DNA of 64,000 nt, from positions 402,870 to 466,869 of the forward strand of contig JAHLKT010000002.1 in NCBI GenBank assembly GCA_020444545.1. Reading direction: 5' to 3'. Below are positions 1 through 64,000 of the stretch, piece after piece. Position numbers and translations under genes: made by a program. The DNA comes from Desulfarculaceae bacterium (GTDB taxonomy: Bacteria; Desulfobacterota; Desulfarculia; Desulfarculales; Desulfarculaceae). The notes beneath the pieces were generated by a model. That model worked only from the letters and a program-made list of their open reading frames with translations, was not told the origin of the DNA and ran no database searches. Each line of letters opens with the position of its first letter. The stretch's first letter is position 1.

Positions 1-93
1 CTTGCCCGCCTTCATGGCCCCGTAGGCCAGCACCGTGCCCATCAAGAGCACGCCCTGGCCGCCGAACCCGGCGATTATGGTGTCAAAATACAT
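1..93 (-). CDS. korC: 2-oxoacid:ferredoxin oxidoreductase, gamma subunit (N-terminal fragment, cut by window edge)
   Basis: Only the first 31 codons are inside the window. The start ATG is at 93-91 and the translation begins MYFDTIIAGFGGQGV. The GFGGQGV motif opens the gamma domain of pyruvate/2-oxoacid:ferredoxin oxidoreductases, which completes the TPP- and FeS-containing complex. It lies 17 bases after the beta-subunit gene on the same strand, so the order ferredoxin-alpha-beta-gamma is that of four-subunit KorDABC/VorDABC enzymes. The substrate (2-oxoglutarate or branched-chain 2-oxoacids) cannot be fixed from this fragment. Confidence 0.9.
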   Translation of the reverse strand, partial: MYFDTIIAGFGGQGVLLMGTVLAYGAMKAGK

Positions 94-110
94 CGCTTAC
101 CCGCTCCCGG

Positions 111-872
111 TCAATTGGCCCGGACGTCTTTGTAAACGCCCAGGGGGAAGTAGTCGGCCATTTCCTTGCCCACCCTGGCGTTGGCCTCTTCGGCGCTCAT
201 CTTCCAGTTGGTGGGGCAGGAGGAGAGGAACTCCACAAAGGAGAAGCCCCAGCCCTTCTGCTGATAGGTGACCGCGCGCTTGAGGGCGGCCTTGGCCTTC
301 TTTAGGTTCTTGATGTTGTCCACCGCCACCCGCGCGGCATAGGCGGTGCCCTCCAGGGTGGAGAGCATCTCGGTCACCCGGATGGGCAGGCCCGCCTCGG
401 CGGCCGAGCGGCCGTAGGGGCTGGTGGTGGTCACCTGGCCTTCCAGGGTGGTGGGGGCCATCTGGCCGCCGGTCATGCCGAACACCGCGTTGTTCACGAA
501 CACCACGGTGATGTTCTCGCCGCGGTTGGCCGCGTGCACGATCTCGGCGGTGCCGATGGCGGCCAGGTCGCCGTCGCCCTGGTAGGTGAACACAAAGCTG
601 TCGGGCATGGCCCGCTTGAGGCCGGTGGCCACGGCGGCGGCGCGCCCGTGCGGGGCTTCCACGATGTCCACGTCAAAGTAGTCGTAGATCAACACCGAAC
701 AGCCCACCGAGGCCGCGCCCAGGGTCTTGCCCCTCAGGCCGAAGTCGTCGATCTGCTCGGCCAAGAGGCGGTGGATCACGCCGTGGTGGCAGCCGGGGCA
801 GTAGTGGTAGGGCACGTCCTTGAGGCAGGAAGGACGGTCGAAGACCTTCTTGAGTTTAGGCTGGGCGCTCAT
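111..872 (-). CDS. korB: 2-oxoacid:ferredoxin oxidoreductase, beta (TPP-binding) subunit
   Basis: The protein has 253 residues. It carries the CPGC motif at residues 25-28 and the TPP/Mg motif GDGD at 99-102, followed by VNN near 126-128 and GMTGGQ near 132, all diagnostic of the beta subunit. It binds thiamine pyrophosphate and, with the alpha subunit, oxidatively decarboxylates a 2-oxoacid to acyl-CoA while reducing ferredoxin. The ATG at 872 overlaps the alpha-subunit stop (ATGA), so translation is coupled. An upstream in-frame start at 977 is rejected because it lies inside the alpha gene and adds 35 unrelated residues. The protein is cytoplasmic. Confidence 0.95.
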   Translation of the reverse strand: MSAQPKLKKVFDRPSCLKDVPYHYCPGCHHGVIHRLLAEQIDDFGLRGKTLGAASVGCSVLIYDYFDVDIVEAPHGRAAAVATGLKRAMPDSFVFTYQGDGDLAAIGTAEIVHAANRGENITVVFVNNAVFGMTGGQMAPTTLEGQVTTTSPYGRSAAEAGLPIRVTEMLSTLEGTAYAARVAVDNIKNLKKAKAALKRAVTYQQKGWGFSFVEFLSSCPTNWKMSAEEANARVGKEMADYFPLGVYKDVRAN

Positions 873-1930
873 TTCAGGCCTCCCTTGCGCCAAATCTTCA
901 TGGCTTCCTTGGCCAGCTCGTCGGGGGTGGGGATGGAGCCCGGAGGCCGCCCGTAGAACTCCACGGGCACCGCGCACTCGGCGGCCAGCTTCACGTCCTC
1001 CACCATCTGGCCGGTGTTGAGCTCCATGACCGCCAGGATCTTGGCCTTGGCCGCGGCCTCTTGCACCGCCTTGTCCGGGAAGGGATACAGGGTGATGGGC
1101 CTAAGCAGGCCGACCTTCTTGCCCTTGTCCCGAAGGATGTCCACGCTGGTTTTCAAAATGCGGCCCACCGAACCGAAGGCCACCAGGATCATCTCGGCGT
1201 CCTCGGCGCGGTAGAACTCGTAGCGCACTTCCTTCTGCATGCTCTTGTACTTCTTGGCCAGCATCCAGTTGTGCACGGTCAGCTCGCCGTCGGCCAGGAA
1301 CAGGCTCTTGAGCAAGCGGGCCGGCCGCCCCTCGGCCCCGGTGAGGGCCCAGTCCTTGGGCTTGGGCTTCTTGCGGTAGGCCTTCAGCTCCACCGGCTCC
1401 TTGATCTGCCCGATCAAGGCGTCGCCCAGGATCATCACCGGGTTGCGGTACTTGTCGGCCAGGTCGAAGGCGTCCATGGTCAGGTCGTAGTTTTCCTGAG
1501 CCGTGGAGGGGGCCAGCACCAAGGTGCGGTAGTCGCCGTGGCCACCGCCCCGGGTGGACTGGAAGTAGTCGCCCTGGGAGGGGTGGATGCCGCCCAGGCC
1601 GGGGCCGGAGCGGCTCATGTTCACGATGACCCCGGGGATCTGCGAACCGGCCAGATAGGAGATGCCTTCCTGCTTCAGGCTGATACCTGGGCTGGAGGAG
1701 GAGGTCATCACCCGCGCGCCGGTGGCTGCCGCGCCCAGCAGCATGTTGATGCTGGCCACTTCGCTCTCGGCCTGCACGAACACGCCGCCGGCCTTGGGCA
1801 GATGGGCGCTCATGTACTCGGGGATGTCGTTCTGGGGGGTGATGGGGTAGCCGAAGTAATAACGGCAGCCCGCTTCGATGGCCCCCATGGCGATGGCTTC
1901 GTTGCCCTTGATCATTACTCGCCGGGCCAT
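869..1930 (-). CDS. korA: 2-oxoacid:ferredoxin oxidoreductase, alpha subunit (KorA/VorB type)
   Basis: The protein has 353 residues, the size of a stand-alone alpha subunit without a fused gamma domain. The motif GYPITPQNDIPEYM near residues 27-40 is the pyrimidine-binding signature of KorA/VorB proteins, and a SSSSPGISLKQEG segment follows. It provides half of the TPP site and the substrate pocket. It starts one base after the ferredoxin gene ends and overlaps korB. Automatic annotation often names this architecture VorB (3-methyl-2-oxobutanoate), but motif reading alone cannot separate KorA from VorB. Confidence 0.93.
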   Translation of the reverse strand: MARRVMIKGNEAIAMGAIEAGCRYYFGYPITPQNDIPEYMSAHLPKAGGVFVQAESEVASINMLLGAAATGARVMTSSSSPGISLKQEGISYLAGSQIPGVIVNMSRSGPGLGGIHPSQGDYFQSTRGGGHGDYRTLVLAPSTAQENYDLTMDAFDLADKYRNPVMILGDALIGQIKEPVELKAYRKKPKPKDWALTGAEGRPARLLKSLFLADGELTVHNWMLAKKYKSMQKEVRYEFYRAEDAEMILVAFGSVGRILKTSVDILRDKGKKVGLLRPITLYPFPDKAVQEAAAKAKILAVMELNTGQMVEDVKLAAECAVPVEFYGRPPGSIPTPDELAKEAMKIWRKGGLK

Positions 1931-1931
1931 G

Positions 1932-2147
1932 TTACTTCTTCTCCTGCTTGTAGACCCTCAGGGCCATGTCCGGGCAGAGCTCAGCGCAGAAGGCGCAGCC
2001 GGTGCATTTGCCGTCGGAGTTGAAGGTCACGTAAGCATAGCCCTGGGCATTGTACTCGTCGCCCAAGGCCAGGTTCTTCTTGGGACAGGCCAGCACGCAG
2101 AGGCCGCATCCCTTGCAGCGCTCGCTGACCACCTCGACCTTTGACAT
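1932..2147 (-). CDS. korD: 2x[4Fe-4S] ferredoxin subunit (KorD/VorD-like)
   Basis: This 71-residue protein has two CxxCxxCxxxCP clusters, Cys 11/14/17/21 and 48/51/54/58, enough for two [4Fe-4S] centres. It is the delta subunit that takes electrons from the TPP radical intermediate and passes them to soluble ferredoxin. It sits between fabD (21-base gap) and korA (1-base gap) and is probably co-transcribed with both. Confidence 0.95.
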   Translation of the reverse strand: MSKVEVVSERCKGCGLCVLACPKKNLALGDEYNAQGYAYVTFNSDGKCTGCAFCAELCPDMALRVYKQEKK

Positions 2148-2168
2148 GGTGATGCTTTCCCCGTGTGG

Positions 2169-3092
2169 CTACAGGGCCCCGGCGATCTTTTCCAGATCGC
2201 CCGGCTCCTGCAGGTTGTGGACCGCGGTCCCAACGGGAGCGGTCTTTTTGATCAAGCCGGCCAGCACGTTCTTGGGGCCGGCCTCGATGAAGGTGTCCAC
2301 GCCTAAGGCCAACAGGGCCTGGATGGTCTGCACCCAGCGCACCGGCGCGGTGAGCTGCTTCATCAATTCTTGTTTGATAACCGCCGGGTCGCTGGTGGGC
2401 TCCCCGGTGGTGTTGGGTACGTGCAAGCAAACGGGCGCGGCGAAGCTAGTCTCGCTCAGAGCGGCGGCCATGTCGCGCCCCGCCTCGGCGATGAGCGGGC
2501 TGTGCCAGGCGCCCGAGACCTTGAGCGGGATGGCCTTGAGGCCGCGCTCCTTGGCCAGGGCCCCGGCTTGGGCCACCGCGTCCTTGGCCCCGGTGATCAC
2601 GGTCTGGGCCGGGGTGTTGAAGTTGGCCGGCTGCACCTCGCCGTCTACCTCTTCGCACAGGGCGGCCACCGCGTCGGGCTCCGCGCCCATAATGGCGGTC
2701 ATGGCTCCTGGGTTGGCCGTGGCGTCGCGGTCCATGAGGCGGCCGCGCAGGCTGATCAGCTTGAGGCAGTCGGCAAAGGAGAGCACCCCTGCGGCTGCCA
2801 GGGCGGCGTATTCGCCCACGCTGTGGCCGGCCACGGCCACGGGCTCGATGCCCGCGCTCTTAAGGCCCTGCCAGCAGCAGAGGTCCACCGCGATGATGGC
2901 CGGCTGGAGATTGACCGTGCGGGTCAGCTCCTCCATGGGCCCCTCGAAACAGAGCTTGGTCAGGGGCAGGCCGCTGGCTTGCTCGGCCAGGGCGAAGAGC
3001 TCCTTGGCTTTGGGGTCGGACTCGCACCAGGCAGAGCCCATGCCCACGTATTGTGAGCCCTGACCCGGGAACACCACCGCGACCTTGGCCAT
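2169..3092 (-). CDS. fabD: Malonyl-CoA:ACP transacylase
   Basis: The protein has 307 residues, normal for FabD. It begins MAKVAVVFPGQGSQ, has the nucleophile motif GHSVGEYA (Ser91) and a later SGAWHSP segment with the catalytic His197. It transfers malonyl from CoA to acyl carrier protein for fatty-acid synthesis in the cytosol. The ATG at 3092 is preferred over an upstream in-frame start because the family N-terminus begins there. It heads the operon with the 2-oxoacid oxidoreductase genes, an unusual partner; no other fab genes lie beside it. Confidence 0.95.
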   Translation of the reverse strand: MAKVAVVFPGQGSQYVGMGSAWCESDPKAKELFALAEQASGLPLTKLCFEGPMEELTRTVNLQPAIIAVDLCCWQGLKSAGIEPVAVAGHSVGEYAALAAAGVLSFADCLKLISLRGRLMDRDATANPGAMTAIMGAEPDAVAALCEEVDGEVQPANFNTPAQTVITGAKDAVAQAGALAKERGLKAIPLKVSGAWHSPLIAEAGRDMAAALSETSFAAPVCLHVPNTTGEPTSDPAVIKQELMKQLTAPVRWVQTIQALLALGVDTFIEAGPKNVLAGLIKKTAPVGTAVHNLQEPGDLEKIAGAL

Positions 3093-3155
3093 CGCAACCT
3101 CCCCGCGCTTAGGCAGAATAACCGCCGGATTCGGCGGCATAAAATACGACCAGTT

Positions 3156-3184
3156 AATCTACCCAATGCGCTGGGGACTGTCAA
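3156..3184 (-). promoter_or_regulatory. Putative sigma70 promoter for fabD-korDABC
   Basis: Read on the minus strand, a perfect -35 TTGACA (3184-3179) is followed by 17 bases and a -10 TAGATT (3161-3156). The start of fabD is 63 bases downstream. The leader contains a small CCGCCG/CGGCGG hairpin at about 3122-3137. Confidence 0.6.
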
Positions 3185-3206
3185 ACCTTTGGGAGGGCGC
3201 GCGAGC

Positions 3207-5567
3207 TCAGGAAGGCAGCGCGCTGCCCGCCCGGGCGGCCAGGGCCGGGGAGTCCAGGTCGATGCCCACGCGCAGCGCCTTTAGCCCCTGCACTCCGGGC
3301 AGGTCCTCCAGGTTGTGGGTCTCCACCTTGGACAAGAGGAAGCCCTCGGATTGCAGGTGCTCGATGTGGCGGCGCATCTCGCGGGCCTCCTCCGCCTGGG
3401 AGTAGACCAGGGCGATCATGCCCGGCTGGGTGAGGCGCTCGCCGCCGGCGATGGTGGCCTTGTCCAGGCGGGAGCGGATGATCTCGTGGCGCACGTCATA
3501 GGCCCCGTCCACGTCGAAGCGCTTCTCATCGTAGCGGAAGCGGATGGACATGGGGCTCTGCTGCACCAGCACCAGATGGGCGGTCTCCAGGGGCACGGCC
3601 AGGCTGTCTTGCAGCTCGCGGGTGTGCCAGGCCAGGCCGCAGGTGATTATGAGCTGCCACAAGCGGAAGTTGGACATGTACAGACGGCTGAAGCGGCCGT
3701 CGGGGTTGAGCGCCGCGCCCAGGTAGATGATGTAGTCCACCCCGTCGGTGCGGTGGCGCTCGTAGTAGTGGGGCAGGGAGGCCTGCATGACCTCCTCCTC
3801 GCGGTCAAGGTAGGAAGCCAGGCGTTCGTTGAGGATCGACACGCTCTGCTCGAAGCGGCGCCGGGCCTGGTACACCGTGCCCAGGCGCGGGTCCACCTCG
3901 CGGCGGTAGGCCTCTATGGCCTGGGCCGCCTCGGGTCCCTGCTCGCCAAGCTCATCGAACACCGACTCCAGCTCGGCCTTGAGGAAGCGGGGCACCCCGG
4001 TCTCGTCGCTGCTGCTCATGCCCGCGGCCAGGCGCTCCCGCCGCCGCTCGATGCGCCCGGCCAGCTCGGCCAGGATGGGCAGGGGATGCGCCCCCCCGGC
4101 CGCCCGCACCACGGCCAGGCCCAGCTCCAGGTGCCGGTCCAGGTCCTGGGCGATGGCCCGGTTGCGCTCGTTGGAAGAGCCCCGGATGTCGCTGGTGGCG
4201 TAGAGCGGGTGCACGTCGTGGAACACGATGGGCTCCATCTCCGCGCCGTCGCCGGAGCGTTGGTCCTCCAGCAGGCGGAAGGCCGCCTGCTTGAAGCGCC
4301 ATTCCACGGAAGGGTGCACCGCCGTGCACTGCTGCTTGATCACGGTCTGGATGCGCTTGTCCAGATCCTCCAGGGAGTTCTGCACCGCCACGGTGAACAG
4401 GGGCTGGAGCTGGGTCATCAGGGCCGCGTCGGTGGGGGTGAACTGGTCCACCCCTGGCAGGCCCACCTCCAGCGAGCCGATGCAGGCGCCTTGGTAGAAC
4501 AGCGGGGCGATCATCAGCGAGCGTATTCCGTGCTCGGCGTACTCGAAGCCCAGCTCCTGCATGCCCGGGTGGGTGGTCACGTCGGGCACCACCACCACCT
4601 GGTCGCTGGCGATGAGCTCCTCGAACAGGGTGCCCTTGAAGTTCTCGATGGGCTCGTGGCGCGAGCCGTTGAACAGGCAGTCGCTCTCGAGCTGGCAGCC
4701 CACGTTGAGCAAGAGCACCTGGTCCTGGTGGATCGCGGCCAGGGAGGCCATCAACTCGGAGCGCCGGAACAGGGTGCGCAGCCGCCCTTGCAGGCGTTCG
4801 AAGCCCGCCTGGGTGACCACGGTCTCCTGGTCGATGAGATCGCGGCTCAGGGCGCTGATGGTTTCGAAGGCGGTGACCTCGGTGGCCTTGAGGGTGGTGA
4901 AGCCCGCCAGGCGGAAACGATCGGGGGGCAGCACCTCGGCCAGCTTGTCGGGCTGGTCGATGTGGCGCTTGATGAACTCGCACTTGGCGTCGTCCAGCTC
5001 GATGGGCTCACCCACCGCCTCCACCTTTACGAAGCGGAAGTCCAGGGAGATGGCGAAGTGGCGCTCCAGGCCGGTGGCCTGGTCGGCCACGATCAGGGCC
5101 AGGGGAAACTCCAGCTTCTGCTCCAGGCCGTAGAACTGGTTCAGGATGAACAGATAGGCCTTGATGGCCCGGCCCGTGACCCAGGTCTCCTGGTCCACAT
5201 TGCGCCGCACCTCCCAGCCCTCGCCGGGGGCCAGGAACAGGTCGCGGTAGGGATCGGAGAAAAGGAACGGGGTGAGCACAAAGGGCACCACCGCGCAAAA
5301 GGCCTCGGTGTCATAGGCCGCGGGCGGGAACAGCAGGCTCATCAGGCGCAGCAAGAGGCTCTGGTGTTCCTCCAGCACCGAAAGGTCGCGGATGTGCCCC
5401 CGCAGCTCGGGGGTGGCGTCCAGGCGGGCCAGGAGGTCGCCGCCCACCGGGTTGTCCGGCCAGCGCCCGCTGTCCAACTTTTCCTGGAGATAGTCGATCA
5501 ACGGCTCCAGGCTGAGCACGCAATCGAAAGGAAACTGCTCCCGCGCCTGGTCGCCGTTGAACATCAC
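3207..5567 (-). CDS. GAF-domain protein of unknown function (786 aa), linked to glgC
   Basis: This long soluble protein has no signal peptide or obvious membrane segment. Residues about 240-405 read as a GAF-type sensor domain: a helix-rich lead-in, then a core with GIRSLMIAPLFYQG and GSLEVG strands. The N-terminal 240 and C-terminal 380 residues match no family I recognise; the C-terminal part is helical and charged. No HATPase, GGDEF, HD, PP2C or DNA-binding motif was seen. The gene abuts the glgC stop: TAG is followed directly by GTG ATG, so either codon may start it. I recall GAF proteins of similar length in other Desulfobacterota and Bacteroidota, but could not check. A role in sensing or controlling glycogen metabolism is inference from position only. 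Confidence 0.75.
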   Translation of the reverse strand: MMFNGDQAREQFPFDCVLSLEPLIDYLQEKLDSGRWPDNPVGGDLLARLDATPELRGHIRDLSVLEEHQSLLLRLMSLLFPPAAYDTEAFCAVVPFVLTPFLFSDPYRDLFLAPGEGWEVRRNVDQETWVTGRAIKAYLFILNQFYGLEQKLEFPLALIVADQATGLERHFAISLDFRFVKVEAVGEPIELDDAKCEFIKRHIDQPDKLAEVLPPDRFRLAGFTTLKATEVTAFETISALSRDLIDQETVVTQAGFERLQGRLRTLFRRSELMASLAAIHQDQVLLLNVGCQLESDCLFNGSRHEPIENFKGTLFEELIASDQVVVVPDVTTHPGMQELGFEYAEHGIRSLMIAPLFYQGACIGSLEVGLPGVDQFTPTDAALMTQLQPLFTVAVQNSLEDLDKRIQTVIKQQCTAVHPSVEWRFKQAAFRLLEDQRSGDGAEMEPIVFHDVHPLYATSDIRGSSNERNRAIAQDLDRHLELGLAVVRAAGGAHPLPILAELAGRIERRRERLAAGMSSSDETGVPRFLKAELESVFDELGEQGPEAAQAIEAYRREVDPRLGTVYQARRRFEQSVSILNERLASYLDREEEVMQASLPHYYERHRTDGVDYIIYLGAALNPDGRFSRLYMSNFRLWQLIITCGLAWHTRELQDSLAVPLETAHLVLVQQSPMSIRFRYDEKRFDVDGAYDVRHEIIRSRLDKATIAGGERLTQPGMIALVYSQAEEAREMRRHIEHLQSEGFLLSKVETHNLEDLPGVQGLKALRVGIDLDSPALAARAGSALPS

Positions 5568-6845
5568 CTAGCCTTTGAAATAGTTGCGCGGCACCACGCA
5601 GATGCCCCGGGGGGTGACCGTGAAGCGCTCGGCGTCGGCCCGGGGGTTGATGCCGATTTCGGTGCCTTCGGGCAGGTGGTTGCCCTTGTCGATGATCGCC
5701 TTCTTGATCTTGCAGCGGCGGCCGATGGTCACGTCGTCCATGATCACGCTCTCGTCCACCTGGCTCCAGGACTGCACCACCACGTTGGGGCTCAAGACCG
5801 AATTGCGCACCAGGGACCCGCTGATGATGCACCCCTGGCCCACCAGGGAGTCCAGGGCGCGCCCCACCCGGCCCTCGTCCTCACGCTCGCTGGCGAAGAC
5901 GAACTTTGCCGGAGGCAGCTGGCGGCGGTAGGTGCGGATGGGCCAGAGCTGGCCGTAGAGGTTGAAGTAGGGGTCCACCCCGCACAGGTCCATGTTGGCG
6001 TTCCAGTAGGCATCCAGGCTGCCTACGTCGCGCCAATAGCCGCTATCGCCCGAGCCTTCTCTAAGCTCGAGGGTGCGGCGGCCCTGCTGGTCGGTGATCC
6101 ACACATAGTCCTTGATGTGGTTCTGGGCCTTGTAGGGATAGGCCATCACCTTGTAGCGGCTCAGCAGCGAGGGGATGATGTCGTGCCCGAAGTCCATGCC
6201 CTCGGTGTCCTTGAGCACATCGATGAGCACGTCGCGGTCGAACAGGTAGATGCCCATGGAGGCCAGGGAGTGCTTTTCGTCGCCGGGGATGCACACCGGG
6301 TCATCCGGCTTCTCGTGGAAGTCGCGGATACTGAAGTCCGGATTCACCTCCACCACGCCGTAGGAGCATGCCGTGGCCCGGTCCACCTCGATCACCGCAA
6401 TGGAGACCTGGGCCCCGGCGGCCTCGTGGGCCCGGCGGAAACGGGCGTAGTCCATTTTGTAGACATGGTCGCCCGAAAGGATCAGGCCGTGGCTCAGGGA
6501 GCGGTCGCGCTCCACCAGATAGGCGTTTTGCCGCACCGAATCGGCGGTGCCTTCGTACCAGCGCTCTCCCGAGCGCATCTGGGGACTCACGATGCGCAAA
6601 TAGTGCCCCAGGTCGAAGGAGAAGATGTTCCAGCCCGCCTCGATGTGGTCCACCATGGACTGGCTCTTGTACTGGGGCAACACCATGATCTTGTAGATGC
6701 CGCTGTTGATGCAGTTGCTCAGGGTGATGTCGATGAGGCGGTAGGCCCCGCCAAAGGGCACGGCGGGCTTGGAGCGGTCCCGGGTGAGGGGAGAGAGCCG
6801 TTCGCCCTTGCCGCCGGCCATGATGATGGCCAAGGTGTCTTTCAT
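5568..6845 (-). CDS. glgC: Glucose-1-phosphate adenylyltransferase (ADP-glucose pyrophosphorylase)
   Basis: The protein has 425 residues. The N-terminal nucleotidyltransferase domain opens with the signature AGGKGERLSPLT (residues 10-21) followed by RSKPAVPFGG. The C-terminal third has the hexapeptide left-handed beta-helix pattern. It makes ADP-glucose from glucose-1-phosphate and ATP, the committed step of glycogen synthesis. The ATG at 6845 shares one base with the stop of the upstream permease gene (TGATG). No glgA, glgB or glgP is nearby. Confidence 0.95.
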   Translation of the reverse strand: MKDTLAIIMAGGKGERLSPLTRDRSKPAVPFGGAYRLIDITLSNCINSGIYKIMVLPQYKSQSMVDHIEAGWNIFSFDLGHYLRIVSPQMRSGERWYEGTADSVRQNAYLVERDRSLSHGLILSGDHVYKMDYARFRRAHEAAGAQVSIAVIEVDRATACSYGVVEVNPDFSIRDFHEKPDDPVCIPGDEKHSLASMGIYLFDRDVLIDVLKDTEGMDFGHDIIPSLLSRYKVMAYPYKAQNHIKDYVWITDQQGRRTLELREGSGDSGYWRDVGSLDAYWNANMDLCGVDPYFNLYGQLWPIRTYRRQLPPAKFVFASEREDEGRVGRALDSLVGQGCIISGSLVRNSVLSPNVVVQSWSQVDESVIMDDVTIGRRCKIKKAIIDKGNHLPEGTEIGINPRADAERFTVTPRGICVVPRNYFKG

Positions 6846-7987
6846 CAACCTTGCTCCACTTGGTTTTCGGCCACGGCCGGTGGGGCCGGGTCGGGGCAAT
6901 TTTCTTCTTCATGGTTTACGAAGTGCAGGCGGTAGACCTCCAGCAGCGACAAGAGCAGGGCCAGGACCATGGGCCCCAGCACCAGCCCGATCACCCCGAA
7001 GAGAAGCAGGCCGCCCAACACCGCGAAGAACACCAGCAGCGGGTGCAGCCCGCCCAGGCCGCCGATGAGCTTGGGCCGGAGGAAGTTGTCCGATACCAGG
7101 GCCGCGATGAGGCACCAGACCATCATGCCGATGGCCGGGCCGGTGTGGCCCACCAGGAGCAGGTATAGCCCACCGGGCACCCACACCACCGCTGTGCCCA
7201 CGATGGGCACCACCGAGGAGAAGACCATCAGGGTGCCCCAGAAGGGGCTGTTGGGCACCCCGAAGATCCAGAAGCCCATGCCGCCCAAAAAGCCCTGCAA
7301 CAGGGCCAGCACCACCGTGCCGGTCAGGGTGGCCCGCATGGTGGTGAGCACCTCGTCCTTGATCTTGTTGTTCAGGCTCACGGGCATGGGGCTCAGGGCC
7401 AGCAGGCGGTCCACCGCGTGGCGGCCGTCGATGAGCAGATAAAAGGCCACGATGAGCATCAGGAAGAAGTCGATGACCAGGTTGGTGACGCCCTTCAACA
7501 GGCCGGCCAGGTTGGCGTAGAGGAAATTGCTGATGCGCCCCAGGAACTCACCCAGCTGGGTGAGCAGGTCGGTTTTTTCCAGGTGCAGGATGTCTTGCAA
7601 ACGCTCCAATATTGGCTTGAACAGGCCCAGGCCCTGCTGCACCGTCTTTTGCAGCTCCCCGCTCTTGAGCATCTGGTTCACCGTGTCGGCCAGGTCCAGG
7701 GCCTGGGCGGTGATCACCCCCAGGATGAAGTACAGGGGCAGCACGATGATGATGGCGAACAGCAGCACCGAGATGGCCGCGCCCAGGGCCTGGCGCTTGC
7801 GCCCCACCACCCGGAGCACCACCTGGTGAATGGGCCAGCCCATGACCGCCACCACCACGGCCAGGAAGATGGGCATGAGGAAGGGCCGCACCAGCAGATA
7901 GGCCAGGTAGAGGATGAGCAGGGTGCAGATGCCGAAAAACCACCGGCTGGTGGCCGTGGCGAAATATGGGGGGGGAATCGGGGCCAT
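6845..7987 (-). CDS. AI-2E family transporter (YdiK/TqsA-like permease)
   Basis: This 380-residue integral membrane protein has about eight hydrophobic segments. The first pair lies at about residues 15-50, followed by a soluble amphipathic insert near 100-150 and a hydrophobic C-terminal half, the layout of the AI-2E/PerM family. Family members export autoinducer-2 or act as Na+/H+ antiporters, so the substrate here is unknown. It starts 3 bases after the amidase gene ends and overlaps glgC, so it belongs to the same transcript. Confidence 0.88.
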   Translation of the reverse strand: MAPIPPPYFATATSRWFFGICTLLILYLAYLLVRPFLMPIFLAVVVAVMGWPIHQVVLRVVGRKRQALGAAISVLLFAIIIVLPLYFILGVITAQALDLADTVNQMLKSGELQKTVQQGLGLFKPILERLQDILHLEKTDLLTQLGEFLGRISNFLYANLAGLLKGVTNLVIDFFLMLIVAFYLLIDGRHAVDRLLALSPMPVSLNNKIKDEVLTTMRATLTGTVVLALLQGFLGGMGFWIFGVPNSPFWGTLMVFSSVVPIVGTAVVWVPGGLYLLLVGHTGPAIGMMVWCLIAALVSDNFLRPKLIGGLGGLHPLLVFFAVLGGLLLFGVIGLVLGPMVLALLLSLLEVYRLHFVNHEEENCPDPAPPAVAENQVEQG

Positions 7988-7990
7988 GTC

Positions 7991-8812
7991 TCACCTGCCG
8001 CGCCAGGCCCGGGGAAGCATCCGGGAATGGCTTGTGGAATCCAGCTTGCGCCGGGCGCGCTCCACGCCCCGGGCGTCCACCTTGGCCAAAGCCACTCCGG
8101 GCTCCGGCCCGCATTGAGCCAGGATGCCGCCCCAGGGGTCCACGATCATGGCCTGGCCCCAGGAGCGCCGCCGGCCGCCGTGCTCGCCCACCTGGGCCGC
8201 GGCCAGCACGTAGCAGGAGTTCTCCACCGCCCGGGCGCGGGCCAATATTTCCCAGTGCACCTTGCCCGTGGCGTAAGTAAAGGCCGCCGGCGCGGAGAGG
8301 ATGGCGGCACCCCGCAGGCGCAGGCGGCGGTACAATTCGGGAAAGCGCAAGTCATAGCAAATGCTTAGACCCACCAAACCCGCCGGGGTCTCCACGGTGA
8401 CCAGGCGGCGGCCGTTTTTCACGAAACGGGACTCTTCCCAGGCGGCCTGGCCGGGCAGGGCCAAGTCGAACATGTGCACCTTATCATAAAAGGCCACCAG
8501 CTCGCCCGAGGGGCCCAGCACGGGGCAGGTGTTGTAAGCGCGCGCCGGGTCGGAGCTTTTGCGGGCGAATGAGCCGCCGATGATCCACAGGCCTAGTTCT
8601 TGGGCCTGTTGCGACAGGAATTTCACGGTGGGGCCCTTCAAGGGCTCGGCCACCGCGGGCATCTTCTCCATGGCCGCCAGAAAAGAAAAATGCTCGGGCA
8701 ACACGGCCATCTTGGCCCCTTGGGCCTTGGCCGATGCCAAAAGAGCGGCCGCCTGCTCCAAATTAGCCTGGCGCCGCTCGGTGCTGGTCATCTGGATCAC
8801 CGCGCAAAGCAT
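7991..8812 (-). CDS. Carbon-nitrogen hydrolase (nitrilase superfamily, Nit1/Nit2-like amidase)
   Basis: The protein has 273 residues. The Glu-Lys-Cys triad of the nitrilase superfamily is visible: E40 in LPEHF, K111 in YDKVHMFD and C152 in SICYDLRFPELYR. The last motif resembles the Nit1/NitFhit and deaminated-glutathione amidase branch, so hydrolysis of a deaminated glutathione-like damage product is the best guess. It is the first gene of a minus-strand operon with the AI-2E permease, glgC and the GAF protein. Its ATG lies only 6 bases from a perfect TATAAT, implying a leaderless mRNA. Confidence 0.9.
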   Translation of the reverse strand: MLCAVIQMTSTERRQANLEQAAALLASAKAQGAKMAVLPEHFSFLAAMEKMPAVAEPLKGPTVKFLSQQAQELGLWIIGGSFARKSSDPARAYNTCPVLGPSGELVAFYDKVHMFDLALPGQAAWEESRFVKNGRRLVTVETPAGLVGLSICYDLRFPELYRRLRLRGAAILSAPAAFTYATGKVHWEILARARAVENSCYVLAAAQVGEHGGRRRSWGQAMIVDPWGGILAQCGPEPGVALAKVDARGVERARRKLDSTSHSRMLPRAWRGR

Positions 8813-8818
8813 GGGGCC

Positions 8819-8847
8819 ATTATAGGGCTTTTGCCCGCGCGGCCCAA
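8819..8847 (-). promoter_or_regulatory. Promoter of the amidase-permease-glgC-GAF operon (probably leaderless)
   Basis: On the minus strand, TTGGGC (8847-8842), 17 bases and a perfect TATAAT (8824-8819) precede the ATG at 8812 by 6 bases. Transcription would start at or next to the A of the ATG, leaving no room for a ribosome binding site. Confidence 0.6.
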
Positions 8848-8874
8848 GCCAAAAGAGCCCAGCTTAACGCTTAG

Positions 8875-8903
8875 TTGCCGACAAAGTGCGGTTGTGCTAG
8901 CAT
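8875..8903 (+). promoter_or_regulatory. Putative promoter for the DHp-domain protein
   Basis: TTGCCG (8875-8880), 17 bases and TAGCAT (8898-8903) form a sigma70-like promoter, divergent from the amidase promoter. The predicted start point is near 8910. Confidence 0.45.
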
Positions 8904-8912
8904 GGCGCCAGC

Positions 8913-9803
8913 ATGTTTTCGGCGCCCCCCACGGGCTCCATGGCGCCGCGGCGGGAAGGTACACTCGTGCTCACTTCGGCGGATTTGGACGAGCTGCTCA
9001 CCCAGGCTCGCCGCAACCAGGAAATCCAAGACCGCCTGGACCAGGTGGAGCAGTTTCTCCTGGCCCCCAGCGAGCCCGAGGCCCTGTTGGGCCGCCTGCC
9101 CGAGGTGGTGGCCTCCATCTACCGCTTGGAGCAGGTGAGCGTGGCCCTGGTGGCCGACAACCGCCGCTTGGACGTGCTCTTCGGCCCCGGCGGGGAAGGC
9201 CCGGCCGGTTGTTTCCGCCGCCGCCGCAAGGAGATGCGCCTCATTTTGGGCGACCTGGAGCGGCCTTTTTTGGAGGACCAGCCCGGCCGCGAGCTGGCCG
9301 AGTTCTTTTTCCCCGGACAAGGGCGCCCCGGCTCCCTGGCGGTGCTGCCCTTGTGGGTCAGCGGCGAGATGCTGGGCAGCCTGAACCTGGGCGCGGCCAA
9401 CAGCCGCCGCTACCAAAAGGGCCTGGACACCCACTTTTTGGAGCGCCTGGGGGCCAAGGTGGCTTTCGGGCTCAACGGGGCGCTCCTGCTGGGCCAGGCC
9501 CGGCGCATGGAGCAGCGCCAGGCGGTGGTGGAGATGGCCGGGGCGGCCTGCCACGAGCTGGCCCAACCCCTGGCCACCCTGGAGCTGGGCCTGGAAAAGC
9601 TTCGCCGCGCCCTGGGCGAGGAGCCGGAGCGGGCCGAGGAGATCGCCGGGCTCATGGCTCAGGTGGAGCGGCTGGGGGAAATGATAAAGAAGATTAGTGA
9701 AGTCAATGACTACGTAACCCGGCCCTATGCCCAGGGCCTGCGAATTGTCGATTTGACGGCCGCCGGAGGAGAACCGGGCGCGCCGGAGCCGGAAGGGGGT
9801 TGA
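8913..9803 (+). CDS. DUF484/GAF-like protein with a histidine-kinase DHp helix but no ATPase domain
   Basis: The product has 296 residues from the ATG at 8913. A GTG at 8967 with GGGAAGG upstream is an alternative start, giving 278 residues. The N-terminal 20-60 is coiled-coil-like (Leu/Gln/Glu-rich), residues about 60-195 look like a DUF484/GAF sensor, and residues about 205-275 match a HisKA dimerisation helix pair with the H-box ACHELAQPLATL (His214). The frame then ends with no N, G1 or G2 box of a HATPase domain. It may be a phosphotransfer or decoy partner of another kinase; that is inference. A HIT-family gene follows after two bases. Confidence 0.7.
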   Translation: MFSAPPTGSMAPRREGTLVLTSADLDELLTQARRNQEIQDRLDQVEQFLLAPSEPEALLGRLPEVVASIYRLEQVSVALVADNRRLDVLFGPGGEGPAGCFRRRRKEMRLILGDLERPFLEDQPGRELAEFFFPGQGRPGSLAVLPLWVSGEMLGSLNLGAANSRRYQKGLDTHFLERLGAKVAFGLNGALLLGQARRMEQRQAVVEMAGAACHELAQPLATLELGLEKLRRALGEEPERAEEIAGLMAQVERLGEMIKKISEVNDYVTRPYAQGLRIVDLTAAGGEPGAPEPEGG

Positions 9804-9805
9804 GG

Positions 9806-10228
9806 ATGAGCGAGGAAAGTTGCATCTTCTGCGACATCGTGGCGGGCAAAATACCATGCTACAAAGTCTATGAAGACGAGCGCACCTTGGCCTTCATGGA
9901 TGTGAATCCCGTGACTCCGGGTCACGTGCTGGTCATACCCAAATCGCACTACGAGAACCTGATCGAGATGGTTCCCGGCGATCTGGCCGCGACGCACCAG
10001 ACCGCCCAGAAGGTGACCGCGGCCATCATGAATGCCCTAAAGCCCGGCGGCGTGGCGGTGTTGCAGCTCAACGGCAAGGGAGCCAACCAGGTGGTGATGC
10101 ACTATCACGTGCACCTGATCCCCCGAAACCGGCCCAAGGACAAGCTCAAGATTCTGGAATGGGCCCCCAAGAAGGGCAACACCCGCTCCATCAAGAGCAA
10201 GCAGGCCAAGATTACCGAGGCCTTGTAA
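9806..10228 (+). CDS. HIT family nucleotide hydrolase (Hint-like)
   Basis: The protein has 140 residues. The histidine triad HYHVHLIPR (His 99/101/103) and an N-terminal CIFC zinc-type pair (Cys 6/9) are typical of the bacterial Hint branch, which hydrolyses adenosine phosphoramidates and aminoacyl-AMP. The ATG at 9806 is chosen over the TTG at 9800; it follows the previous stop by two bases and TTGAGG lies just upstream. It is probably co-transcribed with the preceding DHp-domain protein. Confidence 0.93.
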   Translation: MSEESCIFCDIVAGKIPCYKVYEDERTLAFMDVNPVTPGHVLVIPKSHYENLIEMVPGDLAATHQTAQKVTAAIMNALKPGGVAVLQLNGKGANQVVMHYHVHLIPRNRPKDKLKILEWAPKKGNTRSIKSKQAKITEAL

Positions 10229-10252
10229 CGGACCGCGAATAGAGCCTTATCC

Positions 10253-10286
10253 AAGGGCGGGGCCGGATCGGTCCCGCCCTTTCTTT
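10253..10286 (+). terminator. Rho-independent terminator after the HIT gene
   Basis: AAGGGCGGG and CCCGCCCTT form a GC-rich stem extended by CCG/CGG around a short loop, followed by TTCTTTT. It lies 25 bases after the stop codon. Confidence 0.75.
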
Positions 10287-10512
10287 TGGGGCGGGCACTT
10301 GGCGGGGGAGAAGCGAGGAGATTTTGAAAAATGATAACCGGCGGATCAAGGCAGGCTTGAAGCCGGCCCGGCATGGCGGCCCGCCACGGCCTGACCGGGG
10401 CGGCGGCGCAAGCAAACCCCCGCGCACCTAACCCCATTCCCCTGTTTTTTTATTCCCAACCTGCTTCTTCTCTCTTTCCCTGCCTGTCTTCATCTCCGCT
10501 TGCCCTCGCTGC
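10287..10512. other. Intergenic stretch with one copy of a GA-rich repeat and no gene
   Basis: No credible coding sequence was found. Positions 10309-10333 hold a purine-rich run containing ATTTTGAAAAA that resembles runs in the gaps at 13.3-13.7 kb and 56.7 kb. A GC-rich palindromic patch (about 10360-10425) and a pyrimidine-rich tract (10441-10500) follow. Short frames here have no family resemblance. Confidence 0.5.
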
Positions 10513-10542
10513 TTGAGACTATCCGCCGCCCTGGGATATAGT
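10513..10542 (+). promoter_or_regulatory. Sigma70-type promoter for the NTF2-like gene
   Basis: TTGAGA (10513-10518), an 18-base spacer ending CCCTGGGA, and TATAGT (10537-10542). Spacer length, spacer end and the TGCC after the -10 match the promoter of the next gene (11075-11104). Confidence 0.65.
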
Positions 10543-10649
10543 GCCGCTAAAAGCAGGGCTTTGCGCCTGTGCGCGGTCTCGCGCCTCTGCCGTCAATCAC
10601 TATCAGGGCTGCGGGCCAAGAAGGCCCGGCGCATGCAAAAGGGGAAACC

Positions 10650-11036
10650 ATGGCAAAAGCAACCGACGCCCAGTTTTGGCAGGACTACTTCGAGGCCTAC
10701 AACTCCAAGCAATATGAAGAGCTCATGAACGAGTTCTACGCCGAGGACGCGGTTTTCCAGAACCCCAAGCAGAAGTTTGTGGGCCGCGACGCCATTCTCA
10801 AGCACTTCCAGGACGCCCACGAGTCGGTGGACGAAAAGCTGGAGGAGACCACCCGCATCATCACTCCCGAGGTGACCGCCATTGAGCTCAACGGTTACTT
10901 CGTGGCCCAGCAAGACATGCCCGACTACTACGTGCGCCCCCTCAAAAAGGGCGAGAAGCAGGAGATGGGCATGGGCGTGTTCTACCACCTCAAGGACGGC
11001 AAGATAGTCCGGGTGATGGTCTACTGGATGCAGTAG
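10650..11036 (+). CDS. SnoaL-like/NTF2-fold protein of unknown function
   Basis: The protein has 128 residues. The order of an N-terminal amphipathic helix (FWQDYFEAYNSKQYEELMNEFY), DAVFQNP, GRDAILKHF and a C-terminal strand KIVRVMVYWMQ is the cone-shaped NTF2-like/SnoaL fold, used by small isomerases, hydrolases and ligand binders. No specific catalytic pair is obvious. The ATG at 10650 has AAGGGGAAACC just upstream; a longer in-frame start at 10569 adds a low-complexity Ala/Pro/Arg tail and is rejected. It is a single-gene unit with its own promoter. Confidence 0.8.
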   Translation: MAKATDAQFWQDYFEAYNSKQYEELMNEFYAEDAVFQNPKQKFVGRDAILKHFQDAHESVDEKLEETTRIITPEVTAIELNGYFVAQQDMPDYYVRPLKKGEKQEMGMGVFYHLKDGKIVRVMVYWMQ

Positions 11037-11074
11037 GCCGCGCGAGACAGCGAAGCGGGCAACGGCCGCTCGCC

Positions 11075-11104
11075 TTGAGCCTCCCCGCTACCCTGGGTTA
11101 TAGT
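11075..11104 (+). promoter_or_regulatory. Sigma70-type promoter for the symporter-SBP fusion gene
   Basis: TTGAGC (11075-11080), an 18-base spacer ending CCCTGGGT, and TATAGT (11099-11104), then GCC. It is the twin of the promoter at 10513-10542. It rules out in-frame starts near 11103 and supports the ATG at 11160. Confidence 0.65.
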
Positions 11105-11159
11105 GCCCCTCGGCCTGGGGATCATAGCGGAAGGGGAGCCCGATGGCGGAGCGCACATC

Positions 11160-13289
11160 ATGACTCTGGCGGGGTGGATAGGCATCGGCGCGGCCGGCGG
11201 CATCGCCACCGGGGTGTTGGCCGGGGAGTCCTGCCGAGTGTTGCAGCCCATCGGCAACGCCTACGTCATGCTCCTGGAGTCGGTGGTCTATCCCTACCTG
11301 ATTTCCTCCCTGCTGCACGGCCTGGGCCGCCTGAGCCCGGCCATGGCCCTCCGCCTGCTCAAGAAAAGCTGGCCCTTCTATCTGGCCGCCTGGTTCGGCG
11401 TTCTGGGGGCCATCTTGCTCCTGGGCCAGGCCTTCCCGTCCTCGCCCCCGGCCTTCATGGTGGACAACGCGGCCCAGGTTCGGGGCGGCCCCGACTTCTT
11501 GCAGCTCATCCTGCCGGGCAACATCTTCCAGGACCTGGCCAACAACTACGTGCCCGCCGTGGTCTTATTATCGGTGTTCTTCGGGGTGGCCATCCAGTCC
11601 ATCAAGGGCAAGGAGCGGGCCCTGGAGATTCTGGCCCTGGTGCGCGCCGCTTGCGTGAAGATCTGGGGCTGGGTGGTCAAGCTGGCCCCGGTGGCGGTGT
11701 TCGCCATGTTCGCCTCCACCGTGGGCACCACCGAGTTGGCCCAGGCCGGCGGCCTGCTGGTCTACGTGGGCCTTTTCCTGGCGGCCTGCGGCCTGCTGGC
11801 CTTTTGGGCCCTGCCCATGGCCATCGCCTCCCTGATGCCCCTGCGCTACCGCGAGGTGATCCTCCTCCTGCGCAACGCCCTTACCCTGGCCCTGGTCACC
11901 ACCCTGTCGGTGGTGGCCTTGCCCTACATTCAGGAAGCCGCCGAAAAGCTGGCCCAGGCCAACAAGATCGACGACCCGGAGCGGGGGGAGATCATCGAGA
12001 CCTCCCTGGCCGTTAACTACCCCCTGGGCCAGTTGGGCAACTTCTTTGTCTACTTCTTCATGCTCTTCGCGGCCTTTTACTCCCGCACCGCCCTGAGCGG
12101 CGTGGAAGAGCTCGCCCTGCCGTTCATGACCCTGTTCTCCTGCTTCGGTTCACCCACCAGCACGGTGAACGCGGTGGACTTCCTGGGCTCCTGGCTGCGC
12201 CTGCCGGGCAGCCCCACGGACCTGTACGTGGAGACCATGATGGTCACCCGCTACGGCCAGGTGGCCCTGTCGGTGATGGGCTTCGCCTTCCTGACCTTCC
12301 TGATGACCTTCAACTTCTACGGCAAGATCAAGCCGCGGCTGGGCCGCCTCCTGGGCGCGCTGGGCATCACGGCGGGGGCGCTGGTGCTCCTGGCCTGGGG
12401 CGGCCACGTAATGTTCAAGGACATCCTGACCCAGCCCCAGGAAAACTACCTGGCCTTCCGCTTGCCCACCTCCGTCACCCAGGGCATCAAGGCCAGGTTC
12501 TATGAGAGCCAGGCCCAGTTCCTGCGCGAGCACCCCAAGGCGGCCCTGCAACCCGGCCAGAGCGTCCTGCACCGCATCCAGAGCACCCAGACCCTCAGGG
12601 TGGGCTACGGCCGCGACATCGTGCCTTTTGCCTATCGCAACGACCAAGGCGAGTTGGTGGGCTACGACGTGGCCTGCGCCTACAACCTGGCCCGGGCCTT
12701 GAACGTGAAGCTGGCCTTCGTGCCCGTGGTCTACGAAAACCTGGAGCAGGACGTCAAGGCCGGCATCATGGACATCTGGATGGGCGGGGTCTATGTCATG
12801 GAGAACCGCATGCTCTGGGGGGCCTTCTCCAGCCCCATCTTCCATAGCCCCATGGCCCTGATCGTGCCCTCCGGTCGGGTGAAGGAATTCGCGGACATGG
12901 CCCGCATCAAAAAGCACAAGCACCTGACCCTGGCCCTGTTCGACAACCCGGCCATGCGCACCCTGGGCCAGCGCCTGTTCCCCTGGGCCAAGCAGATTCT
13001 GGTGCCCGGCTACGACCAGCTGCCCAAGACCAAGGACTGGGACGCGGCCCTGTGGACCCTGGAGCAGGGCGGGGTGTGGGCCTCCAGCCATCCGGGCTAC
13101 AGCGCGGTGCGGCCCAAGGATCTGGGCGCGGTGATCGTCTTCGCCTACCTCATGCCCAAGGACTCGTCCCAGATGCGCGAACTGGTCAACCATTGGCTGC
13201 AAATGCGTCGGGCCGACGGCTTCCTGGCCCAGCAGCGCGCCTATTGGATCGAAGGCGCAGTGGCCGGAGGGGGCGGGGCCGGGCGCTAG
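11160..13289 (+). CDS. Dicarboxylate/cation symporter (DAACS) fused to a periplasmic solute-binding domain
   Basis: The protein has 709 residues from the ATG at 11160. Residues about 1-440 are an integral membrane DAACS-type symporter (GltP/DctA fold) with repeated hydrophobic segments and a re-entrant-loop-like FSCFGSPTSTVNAVDF region. After a last membrane span (GALVLLAWGGHVMF) comes about 250 residues of SBP_bac_3-type amino-acid binding protein: LRVGYGRDIVPFAYRNDQGE, GYDVACAYNLARALNV and GIMDIWMGG. The binding domain would sit in the periplasm, tethered to the transporter. Substrate is unknown; acidic amino acids or dicarboxylates are likely from the family. Similar fusions may exist elsewhere, but I could not check how widespread they are. 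Confidence 0.85.
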   Translation: MTLAGWIGIGAAGGIATGVLAGESCRVLQPIGNAYVMLLESVVYPYLISSLLHGLGRLSPAMALRLLKKSWPFYLAAWFGVLGAILLLGQAFPSSPPAFMVDNAAQVRGGPDFLQLILPGNIFQDLANNYVPAVVLLSVFFGVAIQSIKGKERALEILALVRAACVKIWGWVVKLAPVAVFAMFASTVGTTELAQAGGLLVYVGLFLAACGLLAFWALPMAIASLMPLRYREVILLLRNALTLALVTTLSVVALPYIQEAAEKLAQANKIDDPERGEIIETSLAVNYPLGQLGNFFVYFFMLFAAFYSRTALSGVEELALPFMTLFSCFGSPTSTVNAVDFLGSWLRLPGSPTDLYVETMMVTRYGQVALSVMGFAFLTFLMTFNFYGKIKPRLGRLLGALGITAGALVLLAWGGHVMFKDILTQPQENYLAFRLPTSVTQGIKARFYESQAQFLREHPKAALQPGQSVLHRIQSTQTLRVGYGRDIVPFAYRNDQGELVGYDVACAYNLARALNVKLAFVPVVYENLEQDVKAGIMDIWMGGVYVMENRMLWGAFSSPIFHSPMALIVPSGRVKEFADMARIKKHKHLTLALFDNPAMRTLGQRLFPWAKQILVPGYDQLPKTKDWDAALWTLEQGGVWASSHPGYSAVRPKDLGAVIVFAYLMPKDSSQMRELVNHWLQMRRADGFLAQQRAYWIEGAVAGGGGAGR

Positions 13290-13567
13290 ATAAATAGTTT
13301 GTCGGGATTTGCGCGGCCGCTGGCGTTTGCCTTGCGGCCGCGCTGGTTTTAAAAAAGAAGAGAAAAAGTTTGGAAAAAGGGAAGAGGGGGCGTCTGGGGA
13401 TGCGGAGGGCCGGCGGCAGTGTCGGCGCGGCGGTGACGACGCGGGACGAGGGACACGACGGGCGGCTAGTAGGGCGTGCTCACCAACACCACTGGGCGGC
13501 GGGGCAGGGCGCATACCCGCCCTAGTATTTTTCACTTCAAAACCTTCTTAATCTCTTACTCTGCTGC

Positions 13568-13618
13568 CCCCGATAGCTTTGCTATCGGGGCCGCGAGTCC
13601 TGCTCGCGGCAAGAAATC
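13568..13618 (+). repeat. Double-hairpin extragenic repeat, copy A
   Basis: Perfect hairpin CCCCGATAGC-TTT-GCTATCGGGG, directly followed by CCGCGAG-tcctg-CTCGCGG and the tail CAAGAAATC. The same two-hairpin-plus-CAAGA layout recurs in the gap at 56.8-57.1 kb. Confidence 0.75.
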
Positions 13619-13876
13619 CTGCGCAAAAAATTAAGGTCGCGCTTTACGAACGGCAAGAAGGAGCAAAGAGGTTTTGAAAGAAGGAAAATGGGCGGCTTTG
13701 GCTGGCGGGCCGGTCGGGCGTGGTCGCGCGGCGGTGAGGGCGTCCTGGTCGGAGGGGAGGGCGATGCATCCAACATCACCCGGCGGCGGGGCAGGGGAGA
13801 CGCGCCTCCATCACCGCCCCCTCTTCTTTCCTTCGCCACCTTTCTTTTCGCTTCCGCCGTCCTTCTTCTCTCCTGC

Positions 13877-13911
13877 AAAAAAAAGGCGGGCAGCCCCACG
13901 GCCACCCGCCC
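13877..13911 (-). terminator. Probable terminator downstream of thi4
   Basis: On the minus strand a GGCGGG...CCCGCC stem, with an imperfect GC-rich inside, is followed by a run of eight U. It lies about 20 bases past the thi4 stop. Confidence 0.6.
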
Positions 13912-13932
13912 TGATTACTTCCGGCTTAGTCT

Positions 13933-14715
13933 TTACTCGTCTTTTTCCAGGTGGGCCCCCAAGGCCTGGGCCGCCTTCTCGCCACTGAGCAGCATGCCCC
14001 CGAACACCGGGCCCATGCGGTAGGAGCCGAACACCGCGTTGGCGCACATGCCCGCGGTGTACACGCCCGGGAAGGCCTCCTTGGTGTTGTCCAGGGTGTG
14101 GCTCTCGGCCTGCTCGGCCCACAGGGAGCGCTCGCCCATGACCTTGCCGCTGGTGGTGTTGAGCTCCGCGTCCACCTTGCGGGCGATGACGTTGAGCACC
14201 TCGGCGGCGTGGCCCGTGGCGTCCACCACCCACTTGGCCTTGATGGTCAGCGGGTCCACGTGCAGCCCGGCCATCTCCACCGAGCTCCAGTTGAGCACCA
14301 GGCCAGTCACCCGGTTGCGCCGGATCATCACGTCCTCCATGCTCACCAGGTTGAAGATGGTCAGCCCGCTTTTGGTGGCCACCGAGCAAAGGGTCGAGGC
14401 GCACATGACGCTGTCGGCGGTGTAGTAGCCTGGCTCGAACTCCCGGCAAGGCACCCCGAACTCGTCCAGGATGCGCTTGGCCTCCTGCTGTACCACGATC
14501 TCGTTGAACATCATGCCGCCGCCCCACATGCCCCCGCCGATGGAGAGCTTGCGTTCGAACATGGCGGTCTTGTAGCCCGCCTCGGCCAGCTTCTTGCCGC
14601 AGACCAGACCGGCGGGGCCGCCGCCCACGATGGCCACGTCCACCTCCAGGTGGTTGGTGAGTTTTTCCATGTAGCGCTCGATGATGGCCCGGGTGATGGT
14701 GATTTCGTCTAGCAT
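13933..14715 (-). CDS. thi4: Sulfide-dependent adenosine diphosphate thiazole synthase (Thi4)
   Basis: The protein has 260 residues. It has the dinucleotide fold [19 protein letters not shown] (29-47), E54[13 protein letters not shown] (60-70) and C-terminal GAHLEKDE. Thi4 makes the thiazole half of thiamine from NAD and glycine. In yeast and plant enzymes a Cys in the segment SCMDP donates the sulfur and the enzyme is suicidal. Here the matching segment reads GLHVDP, with His152 in place of the Cys, as in archaeal enzymes that use free sulfide catalytically. That fits a sulfidic anaerobe. A TPP riboswitch lies in the leader; the start ATG at 14715 has GGGGAAAGGACC upstream. Confidence 0.93.
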
Positions 14716-14732
14716 GACTCTAGGTCCTTTCC

Positions 14733-14778
14733 CCGGCCCTAAAACAAATCAGGGCCGGCTCCGTAAGGAAACCGGCCC
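14733..14778 (-). promoter_or_regulatory. Expression platform of the TPP riboswitch (two exclusive hairpins)
   Basis: On the minus strand GGGCCGG (14778-14772), CCGGCCC (14758-14752) and GGGCCGG (14739-14733) occur in series. The middle arm can pair with either side. The first pairing is followed by TGATTTGTTTT (terminator-like). The second sits directly against the GGGGAAAGGA ribosome binding site. This is a plausible transcription and/or translation switch for thi4. Confidence 0.6.
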
Positions 14779-14795
14779 GACACTGCGGCGGCGGC

Positions 14796-14890
14796 TTTGC
14801 TTCCCTACGCTGGCATTACCCAACAGGTTCAAGGGGTCTACGCCGACGCCCGGCGTACTCTCAGCCCACTAAGGGCTCCCCCAGCACTGC
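14796..14890 (-). promoter_or_regulatory. TPP riboswitch (THI element) aptamer
   Basis: The minus-strand RNA contains the conserved blocks in order: GGGGGAGCC, GGGCTGAGAGTACGCC, ACCCCTTGAACCTG and TAATGCCAGCGTAGGGAAGCA. TGCT and AGCA close the P1 stem. It binds thiamine pyrophosphate and lies about 80 bases upstream of thi4. Confidence 0.95.
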
Positions 14891-14927
14891 GCTGTTTTGG
14901 CCCGCATCTTGGCGGGCGTTAGTGTTG

Positions 14928-14956
14928 GTCATACGCCGTGGTTGCGGGCTTGTCAA
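14928..14956 (-). promoter_or_regulatory. Promoter for the TPP riboswitch-thi4 transcript
   Basis: On the minus strand TTGACA (14956-14951), 17 bases and TATGAC (14933-14928). It is divergent from the aminotransferase promoter at 14983-15011. Confidence 0.5.
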
Positions 14957-14982
14957 ACTTATTGGCCGGTGCGCTTAGAAAC

Positions 14983-15011
14983 TTGAGGGGTTTTTGACCT
15001 ACTGCTATAGT
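14983..15011 (+). promoter_or_regulatory. Promoter for the aminotransferase gene
   Basis: TTGAGG (14983-14988), 17 bases, TATAGT (15006-15011). The start codon is 45 bases downstream. Confidence 0.55.
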
Positions 15012-15055
15012 TGGCGAATAACCGTTAACCCCATTGTTTTTGGAAAGGTCTTGCC

Positions 15056-16249
<1,194 letters not shown>

Positions 16250-16270
16250 CCTTACTCAAGCCAGATAGCG

Positions 16271-16303
16271 CCGGACCGGGTTCGCCCGGTCCGGTTTTTA
16301 TTT
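16271..16303 (+). terminator. Strong intrinsic terminator, convergent genes
   Basis: Perfect 10-bp stem CCGGACCGGG/CCCGGTCCGG with a TTCG loop, followed by TTTTTATTT. It ends the aminotransferase transcript and overlaps the 3' end of the converging DUF3365 gene. Confidence 0.9.
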
Positions 16304-17254
16304 GGGGGCCGGCGGTTGGTAGGGGGTGCCCGGCTTGGGGTAATACTTGGCCAGGCATTCCGGGCACAGGCCGTGGGAAAAGTCCGCTTCCGAGTTGCGG
16401 GTGATGTAGGTCTCCATGTGTTCCCAGCGACCGTCCTTGGCGCGGATTTTCTTACAGTGGGAACAGATGGGCAAAAGGCCGCTGAGGACGCGGGCCTCGC
16501 GGCGGGCCTGGTCGCGCTCGGCGATGCGGCGCCCCAGGCGGCGGGCCCCCCAGAACAGGGAGACCATGGCCAGCATCCACAGAATGGCGTGGGTCAGCAA
16601 CAGGCTGAGTATCTCGTCCCTGGTGTGGCTCCAGAGCACCCCCAAGGGCACGCTGACGCTCAGGCCGCCGCGCACCTGTCCCACCTCATAGCCTTGGGCC
16701 GCGTGGCAGGGCAGGCACGACTTTTCCACGAACAAGGGCCGGAGCAGGCGCAGCCGGGGTTCGCCGCTGGTGGTTATGAACTCGTAGACCTCGCGGCTCC
16801 CCAGCTCGGTGCTCTCCAGGGCGCGGCGCTCCCAGGGGTCCGGGGCGTTGCCCGGGCGGATGGGCTTCAGGCTGGTGATGTGTCCCTGGACGCCGGTGGC
16901 CCGGGCGGCCAGCTCATGCACCTGGCGGGTCATGTAGGCCGGGTTGATCATGGTCAGCACGCGACCCGAAGCGGTGGTTACCTCGCGCTCGGCCACTTTG
17001 AGGTGGGGGTTGGGCTGGGTGTTCGGGCCCACCGGGGCCCAGACCCCGCCGTGCAGCGCGTTCCAGCGCCGGTAGAGCACGTCCTTTTCCAGGGTGGCGC
17101 GGGCCATGGTGAGGGCCACGGCGCGGGCGCCTTCTTGCTGTTGGTTGATGTTCCACCACAGGGAGGCGGCCAGGGCCAGGGTGGCCACGGCGGCCAGGAC
17201 CAGGTAGTAGGGCCAGATACGGGTGCCTGGGTGGTAATCGGTGCTGTGAGCCAT
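16298..17254 (-). CDS. DUF3365 (Tll0287-like) membrane heme/redox sensor with C-terminal zinc-ribbon-like tail
   Basis: The protein has 318 residues. A membrane segment lies at 16-34, then a periplasmic DUF3365 domain with one heme-c motif CLPCH (180-184) and a GLSVSVPLGVL segment, then a second membrane segment at 217-236. The cytoplasmic tail contains LPICSHCKKIRAKDGRW and FSHGLCPEC (Cys 264/267 and 297/300), a module usually seen C-terminal to response regulators or PAS domains. It probably senses redox or ligands at a periplasmic heme and signals through the tail. It converges on the aminotransferase. Confidence 0.85.
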   Translation of the reverse strand: MAHSTDYHPGTRIWPYYLVLAAVATLALAASLWWNINQQQEGARAVALTMARATLEKDVLYRRWNALHGGVWAPVGPNTQPNPHLKVAEREVTTASGRVLTMINPAYMTRQVHELAARATGVQGHITSLKPIRPGNAPDPWERRALESTELGSREVYEFITTSGEPRLRLLRPLFVEKSCLPCHAAQGYEVGQVRGGLSVSVPLGVLWSHTRDEILSLLLTHAILWMLAMVSLFWGARRLGRRIAERDQARREARVLSGLLPICSHCKKIRAKDGRWEHMETYITRNSEADFSHGLCPECLAKYYPKPGTPYQPPAPK

Positions 17255-17370
17255 GTTGTCGATCTGAGTCGTCTCCCCCGGGGATCTGCCGTCAAATGCT
17301 CCTCGCCTAGCTATCGCGCTGACAGATAGGGCAGTATAGCACGGCCAATAGCCGGCTCGGGAGCGTGGGC

Positions 17371-17406
17371 AAAAAAAGCCCGGCCCTCCATGGGGGAGGG
17401 CCGGGC
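17371..17406 (-). terminator. Terminator of the PxxKW protein gene
   Basis: On the minus strand GCCCGGCCCT and AGGGCCGGGC form a 10-bp stem around CCCCCATGG, followed by seven U. It lies 23 bases beyond the stop codon at 17429. Confidence 0.9.
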
Positions 17407-17428
17407 AGGACTAACTCTGGGGGAAGGC

Positions 17429-17710
17429 TTAGCGGGCGTGGGCCCTCTTGGAAGCCTTCAGCGGGTTCATGGTCACCGGGCCCGCCTTGACCTCGCCCTT
17501 GACGTGGGTGGCGAAGTTGCACTTGCCGTAGCGCCACTTGGCGGCCGGGTCGGGGTAGCTCTGGCAGTAAACCATGTCGCCGACGGTGACGCTGCGCTCA
17601 CAGCCCTGGCAGGGCTCAACCGCGGGGTGGCAAGTGCCGCCGTTGAAGCTGCAGCCTTTCTTGCTCATGAAGGCGCATTCCTTGCCTTCTCTGGTGGTGG
17701 TGCACAGCAT
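17429..17710 (-). CDS. PxxKW family cysteine-rich protein
   Basis: This 93-residue protein has eight cysteines (3, 12, 20, 27, 34, 37, 49, 64) and the namesake motif PAAKW at 55-59. The spacing suggests a bound metal or FeS centre, but the function of the family is not known to me. It is typical of deltaproteobacteria. No signal peptide is visible. It is monocistronic, with its own promoter, a structured leader and a strong terminator. The ribosome site AGAAGGAG precedes the ATG at 17710 by eight bases. Confidence 0.85.
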   Translation of the reverse strand: MLCTTTREGKECAFMSKKGCSFNGGTCHPAVEPCQGCERSVTVGDMVYCQSYPDPAAKWRYGKCNFATHVKGEVKAGPVTMNPLKASKRAHAR

Positions 17711-17748
17711 CGCAATGACTCCTTCTGGTACCTTGTCGGTATAACCGT

Positions 17749-17775
17749 AAAAAAGGAGGCCGCTGGGCCAGCCTC
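17749..17775 (-). terminator. Terminator-like hairpin in the leader of the PxxKW gene (possible attenuator)
   Basis: On the minus strand GAGGCTG and CGGCCTC pair in a 7-bp stem (one G-U) with a GCCCAG loop, followed by CTTTTTT. It lies between the promoter (17831-17859) and the start codon at 17710, so it would stop transcription before the gene unless overridden. Confidence 0.5.
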
Positions 17776-17830
17776 GCTAATTCGAGCATATAAGCGCGGG
17801 CCCGGCCAGGGCCGAGCCCGCTCGTGCAGA

Positions 17831-17859
17831 AGTATGGTTATGATACCCTTGCTTGTCAA
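17831..17859 (-). promoter_or_regulatory. Promoter for the PxxKW gene
   Basis: On the minus strand TTGACA (17859-17854), 17 bases and CATACT (17836-17831). The -35 lies inside a TACCCTTG/CAAGGGTA inverted repeat (17844-17864), a possible operator. Confidence 0.5.
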
Positions 17860-17893
17860 GGGTAATTTTGAAAAAATCACCCAGGGGCGCTAC

Positions 17894-17922
17894 TTGACAA
17901 AATAGGGGTCTCGGCGTAGATA
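17894..17922 (+). promoter_or_regulatory. Promoter at the head of the envelope supercluster (lysS)
   Basis: TTGACA (17894-17899), 17 bases, TAGATA (17917-17922). The lysS start is about 70 bases downstream. Because the following genes overlap or nearly touch, this may drive many of them. Confidence 0.55.
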
Positions 17923-17992
17923 AAGTGTCCTAGTTCATGAATAAACCGGCACTTGGCCCCATGAGGGCAAGGCCCGGAAAAACAGGACGAAC

Positions 17993-19534
17993 GTGGCGAG
18001 CGACAAGCAAAATAGCACCAAGCCCCAGGGCGGGGAACCAGCGGCGCAGGTGGACGAAAACGTCCTGATGAAGCAGCGCCGCCAGAAGGCCGAGCAAATC
18101 GAGGAGTTGGGCTTCAAGCTCTACCCCAACAATTTCCGCCCCCGCGACACCATCGGCGAGCTCATCCAGACCTACGGTCAGGTGGACGCCGCCCGCCTGG
18201 AGGGCCTGGAGTACCAGAAGTTCTCCCTGGCCGGCCGCATCATGGCCATCCGCTCCTTTGGCAAGGCCGCCTTCCTTAAGCTAACCGACCGCACCGGCTC
18301 CTTGCAGCTCCACGTGCAGCGCGACGTATTGCCCCCCGAGCAGTTCAAGCTGTTCAAGAAGCTCGACGTGGGCGACATCATCGGGGTGATCGGTCCCCTG
18401 TTCCGCACCCGCACCCGGGAGCTAACGCTCAAGGTGGAGAGCCTGAGCCTGGTCACCAAGAGCATCCGGGCCCTGCCCGAGAAGTTCCACGGCCTCACCG
18501 ACGTGGAGCAGCGCTATCGCCAGCGCTACCTCGACCTGATCATGAACGACCAGGTCCGCGACATCTTCCAGACCCGCTCCACCATCGTGGCCACCCTGCG
18601 CAACTATCTCACCGAGAAGGGCTTCCTGGAGGTGGAAACCCCCATGATGCAGGCCATTCCCGGCGGAGCCACGGCGCGGCCCTTCGAGACCCACCACAAC
18701 GCGCTGAACATGAAGCTCTATCTCCGGGTGGCCCCGGAGCTCTACCTCAAGCGCCTGGTGGTGGGCGGCCTGGACCGGGTCTTCGAGCTCAACCGCAACT
18801 TCCGCAACGAGGGGGTGAGCGTACGCCACAACCCCGAGTTCACCATGCTGGAGTTCTATCAGGCCTATTCCACCTACGAAGACCTGATCACCATGACCGA
18901 GGAGATGTTCGGCAAGGTGGCCATGGCCGCCAAGGGCACCCTTAGCTTCGATTACCAGGGCAAGAACATCGACCTCACTCCGCCCTGGGACAGCATTGAC
19001 TTCCGCTCCTCTCTGCTGGAGATGGGCAACGTGCCCCCGGACGTGCTCTTTGACCGCGAGAAGGCCCTGAACATGTCCACCGAAATGGGCGGGGTGCACG
19101 ACCGCCAGGACAACCTGGGCAAGGCCTTGGCCAAGATTTTCGACCTTACGGTGGAGCCCCATCTGTGGCAGCCCACCTTCGTCACCGGCTTCCCGCGCGA
19201 TATCAGCCCCTTGAGCCGCACCAACGACCTCGACCCGGACATCGTGGACCGCTTTGAGTTCTTTATCGCGGGCCGCGAGATGGGCAACGGCTTCAGCGAG
19301 CTCAACGACCCCGACGACCAGCGCTCCCGGTTCAACGACCAGGTGGCCCAGCGCGAGGCGGGCGACGACGAGGCCCAGTTCATGGACAGCGACTATGTGC
19401 GCGCCCTGGAGTACGGCATGCCGCCCACCGCGGGCGAGGGCGTGGGCATAGACCGCCTGATCATGCTCATGACCGACCAGCCCAGCATCCGCGAGGTCAT
19501 CCTCTTCCCGCTATTGCGGCCAGAGCAGGGGTGA
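17993..19534 (+). CDS. lysS: Lysyl-tRNA synthetase, class II
   Basis: The protein has 513 residues, normal for LysS with a short N-terminal extension. An OB-fold anticodon-binding domain (about 75-180, AGRIMAIRSFGKAAFLKL) precedes the class II core: motif 1 near RQRYLDLI, motif 2 NRNFRNEG and motif 3 GVGIDRLIML near the end. It charges tRNA-Lys. GTG is the start, with CAGGACG upstream. Its TGA overlaps the lolC start, coupling it to lipoprotein export, an arrangement that may be common in deltaproteobacteria. Confidence 0.97.
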   Translation: MASDKQNSTKPQGGEPAAQVDENVLMKQRRQKAEQIEELGFKLYPNNFRPRDTIGELIQTYGQVDAARLEGLEYQKFSLAGRIMAIRSFGKAAFLKLTDRTGSLQLHVQRDVLPPEQFKLFKKLDVGDIIGVIGPLFRTRTRELTLKVESLSLVTKSIRALPEKFHGLTDVEQRYRQRYLDLIMNDQVRDIFQTRSTIVATLRNYLTEKGFLEVETPMMQAIPGGATARPFETHHNALNMKLYLRVAPELYLKRLVVGGLDRVFELNRNFRNEGVSVRHNPEFTMLEFYQAYSTYEDLITMTEEMFGKVAMAAKGTLSFDYQGKNIDLTPPWDSIDFRSSLLEMGNVPPDVLFDREKALNMSTEMGGVHDRQDNLGKALAKIFDLTVEPHLWQPTFVTGFPRDISPLSRTNDLDPDIVDRFEFFIAGREMGNGFSELNDPDDQRSRFNDQVAQREAGDDEAQFMDSDYVRALEYGMPPTAGEGVGIDRLIMLMTDQPSIREVILFPLLRPEQG

Positions 19535-20760
19535 TGAATTTCGAGGCCTTCTTAGCCTTACGCTTTCTGCGGGCCCGCCAGTACGCCTTCATTAACCTAA
19601 TCACCCTGTTGTCCATGGCCGGGGTGGCTCTGGGGGTTTGCGCCCTCATCGTGGTGCTCAGCGTCATGAGCGGGTTCCAGAACGAGTTCACCAAGAAGAT
19701 CGTGGGCATGAACTCCCACGTGACCATCTACAAGGTCGGCGGGGCCATTGGGCAGCCCGCCAAGGTGCTCCAGACCATCAACGCCCAGCCCGGAGTGACC
19801 GGCTCCACGCCCATCGTGTACGGCCAGGTGATGCTGGTGGCCCCCTCGGCGGCCAGCGGGGCCATCGTCTACGGCCTGCAATCAGCCACCTCCATCAAGG
19901 CCCGCGAGCTGGCCGGCCACATGGTGGAGGGCTCCATCGCCACCCTAGGCGGCCGGACCAAGAGCGGCCTCCAGCCCCTGGTGGTGGGCTCGGCCCTGGC
20001 CCGGCGTTTGGGCGTGGGCACCGGCTCGGTGGTGAGCGTAATCAACCCCCTGGGCGAGGAGACCCCGGTGGGCCGCGCGCCCAAGACCGAGCCCTTCGAG
20101 GTCATCGGGGTGTTCGAGTCCGGACTGTACCAGTTCGACTCCTCCATCGTGTTCATGGGCCTCAAGGCGGCCCAGGCCTTTTTGGGCATGGGGCAGGGGG
20201 TCAGCGGGGTGGAGGTGACGCTCAAGGACCTCTACAAGGCCCCCGAGGCCGGGCTGGAGCTGGGGCAGCTCCTGGGCCCGCTGTACTTCGCGCGCGACTG
20301 GATCAGCGCCAACAAGAACCTCTTCGCCGCCTTGCAGCTCGAGAAGGTGGCCATGTTCGTGATCCTCATCCTGATCGTGTTCGTGGCCTCCTTCGGCATC
20401 GTGTCCAGCCTGATCATGATGGTCATGGTCAAGACCCGGGACATCGGGGTGCTCAAGGCCCTGGGAGCCACCAAGGCCAGCCTGCGGCGGGTGTTCATGT
20501 ACCAGGGCCTTCTTATCGGCCTGGGCGGCACCCTAGTGGGCACGTTGGGCGGCCTGGTGCTCTGTTGGCTACTGGCCCGTTACCATTTCATCGAGCTGCC
20601 CAAGGCGGTGTATCCCATCAACACCCTGCCGGTGCAGGTGGAGCCGCTGATGGTTTTGGCCGTGGCCGCCAGCGCGGTGCTCATCAGCTTATTGGCCACC
20701 ATCTATCCCGCCCGGGTGGCCGGTGGCCTGGACCCGGTGCAGGCGCTGCGTTATGAATAA
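19531..20760 (+). CDS. lolC: Lipoprotein-releasing ABC transporter permease (LolC/LolE family)
   Basis: The protein has 409 residues. The N-terminus [26 protein letters not shown] is the LolC/E signature. One membrane span lies near residue 25-50, followed by a large periplasmic MacB-like domain (about 55-270) and three C-terminal spans with the FtsX motif [13 protein letters not shown]. With LolD it extracts lipoproteins from the inner membrane. Only one permease gene is present, so it probably acts as a homodimer. GTG at 19531 or ATG at 19534 may start it; both overlap lysS. Confidence 0.93.
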
Positions 20761-21505
20761 GGTTGTCCAGGGGTTGCACGGCGGGGGTCCGGACTTGACA
20801 GGCGAGCCAAATTACATTCATATAAGGCAGCTTAACAAGACCTACTTCGGGACCCGCGAGAAGGTCGAGGTGCTCAGGGATCTGGACCTGGAAGTGGCCC
20901 GGGGTGAGGCGGTGGCCGTGGTGGGCGCCTCGGGAGTGGGCAAGTCCACCTTGTTACATATCCTGGGCACCCTTGACCGGCCCACCAGTGGGCGGGTTAT
21001 GGTTGGAGGGCGTGACGTTTTCGCCATGGACGAGCCGGCTCTGGCCGCTTTTCGCAACCATGAGATCGGCTTCGTATTTCAGTTCCATCATCTGCTGCCC
21101 GAGTTCAGCGCCCTGGAAAACGTCATAATGCCCGCGCTCATCGCCCGCAAAGACCGGGCCTGGGCCAAGAAAAGGGCGCTGGAATTGTTGGATGAAGTAG
21201 GGGTGGCGGACAGGAGCACCCATCGGGTGGGCGAGCTTTCCGGCGGCGAAGCCCAGCGGGTGGCCGTGGCCCGGGCCTTGGTCCTGGAGCCCAGCCTCTT
21301 GCTGGCCGACGAGCCCACCGGTAACTTGGACGAGCGCACCGGTGATAAAGTGCACCAGCTCATGGTCAGGCTGAACCAGACCCACGGCCTGACCACCCTG
21401 GTGGCCACTCACAACGAAAGGCTGGCCTCGGCGCTTACGCGCCGGGTGCGTATGGCCGATGGCAAGGCCCACTGCGTCGCGCAGGCCGGGCCCAGCGAGG
21501 AATAG
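20753..21505 (+). CDS. lolD: Lipoprotein-releasing ABC transporter ATPase
   Basis: The protein has 250 residues from the ATG at 20753, which overlaps lolC by 8 bases. Walker [11 protein letters not shown]-loop [15 protein letters not shown] (the LolD-type PEFSALENV), signature [15 protein letters not shown], Walker [13 protein letters not shown] and switch H in ATHNE are all present. It powers LolC for lipoprotein release towards the outer membrane. Confidence 0.96.
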
Positions 21506-21513
21506 AGGCGGCG

Positions 21514-24150
21514 ATGAGGAAATTTGTGCTGAGTTTGGCCTTGGCCCTGCTGATTCTGGCTCCGGCCGCGGCCCAGGCGGCCGAGACCTTGAAGGTGGCG
21601 GTGTTCCCCTTCCACGTCTTCAGCCGGGAGCCCCTGGACGAGGTTCGCACCCAGGTTCAGAGCCTGATCGGCCAGCGCCTCAACGCATTGGGGGTGGAGG
21701 TGATCTCCCCCGCCGAGGTCAACCAGGCCTTGCAGGCGGCCAAGGCTCCCCTGGACCTCAGCCTGGCCCGCAAGATCGCCGGCCGCCTGGGGGCCGAGTT
21801 CGGCATCACCGGCTCCATCACCAAGATCGGCAACCGGGTGTCCCTGGACGCCAAGGTGCTCGACGTTTTGGGCATGCAGCGCCCCCAGACCGTGTTCGTG
21901 GAGGGCGCGGGCCTGGATTCCATACCCGCCCTGAGCGACCGGCTCTCGCGTGAGCTGGCCGTGCGGGTCACCGGCCGCGAGAAGGTGGCCAAGGTCAACA
22001 TCGCGGGCAACCGCCGCATCGAGTCCGAGGCCATCAAGGCCAACCTCAAGACCAAGGACGGCGGCATCTTCTCGCCCCTGCTCCTGGACGAGGACCTGAG
22101 GACCATCTGGAAGATGGGCTATTTCGACGACGTGAAGATCTCCACCGCCGACAGCACGGCGGGCAAGGTGGTCACCATCACGGTCAAGGAAAAGCCGGCG
22201 GTCCGGGAGGTGCGCTTCGAGGGCAACAAGGAGATCGACACCAAGGACCTGCAAGACCAGATCGGCATCAAGCGCTTCGCGGTGTACAAGCCGGCCGCGG
22301 TCAAGGAAGCCGAGCAGAAGATCGTCCAGCTCTACCGCGACAAGGGCTACTACGACGTGAAGGTCACCTCCCAGGTGATCAACCTGCCCAAGGGCGACCT
22401 GGGCATCAAGTTCAACATCGTCGAGGGCGAGAAGGTCTACATCAAGGAAATTCGCATCGTCGGCAACAAGGCCTATAGCGAGAAGGAAATCAAGGGCGTA
22501 ATGTCCACCGGCGAGAAGGGCTGGCTCTCCTGGATCAAGGACGACAACCTGCTGGAGCGCGCCAAGCTGGAGCAGGACGTACAGAAGATCAGCGACTTCT
22601 ACTACAACCACGGCTACATGTCGGCCCGGGTGGGCAAACCGGTCATCACCCGCGGCGACGGCGGCCTGATCGTCACCATCAACGTGGACGAGGGGCCCCG
22701 CTTCAAGGTGGCCTCCATGGGAGTCAGCGGCCAGCTCATCATCCCCCAAAAGGAGATGATGGCCCTGATCAAGAGCAAGCCCGGCGACTGGTACAGCCGC
22801 TCGGGCCTCAGGGAAGACCTCACCACCCTGCACGAGCTCTACGCCAATCGGGGCTACGCCTACGCCCAGATCCGGCCCCAGGTGCGCCAGAACATGAAGG
22901 ACCACACCGTTTCGGTGGACTTCCAGGCCAGCAAGGGCGAGAAGGTCTACTTCGACCGGGTGATCATCAGCGGCAACACCCGCACCCGCGACAAGGTGAT
23001 CCGCCGCGAGTTGGGCGTGGCCGAAGGCGACCTGTTCTCGGCCTCGGCAATCCGCCAGGCCAACGCGCGCCTGCATAGGCTCAACTTCTTCCAGGACATC
23101 CAGATCACCCCCAGCAAGGGCTCCGAGCCCGGCACCATGAACCTGAACATCAAGGTCAAGGAGAAGCGCACCGGCCAGATCTCCTTCGGCGCGGGCTACT
23201 CCACCCAGGACTCCTTTATGGTCATGGGCCAGATCAGCGAGTCCAACCTGTGGGGCCGCGGCCAGCAGGTGCAGCTCCGGGGCACCCTGGGCGGCAAGGC
23301 CACCCGCTACACCCTGAGCTTCACCGAGCCTTGGCTCTTCGACCGGCCCATCAGCTTCGGCGTGGACATCTACGACTGGGACCGCGAGTACATCCAGTAC
23401 GACAAGCAGGCGGTGGGCGGACGGCTGCGCTTCGGCTTCCCCACCAAGTGGGCCTACACCCGTTGGTACATGTACTACAAGTACGAGCAAGCCAACATCA
23501 GCGACATCAGCCAGGACGCCTCGCTGGTGGTACGGGACCAGGAGGGCAGCCACACCACCAGCAGTGTGCGGGGCATCATCCGGCGCGACAGCCGCGACGC
23601 CCTGTTCAACACCACACGGGGTTCGGACAACAACGCCAGCCTGGAATGGGCGGGCGGCGCCCTGGGCGGCACCAACGCCTTCTACAAGATCATCCTCAAC
23701 TCCGGTTGGTACGTGCCCATGTGGTGGGACACGGTGCTGGTGCTGCACGGGCAGTTGGGCTACATGGCCGAGCACTCGGGCGGCGACCTGCCCATCTACG
23801 AGAAGTTCTTCCTGGGCGGCATCAACACCCTGCGCGGCTTCGCCTACCAGTCGGTCAGCCCCAAGGACGCCAACGGCGACCTCATCGGCGGCGAGCGCAT
23901 GTTCGTTGCTAACTTCGAAATCCGCTTCCCGCTCTACAAGAAGGCCGGCCTGACCGGCGTGGTATTCTATGACACAGGTAACGTCTGGGCCGACACCTAC
24001 GACTTCGGCAGCCTGCGCAAGAGCGCGGGCGTGGGCCTGCGCTGGATGTCCCCCATGGGCCCGCTGCGCCTTGAGTATGGTTACGTCCTCGACCCCGAGC
24101 CGGGCGACGACACCTCCAACTGGGAGTTCACGGTAGGAAGCCAGTTCTAA
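21514..24150 (+). CDS. bamA: Outer membrane protein assembly factor BamA, with N-terminal TolB-like extension
   Basis: The protein has 878 residues, longer than the usual 750-810. A signal peptide (1-22, ending AQAAE) leads into about 115 residues resembling the TolB/CsgG N-terminal alpha/beta domain (LKVAVFPFHVFS, GRLGAEFGITGSI). POTRA repeats follow from about 147 (KVAKVNIAGNRRIES, VREVRFEGNKEI, IKEIRIVGNKAY, FKVASMGVSGQL, FDRVIISGNTRT). The 16-stranded barrel starts near 490 and includes the lid-lock GGINTLRGF (VRGF-like) motif, ending in the Phe expected of outer-membrane proteins. It inserts beta-barrel proteins. ompH/skp follows. Confidence 0.96.
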   Translation: MRKFVLSLALALLILAPAAAQAAETLKVAVFPFHVFSREPLDEVRTQVQSLIGQRLNALGVEVISPAEVNQALQAAKAPLDLSLARKIAGRLGAEFGITGSITKIGNRVSLDAKVLDVLGMQRPQTVFVEGAGLDSIPALSDRLSRELAVRVTGREKVAKVNIAGNRRIESEAIKANLKTKDGGIFSPLLLDEDLRTIWKMGYFDDVKISTADSTAGKVVTITVKEKPAVREVRFEGNKEIDTKDLQDQIGIKRFAVYKPAAVKEAEQKIVQLYRDKGYYDVKVTSQVINLPKGDLGIKFNIVEGEKVYIKEIRIVGNKAYSEKEIKGVMSTGEKGWLSWIKDDNLLERAKLEQDVQKISDFYYNHGYMSARVGKPVITRGDGGLIVTINVDEGPRFKVASMGVSGQLIIPQKEMMALIKSKPGDWYSRSGLREDLTTLHELYANRGYAYAQIRPQVRQNMKDHTVSVDFQASKGEKVYFDRVIISGNTRTRDKVIRRELGVAEGDLFSASAIRQANARLHRLNFFQDIQITPSKGSEPGTMNLNIKVKEKRTGQISFGAGYSTQDSFMVMGQISESNLWGRGQQVQLRGTLGGKATRYTLSFTEPWLFDRPISFGVDIYDWDREYIQYDKQAVGGRLRFGFPTKWAYTRWYMYYKYEQANISDISQDASLVVRDQEGSHTTSSVRGIIRRDSRDALFNTTRGSDNNASLEWAGGALGGTNAFYKIILNSGWYVPMWWDTVLVLHGQLGYMAEHSGGDLPIYEKFFLGGINTLRGFAYQSVSPKDANGDLIGGERMFVANFEIRFPLYKKAGLTGVVFYDTGNVWADTYDFGSLRKSAGVGLRWMSPMGPLRLEYGYVLDPEPGDDTSNWEFTVGSQF

Positions 24151-24189
24151 AAATTCCCCCCGCCAGGGGTAACACGGGAGATAACTCAC

Positions 24190-24720
24190 ATGTGGCAACC
24201 TAAACCCAACAAGTTTCTGATCTTCCTGGCCCTGCTGCTTTGCGCCCTCTGGGTGGCGCCGGTGGCCGCCTCGGCCCAGGGCAAGATCGGGGTCGTCAAC
24301 CTGGACCAGGCCATCAACAACTGCAAGCAGGGCAAGCGGGCCCAGGCCGAGCTCAGGCGCAAGGCCGCCAAGCTGGAGACCGAGCTCAAGCAGCTCAACG
24401 ACGACGTGGCCAAGCTGCGCAAGGACCTGGAAAACACCGCCATGCTGCTCAAGCCCGAGGCCAAGCTGGCCAAGGAGCGCGATTTCGAGCGCAAGGCCCG
24501 CCGGCTGCAGGACCGCCGCCGCGACGCCCAGCAGGAGATGCGCGAGGCCCAGCGCGACGCCTTCGCCCCCATCCTCCGGCGCATGAACGAGGTGATCAAG
24601 CAGATCGGAGCCACCCGCGGCTACTCCCTGATCACCGAGAGCCGCTCCGCCCTGTACTATCCCCAGAGCGCGGACATCACCGGGGAGCTCATCGCTGCTT
24701 ACGACAAGAAGCATCCCTAG
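24190..24720 (+). CDS. skp: Periplasmic chaperone, OmpH/Skp family
   Basis: The protein has 176 residues with a signal peptide (about 1-30, ending VAASAQG). Next comes the family start KIGVVNLDQAINNCKQGK and a long Lys/Arg/Leu-rich coiled coil (about 50-125) that forms the tentacles. It ends with YSLITESRSALYY. It holds unfolded outer-membrane proteins in the periplasm for BamA. The position between bamA and lpxD is the same as in E. coli. Confidence 0.93.
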   Translation: MWQPKPNKFLIFLALLLCALWVAPVAASAQGKIGVVNLDQAINNCKQGKRAQAELRRKAAKLETELKQLNDDVAKLRKDLENTAMLLKPEAKLAKERDFERKARRLQDRRRDAQQEMREAQRDAFAPILRRMNEVIKQIGATRGYSLITESRSALYYPQSADITGELIAAYDKKHP

Positions 24721-24730
24721 GGACCCGGCC

Positions 24731-25771
24731 ATGGAACTTAGCCTGGGCCAGGTGGCCCAACTGGTGGGCGGCGAGCTGGAAGGCCCTGCCGAGCGCACCG
24801 TTTCGGGCATCGCGGGCATAGAGCAGGCCGGCCCCAGCGACCTGACCTTCCTGGCCAACCCCAAGTACGCTCCGGCCTTGGAGTCTTGCAAGGCCGGGGT
24901 GGTCTTGGTTTCGCGCGAGCAGAAGGCGCCGCCCGAGGTGGCCCTCATCCGGGTGGACAACCCCTACCTGGCCTATGCCCAGCTGCTCACCGAGGCCACC
25001 CGGAAGCCCTACGTTGCCCTGGGGGTGCATCCCCAGGCGGTGGTGGACCCCAATGCTCAGGTGGGCCCCGACTGCTCGGTGCACGCCCTGGCCGTGCTGG
25101 GGCCCGGGGTCAAGCTGGGGGCGCGGGTGGTCATACACCCCCACGTGTATTTGGGCGCGGGGGTGCAGGTAGGCGACGACACGGTGATCCACCCCAACGT
25201 GACGGTGTACGAGGGCTGCCAAATCGGCAGCAAGTGCATCATCCACTCCGGCACGGTGATCGGGGCCGATGGCTACGGCTTTGTCTTCGACGGGCAGGGC
25301 CACTTCAAGATTCCCCAGGTGGGCATCGTGCGCATCGACGACGAGGTGGAGATCGGGGCGGGCAACACCATCGACCGCTCGGCCAACGGCGTCACCTGGA
25401 TCAAGCGCGGGGTCAAGACCGACGACCAGGTGCACATCGCCCACAGCTGTGTGATCGGCGAAAACTCCCTGCTGGTGGCCCAGGTGGGCATCAGCGGCTC
25501 GGCCAAGCTAGGCAAGGGGGTGGTCTTGGGCGGCAAGGTGGGCGTGGCCGGACACCTGACCATCGGCGACGGGGTCATGGTGGGCGGCGGCTCGGGCGTG
25601 GCCCAGGACGTGAAAGCCGGGGAGATCGTATCCGGCTACCCGGTGATGCCCCACAAGCTCTGGCTCCGGACCCGGAGCCTGGTGAAGAAGCTGCCCGAGC
25701 TGTTCAAGCGGGTCAAGCAACTGGAACAGCGACTGGAAAAGCAAGAGCAAAAGGAGCGGCGCAATGGCTGA
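24731..25771 (+). CDS. lpxD: UDP-3-O-(3-hydroxyacyl)glucosamine N-acyltransferase
   Basis: The protein has 346 residues. An N-terminal uridine-binding domain (about 1-100, with DLTFLANPKY) precedes a long hexapeptide-repeat beta-helix. The catalytic motif HIAHSC has His238, matching the general base His239 of E. coli. It adds the second hydroxyacyl chain from acyl-ACP in lipid A synthesis. The C-terminal end is a Lys/Glu helix (KRVKQLEQRLEKQ). Its end overlaps the start of fabZ by 8 bases. Confidence 0.96.
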   Translation: MELSLGQVAQLVGGELEGPAERTVSGIAGIEQAGPSDLTFLANPKYAPALESCKAGVVLVSREQKAPPEVALIRVDNPYLAYAQLLTEATRKPYVALGVHPQAVVDPNAQVGPDCSVHALAVLGPGVKLGARVVIHPHVYLGAGVQVGDDTVIHPNVTVYEGCQIGSKCIIHSGTVIGADGYGFVFDGQGHFKIPQVGIVRIDDEVEIGAGNTIDRSANGVTWIKRGVKTDDQVHIAHSCVIGENSLLVAQVGISGSAKLGKGVVLGGKVGVAGHLTIGDGVMVGGGSGVAQDVKAGEIVSGYPVMPHKLWLRTRSLVKKLPELFKRVKQLEQRLEKQEQKERRNG

Positions 25772-26204
25772 CGGCGAGCTTGATCTCAGGGAAATCCTCA
25801 AGATATTGCCCCACCGCTATCCCATTCTCTTGGTGGACCGCGTGTTGGAGCTCCAGCCGCCTGATTACGTCAAGGCCCTGAAGAACGTCACCTTCAACGA
25901 GGAGTTCTTCCAGGGGCACTTCCCCGGCCAGCCGGTGATGCCCGGGGTCTTGATCATCGAGGCCATGGCCCAGGCCGGCGGCATCCTGGCCTACACCGCG
26001 CATCCCGAGGCCCAGGGCAGGCTGTTCTATTTCATGGGCATGGACAAGATCAAATTCCGCCGGCCGGTGGTGCCCGGCGACCAGCTGATCATGGAACTCA
26101 GAGTGGTTCACCGTTCCTCGCGGGCCTGGAAGATGGAGGGCAAGGCCTTTGTGGAAGACAAGCTGGCCGTGCAGGGCGAAATGACCGCGGCCATGGTCTC
26201 CTGA
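25764..26204 (+). CDS. fabZ: 3-hydroxyacyl-ACP dehydratase
   Basis: The protein has 146 residues. It contains ILKILPHRYPILLVDRV and the active-site stretch GHFPGQPVMPGVLIIEAMAQ, with His52 and Glu66. It dehydrates 3-hydroxyacyl-ACP, competing with LpxA and LpxD for the same substrate. That is why it often sits between them, as here (lpxD-fabZ-lpxA). Confidence 0.97.
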   Translation: MADGELDLREILKILPHRYPILLVDRVLELQPPDYVKALKNVTFNEEFFQGHFPGQPVMPGVLIIEAMAQAGGILAYTAHPEAQGRLFYFMGMDKIKFRRPVVPGDQLIMELRVVHRSSRAWKMEGKAFVEDKLAVQGEMTAAMVS

Positions 26205-26247
26205 GACCGGCGCCAAGCAAACCTTTCAACCTACGGAGTACCCTCCC

Positions 26248-27021
26248 ATGGACATTCATCCCACCGCGATGGTGCACGAGAGCGCGCAGCTGGGCGAAGG
26301 CGTCGTGGTCGGCCCCTACGCGGTCATCGGCCCGGAGGTGGTCATCGGCCCCCGCACCCGGGTGGACCAGCACGCCTCCATCGAACGGCTCACCACCATC
26401 GGGGCGGACTGCCGCATCTGGCCCTATGCCTCTGTGGGCACCGACCCCCAGGACCTGAAATTCGGGGGCGAGCGCACCACCCTGGAGATCGGCGACCGGG
26501 TGATGATCCGCGAGTTCGTCACCGTGAACCGGGGCACCGGCGAGGGCGGCGGCGTAACCCGCCTGGGCGACGATTGCCTGCTCATGGCCTATGCCCACGT
26601 GGCCCACGACTGTCAGCTGGGCCAGCGGGTGATCATGGCCAACGCGGCCACCCTGGGCGGCCACGTGCACATCGAGGATTTCGTGAACATCGGGGGCCTG
26701 GTGGCCATTCACCAGTTCACCCGCATCGGCACCCGCGCCTTCATCGGGGGCATGAGCGGGGTGGCCCAGGACCAGCCGCCTTACTGTCTCTGCGAGGGCA
26801 ACCGCTGCAAGCCCCACGGGCTCAACGTCATCGGCCTCAAGCGCTCCGGCTTCAGCGCCGAGACCATCGAGGGGCTCAAGACCGCCTACCGTCTGATCTT
26901 CCGCACCCACACGCCCATCAAGCAGGCCATGGAGCAGGTGCGCGCCGAGGTCTCCGGGGTGCCCGAGGTGGAGCGCCTGTTGGAGTTCATCGCCACCAGC
27001 GAGCGGGGAGTCGCCCGCTAG
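26248..27021 (+). CDS. lpxA: UDP-N-acetylglucosamine O-acyltransferase
   Basis: The protein has 257 residues, with an N-terminal hexapeptide beta-helix and a C-terminal helical domain. The catalytic motif AHVAHDC has His120 (His125 in E. coli). The acyl-chain ruler position matching E. coli Gly173 is Gly168 in IGGMSG, which suggests a long (about C14) hydroxyacyl donor; this last point is inference. It carries out the first step of lipid A synthesis. Whether it prefers UDP-GlcNAc or the 3-amino analogue is open, because a GnnA-like gene lies downstream. Confidence 0.95.
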   Translation: MDIHPTAMVHESAQLGEGVVVGPYAVIGPEVVIGPRTRVDQHASIERLTTIGADCRIWPYASVGTDPQDLKFGGERTTLEIGDRVMIREFVTVNRGTGEGGGVTRLGDDCLLMAYAHVAHDCQLGQRVIMANAATLGGHVHIEDFVNIGGLVAIHQFTRIGTRAFIGGMSGVAQDQPPYCLCEGNRCKPHGLNVIGLKRSGFSAETIEGLKTAYRLIFRTHTPIKQAMEQVRAEVSGVPEVERLLEFIATSERGVAR

Positions 27022-27031
27022 CGGTGCTGTT

Positions 27032-27859
27032 ATGGCGGGTCGCACCATTGGATTAATCGCCGGCAAGAGCCAATTCCCCATCCTGTTTGCCCGGGCCGCC
27101 CGGGCCCAGGGCCACAAGGTGGTGGCCGTGGCCTTCAAGGGCGAAACCCTGCCCGAGCTGGAGGCCGAGGTGGACCAGCTCACCTGGGTGCAGCTGGGCC
27201 AGCTGGGCAAGCTCATGTCCGGGCTCACGGATTACGGCGTCACCCAGGCGGTGATGGCCGGCGGGGTCACCAAGCCGCGCATGTTCGACCTTCGGCCGGA
27301 CCTCAAAGCCCTGGGGCTGATCAAGAAGATCCGCCACATGGCCGACGACGGCATCTTGCGCACCTTCGCCGCCTACCTGAGCGAGCACGGCATCGAGATT
27401 CTTCCCAGCCACGTGCTGGTGCCCGAGCTGTTGGCCAACGAGGGGCTCTATACCAAGCGCGGCCCCACCGAAGAAGAGAGCGAGGACATCGTGGTGGGCT
27501 GGCACGCGGCCGGCGAGCTGGGCCGCCTGGACATCGGCCAGTGCGTGGTGGTGCGGGGCAAGGCGGTAGTGGCGGTGGAGGCCATGGAAGGCACCGACGC
27601 CTGCATCCGCCGGGGGGGCGAACTGGCCCACGGCAAGGGCGCGGTGGTGGTCAAGCGTTGCAAGCCCAACCAGGACACCCGCTTCGATCTGCCCTCGGTG
27701 GGCGCGGACACGATTTCTGTAATGGCCGAGGCCGGGGCTTCCTGCCTGGTGGTGGAGTCCTGGCGCACCTTGTTTTTCGATCCCCAGGAGGCGGTCAAGC
27801 GGGCCGAGGCGGCCGGCATCTGCATCCTGGGCCGCGAGGCCGGGGAGGAAGGGGCATGA
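27032..27859 (+). CDS. lpxI: UDP-2,3-diacylglucosamine pyrophosphatase, LpxI type
   Basis: The protein has 275 residues. It begins TIGLIAGKSQFPILFARAAR and contains GITKPR-like GGVTKPRMFDLRPDL and VVVKRCKPNQDTRFDLPSVG, the LpxI (DUF1009) signatures. It hydrolyses UDP-2,3-diacylglucosamine to lipid X and UMP, replacing LpxH, which is common outside gammaproteobacteria. It lies between lpxA and an oxidoreductase gene whose start overlaps its stop. Confidence 0.95.
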   Translation: MAGRTIGLIAGKSQFPILFARAARAQGHKVVAVAFKGETLPELEAEVDQLTWVQLGQLGKLMSGLTDYGVTQAVMAGGVTKPRMFDLRPDLKALGLIKKIRHMADDGILRTFAAYLSEHGIEILPSHVLVPELLANEGLYTKRGPTEEESEDIVVGWHAAGELGRLDIGQCVVVRGKAVVAVEAMEGTDACIRRGGELAHGKGAVVVKRCKPNQDTRFDLPSVGADTISVMAEAGASCLVVESWRTLFFDPQEAVKRAEAAGICILGREAGEEGA

Positions 27860-28863
27860 GCGCCCCCATCAAAGTAGCCGTGGTGGGAGTGGGCTATCTG
27901 GGCCGCTTCCATGCCGAGAAATTCGCCCGCCTGAGCCAGGCCGAGCTGGTGGGGGTGGTTGACGCCGATCAGGAGCGCGCCGAGTCCGTGGCCCGCAACG
28001 TGGGCTGCGCGGCCTACTCCGACTACCAGGAGCTTTTGGGCCGGGTGGACGCGGTGAGCGTGGTGACACCCACGGTGTATCACTACGAGGTGGCCAAGGC
28101 CTTCCTGAGCGCCGGGGCGGACGTCATGTGCGAAAAGCCCATGACCACCACCCTGGACGAGGCCGACGAACTGATCTCCCTGGCGGACAAGAACGGCCGC
28201 ATCTTGCAGGTGGGCCATTTGGAGCGCTTCAACCCGGCGGTGGAGGGCATGTTCGCCCGCGCCGGACGCCCCATGTTCATCGAGGTCAACCGCATCGCGC
28301 CCTTCAAGGCCCGGGCCACGGACGTGGACGTCACCCTGGACTTGATGATCCACGACCTGGACATCATCCTGGCGGTGGTGGACGAGGAGCCGGTGGAGGT
28401 GCGGGCCAAGGGCGTGCCGGTGTTGGGCCCCCACGCCGACCTGGTCAACGCCCGCCTGGAGTTCCCCGGCGGCTGCGTGGCCAACCTCACGGCCAGCCGC
28501 CTGGCCCTGAAGGACGAGCGCAAGATGCGCCTGTTCCAGCCCGACGCCTATCTTGCCCTGGACTTCGCCAAGCGCAAACTCCTGGTGGTTTCCGGGGTGG
28601 AATACCGCCCCGGCAAGATCCCCAAGGTCAAGGCCGAGAGGCCCCGCTTCCCCAAGAGCGATCCTTTGGAAAAAGAGCTCAGCGCCTTTTTGGACTCGGT
28701 AGCCAACCGGAGCGAACCCCGGGTGGATGGCCGGGCCGGACGCCGCGCTCTGGCCTGCGCCATGAGCGTGCGGGCCTGCGTGGAGCAGGGGCTCTGCCAA
28801 TACCAGGACATCCTGGCCGCCTCGCCCAAGTGGGTGGAGGCTCTCTCTACCGAGGAAGATTAA
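27856..28863 (+). CDS. Gfo/Idh/MocA family oxidoreductase in the lpx operon (GnnA-like candidate)
   Basis: The protein has 335 residues. It has an N-terminal Rossmann motif VVGVGYLGRFHAEKF, then CEKPMTTTLDEA and the GHLERFNP and HDLDIIL segments of the Gfo/Idh/MocA family. The ATG overlaps the lpxI stop (ATGA), and lpxB begins at its own stop. In Acidithiobacillus and Leptospira a related enzyme, GnnA, oxidises the 3-OH of UDP-GlcNAc so that GnnB can aminate it, giving amide-linked acyl chains on lipid A. No gnnB-type aminotransferase is beside it, so that role is only a hypothesis. Strict linkage in the operon supports a function on UDP-GlcNAc or lipid A sugars. Confidence 0.85.
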   Translation: MSAPIKVAVVGVGYLGRFHAEKFARLSQAELVGVVDADQERAESVARNVGCAAYSDYQELLGRVDAVSVVTPTVYHYEVAKAFLSAGADVMCEKPMTTTLDEADELISLADKNGRILQVGHLERFNPAVEGMFARAGRPMFIEVNRIAPFKARATDVDVTLDLMIHDLDIILAVVDEEPVEVRAKGVPVLGPHADLVNARLEFPGGCVANLTASRLALKDERKMRLFQPDAYLALDFAKRKLLVVSGVEYRPGKIPKVKAERPRFPKSDPLEKELSAFLDSVANRSEPRVDGRAGRRALACAMSVRACVEQGLCQYQDILAASPKWVEALSTEED

Positions 28864-30002
28864 TGGCCACGGGGCCATCGGTGGTCATGGTGGCCGGCGA
28901 GGCCAGCGGTGACCAGCACGCCGCCCGTCTGGCCATGGCCCTGCGCGAGCTGGCGCCGGGCCTGAGCCTGTCGGGCATCGGCGGCCCGGAGTTGGAGGCC
29001 GCGGGCGCCCACCTGCTGTCGCGCTCCGAGGACCTGGCCCTGGTGGGGGTGGCCGAGGTGCTGCCCAAGCTCCGGGTCATCCTGGGAGCGCTCAGGGGCC
29101 TCAAGCGGCACATGAAAAAGACCCGGCCCGATCTGGTGATCCTGGTGGACTTCCCGGACTTCAACTTCCGGGTGGGCAAGGCGGCCAAGAAGCTGGGCCT
29201 CAAGGTGCTCTACTACATCAGCCCCCAGGTCTGGGCCTGGCGTCCCAAGCGGGCCCGGAAGATGGCCTCCTTCGTGGAGCACCTGGCCTGCGTATTTCCC
29301 TTCGAGCCCGAGTTCTTCCGCCTGCACGCGCCGTTTCTGCCGGTGAGCTTCGTGGGGCATCCGCTTCTGGACGAGCCCGAGCCCGACCTCGGTGTGCCCC
29401 TGCCCGTGCCCGAGGAGGCCGAGCTGGTGGGCCTGTTGCCCGGCAGCCGCATGTCCGAGATCAGCCGTTTGCTTCCCCTGCTCTTGGCCGCGGCCAAGAA
29501 GCTCCAGGAGCGCCGCGAGGGGCTGCACTTCGTTTTGCCCCTGGCCCCGGGCCTCAGCCGCGAAAAGGTGGAGCCTTTTCTTAAGGACACCCCGCGCGGC
29601 CTGACCATTATTCCCGGCCGGGCGCGGCAGGTTATGGCCCAATCCAAGCTGCTCCTGGTGGCCTCGGGCACCGCCACCTTGCAGGCCGCCCTGGCGGGCA
29701 CCCCGGGGGTGGTGGTATACAAGACCGGAGGCTTCAACTACTTGGTGGCGCGCTCCCTGATCAAGGTGGAGCACATCGCCATGCCCAATCTCATCGCCGG
29801 CCATCGCCTCCTGCCCGAGCTGATCCAGGGCGAGGCCACGGCCGAGAACCTGGCCGCCGAAGCCTATGAACTGCTGACCGATCAGGCCCGCCGCCGCCAG
29901 GTGCAAGAGGGCCTGGCCGAGGTGCGCCGCCGCCTGGGCGGACCGGGGGCCAACCGCCGCGTGGCCGAACTGGCCCTCGGCATGATGGAGGACAAGCACT
30001 AG
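28863..30002 (+). CDS. lpxB: Lipid-A-disaccharide synthase
   Basis: The protein has 379 residues. It starts VVMVAGEASGDQHAARL and carries VDFPDFNFRV, YYISPQVWAWRPKR and GLLPGSRMSEI, all classic LpxB (GT19) motifs. It joins lipid X to UDP-diacylglucosamine. The ATG shares a base with the previous stop (TAATG), and the next gene starts on the last base of its TAG. Confidence 0.97.
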   Translation: MATGPSVVMVAGEASGDQHAARLAMALRELAPGLSLSGIGGPELEAAGAHLLSRSEDLALVGVAEVLPKLRVILGALRGLKRHMKKTRPDLVILVDFPDFNFRVGKAAKKLGLKVLYYISPQVWAWRPKRARKMASFVEHLACVFPFEPEFFRLHAPFLPVSFVGHPLLDEPEPDLGVPLPVPEEAELVGLLPGSRMSEISRLLPLLLAAAKKLQERREGLHFVLPLAPGLSREKVEPFLKDTPRGLTIIPGRARQVMAQSKLLLVASGTATLQAALAGTPGVVVYKTGGFNYLVARSLIKVEHIAMPNLIAGHRLLPELIQGEATAENLAAEAYELLTDQARRRQVQEGLAEVRRRLGGPGANRRVAELALGMMEDKH

Positions 30003-31813
30003 TGGAAGACCGCGCCGCCAAACGAGCCCGCGACAAGAAGCACATCAAGCGGCTGTTGTCCATGGTGCGCCCCTACTGGAAGCGCCTGGCCGGGGCCATG
30101 GCCCTGATGGTGATCGTGGGGGCCGCCACCTCGGCCATGGCCTATCTGGTCAAGCCGGTGATGGACCAGATCTTCGTGGCTAAGAACCAGAACCTCCTGA
30201 TGCTCTTGCCCATCGGCATCGTGGTGCTCTACGCGGTCAAGGGCGGGGCGGCCTATGGCCAGACCTACCTCATGCAATACGTGGGTCAGCGCATCGTCAC
30301 CCAGTACCGCATCGATCTCTACGCCCATTTGCAGCGCCTGAGCCTGAGCTACTACGACCGCACGCCCACCGGCGAGTTGATGAGCCGCATCACTAACGAC
30401 GTGAACCAGATGCAGGGCGCGGTCTCCAGCGTGGTCACCGGGGTGCTCAAGGATCTGTTCACCATCTTCGGGCTCATGGCGGTGATCATCTACCGCGACT
30501 GGTTCTTGGCCATCTTCGCCCTGGGGGTGTTCCCCCTGTGCGTGATTCCCCTGGTCAAGTTCGGCCGCCGGCTACGCAAGATTTCCCACCGCTCCCAGGA
30601 GACCATGTCCGATGTGACCGTGCTGTTGCACGAGACCATCGCCGGGGCGCGCATCGTCAAGGGCTTCTGCCGCGAGGACTACGAGACCCAGCGCTTCACC
30701 GACGAGGCTTTCCGTCTCTTCCGGCTGCGCATGAAGGACATCTCCACCCGCGCCCTGTCCAGCCCCACCATGGAGTTCCTGGGCGGCCTGGGCATCGCGG
30801 GCATCCTGTTCTACGGCGGCTGGCAGGTTATCCACGGCGTGTCCACGCCCGGCACCTTCTTCTCCTTTCTCACCGCCCTGATTCTGCTCTATGAGCCGGT
30901 CAAGCGGCTGAGCAACATGAACAACGACATTCAGAACGGCCTGGCGGCGGCCGAGCGGGTGTACCGCGTTTTGGATGAGCCGGTGGAGATCGACGAGAAG
31001 CCCGGCGCGGTGGAGCTGTCCCCGCTCAAAAGCGAGATCCGCTACGACAAGGTGAGCTTCTCCTACCGCCCCGACGAGCCGGTGCTCACGGAGGTGAACC
31101 TCACCGTGCCCAAGGGCCAGGTGCTGGCCCTGGTGGGCACCAGCGGCGGCGGCAAGACCACCCTGGTCAACCTGCTGCCCCGTTTCTACGAGGTCAGCGA
31201 CGGAGCCATCCGCATCGACGGCGTGGATATCCGCGAGTGCAGCCTGACCAGCCTGCGCTCCCAGATCGCCATCGTGACCCAGCAGACCATCCTGTTCAAT
31301 GACACCATCAAGAACAACATCGCCTACGGACGCCCCGGCGCCACGGAGCAGCAGGTGGCCGCCGCCGCCCAGGCGGCCTATGCCACCGGGTTCATCGAGC
31401 ATCTGCCCAATGGCATGGACTCCATGATCGGCGAGAGCGGGGTGCTGCTCTCCGGCGGTGAGCGCCAGCGCCTTTCCATCGCGCGGGCTCTGTTGGCCGA
31501 CCGGCCCATCCTCATCCTGGACGAGGCCACCAGCAGCCTGGACACCGAGAGCGAGATGCAGGTGCAAAAGGCCCTGGAGAACCTCATGGCCGGGCGCACC
31601 ACCTTTGTGATCGCCCACCGGCTTTCCACCGTGCAGCGGGCCGACCGCATCCTGGTGGTCAGCGGCGGGCGCATCGTGGAGGAGGGGCGGCACGATGAGC
31701 TTCTGGCCATGGGTGGCGTGTACACCCGTTTGCACCGCATGCAGTTCGCGGTGGACCAGGGCCTGGAAACCGCTCCGGCTTCCACGACGGAGGCGGCCGG
31801 GGAGGGGAGCTAG
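30002..31813 (+). CDS. msbA: Lipid A export ABC transporter (MsbA)
   Basis: The protein has 603 residues and is a half-size ABC exporter with a six-span transmembrane domain (about 20-330). The ATPase has Walker A GTSGGGKTT at about 378-386, signature LSGGERQRLSIARALL near 485, Walker B ILILDEATSSLD and switch AHRLST. It flips lipid A-core across the inner membrane; its place after lpxB supports MsbA over a generic exporter. GTG at 30002 overlaps the lpxB stop. Confidence 0.94.
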   Translation: MEDRAAKRARDKKHIKRLLSMVRPYWKRLAGAMALMVIVGAATSAMAYLVKPVMDQIFVAKNQNLLMLLPIGIVVLYAVKGGAAYGQTYLMQYVGQRIVTQYRIDLYAHLQRLSLSYYDRTPTGELMSRITNDVNQMQGAVSSVVTGVLKDLFTIFGLMAVIIYRDWFLAIFALGVFPLCVIPLVKFGRRLRKISHRSQETMSDVTVLLHETIAGARIVKGFCREDYETQRFTDEAFRLFRLRMKDISTRALSSPTMEFLGGLGIAGILFYGGWQVIHGVSTPGTFFSFLTALILLYEPVKRLSNMNNDIQNGLAAAERVYRVLDEPVEIDEKPGAVELSPLKSEIRYDKVSFSYRPDEPVLTEVNLTVPKGQVLALVGTSGGGKTTLVNLLPRFYEVSDGAIRIDGVDIRECSLTSLRSQIAIVTQQTILFNDTIKNNIAYGRPGATEQQVAAAAQAAYATGFIEHLPNGMDSMIGESGVLLSGGERQRLSIARALLADRPILILDEATSSLDTESEMQVQKALENLMAGRTTFVIAHRLSTVQRADRILVVSGGRIVEEGRHDELLAMGGVYTRLHRMQFAVDQGLETAPASTTEAAGEGS

Positions 31814-31817
31814 GGCC

Positions 31818-32462
31818 ATGCGGACCGTGTGGCTGCACCATGCCGAGCCCGCCGCGCTGGTGCGCCGGGGGATCGTCCTGGTGGCGGCCCTGGGGGCCAT
31901 GGCCGGGGTGATGATCTGGGGCATGGACCAGCCGGTGCGCGAGGCCCTGGGCGCCTTCGGCAAAGGAACCTTCGGCCACGCCTGGGGCCAGGCCGCCTAC
32001 TGGATGGGCCTGGGCGGCACCCAGATCGCGGCGGCGGTGCTGGTGATCCTGGCCGCCCTGGGCTGCAAGAACTTTCCTTGGCGCCGCCTGGGCCTGGACT
32101 GCCTCTACGCGGTGGTGGTGGCCGGTCTCTCCACCCAGGTGATCAAGCACATCGTGGGCCGGGCCCGGCCCCGCCTGAATCTTTCGCCCGCCGACATCAT
32201 CGGCCCCACCTTTGACAGCGACTGGCACTCCTTCGTCTCGGGCCACGCGGCCACCAGCTTCGCCCTGGCGGCGGTGCTGGCCGCCCGCTGGCCCCACGGC
32301 GCGCCGGTGTTCTACACTCTGGCCGCCTTTATCGCGGCCGGGCGCATCATAAGCGGTTCGCACTACGCCTCGGACGTGCTGGGCGGCATGGCCCTGGGCT
32401 TGGCCGTGGGCTGGCTTTTGGTCATGCGGCGCAATTACCAGCTGGCGGAGGCGGCGCGATGA
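31818..32462 (+). CDS. PAP2-family membrane phosphatase (LpxE/LpxF-like candidate)
   Basis: The protein has 214 residues with about five membrane spans. The three PAP2 motifs are present: KHIVGRARPR, FVSGHAAT and GRIISGSHYASDVLGG. Such enzymes remove phosphates from lipids: undecaprenyl pyrophosphate (BacA-type PgpB) or lipid A 1- or 4'-phosphates (LpxE/LpxF). Its place between msbA and two ArnT-like transferases favours lipid A dephosphorylation, but undecaprenyl phosphate recycling is equally possible. The ATG lies 4 bases after msbA. Confidence 0.85.
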   Translation: MRTVWLHHAEPAALVRRGIVLVAALGAMAGVMIWGMDQPVREALGAFGKGTFGHAWGQAAYWMGLGGTQIAAAVLVILAALGCKNFPWRRLGLDCLYAVVVAGLSTQVIKHIVGRARPRLNLSPADIIGPTFDSDWHSFVSGHAATSFALAAVLAARWPHGAPVFYTLAAFIAAGRIISGSHYASDVLGGMALGLAVGWLLVMRRNYQLAEAAR

Positions 32463-34213
32463 GCCCCAAGGCCCAGATCAAAGGCGCCTTGGCCTTGCTG
32501 ATGGTGCTGGCCCTGGCGGCGGCGCTCTTGTTGGCTGGGCTGGGCGAGATTCCCCTCACCGATCGCGACGAGGGCGAGTACGCGGCGGCGGTGGCGGCCA
32601 TGCGCGCTCAGGGCGACTGGCTGGTGCCCACCCTCAACGGCAAGCTCTATCTGGAAAAGCCCATCCTGGTCTATTGGGCCATGGCCGGCAGCCAGGCCAT
32701 TATGGGCGACAACGAAATTGCGGCCCGGATGCCCTCGGCCCTGGCCGGGTTCCTGCTGGTGCTGGCCGTGGGCCTCGCCGTGTGGCGCGCCGGTGGCAGG
32801 GCCTCCCTGGGGGCCATGGCCGCGGCGGCCTTGGCCTTCAGCCCACTTTTTGTGCTGGTGTCTCGCGCCTGCCTCACCGACGCGCTCCTGAGCCTGTGGA
32901 CCACCCTGTCCTTGCTCTGGGCCTGGCTGGCCCTGGAGCAGCCCGATGGCGAGGGGCGCAAATGGTGGCTCCTGGCCTGGGCCGCCCTAGGCCTGGGCTT
33001 CCTCACCAAGGGCCCGGTGGCCCTGGCCGTGGTGCTGCCGGCCGTGGGCATCTACGCCCTGGTGCAGGGGAGCTTGGTGCGCGCCCTCAAGGAAGCGCAG
33101 TGGCTTTGGGGGCTCGTCATCTTCCTGGCGATCAACCTGCCTTGGTACGGCCTGGTGTGGTGGAAGCTGGGCGACACCTTTATTGACGCCTTTTTCGTGA
33201 GCCAGAACCTGCGCCGCTTCTCCGAGACCCTGCTGGGCCACGGGGGAGGGCTGTTCTATTACTTGCCGGTGCTGTTCCTGGGGGCCTTCCCCTTTGCCGC
33301 CCTGGCCCTGCCCGAGCTGGGCCGCGCCCTGGGCCAGAACCCCCGTTCCCTGCGCCAAGAAGACCCCCTGGCGGCGCTGCACATGCTCGCGGCCATCGCC
33401 CTGCTGGTGGTGCTGGTGGTGTTCTCCCTGGCCGCCACCAAGCAGATCAACTACGTGCTGCCCGCCTTGCCCTTCCTGGCCGTGCTGGCCGGGTGCCAGC
33501 TGGACCGCATCCGCCGGGGCGAGATCGGCGGCCGTTTGGCCCGGCCGGTGTTTTGGGGCCTCTTGTGGCTGGGCGGGGGCATCCTGGTGGTGGCCCTGGC
33601 CGCGGTGCCCATCGGCCTGCCCCTGTTCTGGGGCAAGATCGAGGCCTCCATCCGCTTCGATTCCAGCGAGTATGCCTTGCCCCTGGCCGCACCGCGCATG
33701 ATCCTGTGGCCCCTGTTGTCCGCGCTCATGGCGGGCGTGGCTACCTATGGCTTCACCTGGGCCTGGCGGCGGGGCCGGGGACGCGCGGCCGCCTGGTCCT
33801 TGGGCGCGGGGGCGGCGCTGTTCTGCGGGGTGGTGTTCCTGGGTCTGCTGCCCCAGGCCGCCGGGAGCATCCAGACCCCGGCCAAGGCGCTGGCCCTGGA
33901 GGTTCAGCGCCGGGTGGGGCCGGATGACGCCCTGGTCACCTTCGGCCTGTGGAAGCCCAGCCTGATCTACTACACCGGCCGCGAACTGCCCCGCTACAAG
34001 ACCGACCAGCAGGCCGAGCTGGACAAGGCCCTGAGCGCGGCCAAGCCGGTGTACGTGTTGAGCCGGGCGCGTCTGCGCGGTAAATTGCAGACCAACCCCG
34101 CCTTCACCATGTTGAGCGAGCGGGAAGGTTATTTGCTGGGGGGCAACCCGGCCGCGGCCAGCTCCTGGCGCGGCGAGGCCCCCCCGCCGGTGGAGTCCGA
34201 GGAGACCAAGTGA
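32459..34213 (+). CDS. ArnT/PMT-like glycosyltransferase (GT83/GT39 family), copy 1
   Basis: This 584-residue multi-span membrane protein has the N-terminal periplasmic-loop motif LTDRDEGEYAAAVAAM with catalytic-type Asp/Glu, followed by YLEKPILVYWAMAGSQ and FLTKGPVALAV. These features belong to ArnT-type enzymes, which move a sugar from undecaprenyl phosphate to lipid A at the periplasmic face. A soluble C-terminal domain follows the spans. It overlaps the PAP2 gene by 4 bases and the second copy by 4 bases. Confidence 0.88.
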   Translation: MSPKAQIKGALALLMVLALAAALLLAGLGEIPLTDRDEGEYAAAVAAMRAQGDWLVPTLNGKLYLEKPILVYWAMAGSQAIMGDNEIAARMPSALAGFLLVLAVGLAVWRAGGRASLGAMAAAALAFSPLFVLVSRACLTDALLSLWTTLSLLWAWLALEQPDGEGRKWWLLAWAALGLGFLTKGPVALAVVLPAVGIYALVQGSLVRALKEAQWLWGLVIFLAINLPWYGLVWWKLGDTFIDAFFVSQNLRRFSETLLGHGGGLFYYLPVLFLGAFPFAALALPELGRALGQNPRSLRQEDPLAALHMLAAIALLVVLVVFSLAATKQINYVLPALPFLAVLAGCQLDRIRRGEIGGRLARPVFWGLLWLGGGILVVALAAVPIGLPLFWGKIEASIRFDSSEYALPLAAPRMILWPLLSALMAGVATYGFTWAWRRGRGRAAAWSLGAGAALFCGVVFLGLLPQAAGSIQTPAKALALEVQRRVGPDDALVTFGLWKPSLIYYTGRELPRYKTDQQAELDKALSAAKPVYVLSRARLRGKLQTNPAFTMLSEREGYLLGGNPAAASSWRGEAPPPVESEETK

Positions 34214-35919
34214 AAGACCTGTGGTCAAATCCGGTGTGGCAGCGCCGCATCTATGTGCTGATCCTGCTGGCAGTGTGCGCGGCCCTGTTCTTCGGGCTGG
34301 GCGGCATGCGCGACCTGTGGGAGAGCGACGAGGCGCGCTACGCCGAGCTGGGCCGGGAGATGCTTAACTCGGGCTCCTTCAGCCACTGGGTCATTCCCCG
34401 CCTGGACTACGTGATCTACCTGGAAAAGCCGCCCCTGTACTACTGGCTCACCGCGCTCAGCTTCGCCATCTTCGGGGTGGGGGAGGCGGCCGCCCGCCTG
34501 GTGCCCGCATTTTTCGGCACCCTCAGTGTGCTCCTCGCCTTTTTCCTGGGCCGCGAGATGTGGGGCGAGGAACGGGCTGGCTTCTGGTCCGGCCTGGTCT
34601 TGGCCACCTCGCTGATGTTCTTCGCGCTCAGCCGGGTGATCCTGGTGGACATGGTGCTCTGCTTCGGGGTCATGCTGGCCGTGTGGGGGGCCTGGAGCCT
34701 GCGCGCCGGGCGGGGCTGGGGGCTCTACGCCTTTTGGGTGGGCTGCGCCATCGGCTTTTTGACCAAGGGCGTGTTGGGCCCGGGCTTGGCGGCCATGGCC
34801 GTGGTGCTTTTCGCGGCCCTGGCCCTGGAGTGGCGGCTGATCAAGGGCCTGCTGGATTGGCGGGGCCCGGCCTTGTTCGTGCTCATTTGCGCGCCCTGGG
34901 TCATCGCCGCCGGTCTCTTGCAAGACGGCTTCATCAAGTACTTCTTCTGGGACGAGCAGGTGGGGCGCTTGCTCACCACCAAGCACCACCGCTTCCAGCC
35001 CTGGTGGTTCTACTTCGCGCTGATTCCCGGGGCCTTCTTCCCCTGGATCGCCTTGCTGCCCTGGGCGGCCTGGCGCACCTTCCCCCGCCAACTCTGGCGC
35101 TCGCCCGAGGCGCGTCCCTGGCTGCTGTGCGCGGTGTGGTTCGTGGGCTACTTCGCCTTCCTCACCCTGTCCCGCTCCAAGATGATGCACTACGCCCTGC
35201 CCATGCTGCCGCCCCTGGCCCTGATCGTGGCGCGGCCCCTGAGCGGGGTGATGTCCTGGCCTCGGGGAGCCGCCGCTCCGGCCGGGCTACGGGCCAGCCT
35301 CACCGCTCTGGCCGGGCTGTGCCTGCTGGCCGGGCTGGCTCTGTTGGTGGTGCCGGCCACCAACCCGGACATCAGCTACGCCCAGGCCGGGCCTCTGCTC
35401 TTCGCGGGGCCCCTGGTGCTGGCCCTGGTGTCGTTGGGGGTGTGGCTGGTGCGCGGTCGGGCCTGGTCCGCGGCCTATGCCCCCCTGGCGGTGTTTCTGC
35501 TCCTGGTGCTGGGCGCGGCCCTGGCCGCCCCCACCCTGGACCGCTTCCGCTCGGTGGGGCCCCTGGTCAAGCCCATCGCCGCCCAGCTACGGCCCAGCGA
35601 CCTGGTGGCCACCCTGGGCGACTACTGGCACGGCACGGCCTTTTACGCCAAACGCCGGGTGGCGGTGGTGGACAACTGGGGCGAACTGGACTTCGGACGC
35701 CGTTTGGCCCCCCCGGCCGAGCGCTCCCTGTGGTTCATGAAGGGTGACCAGTCCCTCTTGAAGCTCATGGGCGGCGACCGGCGGGTGTTCGTTATCGCCG
35801 AGACCCCCCGCTGGAAGAAGTTCCAGGCCCGAGCCCAGCGCGCGCCCAAGGCCCTGCCTCTGTTCGCCTGGGCCACCGTGGGCGACAAGACCCTGTTCTC
35901 CAACCGCCCCCCGAGCTAG
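34210..35919 (+). CDS. ArnT/PMT-like glycosyltransferase (GT83/GT39 family), copy 2
   Basis: The protein has 569 residues with the same architecture as its upstream neighbour: LWESDEARYAELGREML, YLEKPPLYYWLTAL, FLTKGVLGPGLA and LSRSKMMHYALPMLPPLAL, the last typical of ArnT. The two copies share motifs but differ clearly in sequence, so the duplication is not recent. They may modify different phosphates or use different sugars. GTG at 34210 overlaps the stop of copy 1. Confidence 0.9.
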   Translation: MKDLWSNPVWQRRIYVLILLAVCAALFFGLGGMRDLWESDEARYAELGREMLNSGSFSHWVIPRLDYVIYLEKPPLYYWLTALSFAIFGVGEAAARLVPAFFGTLSVLLAFFLGREMWGEERAGFWSGLVLATSLMFFALSRVILVDMVLCFGVMLAVWGAWSLRAGRGWGLYAFWVGCAIGFLTKGVLGPGLAAMAVVLFAALALEWRLIKGLLDWRGPALFVLICAPWVIAAGLLQDGFIKYFFWDEQVGRLLTTKHHRFQPWWFYFALIPGAFFPWIALLPWAAWRTFPRQLWRSPEARPWLLCAVWFVGYFAFLTLSRSKMMHYALPMLPPLALIVARPLSGVMSWPRGAAAPAGLRASLTALAGLCLLAGLALLVVPATNPDISYAQAGPLLFAGPLVLALVSLGVWLVRGRAWSAAYAPLAVFLLLVLGAALAAPTLDRFRSVGPLVKPIAAQLRPSDLVATLGDYWHGTAFYAKRRVAVVDNWGELDFGRRLAPPAERSLWFMKGDQSLLKLMGGDRRVFVIAETPRWKKFQARAQRAPKALPLFAWATVGDKTLFSNRPPS

Positions 35920-35945
35920 GGTTGTTCCTAACTAACCGGGTACGC

Positions 35946-35974
35946 TTGATTTATCGCCCTTTGCCTGCCATAGT
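35946..35974 (+). promoter_or_regulatory. Possible internal promoter before the arnC-like gene
   Basis: TTGATT (35946-35951), 17 bases, CATAGT (35969-35974). The 105-base gap before arnC is the first real break in the operon since lpxD. Confidence 0.4.
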
Positions 35975-36024
35975 ATAAGCCCGTGGGCCAAGGGCCCTTC
36001 TTTGATTGTTCAGGAGTAAGCGCC

Positions 36025-36981
36025 ATGGCGGCCGAGACCCATACCCATCCCGAAATATCGGTGGTGATCCCCGTTTTCAACGAGGAGGACAACCTGGTGG
36101 AGCTGCACGCCCGCCTGGCCGCCACCCTCAACAACTTCGGCTCGTCCTGGGAGGTCATCTACGTCGACGACGGCTCCAAGGACGGCTCCTGGGAGCTGCT
36201 GAGCCGCATCCAGGCCCAGGACGCCCACGCCCGTTTGGTGCGCTTCAACCGCAACTACGGCCAGCACATGGCCATCTTCGCGGGCTTCGAGCGGGTCAAG
36301 GGCCAGGTGGTGGTCACCCTGGACGCGGATCTGCAAAACCCGCCCGAAGAGGTGCCCAAGCTGGTGGCCAAGCTGAACGAGGGCTACGACGTGGTCTCCG
36401 GCTGGCGGCAGAACCGCCACGACTCGGTGCTGCGCAAGATCCCCACCTGGATCGTGGCCAAGATGACCAGCCGGGTGGTGGGGGTGAACCTCAGGGACTA
36501 CGGCTGCATGCTCCGGGCCTACCGCCGCGAGATCGTTCAGGCCATGTGCGCCTCCCAGGAGACCTCCTCCTACATCCCGGCCCTGGCCAACATCTACGCG
36601 GCCAGCGTGGCCGAGATTCCGGTGGCCCACGCCGAGCGGGCCGGGGGCGAGTCCAAGTACAGCATCTTCAAGCTCATCAAGCTCAACTTCGACCTGATGA
36701 CCGGCTTCTCGGTATTGCCTATTCAGATGATCAGCGTCATGGGCGTGCTGGTGGCCCTGGTGGGGCTGGGCTTCGGCGTGTTCCTGTTCGTCAGGCGGCT
36801 CATCGTGGGGCCGGAGGTCGAGGGCGTCTTCACCCTGTTCGCCATCCTCTTCGTGTTCGTGGGCCTGCAAATCCTTGGCGTGGGGCTCATCGGCGAATAT
36901 CTGGGCCGGGTCTACCGCGAGGTGCGCCGCCGGCCGCGCTTCGTCATCCGCGAGACCAAGGGCCCCGACTCCGAGGCCTGA
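36025..36981 (+). CDS. arnC: Undecaprenyl-phosphate amino-sugar transferase (ArnC/FlmF-like GT2)
   Basis: The protein has 318 residues. The GT2 domain starts ISVVIPVFNEEDNL, with VDDGSKDGS, LDADLQNPPEE and RNYGQHMAIFAG; two membrane spans lie near 230-255 and 270-295, as in ArnC. ArnC attaches 4-formamido-arabinose to undecaprenyl phosphate, while the related FlmF2 attaches GalNAc. CAGGAG precedes the ATG at 36025. The next gene is the ArnD-like deacylase, the standard partner. Confidence 0.9.
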   Translation: MAAETHTHPEISVVIPVFNEEDNLVELHARLAATLNNFGSSWEVIYVDDGSKDGSWELLSRIQAQDAHARLVRFNRNYGQHMAIFAGFERVKGQVVVTLDADLQNPPEEVPKLVAKLNEGYDVVSGWRQNRHDSVLRKIPTWIVAKMTSRVVGVNLRDYGCMLRAYRREIVQAMCASQETSSYIPALANIYAASVAEIPVAHAERAGGESKYSIFKLIKLNFDLMTGFSVLPIQMISVMGVLVALVGLGFGVFLFVRRLIVGPEVEGVFTLFAILFVFVGLQILGVGLIGEYLGRVYREVRRRPRFVIRETKGPDSEA

Positions 36982-36983
36982 TC

Positions 36984-37919
36984 ATGCCTTCCGGCCAGCT
37001 CCAGTCCGCCGAGGGCGCCACCCGTTTGGTGCTCAAGGTGGACATCGACACCAAGGTGGGTTTGTGCGAGGGAGTGCCCCGCCTCATGGACATTTTCGCC
37101 CGGGCGGGGGTCAAGGCCTCGGTCTACGTGGCCATGGGGCCGGACCACTCGGGCCGCGCCCTGGCCCGCCTGGTCAAACCCGGCTTCCTGCAAAAGCAGC
37201 TTCGCTCCGGCGCGGCCGGGGCCTACGGCGTCACCACCATGCTCTACGGCGTGGTGCTGCCCGGGCCCATCATCGCCGAGGCGGCCCCGCATCTGTTCCA
37301 TGAGTTGATCGCGGCGGGCCACGAGGCCGGCCTGCACGGCTGGGACCACGTGTTCTGGCACGATCGTATGCGCCATCTGCCTCCCCAGCGCCTGCGCTCC
37401 CATCTGGGCCGGGCCTGGCGGTTATACAAGGAGATCACCGGCCAGGCGCCCACCACCTTTGCCTCGCCGGGCTGGCAGATCACCCCGGACGGCTTCTTGG
37501 CCCTGGCCACCATGGGCATCACCCACGCCTCCTGCACCCGGGGCGAGCGCCCCTTCCGGCCCGTGGTGCGCGGCCGCGTCTTGCCCTTGGTGGAGCTGCC
37601 CACCACCATGCCCACCCTGGACGAGGTCCTGGGCCGGAACGGCGTGACCCTGGAGAGCGCGGCGGCCACCCTGGCCCAGCAGGTGCGCCCCGGCGAGCTC
37701 AACGTCTTCACCCTGCACGGCGAGGTGGAGGGCAGGGCGCAGGCCCCGGTGCTCGGCGAGCTTATCAGCCGCTTGCAGGACCAGGGCGTGGTTTTCCAGC
37801 GCCTGGTGGACGCGGCCCATGAGGCCTTGGCCGGGCCGCTGCCCGCCGGGGACATCCGCTGGGGCACGGTGGAAGGCCGGGCCGGAGAGCTGGCCTTTGC
37901 CGCCGGGGGCGCGGTGTGA
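36984..37919 (+). CDS. arnD: Polyprenyl-phospho-sugar deformylase/deacetylase (ArnD/NaxD-like)
   Basis: The protein has 311 residues and is a NodB-type deacetylase closely following ArnD motifs: LKVDIDTKVGLCEGVPRL, VAMGPDHSGRALARLVKP, EAGLHGWDHVFWHD, LPTTMPTLDEVLGR and TLHGEVEG. It removes formyl (ArnD) or acetyl (NaxD of Francisella, acting on GalNAc) from the lipid-linked sugar. The substrate depends on what the ArnC-like protein loads. It starts 2 bases after arnC and overlaps waaA. Confidence 0.9.
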   Translation: MPSGQLQSAEGATRLVLKVDIDTKVGLCEGVPRLMDIFARAGVKASVYVAMGPDHSGRALARLVKPGFLQKQLRSGAAGAYGVTTMLYGVVLPGPIIAEAAPHLFHELIAAGHEAGLHGWDHVFWHDRMRHLPPQRLRSHLGRAWRLYKEITGQAPTTFASPGWQITPDGFLALATMGITHASCTRGERPFRPVVRGRVLPLVELPTTMPTLDEVLGRNGVTLESAAATLAQQVRPGELNVFTLHGEVEGRAQAPVLGELISRLQDQGVVFQRLVDAAHEALAGPLPAGDIRWGTVEGRAGELAFAAGGAV

Positions 37920-39202
37920 AGCGCGCCCTCTATAGCACCGCCCTGGGTCTGGGGACCATCGCCGCCGCGCCCTTTATCGCCGCCCGGCTGACCCGCCCCG
38001 CCAAGCGCGCGGCCACCCTGGCCCGCCTGGGCCTGGGGCCGCTCTGCCGCCCGCCCCGTTTGTCACCCGGCGGCATCTGGCTGCACGCCTTGAGCGTGGG
38101 CGAGACCGCCTCGGCCCTGCCCCTGGTGGCCGGGCTGCGGGACCACTTCCCGGAAAAACCAATCGCCTTTTCCAGCGGCACCGGCCAGGGCCTGGCCACG
38201 GCGCAAGACATGGTGGGCGATAAGGCCGACGCCTTGTTCATACGCCCCTTGGAGCTGCCCTGGGCCTTGGGACCGGTGCTGAACGCCCTGCGCCCCGGCC
38301 TGGCCATTCTGGTGGAGGGCGACCTCTGGCCCGGCTGGCAGTGGTCCCTGGCCGCGCGGGGGGCGCGCCGCCTCTTGGTAAACGGCCGGGTGAGTCCGCG
38401 CACCCTGCGGGGATACCGCCGCATGGGCGGCCTGGCCCGCGAGCTGTTCCGGGGCTTCGACCTAGTGCTCATGCAGACCCCCACGGACCGCGAGCGCCTG
38501 CTCTCGGTGGGCGTGGAGCCCGCCAAGGTGCGGGTGGCAGGCAACCTCAAGTTCGACAGCGCCCCGGCTCAGCTGGGCGAGACCGGGCGCGCGGCCCTGG
38601 CCGAGGAGTTGGGCCTGGGCGGACGCATGGTGCTGGTGGCCGGCTCTACCCACGCGGGCGAGGATGAGGCCTGTTTGGACGCCTTTACCCAGCTGCGCGG
38701 GGCGCATCCCGGCCTGGCCCTGCTCATCGCGCCCCGCGAGGTGGAGCGGGGCGGGGCGGTGGCTCGCCTGGCTGAGGCGCGGGGCCTGAGCGTGGCCCGG
38801 GTGTCCCAAGGCATTAATCCGGGCGCGGACGTGGTGGTGCTGGACGTTCTGGGCAAGCTGGCCCCAGCCTATGCCCTGGGGGTGGCCGGTTTCGTGGGCG
38901 GCTCCCTGACCCCCATAGGCGGGCACAACCTGCTGGAGCCCGCCGCCCAGGGCGTGCCGGTGATCTTCGGCCCGCACACCCACAACTTCCTGGAGATGGC
39001 CCGCGATTTGGAGGCGGCCGGAGGCGGGATGCGCGTGGGCACCGGCGCGGAGCTGGGCGCGGTGTGGGCCCGCCTGCTGGACGACCCATCCGAGGCGGGG
39101 CGCATCGGCGCGGCGGCCCTGGATTTCGTGGCAGCCCACCGGGGCGCGGTGGGCCGCGCGGTGGAAGCGGCGGAGGAGCTTTTGGAGGGCGCGCGTGGCT
39201 AA
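37916..39202 (+). CDS. waaA: 3-deoxy-D-manno-octulosonic acid (Kdo) transferase
   Basis: The protein has 428 residues. An N-terminal membrane anchor is followed by WLHALSVGETASALPL with the catalytic Glu63, then VEGDLWPGW, NGRVSPRTLRGY, GNLKFD, GSTHAGEDE and GGHNLLEPAAQGVPV, the WaaA/KdtA (GT30) signature set. It adds Kdo from CMP-Kdo to lipid IVA. GTG at 37916 overlaps the arnD stop, and its end overlaps lpxK. Confidence 0.96.
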   Translation: MKRALYSTALGLGTIAAAPFIAARLTRPAKRAATLARLGLGPLCRPPRLSPGGIWLHALSVGETASALPLVAGLRDHFPEKPIAFSSGTGQGLATAQDMVGDKADALFIRPLELPWALGPVLNALRPGLAILVEGDLWPGWQWSLAARGARRLLVNGRVSPRTLRGYRRMGGLARELFRGFDLVLMQTPTDRERLLSVGVEPAKVRVAGNLKFDSAPAQLGETGRAALAEELGLGGRMVLVAGSTHAGEDEACLDAFTQLRGAHPGLALLIAPREVERGGAVARLAEARGLSVARVSQGINPGADVVVLDVLGKLAPAYALGVAGFVGGSLTPIGGHNLLEPAAQGVPVIFGPHTHNFLEMARDLEAAGGGMRVGTGAELGAVWARLLDDPSEAGRIGAAALDFVAAHRGAVGRAVEAAEELLEGARG

Positions 39203-40307
39203 GGGCTACGAGGCCCTGTGGCGCCGGGTGGAGAGCGGCGAGCCCGGCCCGGCCTGGCTCAGCGCCCTGCGCGGCGCGGCCACGGCGGCCAGCTGGCTCT
39301 ACGCGGCCGGGGCCTGGCTGGACCACACCAGCTACGACTTGGGCCTGCGTCCGGTCAAGCGCCTGCCCGTGCCGGTGATCGGGGTGGGCAACCTGGCCGT
39401 GGGCGGCACGGGCAAGACCCCTCTGGTCATGGCCGTGGTGCAGGCCCTGGAATCGCTGGGCCTGCCCGCCGGGGTGATAAGCCGGGGCTATGGCCGCAAG
39501 GAATCCAAGCCTCTGTTGGTCAGCGACGGCGAAACGATCATGGCCGATGCTGCCGAAGCGGGCGACGAGCCGCTGCTTTTGGCTCGGCGGCTGGGCGCGC
39601 CGGTGGCCGTGGGCGCGGAGCGCTACGCGGCGGGCCTATTGCTTCTGGAGCGTTGCGGGCAACGGGTGCTGGTGGGCGACGATCTTTTCCAGCACCGGGG
39701 GCTGCACCGCGATCTGAACCTGCTGGCCCTGGACGCGTCCGACCCCCTGGCGGGCGGGCATCTGCTGCCCCGGGGGCGTCTGCGCGAACCGGCCAACGCC
39801 CTGGCTCGGGCCGACGCGGTGGTGCTCACCCGCGCGGCCGACGCGGAGCAGGGCAGGCTGGCCGCCGAGCGCCTGGCCTGGCGCCTGGAGGGTAAGCCGG
39901 TCTTGAGCTGCGCCCACGTGATCACCGGCCTGGAGAACGCCCTGGATGCCGGCCCCGCGCCCGAGGACTGGCAGGGCGCTCCGGTGCTGGCCTTTTGCGG
40001 CCTGGCCAATCCGGCCAGCTTTCATGCGGCCCTGCGCGAGGCCGGGCTCACCGTGCTGGAGCTCAAGTCCTTTGGCGACCACCACCGTTTCGCGCCCGAG
40101 GAGATCAGCAACTTGTGGGACCGGGCGGCCACCCTGTCGGCCCGGGCCCTGGTGTGCTCGGGCAAGGACGCGGTGCGCCTGCCCGCCGAGCTGCCGCCGG
40201 ACGCGGCCATTTGGAGCACCCGTTTGGGCCTCAAGTTCCACGACGGCCCCGAGGCCCTGGCCGGGCTCTTGGCCCGCTCCCTGGCCCAATGGGAGCCCGC
40301 GTCGTGA
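39195..40307 (+). CDS. lpxK: Tetraacyldisaccharide 4'-kinase
   Basis: The protein has 370 residues. The P-loop VGNLAVGGTGKTPLV (about 64-78), SRGYGRKES and DDLFQHRGLHRDLNLLALDA are LpxK motifs. It phosphorylates the 4' position of the lipid A disaccharide. GTG at 39195 overlaps waaA by 8 bases; its TGA overlaps the lpxL start by 3. Confidence 0.96.
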   Translation: MAKGYEALWRRVESGEPGPAWLSALRGAATAASWLYAAGAWLDHTSYDLGLRPVKRLPVPVIGVGNLAVGGTGKTPLVMAVVQALESLGLPAGVISRGYGRKESKPLLVSDGETIMADAAEAGDEPLLLARRLGAPVAVGAERYAAGLLLLERCGQRVLVGDDLFQHRGLHRDLNLLALDASDPLAGGHLLPRGRLREPANALARADAVVLTRAADAEQGRLAAERLAWRLEGKPVLSCAHVITGLENALDAGPAPEDWQGAPVLAFCGLANPASFHAALREAGLTVLELKSFGDHHRFAPEEISNLWDRAATLSARALVCSGKDAVRLPAELPPDAAIWSTRLGLKFHDGPEALAGLLARSLAQWEPAS

Positions 40308-41209
40308 GCGCGGTAGACGCGGCCCTCAAGGGCGCGGTGTGGGGCCTGTCCCTGGCTCCCCTGGGGCTCAGCCGGGCGGTGGGGCGCGGCTTGGGCCGCC
40401 TGGCCCGGAGCCTGGACAGCCGCCACCGCGAGATCGTTCAGCGCAACCTGAGCGCTTCCTTCCCCGAGAAAGACCCCGCCTGGATAGAGCAGACCGGGCG
40501 CGAAGTGTTCGAGCACGTGGCCCAGGTGGCCGCCGAGATACCCCACCTGGTGCGCCTTAGCCCCCAGCAAATCGCGGCCCAGTGCCGCTTCCACGGCCTG
40601 GACAACGTGCACCACGCCTTGGAAAGGGGCAAGGGCCTGATCACGCTCACCGGGCACTTCGGCAACTGGGAGTGGGCCAACGTGGCCGGGGCGGTGGCCC
40701 TGGGCCAAGGGGCGCTCATCGTGGCCCGGCCCATCGACTGGCCCCCGGCCGACCGCTTGGTCAACGGCTGGCGCACCAGGGGCTCCAACAGCGAGGTGGT
40801 GCCCAAGAACAACTCGGCGCGGGCCCTGTTGCGCGGGCTCAAGCAGAACCGCATGTTGGGGCTGTTGCTGGACCAGAACGTGGACTGGTATGACGGCGAG
40901 TGGGTGGATTTCTTTGGCCGCCCGGCGTGCAGCAACAAGGGCATGGCCCTGTTGGCCCGCTCCACCGAGGCGCCGGTGCTGCCTTTCTACAATTGGCGGG
41001 CCGAGGACGGCAAGTTCGAGGTGTTCTTCGGCGAGGAAATCCCCCTGGTCAAAACCGCCGACAAGACCAAGGACATCTGGGTCAACACCCAGAACTACAC
41101 CAAGGCGCTGGAGGAGATCATCCGCCAGAAGCCCGCCCAGTGGTTCTGGTTGCACCAACGCTGGAAGACGCGGCCCTATCACCACTGGCCCCGGGAGCCC
41201 AAGAAATGA
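40304..41209 (+). CDS. lpxL: Lipid A biosynthesis lauroyl/myristoyl acyltransferase (LpxL/HtrB family)
   Basis: The protein has 301 residues. The HX4E catalytic motif HFGNWE has His118 and Glu123, and the family motifs LLDQNVDW and WFWLHQRWKTRP are present. It adds a secondary acyl chain to Kdo-lipid A at the inner membrane. Only one such gene is seen here. GTG at 40304 is the start, translationally coupled to lpxK; the end overlaps the next gene by 4 bases. Confidence 0.94.
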   Translation: MSAVDAALKGAVWGLSLAPLGLSRAVGRGLGRLARSLDSRHREIVQRNLSASFPEKDPAWIEQTGREVFEHVAQVAAEIPHLVRLSPQQIAAQCRFHGLDNVHHALERGKGLITLTGHFGNWEWANVAGAVALGQGALIVARPIDWPPADRLVNGWRTRGSNSEVVPKNNSARALLRGLKQNRMLGLLLDQNVDWYDGEWVDFFGRPACSNKGMALLARSTEAPVLPFYNWRAEDGKFEVFFGEEIPLVKTADKTKDIWVNTQNYTKALEEIIRQKPAQWFWLHQRWKTRPYHHWPREPKK

Positions 41210-42273
41210 GGCCCCTGGACGCGAGCGCGCCGGGGCGCATTTTGGTGCGGGCCACCAACTGGGTGGGCGACGCGGTGATGACCCTGCCCGCCCTGGCCGC
41301 GTTGCACGAGGCCTGCCCCCAAGCCGAGATCGAGGTGCTGGCCCGGCCCTGGGCCAGCGCGGTGTACGCCGCCGCGCCGGGGGTGAGCCGGGTGCTGGCC
41401 TATGACAAGAGCGGGCCGCACGCCGGGGCTGGGGGTCTGCTGCGCCTGGCCGGGGAGCTCCGCGCCCGGCGCTACGACTGGGCGGTGCTGTTTCAGAACG
41501 CCTTCGAGGCCGCGCTCCTGGCCTGGCTGGCCCGCATTCCGGTGCGCCTGGGATATGCCCGCGACGGCCGGGGGATGCTTCTGACCCATGCGGTCAAGCT
41601 TTCGCCCGAGCTCAGGCGGGTGCACGAGACCTCGTACTATCTGCACATCCTGCGCGCGGCCGGGCTGCTGGCCACGGACCCGCCTCCTGGGGGCGTGACC
41701 CCGCGCCTATCCCTGCGCGAGGCGGACCAGGCCTGGGCCGATGATTTCCTGGCCGCCAAGGGCCTGACCGGCGCGCGCCTGATGGGCATCGCGCCGGGCG
41801 CGGCTTTCGGCCCGGCCAAGATGTGGCCCGCCGAGCGCTTTGCTCAGGCGGCCCGCCTGCTGGGCGACACCTGCGACGCGGTGGTGCTCTTCGGCGGCAA
41901 GGGCGAGGCCCCGGCCTGCGCGGAGGTGGCCGAGGGCCTGCCGGGCGCGCGAGTGCTGGACCTGGCCGGGGCCACCGAGCTGGGCCAGGCCTTGGCCCTG
42001 CTGGCGCGGGTGGAGCTGTTCGTCACCAACGACAGCGGGCTGATGCACGCCGCCGCCGCCCTGGGGCGGCCCACGGTGGCGGTGTTCGGCTCCACCAACC
42101 CGGTGACCACCGGCCCCCTGGGGCCGCGCGCCGCCCTGGTGCGGGGCCGCGCCGAGTGCGCCCCTTGCCTAAAGCCCGAGTGCGAGCGGGGCGACCTGGC
42201 CTGCTTCACCTCGGTGGCGCCCGGCGCGGTGGTGGCCGCGGCCCGGGAGCTGTTGGAAGGGGGCGTGGCGTGA
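41206..42273 (+). CDS. waaF: ADP-heptose:LPS heptosyltransferase II-like (GT9)
   Basis: The protein has 355 residues. It begins RILVRATNWVGDAVMTLPAL, close to the WaaF/RfaF N-terminus (IL.I.PSWVGDMVM), and has IAPGAAFGPAKMWPAERFA and TNDSGLMHAAAALG. It transfers heptose to the LPS inner core. First of five GT9 genes in the cluster. Its ATG overlaps the lpxL stop. Confidence 0.93.
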   Translation: MRPLDASAPGRILVRATNWVGDAVMTLPALAALHEACPQAEIEVLARPWASAVYAAAPGVSRVLAYDKSGPHAGAGGLLRLAGELRARRYDWAVLFQNAFEAALLAWLARIPVRLGYARDGRGMLLTHAVKLSPELRRVHETSYYLHILRAAGLLATDPPPGGVTPRLSLREADQAWADDFLAAKGLTGARLMGIAPGAAFGPAKMWPAERFAQAARLLGDTCDAVVLFGGKGEAPACAEVAEGLPGARVLDLAGATELGQALALLARVELFVTNDSGLMHAAAALGRPTVAVFGSTNPVTTGPLGPRAALVRGRAECAPCLKPECERGDLACFTSVAPGAVVAAARELLEGGVA

Positions 42274-43292
42274 AGGTGCTCATCGTCAAGCTCTCGGCCC
42301 TGGGAGATGTGGTGCAATCGCTGCCCGTGGCCATGGCCATCAAACGCCAGATGCCCGAGGCGCAAGTGGATTGGCTGGTGGAGCGGCCTTCGGCGGGCAT
42401 CCTGGCCGGGCACCCGGCCTTGGAGCGAATTTTGGTGAGCCCGCGCCACGAGATGGCCGAGGCCGAGGGCCTGCCCCTGAACCCGCTGAGCCGCTTCGGC
42501 CGCGAGCTGCGCTCGGTGCGTTACGACGCGGTGCTCGACTTGCAGGGCCTAATGAAAAGTGCTATCTGTGTGGCCTTGAGCCGGGCGGAGCGCAAGATCG
42601 GCTGGCGGGGCGGCAAGGAGCCCCTGGCCGGCCTGGCCTACAAGGAGCGCCTGGCCCCCTTTGATCCCGACCGGCCCGCCCTGGAGCGCTACCTGGACAT
42701 GCTGGAGCCCCTGGGCCTGGAGCGGCCGGCCCAGATCGAGTTCGGCCTGTCGCCCAACCCCGGTGAATTGGTGCGGGCCCGCGAGCTGGCGCCCGTGGGC
42801 GAGGGCCCCCTGGTGGTGCTGCACCCCATGGCCAAGTGGGACTCCAAGCTGTGGCCCCTGGCCAATTGGGTGGAGCTGGCCAAGCTGCTGGGCGCGGCTG
42901 GCTGCCGTTTGGCCATCAGCGGCTCGGGCGAGGACCGGAAGGTGGGCGAGTTCATCGCCTCGCGGGCCGGGCTGGAGACGCGCCTCAATGACCTCTGCGG
43001 CCGCACCAATTTGCGCGAGCTGGCCGCGCTGCTCTCCCTGGCCGACGCGGTGGTGAGCACCGACACCGGGGTGATGCACCTGGCCGCGGCCATGGGCGCC
43101 AAGGTGGCGGCCCTGTTCGGCCCCACCGCCCCCTGGCGCACGGGCCCCTACGGCAGCGGCCACCGGGTGCTCACCTCGGGCGTGGAGTGCAGCCCCTGTT
43201 TCGAGCGCTTTTGCGCCGAGCCCCGCTGCATGGAAGGCATAACTCCCACCCAAGCGGCCGAGGCCGCTCTGGGCCTGGTTGGCGAAGGATAA
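42270..43292 (+). CDS. waaC: Heptosyltransferase I-like (GT9, WaaC type)
   Basis: The protein has 340 residues, beginning [25 protein letters not shown], the WaaC-type start, and ending in the acceptor and ADP-heptose site motifs [12 protein letters not shown] and [13 protein letters not shown]. It adds the first heptose to Kdo. GTG at 42270 overlaps the waaF stop by 4 bases. A Cys-rich [10 protein letters not shown] segment near the C-terminus is common in GT9 proteins. Confidence 0.92.
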
Positions 43293-43295
43293 AGC

Positions 43296-44255
43296 ATGAA
43301 CTACCTGGTCACCGGCGCGGCGGGCTTCATCGGCTCCCGGCTGTGCGAGCGGCTCCTGGAACAGGGGCACACCGTCAGGGGCATCGACTGCTTCACCGAC
43401 TATTATCCCCGTCCGCTCAAGGAAGCCAACCTGGCGGGCTTGCGCGGCCGCCAGGGCTTCGAGCTGGTCGAGGCGGACATCATGGCCGTGGAGCCCGGCG
43501 AGCTGCTGGCGGGCATCGAGGTGGCGGTTCATCTGGCCGCTCAGGCCGGGGTGCGCCGTTCCTGGGGCGAGAACTTCGCCATCTACACCCACAACAATCT
43601 GCTGACCACCCAGCGCCTGCTGGAAACCGCCAAGACCTCGGGTCTGAAGCGCCTGGTCTACGCCAGCTCCTCCAGCGTGTACGGCGACACCCAGGACCTG
43701 CCTATGCGCGAGACCAGCGCCTGCTGGCCGGTGTCGCCCTATGGGGTGAGCAAGTTGGCCGCCGAGCACATGTGCGGCCTGTACTACAAGAACTTCGGGG
43801 TGGACACCGCCTCGTTGCGCTATTTCACGGTCTACGGCCCCCGCCAGCGGCCGGACATGGCCTTCCACCGCTTCATCCGCGCGCTGATCGAAGGCGGCAC
43901 CATCCGCCTGTTCGGCGACGGCGAGCAGTCGCGCGACTTCACCTTCGTGGACGACGTGGTGGCCGCCACCATCGCCGCCGCCACCGCGCCCGGTGCGGCG
44001 GGCCAGGTGTTCAACGTAGGCGGCGGTTCGCGGGTGAGCGTGAACCAGGTCATCGCCATGCTGGAGGACATCACCGGCGAGGACGCCAAGGTGGAGCGCC
44101 TGGCGGTGGCCAAGGGCGACGTGCGCGACACCGAGGCCGACTGCTCCAAGGCCCGCGAGATCCTGGGCTACGTTCCCTCGGTGAGCCTGGCCCAGGGCCT
44201 GGCCGCGGAGACCAAGTGGGTTCAGGAAAATCTCAAACTCTTGCAGGAGGTGTGA
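43296..44255 (+). CDS. NAD-dependent sugar epimerase/dehydratase (UDP-glucuronate 4-epimerase-like)
   Basis: The protein has 319 residues and is an extended SDR. It has NAD motif [19 protein letters not shown] and the catalytic YGVSK (Tyr149, Lys153). The [16 protein letters not shown] and [10 protein letters not shown] segments resemble UDP-glucuronate 4-epimerases. If so, together with ugd at 51.3 kb it would give UDP-galacturonate for core or O-antigen. A dTDP- or UDP-hexose dehydratase role cannot be excluded. Confidence 0.85.
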
Positions 44256-44257
44256 GC

Positions 44258-44431
44258 ATGGCCCTTAGCCCGGAGCTGTTGGAAATCCTGGCCTGCCCCC
44301 AGTGCAAAGGGCCGGTGGAGCCCACCCCGGACCAGGCCTGGCTGGTCTGCCGCGCCTGCGGCCTGCGCTATCCCGTGCAAGACGACATCCCGGTGATGCT
44401 GCCCGAAGAGGCCTCCCCCCTGGAAGATTGA
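44258..44431 (+). CDS. Trm112/YcaR-like zinc protein
   Basis: This small 57-residue protein has two CxxC pairs (Cys 13/16 and 31/34) and the sequence [14 protein letters not shown]...[12 protein letters not shown], the bacterial Trm112-like (YcaR) family. In E. coli ycaR sits next to lpxK and kdsB, so location among LPS genes recurs. Function is uncertain; eukaryotic Trm112 activates methyltransferases. It starts 2 bases after the epimerase gene with AGGAGG upstream. Confidence 0.9.
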
Positions 44432-44433
44432 GC

Positions 44434-45498
44434 ATGGCGCTAATCCAACCAGCTCCCCGCCGGGCCCTGGTGATCAAGCTGGGGCACATCGGCGACGTGC
44501 TGGTGGCCTCGCCGGTGGCCACGGCCCTCAAGGAGGCCTGGCCCGGGCTGGCCGTGCACATGCTGGTCAACCAGGGCACCGAGGCCATGGTGGAGCACAA
44601 CCCCCTCATCGACAAGGTGCTGGTGCTCAAGCGGGAACATGTGTCGCGCCTGGCCGAGCTGGCCTGGCAGGCCGGTTTCCTGGCCGCCTTGCGCTCCACC
44701 CACTACGACCTGGCCCTGGAGCTGGCCGAGGGCGACCGGGGGGCCTTTTTGGCCTGGATCAGCGGAGCGCCCACCCGGGTGGGTTTCCGGCCCAAAAAGC
44801 CGCGCCTGCGGGGACGGGCCTTCACCCATCTGGCCCCGCGCTGGGACGATGAGCACCACATGGTTCAGGCTTTCCTGCGCCAGGTGGAGGCGCTGGGCAT
44901 CACGCCGAAGGACACGGCGCTCAAGTTCGAGCCCGGGGCCGAGGCCCGGGCCAAAACCAACCAGCTGCTGGACCAGGCCGGAATAGGGCAGGGCGAGTAC
45001 GCCCTGGTGCACCCCACCTCGCGCTGGATGTTCAAGTCCTGGACGCCCGAGGGCAACGCCGGGCTCATCGCCCATCTGGCGGCCCAGGGGCTCAAGGTGG
45101 TGCTCACCACCGGGCCGGACGCCAAGGAGCTGGAGCTGGTGGGGCGCATCAAGGCCCTGACCCCGCCCGAGGCCATAAGCTTGGACCTGAGCGGCCAGCT
45201 GGACCTGTACGTCTTGGGCGGGCTCATCGCTTCGGCGCGGCTCTTCGCGGGCGTGGACAGCGCGCCCATGCACATGGCAGCCGCGCTCCAGGTGCCGGTG
45301 CTGACCATGTTCGGGCCCTCGGGCGAGGCGATGTGGGGCCCCTGGCACTGCCCGGCCGAGGTGCTGGTGGGCGACTGCCCCGACCATCCCTGCGGCCGCG
45401 ACGGCTGCCAGGGCAGCAAGAAGAGCCGCTGCTTGGAAGAGATGCCTTTGGAGCGCGTTACCCAGGCGGCGGACCGCCTTTTGGCCGGGACGGCCTGA
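44434..45498 (+). CDS. GT9 heptosyltransferase (WaaQ-like, third copy)
   Basis: The protein has 354 residues. It begins RALVIKLGHIGDVLVASPVATAL and contains VHPTSRWMFKSWTPEG and GVDSAPMHMAAALQVP, motifs of heptosyltransferase III (WaaQ)-type GT9 enzymes. It probably adds a branch heptose in the LPS core. It ends with a Cys-rich CPDHPCGRDGC segment. It starts 2 bases after the zinc protein gene and ends 2 bases before the GT4 gene. Confidence 0.88.
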   Translation: MALIQPAPRRALVIKLGHIGDVLVASPVATALKEAWPGLAVHMLVNQGTEAMVEHNPLIDKVLVLKREHVSRLAELAWQAGFLAALRSTHYDLALELAEGDRGAFLAWISGAPTRVGFRPKKPRLRGRAFTHLAPRWDDEHHMVQAFLRQVEALGITPKDTALKFEPGAEARAKTNQLLDQAGIGQGEYALVHPTSRWMFKSWTPEGNAGLIAHLAAQGLKVVLTTGPDAKELELVGRIKALTPPEAISLDLSGQLDLYVLGGLIASARLFAGVDSAPMHMAAALQVPVLTMFGPSGEAMWGPWHCPAEVLVGDCPDHPCGRDGCQGSKKSRCLEEMPLERVTQAADRLLAGTA

Positions 45499-45500
45499 CC

Positions 45501-46583
45501 ATGCGTTTGGGGCTGATCCGCTACAAATACGACCTCACCGGCGGGGCCGAGCGGGTGCTGGGGCTCTTGGCCCGGGGCCTGGTGGCCCGGGGGCACGAGG
45601 TGCACGTGGTGGCCTCGGCCTGGCAGGGCGAGCCGCCCGAGGGCGTGGAGCTGCACCAGGTGGCCCCGGCCCAGCCCACGCCCTGGGCTCAAGCGGCGCT
45701 AAAGAGCGCGCAAGGCTTGGGCCTGGACTCCTTCCTGAGCATGGAGCGGGTGCCGGGCAGCCCGGTGTTCCGGGCCGGCGACGGGGTGCACGCCGCCTGG
45801 CTGGAGCGCCGCGCGCCCTACGAGGGGCGGCTCAAGCGCCTGAGCTTCGGCCTGAACCCCAAGCACCGCGCCCTGTTGGATTTGGAGCGCCGCACCCTGG
45901 CCGCGCCCCAGTTGCGCTGGGTCATCGCCATCAGCCGGATGGTGGCCCAGGAGCTTCAGCGCTTCTATCAAGTCCCTGAAAACAAGCTCAGGGTGATCTA
46001 CAACGCGGTGGACGAGGCGGAGCTGGCCCCTGCCCGCGAGGCGGCCTTTAGGGAGCAGGCCCGCACGGAGCTGGGCCTGGAGCCCGGCCGGCCCGCGCTG
46101 TTGTTCCTGGGCTCGGGCTGGGAGCGCAAGGGCCTGGAGTTCGCCCTGGCCGCCCTGGCCAAGGTGCCGGACGCCGTGCTCATGATCGCGGGGCGCGACA
46201 AGCCAGCCGCCTGGCAGGCCAAGGCCGCCAAGCTGGGGGTGGGAGAGCGGGCCCGCTTTTTGGGTTTGCAAGCCAAAGTGGCCCCCTTGCTGGCCGCGGC
46301 CGACGCCCTGGTGCTGCCCACCATCTACGATCCTTGCTCCATCGCCTGCCTGGAGGCATTGGCCACCGGCACCCCGGTGGTGACCACCCGCGCGGCCGGG
46401 GCCAGCGAGCTGGTGGAGGAGGGACTCAGCGGCGCGGTGGTTCCGGCGGCCAAGGAAGTGGACGCCCTGGCCCAGGCCTGCCGCAAGGCCCTGGGCCTGG
46501 CCAAGGGCTTTGCCTCGCCGGTGCCCGGCCAGGCCGCCTGGCTGGACCAGACCATGGCCCTGATCGAGGATGCGGCTCTTTGA
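45501..46583 (+). CDS. GT4 glycosyltransferase (WaaG-like)
   Basis: The protein has 360 residues. It begins LGLIRYKYDLTGGAERVL, the WaaG-type start with the GGAE loop. The GT-B C-domain has FLGSGWERKGLEFAL and LVLPTIYDPCSIACLEALATGTPVVTT (the EX7E-type nucleotide site). It probably adds a hexose from a UDP-sugar to the heptose core. It closes the first uninterrupted block of the LPS cluster; an AT-rich gap follows. Confidence 0.9.
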   Translation: MRLGLIRYKYDLTGGAERVLGLLARGLVARGHEVHVVASAWQGEPPEGVELHQVAPAQPTPWAQAALKSAQGLGLDSFLSMERVPGSPVFRAGDGVHAAWLERRAPYEGRLKRLSFGLNPKHRALLDLERRTLAAPQLRWVIAISRMVAQELQRFYQVPENKLRVIYNAVDEAELAPAREAAFREQARTELGLEPGRPALLFLGSGWERKGLEFALAALAKVPDAVLMIAGRDKPAAWQAKAAKLGVGERARFLGLQAKVAPLLAAADALVLPTIYDPCSIACLEALATGTPVVTTRAAGASELVEEGLSGAVVPAAKEVDALAQACRKALGLAKGFASPVPGQAAWLDQTMALIEDAAL

Positions 46584-46842
46584 AGCGGCCTATGCAAATT
46601 AAAGTAAATTATTAAATAAACAAAAGAATAAACCATAATTACTAAATAAATAGCGTCATTGCTTCCGCCTTTCCGGCCCATGCTTGCCGCCAAGCCGCGC
46701 CGCTGCCCCACCTAAGGCCCGGATGCGCCCTCCGCGCGGCCGCCATGGATAAATCATTACGGTAATGCTATATTTGGCAATCACTTCGCGGGGAGGATCA
46801 ACCGCTTATGCGCTGTCGGCAACAGGGGAGGCGGATCACAGC
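46584..46842. other. AT-rich intergenic break inside the LPS cluster
   Basis: About 46597-46655 is strongly AT-rich (runs such as TAAATTATTAAATAAAC) in otherwise very GC-rich DNA. A weak promoter-like TGGATA-N17-TATATT lies at 46746-46774. No gene was seen. The next start, ATG at 46843, has GGGGAGG about 11 bases upstream. Confidence 0.6.
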
Positions 46843-47835
46843 ATGAACCGGCCCAGGGTATTGGCCGCCTGCACCACGGCCATCGGCGACACCATGTTTT
46901 GCAGCCCGGCGCTCATCGCCATGGGACGGCGTTTCGACGTGGACGTGCTGGTGCACCAGAAGCGCCGCCCCCTGCTGCGCGAGAACCCTTACCTGCACCA
47001 GGTCTTCCCCTACCGCAACAACCCCCTGAGCCGCACCTACCTGGCCGCTGCCCTGGCCTCGCGGCGCTATGAGAGCCTGGTGGTGTTGCACGCCAACGAC
47101 GACCTGATTAAGCTAATGCCCCGTTTGCGCTACAATCGCGCGGTGAACATCCAAGGCTGGGACCGGCCGGATCTCAAGCTGACCGCCCTGCCGCGCAATC
47201 CCAAGGTGCACGCGGTGGACGAGCGCCTGCGCCTGGCCCAGTGGGCCGGGGCCGAGATCCAGCCCCAGGACCGTTTCATGCGCATGTTCCTCCGGCCCCA
47301 GGAGGCCGAGTCGGCCGAGAAATGGCTGCGCGAGCTGGGCATGGCCAGCGGCCGCCCCCGGGTGGGCCTGGTGCTGGGGGCCTCGGCGGGCTACCGCCGC
47401 TGGCCGGCGGAGCGCTTCGGCCGGGTGGCGGCCAGCCTGCGCAAGCAGGGCATCGAGGTCATCTACATAGGCGACGCGGCCGAAAAGGATCTGGCCCGCC
47501 GGGCCGACGAGATCGCCGGCCACGCCTTCCACCGGGGCTACAACTTGGGCCTGCGCCTGCTGGGCGCGGTGCTCAGCCGCTTGGACCTGGTAATCAGCAA
47601 CGACACCGGCCCCTTGCATTTGGGGCAGGCGGTGCAGACCCCGGTGCTGGGGCTCTTCGGCCCCACCGACCCGGTGAAGGTGGGCCCTCGCGGCCCCCGC
47701 GACCGGGTGATCAAGGTGCAGGCCACCTGCGACCCCTGCCTGGAAAAGGGCTGCCAAGACCCCTTCTGCATGGACCAACTCACCGAGGATATGGTCATCG
47801 AGGCAGCCGGCGAAATGCTGGAGCTGGAGGCCTGA
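46843..47835 (+). CDS. GT9 glycosyltransferase (heptosyltransferase family, fourth copy)
   Basis: The protein has 330 residues. It begins RVLAACTTAIGDTMFCSPALIAM, a diverged GT9 N-terminus, with GLVLGASAGYRRWPAERF and ISNDTGPLHLGQAVQTPVLGLFGPTDP later. It is likely to transfer heptose or a related sugar to the LPS core. The ATG at 46843 is chosen over an in-frame start at 46765, which lies in the AT-rich/promoter-like region. Confidence 0.88.
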   Translation: MNRPRVLAACTTAIGDTMFCSPALIAMGRRFDVDVLVHQKRRPLLRENPYLHQVFPYRNNPLSRTYLAAALASRRYESLVVLHANDDLIKLMPRLRYNRAVNIQGWDRPDLKLTALPRNPKVHAVDERLRLAQWAGAEIQPQDRFMRMFLRPQEAESAEKWLRELGMASGRPRVGLVLGASAGYRRWPAERFGRVAASLRKQGIEVIYIGDAAEKDLARRADEIAGHAFHRGYNLGLRLLGAVLSRLDLVISNDTGPLHLGQAVQTPVLGLFGPTDPVKVGPRGPRDRVIKVQATCDPCLEKGCQDPFCMDQLTEDMVIEAAGEMLELEA

Positions 47836-47843
47836 GCTGGTCC

Positions 47844-48935
47844 GTGTCCGTGCTTGCCGGCATATTGAACCCCCTGGTGCTGGGACGCCTGCGCGACGAC
47901 CCCGGCCCCTTTGACCCCGCCCGGGTGAAGAGCATCCTGGTGGTGCGCAACGACAACATCGGCGACGTGCTCTGCACCACCCCGGCCATCCAGGCCCTGC
48001 GCGAGGCCTTTCCCCGGGCCCATCTGGCGGCCATGGTTTGCACCCTTAGCCAGCAGGCCATAGAGGGGCACCCGGCTCTGGACGAGCTTTTGGTCTACCC
48101 CAAGGCCAAGCACAAGCACTTTGGGGCCCTGGAGTCCTACCAGCGCATGGGGGCCATGCTGCGCGCGGCGCGGGCCCGGCGTTTCGATCTGGCCGTGGCC
48201 TTTCGCGACAGCTTTTCGCCCTCCCAGGCCTGGCTGGCCTATGCCTCCGGGGCGCGCTGGCGCCTGGGGCCCGAGGCGCGGGGCAAGCGAAAGCGCCTGG
48301 GCTTTTACTACAACCTGCCCGCGCCCTGGCCGCCCAAGGACGATCATGAGGTGCTGCGCTGCATGGCGTTGCTCAGGTACATCGGCCTTGACAGCCAGCC
48401 CGGTAGGCTATATCTGGAAATACCCCAGGCCTCCAAGGACAAGGTGGCGGAATTCCTGGTCAGTTGTGGTCTGGACCCGGCCCGGCCCCCGGTGGTATTG
48501 AACATCACCCGTTGGGCCTACCGCCCGGAGTGCACCTGGCCCGACGAGAAGTACCGCCGCCTGGCCGGGGAGCTGGCCCGGCGGCCGGAGGGCCTAATTG
48601 TCACCCATGCCCCGGGCGACAAGGAGTGGGTGTCGGGTATACTGTCAGGGCTGAAACCCGAGGTGCCGGTGTTCGCCTCGCCCAGCCTCAAGGACTTTGC
48701 CGCGGCCATCGCCGCCGGCCGGGCCTTCATCACCCCCGAGGGGGGGCCCATGCATTTTGCCGCGGCGGTGCATCGGCCTCTGGTGGTGATGTGGTCCTCC
48801 ACCCCCTTGTGCAACTGGCGGCCCTGGGGCGTGCCCTGCGAGGTGTTGGGAGCCACCGGCCCCATCGCCCCCATAACGGTGGAAGAGTTGCTGGCCGCCC
48901 TGGAGCGGCTGCCGGCTTCTCCTTTGAACGATTGA
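47844..48935 (+). CDS. GT9 glycosyltransferase (heptosyltransferase family, fifth copy)
   Basis: The protein has about 363 residues. The core begins KSILVVRNDNIGDVLCTTPAIQAL, then NITRWAYRPECTWPDEKY and TPEGGPMHFAAAVHRP. A 30-residue N-terminal lead (VLAGILNPLVLGRL) is amphipathic and could touch the membrane. GTG at 47844 is taken as the start; GTG at 47850 is also possible. GGAGG lies about 13 bases upstream, in the 3' end of the previous gene. Confidence 0.85.
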   Translation: MSVLAGILNPLVLGRLRDDPGPFDPARVKSILVVRNDNIGDVLCTTPAIQALREAFPRAHLAAMVCTLSQQAIEGHPALDELLVYPKAKHKHFGALESYQRMGAMLRAARARRFDLAVAFRDSFSPSQAWLAYASGARWRLGPEARGKRKRLGFYYNLPAPWPPKDDHEVLRCMALLRYIGLDSQPGRLYLEIPQASKDKVAEFLVSCGLDPARPPVVLNITRWAYRPECTWPDEKYRRLAGELARRPEGLIVTHAPGDKEWVSGILSGLKPEVPVFASPSLKDFAAAIAAGRAFITPEGGPMHFAAAVHRPLVVMWSSTPLCNWRPWGVPCEVLGATGPIAPITVEELLAALERLPASPLND

Positions 48936-49005
48936 GAGTACCGGACCCCATGGCTTTAACCCGGTGCCGCGATTCCCTGGCCCCCAGACCACGGAGCAAG
49001 GCCTG

Positions 49006-49965
49006 ATGTCCACATACCTGATCACCGGCGGAGCCGGTTTTATCGGCTCCCATTTGGCCGAAACCCTGGTCAAGGACGGCCACTCGGTGCGCGTGCTGGA
49101 CAACCTGGCCACCGGCCACCGCGAAAATCTGGAGCCCGCCTCCGGGGGGCCGGGCGCTCTGGAGTTCATCGAGGGCGATATCCGCGACCTGGACACCTGC
49201 CAGCGGGCCTGCGACGGGGTGGATTACGTTTTGCACCAGGCGGCCCGGGCCAGCGTGCCCCGCTCCATCGAGAACCCCCTGGCCACCAACGAGGTCAACG
49301 TCAAGGGCAGCCTGAACGTGCTCTACGCGGCCAAGGAGGCCGGAGCCAAGCGGGTGGTCATGGCCTCCAGCTCCTCGGTCTACGGCAACGTGGAGCCGCC
49401 GGACGCGCCCAAGGTGGAGACCCTGCCGCCCCGGCCCATGAGCCCCTACGCCGCCTCCAAGGTGTCCATGGAGCACTACGCCGCCGCTTTTTATGCCGTC
49501 TACGGCCTGGAGACGGTGTGCTTGCGCTACTTCAACATCTTCGGGCCGCGCCAAGATCCCAACTCGCCCTACGCGGCGGTGATCCCCAAGTTCCTGTTCT
49601 GCCTCATGGAGGGCGAGCGGCCCCCGGTGCACGGCAACGGTAGGCAGAGCCGCGACTTCACCTATATCGACAACGTGGTGCAAGCCAACCTGGCCGCCTG
49701 CACCGCGCCCCAGGCCGCCGGTCAGGCCATCAACGTGGCCGCCGGGGTGAGCCACGACCTCTTGGATCTCCTGGACATCCTGATGCGCCTCACCGGGGTG
49801 CGCCTGGAGCCCGAGTTCCTGGACCCCCGGGCCGGGGACGTGGCCTACAGCCTGGCCGACCTGACCAAGGCCCGCGAACTGCTGGGCTATGAGGTCACCG
49901 TGGACTTCCGCGCCGGTCTGGGCCATCTGGTCAAGTTGGCTCAAGAGGGCAGGTACTTGGCTTGA
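49006..49965 (+). CDS. NAD-dependent sugar 4-epimerase (UDP-GlcNAc/UDP-Glc epimerase-like)
   Basis: The protein has 319 residues and is an extended SDR. It has NAD motif TGGAGFIGSHLAE, SSSSVYG and YAASK (Tyr148, Lys152). The HQAARASVPRSIENP segment is typical of WbpP-type UDP-N-acetylglucosamine 4-epimerases. It would supply UDP-GalNAc (or UDP-Gal) for core, O-antigen, or the lipid A modification discussed below. ATG at 49006; a longer in-frame start at 48964 adds an unrelated lead. Confidence 0.88.
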   Translation: MSTYLITGGAGFIGSHLAETLVKDGHSVRVLDNLATGHRENLEPASGGPGALEFIEGDIRDLDTCQRACDGVDYVLHQAARASVPRSIENPLATNEVNVKGSLNVLYAAKEAGAKRVVMASSSSVYGNVEPPDAPKVETLPPRPMSPYAASKVSMEHYAAAFYAVYGLETVCLRYFNIFGPRQDPNSPYAAVIPKFLFCLMEGERPPVHGNGRQSRDFTYIDNVVQANLAACTAPQAAGQAINVAAGVSHDLLDLLDILMRLTGVRLEPEFLDPRAGDVAYSLADLTKARELLGYEVTVDFRAGLGHLVKLAQEGRYLA

Positions 49966-51221
49966 TGACCGCTGCCCGCCCATCGGCGCTCTTTAGGGAG
50001 CGCCCGGCTCTGGCCGAGTGGTTCTACCGCCTGGCCCGCGTCTTCGCCCTGAGCCTTATCTTCATCCTGCCCCTGGAGGCGGTGACCGCCGCCCGCGAGA
50101 TCGCGGTGGTGGGCATGGTGTTCTTTCTGGCCCTGTTCATGTGGGCCCGGGGCTCGGTGGACTTTCGGCCCACGGTGCTCTTCTGGCCCCTGTTCTTTTA
50201 CGTGGCCTGCGCGGTGTTCAGCCTGTTCAGCGCGGTGGACATGGCCTACACCCTCAAGGAGCTACGGGGCGAACTGCTCAAGGGCCTGTTGATCTTTTAC
50301 GGCGGGGTGCACCTGATCCTGGACGAAGAGAACCTGGAGCAATGCTGGGGCATGATCCTCATCGGCCTGGGGGTGATGTCCCTGGCCGGGGTGGTGCTCT
50401 TTTTTCAGGAAGGCGGCTCCCTGGCCAACCACGCGGTGCGCGCCGGGGGCCTGCACAGCGGCTATGGCTCTCTGGGCACCTATTTGGTGCTGGTGTGGCC
50501 CTTCTTGCTCCTGGCCCCGCTCATCTGGGACGCGGCCTGGGCCAAGACTCTCTGGCTGGCTCTGATCGTTTGCACCGGGCTGTTGGCCTACACCACCTAC
50601 AACCGGGCCGCCTGGCTGGCCATGCTCTTGCAGGCGGCGGTGTGTCTGGTGATGATGGCGCGGCGCAGGCTGCGCATGGCCCTGGTGGTGATGGTCGCGG
50701 CGGTGCTGATCGCCGGGGCGCTTTTGGCCGCGCCCGGTTCGCGCCACGGCGAGGACTGGTCCATGCTGGTCAAGAACCCCCTCAAGACCGGGGGCACGGC
50801 CGGAGACCTCCTGGCCGCCTGGCGGCACTCCTGGCGCCAGATCAAGCAAGACCCCTTCCAGGGCATCGGCTTGGGGCGGCACAGCTTTTCCAAGGCCTAC
50901 CCCGAGTTCCGCCGCACCCACCAGCCGCTGTTGTGGCACGCGCACAACACCTTCGTGGACCTGACCCTCCAGCTGGGAGTGCAGGGGCTCATCGCCATCT
51001 TGCTGATCATGGGGGTCTTGGTCTGGGCCCTGTGGCCCCATTCGCCGCCGGCCACCGGCCAGACGGCCACGGCCTTCGGCGCGGCCGTGGTGGCCGTGGT
51101 TATCGGCTTCGCAGTGCGCAACCTGTTCGACGACTTCTTCGTGGACGACACGGGAATGATGTTCTGGCTGCTGGCCGGGCTGGCCCTGGGGGGGCGCGAG
51201 CTGGCCAAGCGCCGCGCTTGA
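49965..51221 (+). CDS. O-antigen ligase/polymerase family membrane protein (WaaL-like)
   Basis: The protein has 418 residues with about ten to twelve membrane spans. The Wzy_C/ligase periplasmic loop contains YTTYNRAAWLAML and the conserved end DPFQGIGLGRHSF...HAHNTFVDLTLQLGVQG. WaaL joins undecaprenyl-linked O-antigen to lipid A-core in the periplasm; Wzy polymerases look similar. Place beside core GT genes favours ligase. The ATG shares one base with the preceding stop (TGATG). Confidence 0.88.
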   Translation: MTAARPSALFRERPALAEWFYRLARVFALSLIFILPLEAVTAAREIAVVGMVFFLALFMWARGSVDFRPTVLFWPLFFYVACAVFSLFSAVDMAYTLKELRGELLKGLLIFYGGVHLILDEENLEQCWGMILIGLGVMSLAGVVLFFQEGGSLANHAVRAGGLHSGYGSLGTYLVLVWPFLLLAPLIWDAAWAKTLWLALIVCTGLLAYTTYNRAAWLAMLLQAAVCLVMMARRRLRMALVVMVAAVLIAGALLAAPGSRHGEDWSMLVKNPLKTGGTAGDLLAAWRHSWRQIKQDPFQGIGLGRHSFSKAYPEFRRTHQPLLWHAHNTFVDLTLQLGVQGLIAILLIMGVLVWALWPHSPPATGQTATAFGAAVVAVVIGFAVRNLFDDFFVDDTGMMFWLLAGLALGGRELAKRRA

Positions 51222-51273
51222 AAAGGGATTATCACCGCGCCCGAGGGCGCTATTCGATGACGGGAATGGTCTT

Positions 51274-52578
51274 ATGAATATTTGCATGGTGGGAGTTGGC
51301 TACGTTGGCCTGGTTACCGGGGCCTGCTTCGCCGAGTTCGGCATCAACGTTTGCTGCGTGGACAAGATGCCGGACAAGATCGAGATGCTCAACAACGGCA
51401 AGGTGCCCATCTACGAGCCCGGCCTGGAAGAGATGGTGGCCAAGAACATGCGCGAGGGCCGCCTGAGCTTCACCACCGATTTGGAGGAGGGGCTTAAAAA
51501 CGCCCTGGTCATCTTCATCGCGGTGGGCACCCCCCAGGGCAACGACGGCGCGGCCGACCTCAAGTACGTGGAAGAGGTTGCACAGAGCATCGGCCAGACC
51601 ATGACCGACTATCTGGTGGTGGTGACCAAATCCACCGTGCCGGTGGGCACCGGCCAGAAGGTGGCGGCCATCATCAAAGAGCACCAGAAGGAGCCCATCG
51701 ACTTCGACGTGGTCAGCAACCCCGAGTTTTTGCGCGAAGGCTCGGCCATAGAGGACTTCATGCGGCCCAACCGGGTGGTGGTGGGGGCCAACAGCGAGAA
51801 GGCCCAGGCCATCATGCGCGACCTCTACGCGCCCCTGTACCTCATCGAGACCCCGTTCGTCGTCACCAACGTGGAGACGGCGGAGATGATCAAGTACGCC
51901 TCCAACGCCTTCTTGGCCACCAAGATCAGCTTCATCAACGAGATGGCCAACATCGCCGAGCGGGTGGGGGCGGACGTGAACCTGGTGGCCAAGGGCATGG
52001 GCCTGGACCGCCGCATCGGGCCCAAGTTTTTGCACGCCGGGCCCGGCTTCGGCGGCTCCTGCTTTCCCAAGGACACCGAGGCCATCGCCCACATCGCCCG
52101 GGAGCACGGCTACGAGTTCAAAATCGTGGACGCGGTGATCGCGGTGAACCGCCGCCAGCGGGGGGTGATGGCCGAAAAGATCATGGAGGCCCTGGGCGGC
52201 GACGCCGAGGGCAAGACCGTGGCCTGCCTGGGCCTCACCTTTAAGCCTAACACCGACGACATGCGCGAGGCCCCCAGCCTGGGCATTTTGCCCCTGCTCA
52301 TGGACCGGGGCGCCACGGTGCGGGCTTACGACCCCGCCGGGCTGGAAGAGGCGGGCAAGATGATGCCCGGCCTGGTGGCCTGCGAAAACGCCTACCAGAC
52401 CGCCGAGCAGGCCGACTGCCTGGTGCTCATGACCGAGTGGAACCAGTTCCGCAACCTGGACTGGGAGCGCCTGGCCGGGCTGATGCACGACAAGGTGGTG
52501 GTGGACCTGCGCAACGTGTACAGCCCGGACAAGGTGCGCGACAAGGGCTTCACCTATTACAGCGTGGGCCGGCCCTAG
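51274..52578 (+). CDS. ugd: UDP-glucose 6-dehydrogenase
   Basis: The protein has 434 residues. The NAD motif MVGVGYVGLVTGACFAEFG starts at residue 5. The catalytic cysteine C263 is in GFGGSCFPKD. Later TFKPNTDDMREAPS marks the UDP-binding domain. It oxidises UDP-glucose to UDP-glucuronate, precursor of galacturonate and, in the arn pathway, 4-amino-arabinose. It lies 52 bases after the ligase gene. Confidence 0.96.
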   Translation: MNICMVGVGYVGLVTGACFAEFGINVCCVDKMPDKIEMLNNGKVPIYEPGLEEMVAKNMREGRLSFTTDLEEGLKNALVIFIAVGTPQGNDGAADLKYVEEVAQSIGQTMTDYLVVVTKSTVPVGTGQKVAAIIKEHQKEPIDFDVVSNPEFLREGSAIEDFMRPNRVVVGANSEKAQAIMRDLYAPLYLIETPFVVTNVETAEMIKYASNAFLATKISFINEMANIAERVGADVNLVAKGMGLDRRIGPKFLHAGPGFGGSCFPKDTEAIAHIAREHGYEFKIVDAVIAVNRRQRGVMAEKIMEALGGDAEGKTVACLGLTFKPNTDDMREAPSLGILPLLMDRGATVRAYDPAGLEEAGKMMPGLVACENAYQTAEQADCLVLMTEWNQFRNLDWERLAGLMHDKVVVDLRNVYSPDKVRDKGFTYYSVGRP

Positions 52579-52588
52579 CCCGGAGACG

Positions 52589-53119
52589 GTGGTGCTCTCC
52601 CGGTTGGTGCTCAGTTTGCTGGCCGGCCCGGAGGCTCCCCGCGCCCTGGCCCTCAAGCGCCTGGCCTCCGAGCTGGGGCGGGTGGTATTCTACTCGGAAC
52701 CGCTGGCCTTTCCCGGCGCCGACTTCTACGCCCCGGAGATGGGCCCCGGCCTCACCCGCCGGGTGGCTGCCTTCGCCGGCCTGCGCTCCTCCGGTGAGCT
52801 GGCCGGGATCAAACGGCGCTGCATGGAGCTGGAGGCCGAGCTGGCCGTGGAGGGGCGGCGGCGGGTGAACCTGGACCCCGGGCTCTTGGGAAAGGACGCC
52901 CTGGTCCTGGCCACCCACAAACCCGGCGGCCACCGCCTGGAGCTGGCCCCGGGGATTCACGGCGAAGTGACGCTTTTTTTCCGGCAGGGCGCCTACGAGC
53001 CCTTGCCCTGGACCTATCTGGATTACGCCGCCGGGCCGCTCAACGAGCTGCTGGGCTCGATGCGCCCCCGCCTGCTGGAAAGCCTAAGGCGGGCCGGGCG
53101 CCAAGGAGAGATGGTTTGA
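52589..53119 (+). CDS. DUF4416 family protein
   Basis: The protein has 176 residues. The stretches FYAPEMGPGLTRRV, GIKRRCMELE, RRVNLDPGLLGKDALVLATHK, IHGEVTLFFRQG and WTYLDYA reproduce the DUF4416 family pattern, found mainly in deltaproteobacteria and other anaerobes. Function is unknown. GTG is the start; the last bases overlap the yicC start, the usual neighbour, suggesting a link to RNA metabolism. Confidence 0.85.
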   Translation: MVLSRLVLSLLAGPEAPRALALKRLASELGRVVFYSEPLAFPGADFYAPEMGPGLTRRVAAFAGLRSSGELAGIKRRCMELEAELAVEGRRRVNLDPGLLGKDALVLATHKPGGHRLELAPGIHGEVTLFFRQGAYEPLPWTYLDYAAGPLNELLGSMRPRLLESLRRAGRQGEMV

Positions 53120-53994
53120 TCAAGTCCATGACCGGCTACGGCCGCGGCCAAAGCGATCTGGGAGAGGGTAGTTGGGCCGTCGAGATCAAGACGGTGAACT
53201 CGCGCTACCTGGACTTCCATTTGCGCCTGGCCCCGGGGCTCATGTCCCTGGAGGAGCGCATCAAGAAGTTTGTGGGCGCGCGCCTCACCCGGGGGCGGGT
53301 GAACCTTAGCGTCGGCTCCACCGGCGCGGTGGGCGCGCCTCCCCGCCTGGCCCTGAACAAGCCCCTGGTGCGCGAGTATCAGCGGGTGCTGGCCGAGCTG
53401 CAAGCCGAGCTGGGCATCACTCAGGAGCCGGGGCTCATGCCCTTCCTCTACAACCGCGAGCTGATCGTGACCCAGGAGGAGGGGCCCAACCCCGACGCCC
53501 TGTGGTCCCAGATCGAGCCCGCCCTGAACGCGGCCCTGGACGAGCTGGAGCAGATGCGCGCCGCCGAGGGCCACGCCCTGGCCGAGGACCTGCGGGCCCG
53601 TTTGGAGGTTGTGGGCTCGCTCTACCAGCAGGCGGCCTCGCGCTCGCCCCAGGTGGTGGCCGCCTATCAGGAGCGCCTCAAGGACCGCATCGCCACGCTC
53701 ACCGCGGACACCGAGCCCGACCCTCAGCGCCTGGCCCTGGAAGTGGCCATCATCTCCGACAAGGCGGACATCACCGAGGAGGCGGTGCGCGCGGCCAGCC
53801 ACATCGAGCAGTTCCGCGCCTTTTTGGACAACGGCGAGCCGGTGGGGCGCAAGCTGGACTTCCTGCTCCAGGAGATGAACCGCGAGGCCAACACCATGGG
53901 CTCCAAGACCCCGGACGCGGCGGCGGGCCAGGTGATCGTGGAGCTCAAGGCCGAGCTGGAGCGCATCCGCGAGCAGGTGCAGAACATAGAGTAG
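53116..53994 (+). CDS. yicC: YicC/YloC family endoribonuclease
   Basis: The protein has 292 residues. It begins IKSMTGYGRGQ, then VEIKTVNSRYLDFHLRLAP and LEERIKKFVGARLTRGRVNLSV. The C-terminal DUF1732 part has GRKLDFLLQEMNREANTMGSK. E. coli YicC is an RNase that cleaves some small RNAs. TTG at 53116 is taken as the start, overlapping the DUF4416 stop by 4 bases. The order yicC-remA-gmk matches that in Firmicutes. Confidence 0.94.
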   Translation: MIKSMTGYGRGQSDLGEGSWAVEIKTVNSRYLDFHLRLAPGLMSLEERIKKFVGARLTRGRVNLSVGSTGAVGAPPRLALNKPLVREYQRVLAELQAELGITQEPGLMPFLYNRELIVTQEEGPNPDALWSQIEPALNAALDELEQMRAAEGHALAEDLRARLEVVGSLYQQAASRSPQVVAAYQERLKDRIATLTADTEPDPQRLALEVAIISDKADITEEAVRAASHIEQFRAFLDNGEPVGRKLDFLLQEMNREANTMGSKTPDAAAGQVIVELKAELERIREQVQNIE

Positions 53995-54003
53995 GGGAGG
54001 ACC

Positions 54004-54291
54004 GTGGCTGGCAAGCTGATGAGCCTGGGTTTCGGCAACCACGTGGCCGCCCGTAGGGTGGTGGCCATCCTCAACCCGGCCAGCGCGCCCATGAAGCGCC
54101 TCAGGGAGGAGGCCCGCCAGGCGGGCCGCCTGGTGGACGCCACCCAGGGCCGCCGCACCCGCTCCATCATCGTGACCGACTCGGGGCACGTCTTGCTCTC
54201 GGCCATCCAGCCAGACACCATGGCCCAGCGCTACGAATCCACCAGCTTTGAAGAGACCCCCATCGACCTGGGCGACAAGGAACCGGCATGA
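54004..54291 (+). CDS. DUF370/RemA-like protein
   Basis: The protein has 95 residues. [29 protein letters not shown] and [26 protein letters not shown] are the DUF370 (RemA/YlzA) signature. In Bacillus RemA is a DNA-binding activator of biofilm matrix and osmoprotection genes; in Gram-negatives its role is unclear. GTG at 54004 has GGGGAGGACC upstream. It overlaps gmk by 4 bases. Confidence 0.92.
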
Positions 54292-54896
54292 GCGACCAAG
54301 GCCAGATCATCGTACTTTCCGGCCCCCCGGGCGCTGGTAAGAGCACCATCGCCGAGCGGGTGCGGGCCGAGATGCCCGAGCTGGCCTACTCGGTCAGCCT
54401 GACCACCCGAAAGCCCCGCCCCGGCGAGGTGGACGGCAAGGACTACTTTTTCGTGGACCGCGCCGAGTTTCAGCGCCGCATCGCGGCCGGGGAGATGGCC
54501 GAGTACGAGGAGATCTTCGGCAACCTCTACGGCACCAGCGAAAAGGTGATCCGCGCGGCCCTGGAAAAGGGGCAAGACCTGTTTCTGGACACCGACGTGA
54601 ACGGGGCCGAGCAGCTCAAGAAGCGCTTTCCCCGGGGCGTGTTCATCTTCCTGCTGCCCCCCAGCCCCAAGATTCTGGAGCAGCGCCTGCGCGGGCGGGG
54701 CACCGAGGAAGAGGACAACCTGCGCCAACGCCTGGAGCGGGTGCGCTACGAGGTGGGCAAGGCGCCCAACTACACTCACCTGGTGGTGAACGACGATCTG
54801 GACAAGGCGGTGGCCGAGGTCAAGGCCATCATCACCGCCGCCCGCCGCCGCACCGAGCGCCACCAAAAACTCATCGAAGAATTTCTAGCGATCTGA
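54288..54896 (+). CDS. gmk: Guanylate kinase
   Basis: The protein has 202 residues. P-loop GPPGAGKST (12-20), [22 protein letters not shown] and GNLYGTS are guanylate kinase motifs. It phosphorylates GMP to GDP. The rpoZ gene that commonly follows gmk is absent; a SPOUT methyltransferase gene follows after 2 bases. Confidence 0.97.
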
Positions 54897-54898
54897 GC

Positions 54899-55648
54899 AT
54901 GGGCGCTCCCGAACAAAACGCCATCGTGGGCCGCCACGCGGTGGCTGCCGCCCTGAGCGAGCGGCCCGGCGCGGCCACGGAGCTCATCCTGGCCGCCGGG
55001 GACAACTCCGCCGCCCTGAACAAGCTGGCCCAGGCGGCCAAGACCGCGGGCATCAAGGTGCGGCGCGCCCCGCGCTCCCGCCTGGAGGAACTGGCCCAGG
55101 GAGCGGCCCACCAGGGTGCGGCCCTGGTCCTGGCCGCCCACGCCTACGCCGAGCTGGACTACATCATCTCCGCCGCCCAGGACGCGGGCGACATGGCCTT
55201 GGTGGTGATCGCGGACCACATCCAGGACCCGCACAACCTGGGGGCCATCCTGCGCTCGGCCGCCGGGGCCGGGGCCCAGGGCGTGGTCATCCCCAAGGAC
55301 CGGGCCTGTCCGCTTACCCCGGCGGCGGCCAAGGCAGCGGCGGGAGCGGCCTCCTTTTTGCCTGTGGCCCGGGTGACCAACCTGACCAGCGCGGCCCAGG
55401 AGCTCAAGGACGCGGGGCTCTGGCTCATGGCTGCGGCCACGCGCGGCGCGCCCCCGCCCTGGGAGCACGACCTTCGGCGTCCCCTGGCCCTGGTGGTGGG
55501 CGGGGAGCACAAGGGCGTAGGCTCGCGGCTGCTCAAGGAATGCGACATGCAGGCCAGCCTGCCCCTGGACCCCACGGTGGAAAGCCTCAACGCCTCGGTG
55601 GCCGCCGGAATCCTGCTGTTCGAGATCGTGCGCCAGCGCAGCGCCTAG
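54899..55648 (+). CDS. rlmB: TrmH/SpoU family 2'-O-ribose methyltransferase (RlmB-like)
   Basis: The protein has 249 residues. An N-terminal L30e-like substrate-binding domain (about 5-80) precedes the SPOUT fold with DHIQDPHNLGAILRSAAGAGAQGVV, VVGGEHKGV and LNASVAAGILLFEIVRQR, motifs 1-3 with the knot. It probably methylates 23S rRNA (Gm2251 by analogy to RlmB). Substrate is not provable from sequence alone. Confidence 0.92.
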   Translation: MGAPEQNAIVGRHAVAAALSERPGAATELILAAGDNSAALNKLAQAAKTAGIKVRRAPRSRLEELAQGAAHQGAALVLAAHAYAELDYIISAAQDAGDMALVVIADHIQDPHNLGAILRSAAGAGAQGVVIPKDRACPLTPAAAKAAAGAASFLPVARVTNLTSAAQELKDAGLWLMAAATRGAPPPWEHDLRRPLALVVGGEHKGVGSRLLKECDMQASLPLDPTVESLNASVAAGILLFEIVRQRSA

Positions 55649-55685
55649 GCCCCACTCACAACCCGTTTCGGAGCAGGCCCCGCCG

Positions 55686-56645
55686 GTGAACCCGCTGCGC
55701 GCCATATTCGCCGCACTGGCCTGGATCGGCCGCCAGGGCACCAGATCCATCACCGCCCTGGTCATCGTGGGCATCGCGGTGCCGCCCCTGGGCGCGCTGT
55801 TCAAGCCCTTTCTCAGCGCGGCGGTCTTCGTGCTGCTCTGCACCGCTTTCCTGCGCCTGGACCCCAACCGGCTGCGCGGCTATCTGGGCAAACCCCGCCT
55901 GGTGATTCTGGCCACGGTCTGGACCATGCTGGTCATGCCCCTGGGCTTCGGTCTGGCCTGCTGGGCATTCGGCCTGGACCAGCGCTTGCCCGCCCTGTAC
56001 CTGGGCCTGATGATGCAGGCGGTGGCCTCGCCCATGATGGCCTCGCCCGCCCTGGCCGCGCTCATGGGCCTGGACGCCACCCTGGTGCTCATCACCCTGG
56101 TGGCCAGCAGCGCGCTCATCCCCATCACCGCGCCCCTGTTCGCCCACTTTTTCATGGACGCCAGCCTGGCCCTGGACCCCCTGGCTCTGGGCCTGAAGCT
56201 GGCCCTGATCCTGGCAGGCTCGGCCTTGGTGGGCACCCTGCTGCGCCGCCTGGCCGGCCCGGTGGCCATCGCCCGCCACGGCGAGAAGATCGACGGCTTC
56301 AACGTGCTGGCCCTGTTCGTGTTCGTGGCCGCCATCATGCAGAACGTGGCCGGCTCTTTCGTGGACAAGCCCCTGCTCTCCAGCGGCCTGACCGTGCTGG
56401 CATTCGGGGCGTTCTTTTTGCTGCTGGCCTCCACGGCGGCGGCGTTCCTCTGGGCCGGGCGCGACCGGGCCCTGGCCCTGGGGCTCATGTCCGCCCAGCG
56501 CAACCTGGGCCTCATGCTGGCCGCCACCGGCGGAGCCCTGCCCGAGTTGACCTGGCTCTACTTCGCCCTGGCCCAGTTCCCCATCTACCTCACGCCTCAG
56601 ATGCTCCTGCCCCTGGCCCGCAAGCTGACTCGGAAGGAGAGTTAG
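55686..56645 (+). CDS. Bile acid:sodium symporter (BASS/ArsB-like) family transporter
   Basis: The protein has 319 residues with about nine to ten membrane spans. MMQAVASPMMASPALAALMGLD and GLMSAQRNLGLMLAATGG resemble the two crossover-helix regions of BASS-family carriers, which import organic anions with sodium. The substrate is unknown. GTG at 55686 with CCCCGCCG upstream is a weak start. Last gene of the plus-strand run; no clear terminator follows. Confidence 0.82.
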   Translation: MNPLRAIFAALAWIGRQGTRSITALVIVGIAVPPLGALFKPFLSAAVFVLLCTAFLRLDPNRLRGYLGKPRLVILATVWTMLVMPLGFGLACWAFGLDQRLPALYLGLMMQAVASPMMASPALAALMGLDATLVLITLVASSALIPITAPLFAHFFMDASLALDPLALGLKLALILAGSALVGTLLRRLAGPVAIARHGEKIDGFNVLALFVFVAAIMQNVAGSFVDKPLLSSGLTVLAFGAFFLLLASTAAAFLWAGRDRALALGLMSAQRNLGLMLAATGGALPELTWLYFALAQFPIYLTPQMLLPLARKLTRKES

Positions 56646-56782
56646 AACCTTTCCCTGATCTGCCATAGAGAGAAAAAGAAAAGAGCAGTTTTGAAAGAGG
56701 GAAGGGAACAGGGAAAGCTTTTCCCCGCTCCATGACTGCGCTGCTTGCGGTGAGAGCCCACCAACAAGCAACGCCCTGTTGG

Positions 56783-56825
56783 CCCCGATAGCTATGCTAC
56801 CGGGGCGGCGAAGCCGCAAGAGATC
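56783..56825 (+). repeat. Double-hairpin extragenic repeat, copy B
   Basis: CCCCGATAGC-TAT-GCTACCGGGG (one mismatch), then CGGC-GAA-GCCG, then the tail CAAGAGATC. Same layout as copy A at 13568. Confidence 0.75.
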
Positions 56826-56874
56826 TTCGGCGGGTACTGACGTGCGGCATAGGCAGAGCGTTCTGATGGCAGGG

Positions 56875-56928
56875 TTTCTTGTCGCCTCGCTTTCGCTCGA
56901 CGACCCCGACGGGCAAGCTGTCGGGGGC
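56875..56928 (-). repeat. Double-hairpin extragenic repeat, copy C (inverted)
   Basis: On the minus strand CCCCGACAGC...GTCGGGG is followed by an imperfect CGTCGAGC-GAAA-GCGAGGCGAC hairpin and the tail CAAGAAACC. Confidence 0.65.
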
Positions 56929-57097
56929 AACAGAAATAAGGAGGAAATTTGGAATGAAAGTAGCCGCAAGAAATCTTGGCGACAATTCCTTCTGTCATAG
57001 CGAGGAGCGGATTCTTGGCCGCAGACTCGGAAAGGCTGCCTCGCCTAGACGGTTCGGGGAGGGAAGAAGAGGCAGGTAAGGGAAAGGCCTTGGTTGG

Positions 57098-57139
57098 CCC
57101 AGACAGCTCGCTGTCTGGGTCGCGGAGCGACAAGAGGTC
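57098..57139 (+). repeat. Double-hairpin extragenic repeat, copy D
   Basis: Perfect CCCAGACAG-CTCG-CTGTCTGGG, then TCGC-GGA-GCGA, then the tail CAAGAGGTC. Stem bases differ from copy A but pair, so structure is conserved by compensating changes. Confidence 0.72.
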
Positions 57140-57190
57140 CGGCCGGCTGCCGCGATTCTCTTCGGCGGTGTCGGTGGGACGATCCCGTTT

Positions 57191-57242
57191 CTTGCAGGCA
57201 GAGATTGCCGCGTCGCCGCTGAAAAGCGGCTCCTCGCAATGA
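57191..57242 (-). repeat. REP-like repeat (GTCATTGCGAGGAG type)
   Basis: On the minus strand GTCATTGCGAGGAGCCGC, a CCGCTTTTCAGCGG hairpin, CGACGCGGCAATCTCTGCC. The opening and the GGCAATCTC end match a repeat type I recall from many bacterial intergenic regions. A diverged partner begins at about 56993 on the plus strand (GTCATAGCGAGGAG). Confidence 0.6.
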
Positions 57243-57267
57243 CAACCCCTCTTTTTTCTTAGTGGAG

Positions 57268-57288
57268 GGGCGGGGTTTATCCCCGCCC
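57268..57288. terminator. GC hairpin between convergent transcription units
   Basis: Perfect GGGCGGGG-TTTAT-CCCCGCCC stem between the BASS gene (plus) and yggS (minus). Neither side has a U-run immediately after the stem, so a terminator role is uncertain and a repeat element is the alternative. Confidence 0.4.
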
Positions 57289-57321
57289 GATTCGGCAACG
57301 AAACATGAGAAGGGTCGAGGC

Positions 57322-58011
57322 CTAGCTGTAATCGCGCTCGCCGAAGATGGCCGTGCCCACGCGCACCAGGGTGGCCCCCTCGGCGATGGCCGCCTCGTAG
57401 TCGCCGCTCATGCCCATGGAAAGATGGGCCATGGCGCCGGGCGGCAGGTCCGGGGCCAGGGTGGCAGCCAGGCGGCGCAGCTCGGCGAAAAAGGGCCGGG
57501 CCGCCTCGGGGTCGTTGAAAAACGGCGGCATGGTCATCAGGCCCATGAGCTCCAGGTTGGGCAGCTCGGCCACGGCCTGGGCCAGGGCAAAGGCCTCGCC
57601 GGGCTCGCAGCCCGATTTCTGGGCCTCGCCGCCCACATTGACCTGCAAGAGCACCCCCAGCTTGCGGCCCTGCTCGCCGGCGTGGCGGTCCAGGGCCTTG
57701 GCCAGCTTGATGCGGTCCACGCTCTGGATCACGTCGAAAAGCTCGGCCGCGATCTTGGCCTTGTTGCTCTGCAAGTGCCCGATGAAATGCCAGGACGCCC
57801 CCAGGCCCACGGCGGGAATCTTGTCCTGCGCCTCTTGCACATAGTTTTCGCCGAAGATGAGCTGACCCGCGGCCAGGGCTTGGTTCACCGCCTCGGCCGG
57901 GTGGGTCTTGGACACCGCGATGAGGCGCACCTGCTCGGGCTTGCGGCCCGAAGCCTTGGCCGCCTGGGCTATGCGGGAGGTAACGCGGGCCAGGTTGGCG
58001 GCGATGCTCAT
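57322..58011 (-). CDS. yggS: YggS/PROSC family PLP-binding protein
   Basis: The protein has 229 residues. AVSKTHPAEAVNQALAAGQLIFGENYVQEAQDK carries the PLP lysine (in AVSKT), with WHFIGHLQSNKAK and LSMGMSGDYEAAIAEGATLVRVGTAIFG following. It is a fold III PLP protein that buffers pyridoxal phosphate and has no known catalytic step. Its ATG overlaps the maf stop (ATGA). It is the third gene of tatD-maf-yggS. Confidence 0.96.
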   Translation of the reverse strand: MSIAANLARVTSRIAQAAKASGRKPEQVRLIAVSKTHPAEAVNQALAAGQLIFGENYVQEAQDKIPAVGLGASWHFIGHLQSNKAKIAAELFDVIQSVDRIKLAKALDRHAGEQGRKLGVLLQVNVGGEAQKSGCEPGEAFALAQAVAELPNLELMGLMTMPPFFNDPEAARPFFAELRRLAATLAPDLPPGAMAHLSMGMSGDYEAAIAEGATLVRVGTAIFGERDYS

Positions 58012-58607
58012 GCCTTTTCTCCTTGCGGCTCGATGATGCCCTGGGCCAAGAGCAGCTCCACCACCGAGGCCAAGGGCAGGCCCACCACGTTGGTGTAGGA
58101 GCCGCTCACTTCCTTGACCAAGGCCGCGCCCAGGCCCTGCACCGCGTAGGCCCCGGCCTTGCCCCTGGGTTCGCCGCTGGCGATATAGGCCGCGATCTCG
58201 CCGGGGCTCAGCTCGCGGAAGCGCACCTTGGTGCGGCCAAGACCGCTGTGCTCCGAGCCGTTATAGCGCAAGCAAAAACCGGTGAGCACCTGGTGCTCGG
58301 CCCCGGAGAGGCGCTCCAGCATGTCACGGGCCTCGGCGTCGTCCTCGGGCTTGCCCATGATGCGCGCGCCCAGCACCACCAGGGTGTCGGCGGCCAGCAC
58401 CGCCTCGTGGGGCTCGGCCTGCACGGCCCGGGCCTTGGCCAGGGCCAGGCGGGATGCGGCCTGCTCGGCGTTCTCGCCGGGCAGGAGCGCCTCGTCGATC
58501 TCGGCCGGGGCCAGGCGGTAGGCCAGGCCCACCCGCGCGAGCATCTCCTGCCGCCGGGGCGAGGCCGAGGCCAACACCAGGGCGCGCCCCGGACTGAGGC
58601 GATACAA
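58008..58607 (-). CDS. maf: Maf family nucleotide pyrophosphatase
   Basis: The protein has 199 residues from a TTG at 58607, with GGAGGA seven bases upstream. No ATG fits the family start LVLASASPRRQEML. It also has AADTLVVLGARIMGKPEDDAEARDML and GKAGAYAVQGLGA. Maf proteins hydrolyse dTTP/UTP or modified pyrimidine nucleotides (YhdE type). It begins 2 bases after tatD ends and overlaps yggS. Confidence 0.93.
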   Translation of the reverse strand: MYRLSPGRALVLASASPRRQEMLARVGLAYRLAPAEIDEALLPGENAEQAASRLALAKARAVQAEPHEAVLAADTLVVLGARIMGKPEDDAEARDMLERLSGAEHQVLTGFCLRYNGSEHSGLGRTKVRFRELSPGEIAAYIASGEPRGKAGAYAVQGLGAALVKEVSGSYTNVVGLPLASVVELLLAQGIIEPQGEKA

Positions 58608-58609
58608 GC

Positions 58610-59383
<774 letters not shown>

Positions 59384-59487
59384 GTTGACGTTTCCTTGCG
59401 CCGGGGCTCCGCATGGTCGCGGCGGAGCGAATACCATCGGCTGCTGGCGGAAGAATCCCCCCGGCCCGCCAGGGCAGCCTTTGCGAA

Positions 59488-59516
59488 ATTATACCGGATG
59501 AATGGCCCTTCGTTCA
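59488..59516 (-). promoter_or_regulatory. Putative promoter for tatD-maf-yggS
   Basis: On the minus strand a perfect TATAAT (59493-59488) lies 17 bases after a weak TGAACG (59516-59511). It leaves a leader of about 98 bases. Confidence 0.45.
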
Positions 59517-59555
59517 TATTTGACACACTTGAACCCTAGGCTACCATGACGCCGG

Positions 59556-60341
59556 TCATTTGAACTCCCCCGGCGCGAACACGCTGTGCCCGCTGAAAAC
59601 CTTGAGCAGGCGGGCCGTGTTCAGCAATTCCGGATCTGCCGCGTCCATGAGCGCCACCTCCAGCCCGGCCCCGGCCGCGGCGGCCAGATAGGGCGCGGCC
59701 GCGAAGCCCGCCCTGGCCCCGGCCGTGGCCGTGACCAGATTGCTCAGGGCGATGAGCCGGTAGGGCGGCGGATCGAACACCTGGGGCAGGGCGCGCAAAG
59801 TGGCCAGCACCGCCGCCGCGTGGGCCTCGCCGCCTTGCAGGGCCAGGGGCATGACCATGGGGTCCAGGATCAGGCGGGGGCCCTCGATGCCCCGGCGCCG
59901 CGCCTCTTCCACGATCAGGGCGGCCAGGGCCAGGCGCTCCTCCACCTCCAGGGGCACCGTGGCGGTCATGGTGGCCGCGATCACCGATAGATGATGGTGC
60001 GCCGCGATGTCCAGGACCGGGCCCAAGCGGGCGGGCTCGGCCGTGGCCATGTTGAGCACCGGCGGCCGCGAGCAGAAGCCCACCGCTGTTTCCAAGGAGG
60101 CGGGGTCGGCCGCGTCTATGATCAGCTTGGCCGGGCTGGCCGCCTCGGCGGTGGCCACCAGCCACTGCCAGGTCTCGGCACGGCGGGCGGCGGGCACAAA
60201 GCCGGGGTTCAGGTCGATCCAGGCGGCGCCTTTTTCATGAAGCCCGGCGCACAGGTTGCGCACGAACTCGGCGTCGCGCTCCTCCAGGGCCCGGCGCACC
60301 GAGGGCCGCGAAGCGGTGAGGTTGTCGGCAGCCACGATCAT
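59556..60341 (-). CDS. Pterin-binding (DHPS/MeTr) family protein, methyltetrahydrofolate methyltransferase-like
   Basis: The protein has 261 residues and forms a TIM-barrel of the DHPS/MeTr type. Alignment by eye to AcsE of Moorella places the folate residues: D43 (WIDLNPG), D76 (IIDAADP), N97 (VLNMATAE), D160 (LILDPMVMP) and N201 (ALSNLV). All five are polar matches, so methyl-tetrahydrofolate binding is likely. AcsE passes the methyl to a corrinoid protein in the Wood-Ljungdahl pathway; no corrinoid protein or acs gene is adjacent here. The ATG lies 6 bases from a weak -10, so the mRNA may be leaderless. Confidence 0.8.
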   Translation of the reverse strand: MIVAADNLTASRPSVRRALEERDAEFVRNLCAGLHEKGAAWIDLNPGFVPAARRAETWQWLVATAEAASPAKLIIDAADPASLETAVGFCSRPPVLNMATAEPARLGPVLDIAAHHHLSVIAATMTATVPLEVEERLALAALIVEEARRRGIEGPRLILDPMVMPLALQGGEAHAAAVLATLRALPQVFDPPPYRLIALSNLVTATAGARAGFAAAPYLAAAAGAGLEVALMDAADPELLNTARLLKVFSGHSVFAPGEFK

Positions 60342-60347
60342 CGCCGC

Positions 60348-60376
60348 AGATTACAGGGCTTCGCTCCGGCTGGCAA
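60348..60376 (-). promoter_or_regulatory. Weak promoter candidate for the MeTr-like gene
   Basis: On the minus strand TTGCCA (60376-60371), 17 bases and TAATCT (60353-60348), only 6 bases before the ATG. The -10 is poor; it is listed because the layout repeats that of the amidase operon. Confidence 0.3.
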
Positions 60377-60400
60377 GAAAATGCCGCCTTTTCCGAGCGC

Positions 60401-60429
60401 TTGACAGGGCAGGGCCGGGGCGGTTGAAT
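60401..60429 (+). promoter_or_regulatory. Promoter for the dGTPase-like gene
   Basis: Perfect TTGACA (60401-60406), 17 bases, TTGAAT (60424-60429). The TTG start codon is 44 bases downstream. Confidence 0.55.
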
Positions 60430-60472
60430 GGAAGCGTATCGACTTTCCCCCTGATCAGCGGAGCGACTAGGC

Positions 60473-61663
60473 TTGAGTGAAGAGCTGCTGCGCGGCCTGC
60501 GCCGTCGCCTGGAACAGCGCGAGGAGGACACCCTCTTTGCCGGGGCCTGCCTGAGCACCCAGGCCATGCGGCGGCGCGAAGACCCCCTGGCCGAGCGGGG
60601 CCACCGCCTGGCTTTCGCGGTGGACGCGGACCGGGTGCTGCACTCGCTGGCCTACACCCGCTACATCGACAAGACCCAGGTCTTCTCCCTGGTGGACAAC
60701 GAGCACATCTCCCACCGGGTGCTGCACGTGCAGCTGGTGAGCAAGATCGGGCGGGGCCTGGCCCGGATGCTGGGGCTCAACGAGGATTTGGTGGAGGCCA
60801 TCGCCCTGGCTCACGACCTGGGCCACCCGCCTTTTGGCCACGACGGAGAGGTCTACCTGAGCCGCCTGTGCGTGGCCCATGGTTTGGGACCCTTCCGCCA
60901 CAACCTCCAGTCGGTGCATTTCTTGGAGCGCCTGGAAAAAGGGGGCAGGGGGCTCAACCTGAGCCTCCAGGTGCTGGACGGGGTGCTGGCCCATGACGGC
61001 GAGAGCCACACCGTGGGCCTGGCCCCCCAACGAGGCAAGAGTTTCGCGGAGTTGGACCGCGAGATGGCCGAGATGGCCGTGGGCGAGCGCCGCTCCACCA
61101 CGCCCATGACCCTGGAGGGCTGCCTCATGCGCCTGGCCGACAGCATCGCCTATGTGGGCCGCGACCTGGAGGACGCCATCGCCCTGGGGCTGGTGGAGCG
61201 CCGGGAGTTGCCAGCGGAGGTGCGCGAGGTGCTGGGCGAGTCCAACGGAACCATCGTCTACCGCCTGGTGGAAGACCTGACGGTTCACTCCCTCGAACAG
61301 GAGCGCATCGCCTTCAGCCCCCCGGTGGGGTCGGCTCTGGGGGCCCTCAAGGCGTTCAACCTGGAGCGCATCTACACCAATCCGGTCATAAAGACCGAGC
61401 ACCCCAAGATCGCGGCCGCCTTTGAGCTGATGTTCGAGCGCTTTTTGGCCGACCTGGAGGCCGGGCGGGAACAAAGCCCTCTGTTCGGCGATTTTCTGGC
61501 CAACCTGGACTCGGATTACCTCGACCAAACCCCACCGGCCGGTGTGGTGCGAGACTTCCTGGCCGGTATGACCGACGATCTATTTTTGAAACGCCACCAG
61601 GAAATGGTGGCTCCCCGCCGCCTGCCGCCACGCCTAAATACAGCCCATGCAAAACAAAACTGA
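60473..61663 (+). CDS. dGTP triphosphohydrolase-like HD-domain protein
   Basis: The protein has 396 residues from a TTG start with GCGGAGCG upstream. The dGTPase/HD pattern is clear: DADRVLHSLAYTRYIDKTQVF, HRVLHVQLVSKIGRGLA (His81), HDLGHPPFGHDGE (His114, Asp115), FRHNLQSVHFLERL and LADSIAYVGRDLEDA. It would hydrolyse dNTPs to nucleosides and triphosphate, or regulate dNTP pools. A 14-bp palindrome overlaps its stop codon. Confidence 0.9.
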   Translation: MSEELLRGLRRRLEQREEDTLFAGACLSTQAMRRREDPLAERGHRLAFAVDADRVLHSLAYTRYIDKTQVFSLVDNEHISHRVLHVQLVSKIGRGLARMLGLNEDLVEAIALAHDLGHPPFGHDGEVYLSRLCVAHGLGPFRHNLQSVHFLERLEKGGRGLNLSLQVLDGVLAHDGESHTVGLAPQRGKSFAELDREMAEMAVGERRSTTPMTLEGCLMRLADSIAYVGRDLEDAIALGLVERRELPAEVREVLGESNGTIVYRLVEDLTVHSLEQERIAFSPPVGSALGALKAFNLERIYTNPVIKTEHPKIAAAFELMFERFLADLEAGREQSPLFGDFLANLDSDYLDQTPPAGVVRDFLAGMTDDLFLKRHQEMVAPRRLPPRLNTAHAKQN

Positions 61664-61756
61664 GCGCTCAGTCGGATAGTACACTAGCCTGTTCCTGGTT
61701 GATTGAACCGTCGTTCACAATGTAAGGGAAAACAAGCATTTTTGACATTTTTGTGG

Positions 61757-61786
61757 TTGAACCGGCGGGCTCCTTTGTCATAGAAT
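61757..61786 (+). promoter_or_regulatory. Possible promoter for the livG operon
   Basis: TTGAAC (61757-61762), 18 bases, TAGAAT (61781-61786). Another TTGACA at 61742 has no good -10 at the right distance. The leader to livG is about 135 bases. Confidence 0.35.
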
Positions 61787-61855
61787 GCTCACTCAGCCAA
61801 GGCGCCCTCTAGCGCGAAAATGCATGGAAAGGCTCACGCCAGCATTGCTCAATAA

Positions 61856-61918
61856 GCCGGACCCAAGTTGAAACGACCACAGCAAGCCCGTCTCGCCGCT
61901 TGAGCGCACGGGTCCGGC
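61856..61918 (+). promoter_or_regulatory. Structured leader just upstream of the livG ribosome binding site
   Basis: GCCGGACCC (61856-61864) and GGGTCCGGC (61910-61918) are perfect 9-bp complements enclosing 45 bases, with an inner CAAGC/GCTTG pair (61883-61887, 61898-61902). The outer stem ends two bases before the GGAGGAG site. It matches no riboswitch I know; it may control livG translation. Confidence 0.5.
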
Positions 61919-61929
61919 CAGGAGGAGAT

Positions 61930-62775
61930 ATGCCGTCGCCTAGAACTGCCGGGCAGGAGCAACCCAGCCCTGCCGAGGCCAAACCGCCCCTTCTCATCAT
62001 TGACGACATTCATCTTAGGTTCGGTGGGCTGAACGCCCTGAGCGGGGTCAGCTTCGAGGTCCAGGAAGGGCACATCCAGGCGATCATCGGGCCCAACGGG
62101 GCGGGCAAGACCTGCATCCTCAACTGCATCTGCCGCTTTTATCACCCCCACCGGGGAAGCATCATCTTCAACGGCCAGGACATCTCCAAGGTCGCCACCC
62201 ACAAGGTGGCTGCCCTGGGAATCGCCCGCAGTTTCCAGAACATCGAGCTGTTTCGCGGCATGACCGTGCTGGACAACATCAAGCTGGGCCACCACGTGCA
62301 CATGCACGCGGGGTTCTTGTCCGGCGGCATCTACCTGGGCCGGGCCAAGAACGAGGAGATGAAGGTGCGCGCCGAGATCGAGGAGCGCATCATCGACCTG
62401 CTGGAGATCGAGGCCATACGCAAGCAGGTGGTGGGCACCTTACCCTATGGCCTGCAAAAGCGGGTGGAACTGGCCCGCGCCTTGGCCATGCGGCCCAAGA
62501 TTTTGCTCCTGGACGAGCCCATGGCCGGCATGAACCTGGAGGAGACCGAGGACATGGCCCGCTTCATCCTCGACGTGAACGAGGAGTGGGGGGTCACGGT
62601 GGTGCTCATCGAGCACGACATGGGCGTGGTGATGGACATCTCGGACAACGTGGTGGTGCTGGACTTCGGCACCAAGATCGCCCAGGGCTCCCCGGAGGAA
62701 GTCAGCAAGAATCCCCACGTCATCGAGGCCTACCTTGGGGCCGACGACGCGGCTCATTCCAAGCTGGGTTTGTAG
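61930..62775 (+). CDS. livG: Branched-chain amino acid-type ABC transporter ATPase (LivG)
   Basis: The protein has 281 residues. Walker A IIGPNGAGKT, ARSFQNIELFRGMTVLDNIKLG, LivG-type signature LPYGLQKRVELARAL, Walker B ILLLDEPMAGMN and EHDMGVVMD are all present. GGAGGAG at 61921 gives a strong ATG at 61930. It energises a HAAT-type permease, whose other subunits must lie beyond the window. The next gene is an acyl-CoA synthetase, so the substrate may be a carboxylic acid rather than an amino acid; this is inference. Confidence 0.93.
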   Translation: MPSPRTAGQEQPSPAEAKPPLLIIDDIHLRFGGLNALSGVSFEVQEGHIQAIIGPNGAGKTCILNCICRFYHPHRGSIIFNGQDISKVATHKVAALGIARSFQNIELFRGMTVLDNIKLGHHVHMHAGFLSGGIYLGRAKNEEMKVRAEIEERIIDLLEIEAIRKQVVGTLPYGLQKRVELARALAMRPKILLLDEPMAGMNLEETEDMARFILDVNEEWGVTVVLIEHDMGVVMDISDNVVVLDFGTKIAQGSPEEVSKNPHVIEAYLGADDAAHSKLGL

Positions 62776-62796
62776 CATAAGCCTGGAGAAGCGCTA

Positions 62797-64000
62797 GTGC
62801 CCCGGAAGACCTATCTGCAAGCAGAAACCAGCGGCGCGGACATCGGCAACGACACCATGCCGGCCCTGCTCAAGCGCAACGCCGACAAGTACGGCGACGA
62901 CAAGGTTGCGCTTCGCGAGAAGGAATACGGCATCTGGCAGTCGTACACCTGGCGGCAGTACCACGAGCACGTGAAGTACTTCGCCCTGGGCCTGGCCGCC
63001 TTGGGCTTCAGCGACGACGACGCCCTGGCCATCATCGGAGACAACCGCCCCGAGTGGGTGTTCGCCGAGCTGGCCGCCCAGAGCCTGAAAGGCCGCCCCC
63101 TGGGCATCTACCAGGACTCCATCCTTAACGAGGTGGCCTACGTCATTGACCACTCGGAGGCCAAATTCGTGGTGGCCGAGGACCAGGAGCAGACCGACAA
63201 GGTCCTGGACATGAAGCACGAGCTGCCCCGGGTCAAGAAGGTGATCTACACCGACCCCAAGGGCATGCGCGACTACGACGACCCGCTGCTCATCTACCTG
63301 CCCGAGGTGGAGCGCATGGGCCGCGAGTTCGAGAAGGAGCACCCCGAGTACTACGAGAAATCGGTGGCGCGCCTGACCCCGGAAGACGTGGCCCTGATCG
63401 CCTACACTTCCGGCACCACCGGCTTCCCCAAGGGTTCGCTGCTCACCCATTCCAACATGCTCAAGATGGCCCTCAATTTGGCCCAGGTGGACCCCAAGTT
63501 CCCCAACGACGAGTTTGTCAGCTTCCTGCCCCTGCCCTGGATCGGGGAGCAGATGATGAGCGTGTCCACCGCCCTGGCCATCGGCTTCACGGTGAACTTC
63601 CCCGAGGAGCCCGAGACCGCCATGGCCGACCTGTACGAGATCGGGCCCAACGTGGTGTTCAGCCCGCCGAGGGTGTGGGAGCAGCAGGCCCGCTCGGTGA
63701 TCGTGCGCCACTTGGACGCATCCTGGCTTAAGCGCTTCGTGTACCGCCTGTGCATGCCCATCGGCTATGAGATGGCGGACTTCCATTTCGACAAGCAGGA
63801 GCCGCCCTGGTACTGGAAGCTCATGTACTCCCTGAGCTACGTGATGCTCTTCCGGGCGCTAAAGGACCGTCTGGGATTTTCCAACATCCGCTCCGCCTCC
63901 ACCGGCGGCGCGGCCCTGGGGCCCGACGTGTTCCGCTTCTTCCACGCTTGCGGGGTGAACCTCAAGCAGATCTACGGCCAGACCGAGATCTCGGGCATCT
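62797..64000 (+). CDS. Long-chain acyl-CoA synthetase/AMP-dependent synthetase (partial, runs off the window)
   Basis: About 401 codons are visible from a GTG at 62797, with GGAGAAG upstream. The AMP-binding P-loop is YTSGTTGFPKGS, with STGGAALGPDVFRFFHACG and IYGQTEISG near the window end; the C-terminal domain is missing. It activates an acid to acyl-CoA through acyl-AMP. The large insertion region YWKLMYSLSYVMLFRALKDRLG resembles FadD15-type long-chain enzymes. Co-location with livG is common in deltaproteobacteria. Confidence 0.93.
   Translation, partial: MPRKTYLQAETSGADIGNDTMPALLKRNADKYGDDKVALREKEYGIWQSYTWRQYHEHVKYFALGLAALGFSDDDALAIIGDNRPEWVFAELAAQSLKGRPLGIYQDSILNEVAYVIDHSEAKFVVAEDQEQTDKVLDMKHELPRVKKVIYTDPKGMRDYDDPLLIYLPEVERMGREFEKEHPEYYEKSVARLTPEDVALIAYTSGTTGFPKGSLLTHSNMLKMALNLAQVDPKFPNDEFVSFLPLPWIGEQMMSVSTALAIGFTVNFPEEPETAMADLYEIGPNVVFSPPRVWEQQARSVIVRHLDASWLKRFVYRLCMPIGYEMADFHFDKQEPPWYWKLMYSLSYVMLFRALKDRLGFSNIRSASTGGAALGPDVFRFFHACGVNLKQIYGQTEISGI

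Follow-up and report, generated by a model that had tools for sequence, protein, structure and literature searches.

An SLC1-fold membrane protein fused to a solute-binding domain in Desulfarculaceae, a candidate binding-protein-dependent secondary uptake system

The window analyzed here is a stretch of 64,000 nucleotides from a Desulfarculaceae bacterium (GCA_020444545.1, contig JAHLKT010000002.1). On its forward strand, the gene at 11160–13289 forms a single unbroken reading frame, running from an ATG at 11160 to a TAG at 13289 and encoding 709 amino acids (Table 1). Pfam assigns residues 5–331 to the SDF family (E 2e-34; 119.7 bits, cut-off 27.9) and residues 479–697 to SBP_bac_3 (E 6e-20; 71.7 bits, cut-off 26.4), with no other Pfam domain in the chain at E up to 0.1; an ABC component or a fused sensor was considered and rejected, no such domain being present. 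From the N terminus, an SDF/DAACS (GltPh-like) membrane part leads into a ninth transmembrane helix, after which a linker connects to a complete SBP_bac_3 domain. A sequence-only reading had described a symporter and a solute-binding protein (SBP) in one chain with a complete binding domain, and this is borne out by the two Pfam matches within one frame, by relatives with the same full-length layout, and by a two-lobed Foldseek fold; the domain search of the C-terminal part confirmed SBP_bac_3. That reading also placed the binding domain after the last membrane span, which is correct for its C-terminal position but not for a direct junction, as a hydrophobic helix (residues 394–424) intervenes in all 31 aligned members of the family.

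The fusion is the sole SDF gene found in this genome. Upstream lie GAF/HisKA-like and HIT-domain genes that accompany the fusion at the genus level, and a SnoaL-like gene (10644–11036) sits between the HIT gene and the fusion in the window only, among the loci compared. In another group, four loci (L043, L045, L046, and L047) have a RimK-like ATP-grasp ligase gene adjoining the fusion. In the compared loci no partner gene is conserved across the whole fusion family, no ABC permease or ATPase was matched by Pfam in the fusion chain or the scanned neighbors, and promoter and terminator scans gave no usable signal.

Table 1. Coordinates of the fusion gene, its parts, and its conserved upstream neighbors (positions in the 64,000-nucleotide window)
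Feature	Position	Strand	Basis
GAF/HisKA-like (DUF484) gene	8913–9803	+	Pfam; family upstream of fusion in L050–L053; genus-level context only
HIT-domain gene	9800–10228	+	Pfam; conserved beside fusion in L050–L053; genus-level context only
Whole fusion gene	11160–13289	+	709 codons plus stop; open frame; layout shared by 31 aligned members
SDF (GltPh/SLC1-fold) membrane domain, residues 1–388	11160–12323	+	Pfam SDF; VIA-align to 9bgy
HP1 hairpin region, residues 230–267	11847–11960	+	Model helices 230–247 and 251–267; GltPh mapping
TM7 region, residues 275–307	11982–12080	+	Model; NMDGT motif replaced
HP2 hairpin region, residues 314–345	12099–12194	+	Model; non-canonical by GltPh mapping
TM8, residues 352–386	12213–12317	+	Model; D394, R397, N401, D405 equivalents lost
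Extra transmembrane helix (TM9), residues 394–424	12339–12431	+	Model; hydrophobic in 31/31 members
Linker, residues 425–466	12432–12557	+	Low pLDDT at 426–438
Solute-binding domain (SBP_bac_3), residues 467–698	12558–13253	+	Pfam; phmmer; Foldseek

AlphaFold modeling of the window protein (pLDDT 79.5, pTM 0.66) and of the distant member L013 (pLDDT 81.2, pTM 0.69) gave the SLC1 helices in both cases, re-entrant hairpins HP1 and HP2 among them, and beyond these one long helix, a linker, and a two-lobed SBP. VIA-align placed residues 1–387 of the window protein on 9bgy, an ancestral uncoupled aspartate transporter (Z 37.0, rmsd 2.9 over 359 residues), followed by EAAT, ASCT2, GltPh, and GltTk entries. 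As modeled, the fusion protein keeps the SLC1 fold, HP1 and HP2 included; HP1 of the window protein lacks the canonical serine-rich tip, and at a pTM of 0.66 the predicted placement of the SDF half relative to the SBP half is uncertain. The C-terminus of SLC1 carriers is cytoplasmic, and the extra helix is therefore what would bring the SBP outside. In 27 of the 31 members the loop preceding this helix has more Lys and Arg than the residues that follow it, a charge pattern that fits an SBP on the outer face.

Mapping of the 31 members to GltPh numbering revealed that the sites of a canonical carrier are largely gone. No member retains N310 or N401, position 312 is never acidic, and position 405 is never D, E, or N; D394 and R397 occur in two members apiece. 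The Na+ and H+ signature residues listed for the SDF/DAACS family in PMC12668577 are, for those positions that were mapped, absent from all 31. The family has conserved stretches of its own, present in most members and as variants in the window's genus: 'AFATG..VVLP' in HP1, 'SYSFPSVGT' in TM7, and 'FGS..VAIPF' in HP2. By eye, TM8 carries a basic residue (Arg in 30 members, Lys in one) located two or three positions ahead of 397, which is the sole hint of a substrate contact still kept. By sequence and fold the window protein is an SDF member, and its aligned site residues place it outside the cation-coupled DAACS carriers. The designation "DAACS-type secondary carrier" accordingly stands for fold and ancestry but not for the cation- and substrate-coordinating residues, which are gone throughout the fusion family.

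Whether searched by sequence or by Foldseek, the binding domain has its best PDB matches in cyclohexadienyl dehydratases and the reconstructed ancestors of these enzymes. A phmmer search matched 5jos (E 1.7e-18), and Foldseek returned cyclohexadienyl dehydratases and amino-acid SBPs, including 6bqe (target TM 0.86 over 236 columns) and 5t0w (0.88). In pockets of this kind we take Arg to hold the ligand carboxylate and Asp to hold the amino group. The Arg is present in 27 of the 31 members and the Asp in none; the Asp is likewise absent from 9e2b, solved with tryptophan. The kept Arg hints at a carboxylate ligand, with no particular compound indicated; acidic amino acids or dicarboxylates would be a guess.

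The same arrangement occurs in other genomes, as the sequence-only reading had suggested looking for, and extends from 82–83% down to 23% identity to the window protein. With duplicate copies set aside, the family numbered 33 distinct full or near-full members; 31 of them entered the family alignment (23–83% identical to the window protein), the end-cut L108 and L110 being left out. The closest named relative is a fusion of the same full-length layout in a Desulfarculaceae MAG (82–83% identical); two further species of the window's genus have fusions at 71–72%, and more distant members lie at 23–34%. Among 395 genomes of the window's phylum, Desulfobacterota (Thermodesulfobacteriota), 11 contain intact full-length fusions (13 genes), and two further genomes (G262 and G214) contain frame-broken ones. 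Intact fusions occur in 5 of 63 genomes of the window's class, with broken copies in two; full-length fusions occur in 5 of 145 genomes of the class of G360, with fragments alone in two more; and full or end-cut fusions occur in 16 of 46 genomes of the order of G270, with a broken copy in one. These genome samples overlap, so the counts are not additive. Beyond the phylum, where reach was assessed from plasmid records alone, 2 of 72,556 records contain a fusion, those of the gammaproteobacteria Pseudoalteromonas xiamenensis and Halioglobus pacificus; the Pseudoalteromonas fusion, on NZ_CP099918.1, is annotated only as 'cation:dicarboxylase symporter family transporter'. Viral contigs gave 54 pattern matches, none confirmed as a fusion relative.

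Across six pairs, dN/dS was 0.03–0.36 for the SDF part and 0.05–0.33 for the SBP part, and the linker was the least constrained part in the five pairs with estimable dS. The fusion arrangement is old and conserved, with purifying selection on both halves. A C-terminal tail, approximately RWS[IV]..DVLGW, ends most fusion proteins; the window's genus lacks it, and Pseudoalteromonas has an altered form. Apparent extra domains in some long frames (L076; L199, L200, and L204; 744–840 aa) were set aside, as by eye they look like N-terminal read-through of GC-rich sequence.

The locus L036, a non-canonical SDF beside an SBP gene, served as query for a search of the phylum that yielded two further arrangements. 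Three reverse-order fusions (L123, L124, and L129) begin with a signal-like N terminus and SBP_bac_3 and reach SDF through a single transmembrane helix, so that, as in the C-terminal fusions, one added helix separates the domains. Six adjacent SBP–SDF gene pairs were also found: in L116, L117, L118, and L145 the SBP_bac_3 gene lies directly upstream of the SDF gene with overlapping open frames, and L168 and L170 represent a third kind of SBP–SDF pair, in which the SDF is canonical. The earlier suggestion that the binding protein serves the SDF carrier is backed by these three separate forms of linkage.

A census of SDF proteins located 124 places in 97 of the 395 genomes, corresponding to 117 genes. 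Fragments in G116, G239, G217, and G097 were left out and the neighborhood was read for 113 loci; dropping L207, L232, L051, L146, and L033 for gaps in key columns left 108 scorable SDFs. Linkage was defined as an SBP_bac_3 within the flanks, mostly 1.5–2.5 kb and some shortened by contig ends, and applied to 23 of the 108, leaving 85 unlinked. Among the linked SDFs, 17 keep at most one of five canonical residues, three keep two or three, and three keep four or five; among the 85 without a flanking SBP_bac_3, none keeps fewer than three, seven keep three, and 78 keep four or five. The association of near-complete loss with linkage (17/23 versus 0/85) gives a Fisher p of 4e-15, a guide value, the rows being related. 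The acidic residue at 312 is lost in 21 of the 23 linked SDFs versus 16 of the 85 unlinked ones. Near-complete site loss is thus confined to SBP-linked SDFs, and linkage itself also occurs with canonical ones: L168 and L170 keep all five scored residues and L117 keeps four, so SBP linkage and site loss are separate things. A canonical-like group (L225–L230) has HLCGS replacing NMDGT in TM7 and no SBP in the flanks read. In three loci (L017, L020, and L026) a canonical SDF adjoins a gene resembling, by eye, aspartate/glutamate racemase.

An SDF tree, built from 71 census rows after thinning, groups the C-terminal fusions together (support 100), the N-terminal fusions with four pairs as a second set (100), and L168/L170 as a third (98) that lies among canonical SDFs. 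An SBP tree of 61 rows recovered the same three sets (99, 96, and 100), so carrier and SBP have travelled together within each. A single group of all SBP-linked SDFs was rejected (p-AU 0.018). Joining the C-terminal fusions with the pair/N-fusion set had a support of 61, with long branches meeting, and is not rejected by the topology test. Judged from these trees, the SBP–SDF link arose at least twice, possibly three times.

On balance, we propose that the fusion is probably a single-chain, binding-protein-dependent secondary uptake system built on the SLC1 elevator fold. The extra helix would place the binding domain in the periplasm, where the SBP would capture a small solute, probably one bearing a carboxylate, close around it, and hand it to the outward-facing transport core, which would move it across the membrane by an elevator-type movement. 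The SBP would supply affinity and perhaps direction. With the SBP delivering solute, the core may manage without the high-affinity and cation sites that free-standing DAACS carriers possess; it would no longer use their Na+/H+ and amino-acid sites, implying a different substrate chemistry and energy coupling. This proposal is backed by the conservation of the fusion, selection on both halves, retention of HP1, HP2, and a complete SBP, the presence of TM9 in 31/31 members, the two fusion orders and overlapping pairs, the limitation of site loss to SBP-linked SDFs, the agreement of the SDF and SBP trees, and the TAXI–GltS precedent (PMC12344293). Transport itself we infer, since the canonical substrate and cation sites are absent.

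Other roles for the two halves were weighed against delivery. The SBP could gate or regulate a self-sufficient carrier, its ligand opening or shutting an SDF core that has a different substrate site of its own. The conserved stretches in HP1, TM7, and HP2 and the basic residue of TM8 look as if a ligand site had persisted; however, SBP–SDF linkage in three lineages and in opposite orders is what delivery predicts, the sequences carry no sign of gating, and we consider this role unlikely. Somewhat less likely again is a receptor or transceptor, in which a non-transporting SDF part anchors the binding domain or relays its state to a partner protein. The loss of canonical transport residues would suit such a protein, as would the GAF/HisKA-like gene just upstream in the window's genus, but that neighbor did not turn up next to fusions outside this genus, selection on the SDF part is as strong as on the SBP, and the hairpins HP1 and HP2 are kept in the model. 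The sensor role raised by the sequence-only reading finds no support within the chain, in which Pfam detects no output domain (kinase, GGDEF, or methyl-accepting) at E up to 0.1.

Another conceivable outcome of ligand binding is the opening of an anion path, since ionotropic glutamate receptors have a ligand-binding domain akin to SBP_bac_3 and anion conduction is possible in SLC1 proteins. Weak, below-cut-off Lig_chan-Glu_bd matches in the SBPs of the N-terminal fusions and pairs are explained by shared SBP ancestry, there is no evidence of a pore, and a ligand-gated channel seems very improbable. We attach still less weight to a tethered enzyme resembling cyclohexadienyl dehydratase (PheC, PaCDT), a possibility raised by the closest solved relatives of the domain: the general acid of that enzyme, Glu173 (PMC7683729), is Glu in one member and replaced in 30 of 31, and Thr169 is replaced in 29 of 31. 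Frame-broken copies (L051, L049, L054, and L111/L114, in G262, G396, G214, and G589), which are pseudogenes or assembly errors, could be taken to suggest that the fusion is an artefact in which a lost stop codon or faulty assembly merged two genes. The probability of this is negligible: for the family it is ruled out by the 33 distinct full or near-full members and by dN/dS well below 1 in both halves, and both trees hold the C-terminal fusions together. As the same full-length arrangement is found in other species, the fusion is neither chance nor sequencing error.

Read as a delivery system, the fusion can be set beside several known transporters. With the DAACS/SDF carriers (GltPh, GltTk, GltP, DctA; human EAAT and ASCT) it shares sequence family and the fold of residues 1–388, and it differs from them in having TM9 and an SBP and in lacking the cation and substrate residues. 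In GlnPQ-type ABC importers the substrate-binding domain is fused to the translocator, and the likeness is that of a binding domain tethered to its own translocator. With TRAP (DctPQM) and TTT (TctABC) the fusion would share SBP-dependent secondary transport, if the delivery reading holds. According to PMC12344293 (2025), which proposed TAXI–GltS from fusions, gene coupling, and binding data, the use of soluble SBPs by secondary carriers had been known for TRAP and TTT alone. TAXI–GltS (Bordetella pertussis BP0403/BP0402; Lachnospiraceae fusions) resembles the present system in tying an SBP to a sodium/glutamate-type carrier through coupled genes or fusion, and an elevator mechanism is proposed for both; it differs in pairing a GltS carrier with an N-terminal TAXI SBP, whereas the window fusion pairs SDF, its canonical carrier residues lost, with a C-terminal SBP_bac_3. 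None of the component families of these systems (DctM/DctQ, TctA/TctB, GltS; DctP, TctC, TAXI SBP) was found in the chain at E up to 0.1. The kinship lies in an SBP genetically tied to a secondary-carrier fold, in both fusion orders and in overlapping pairs, and on the best reading the fusion stands by kind beside TRAP, TTT, and TAXI–GltS. The main text of PMC12344293 does not contain the words DAACS or GltPh, and a full-text literature search, most subscription journals being outside its reach, found no description of an SDF–SBP system. The fusion and the differently linked SBP and SDF parts in related bacteria suggest an undescribed class of nutrient uptake machine. In a stronger form, which we put forward as a tentative possibility, this would be a new SBP-dependent transporter class on the SLC1 elevator fold with two or three origins, in which the SBP took over recognition, perhaps also direction, in two of the three sets, the Na+/H+ and substrate sites eroded, and selection kept acting on the elevator body.

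Few elevators have been studied as closely as GltPh. The association of its fold with SBPs in three sets and in two opposite fusion orders makes testable, on a much-solved fold, the proposal in PMC12344293 that some feature of the elevator mechanism permits SBP use, a proposal for which that paper calls for further classes as a test. The fusion family also supplies glutamate-transporter cores from nature in which the coupling residues are missing; if the stronger form of the reading holds, these bacteria would possess an SLC1-fold machine able to do without the coupling residues on which its working is held to depend.
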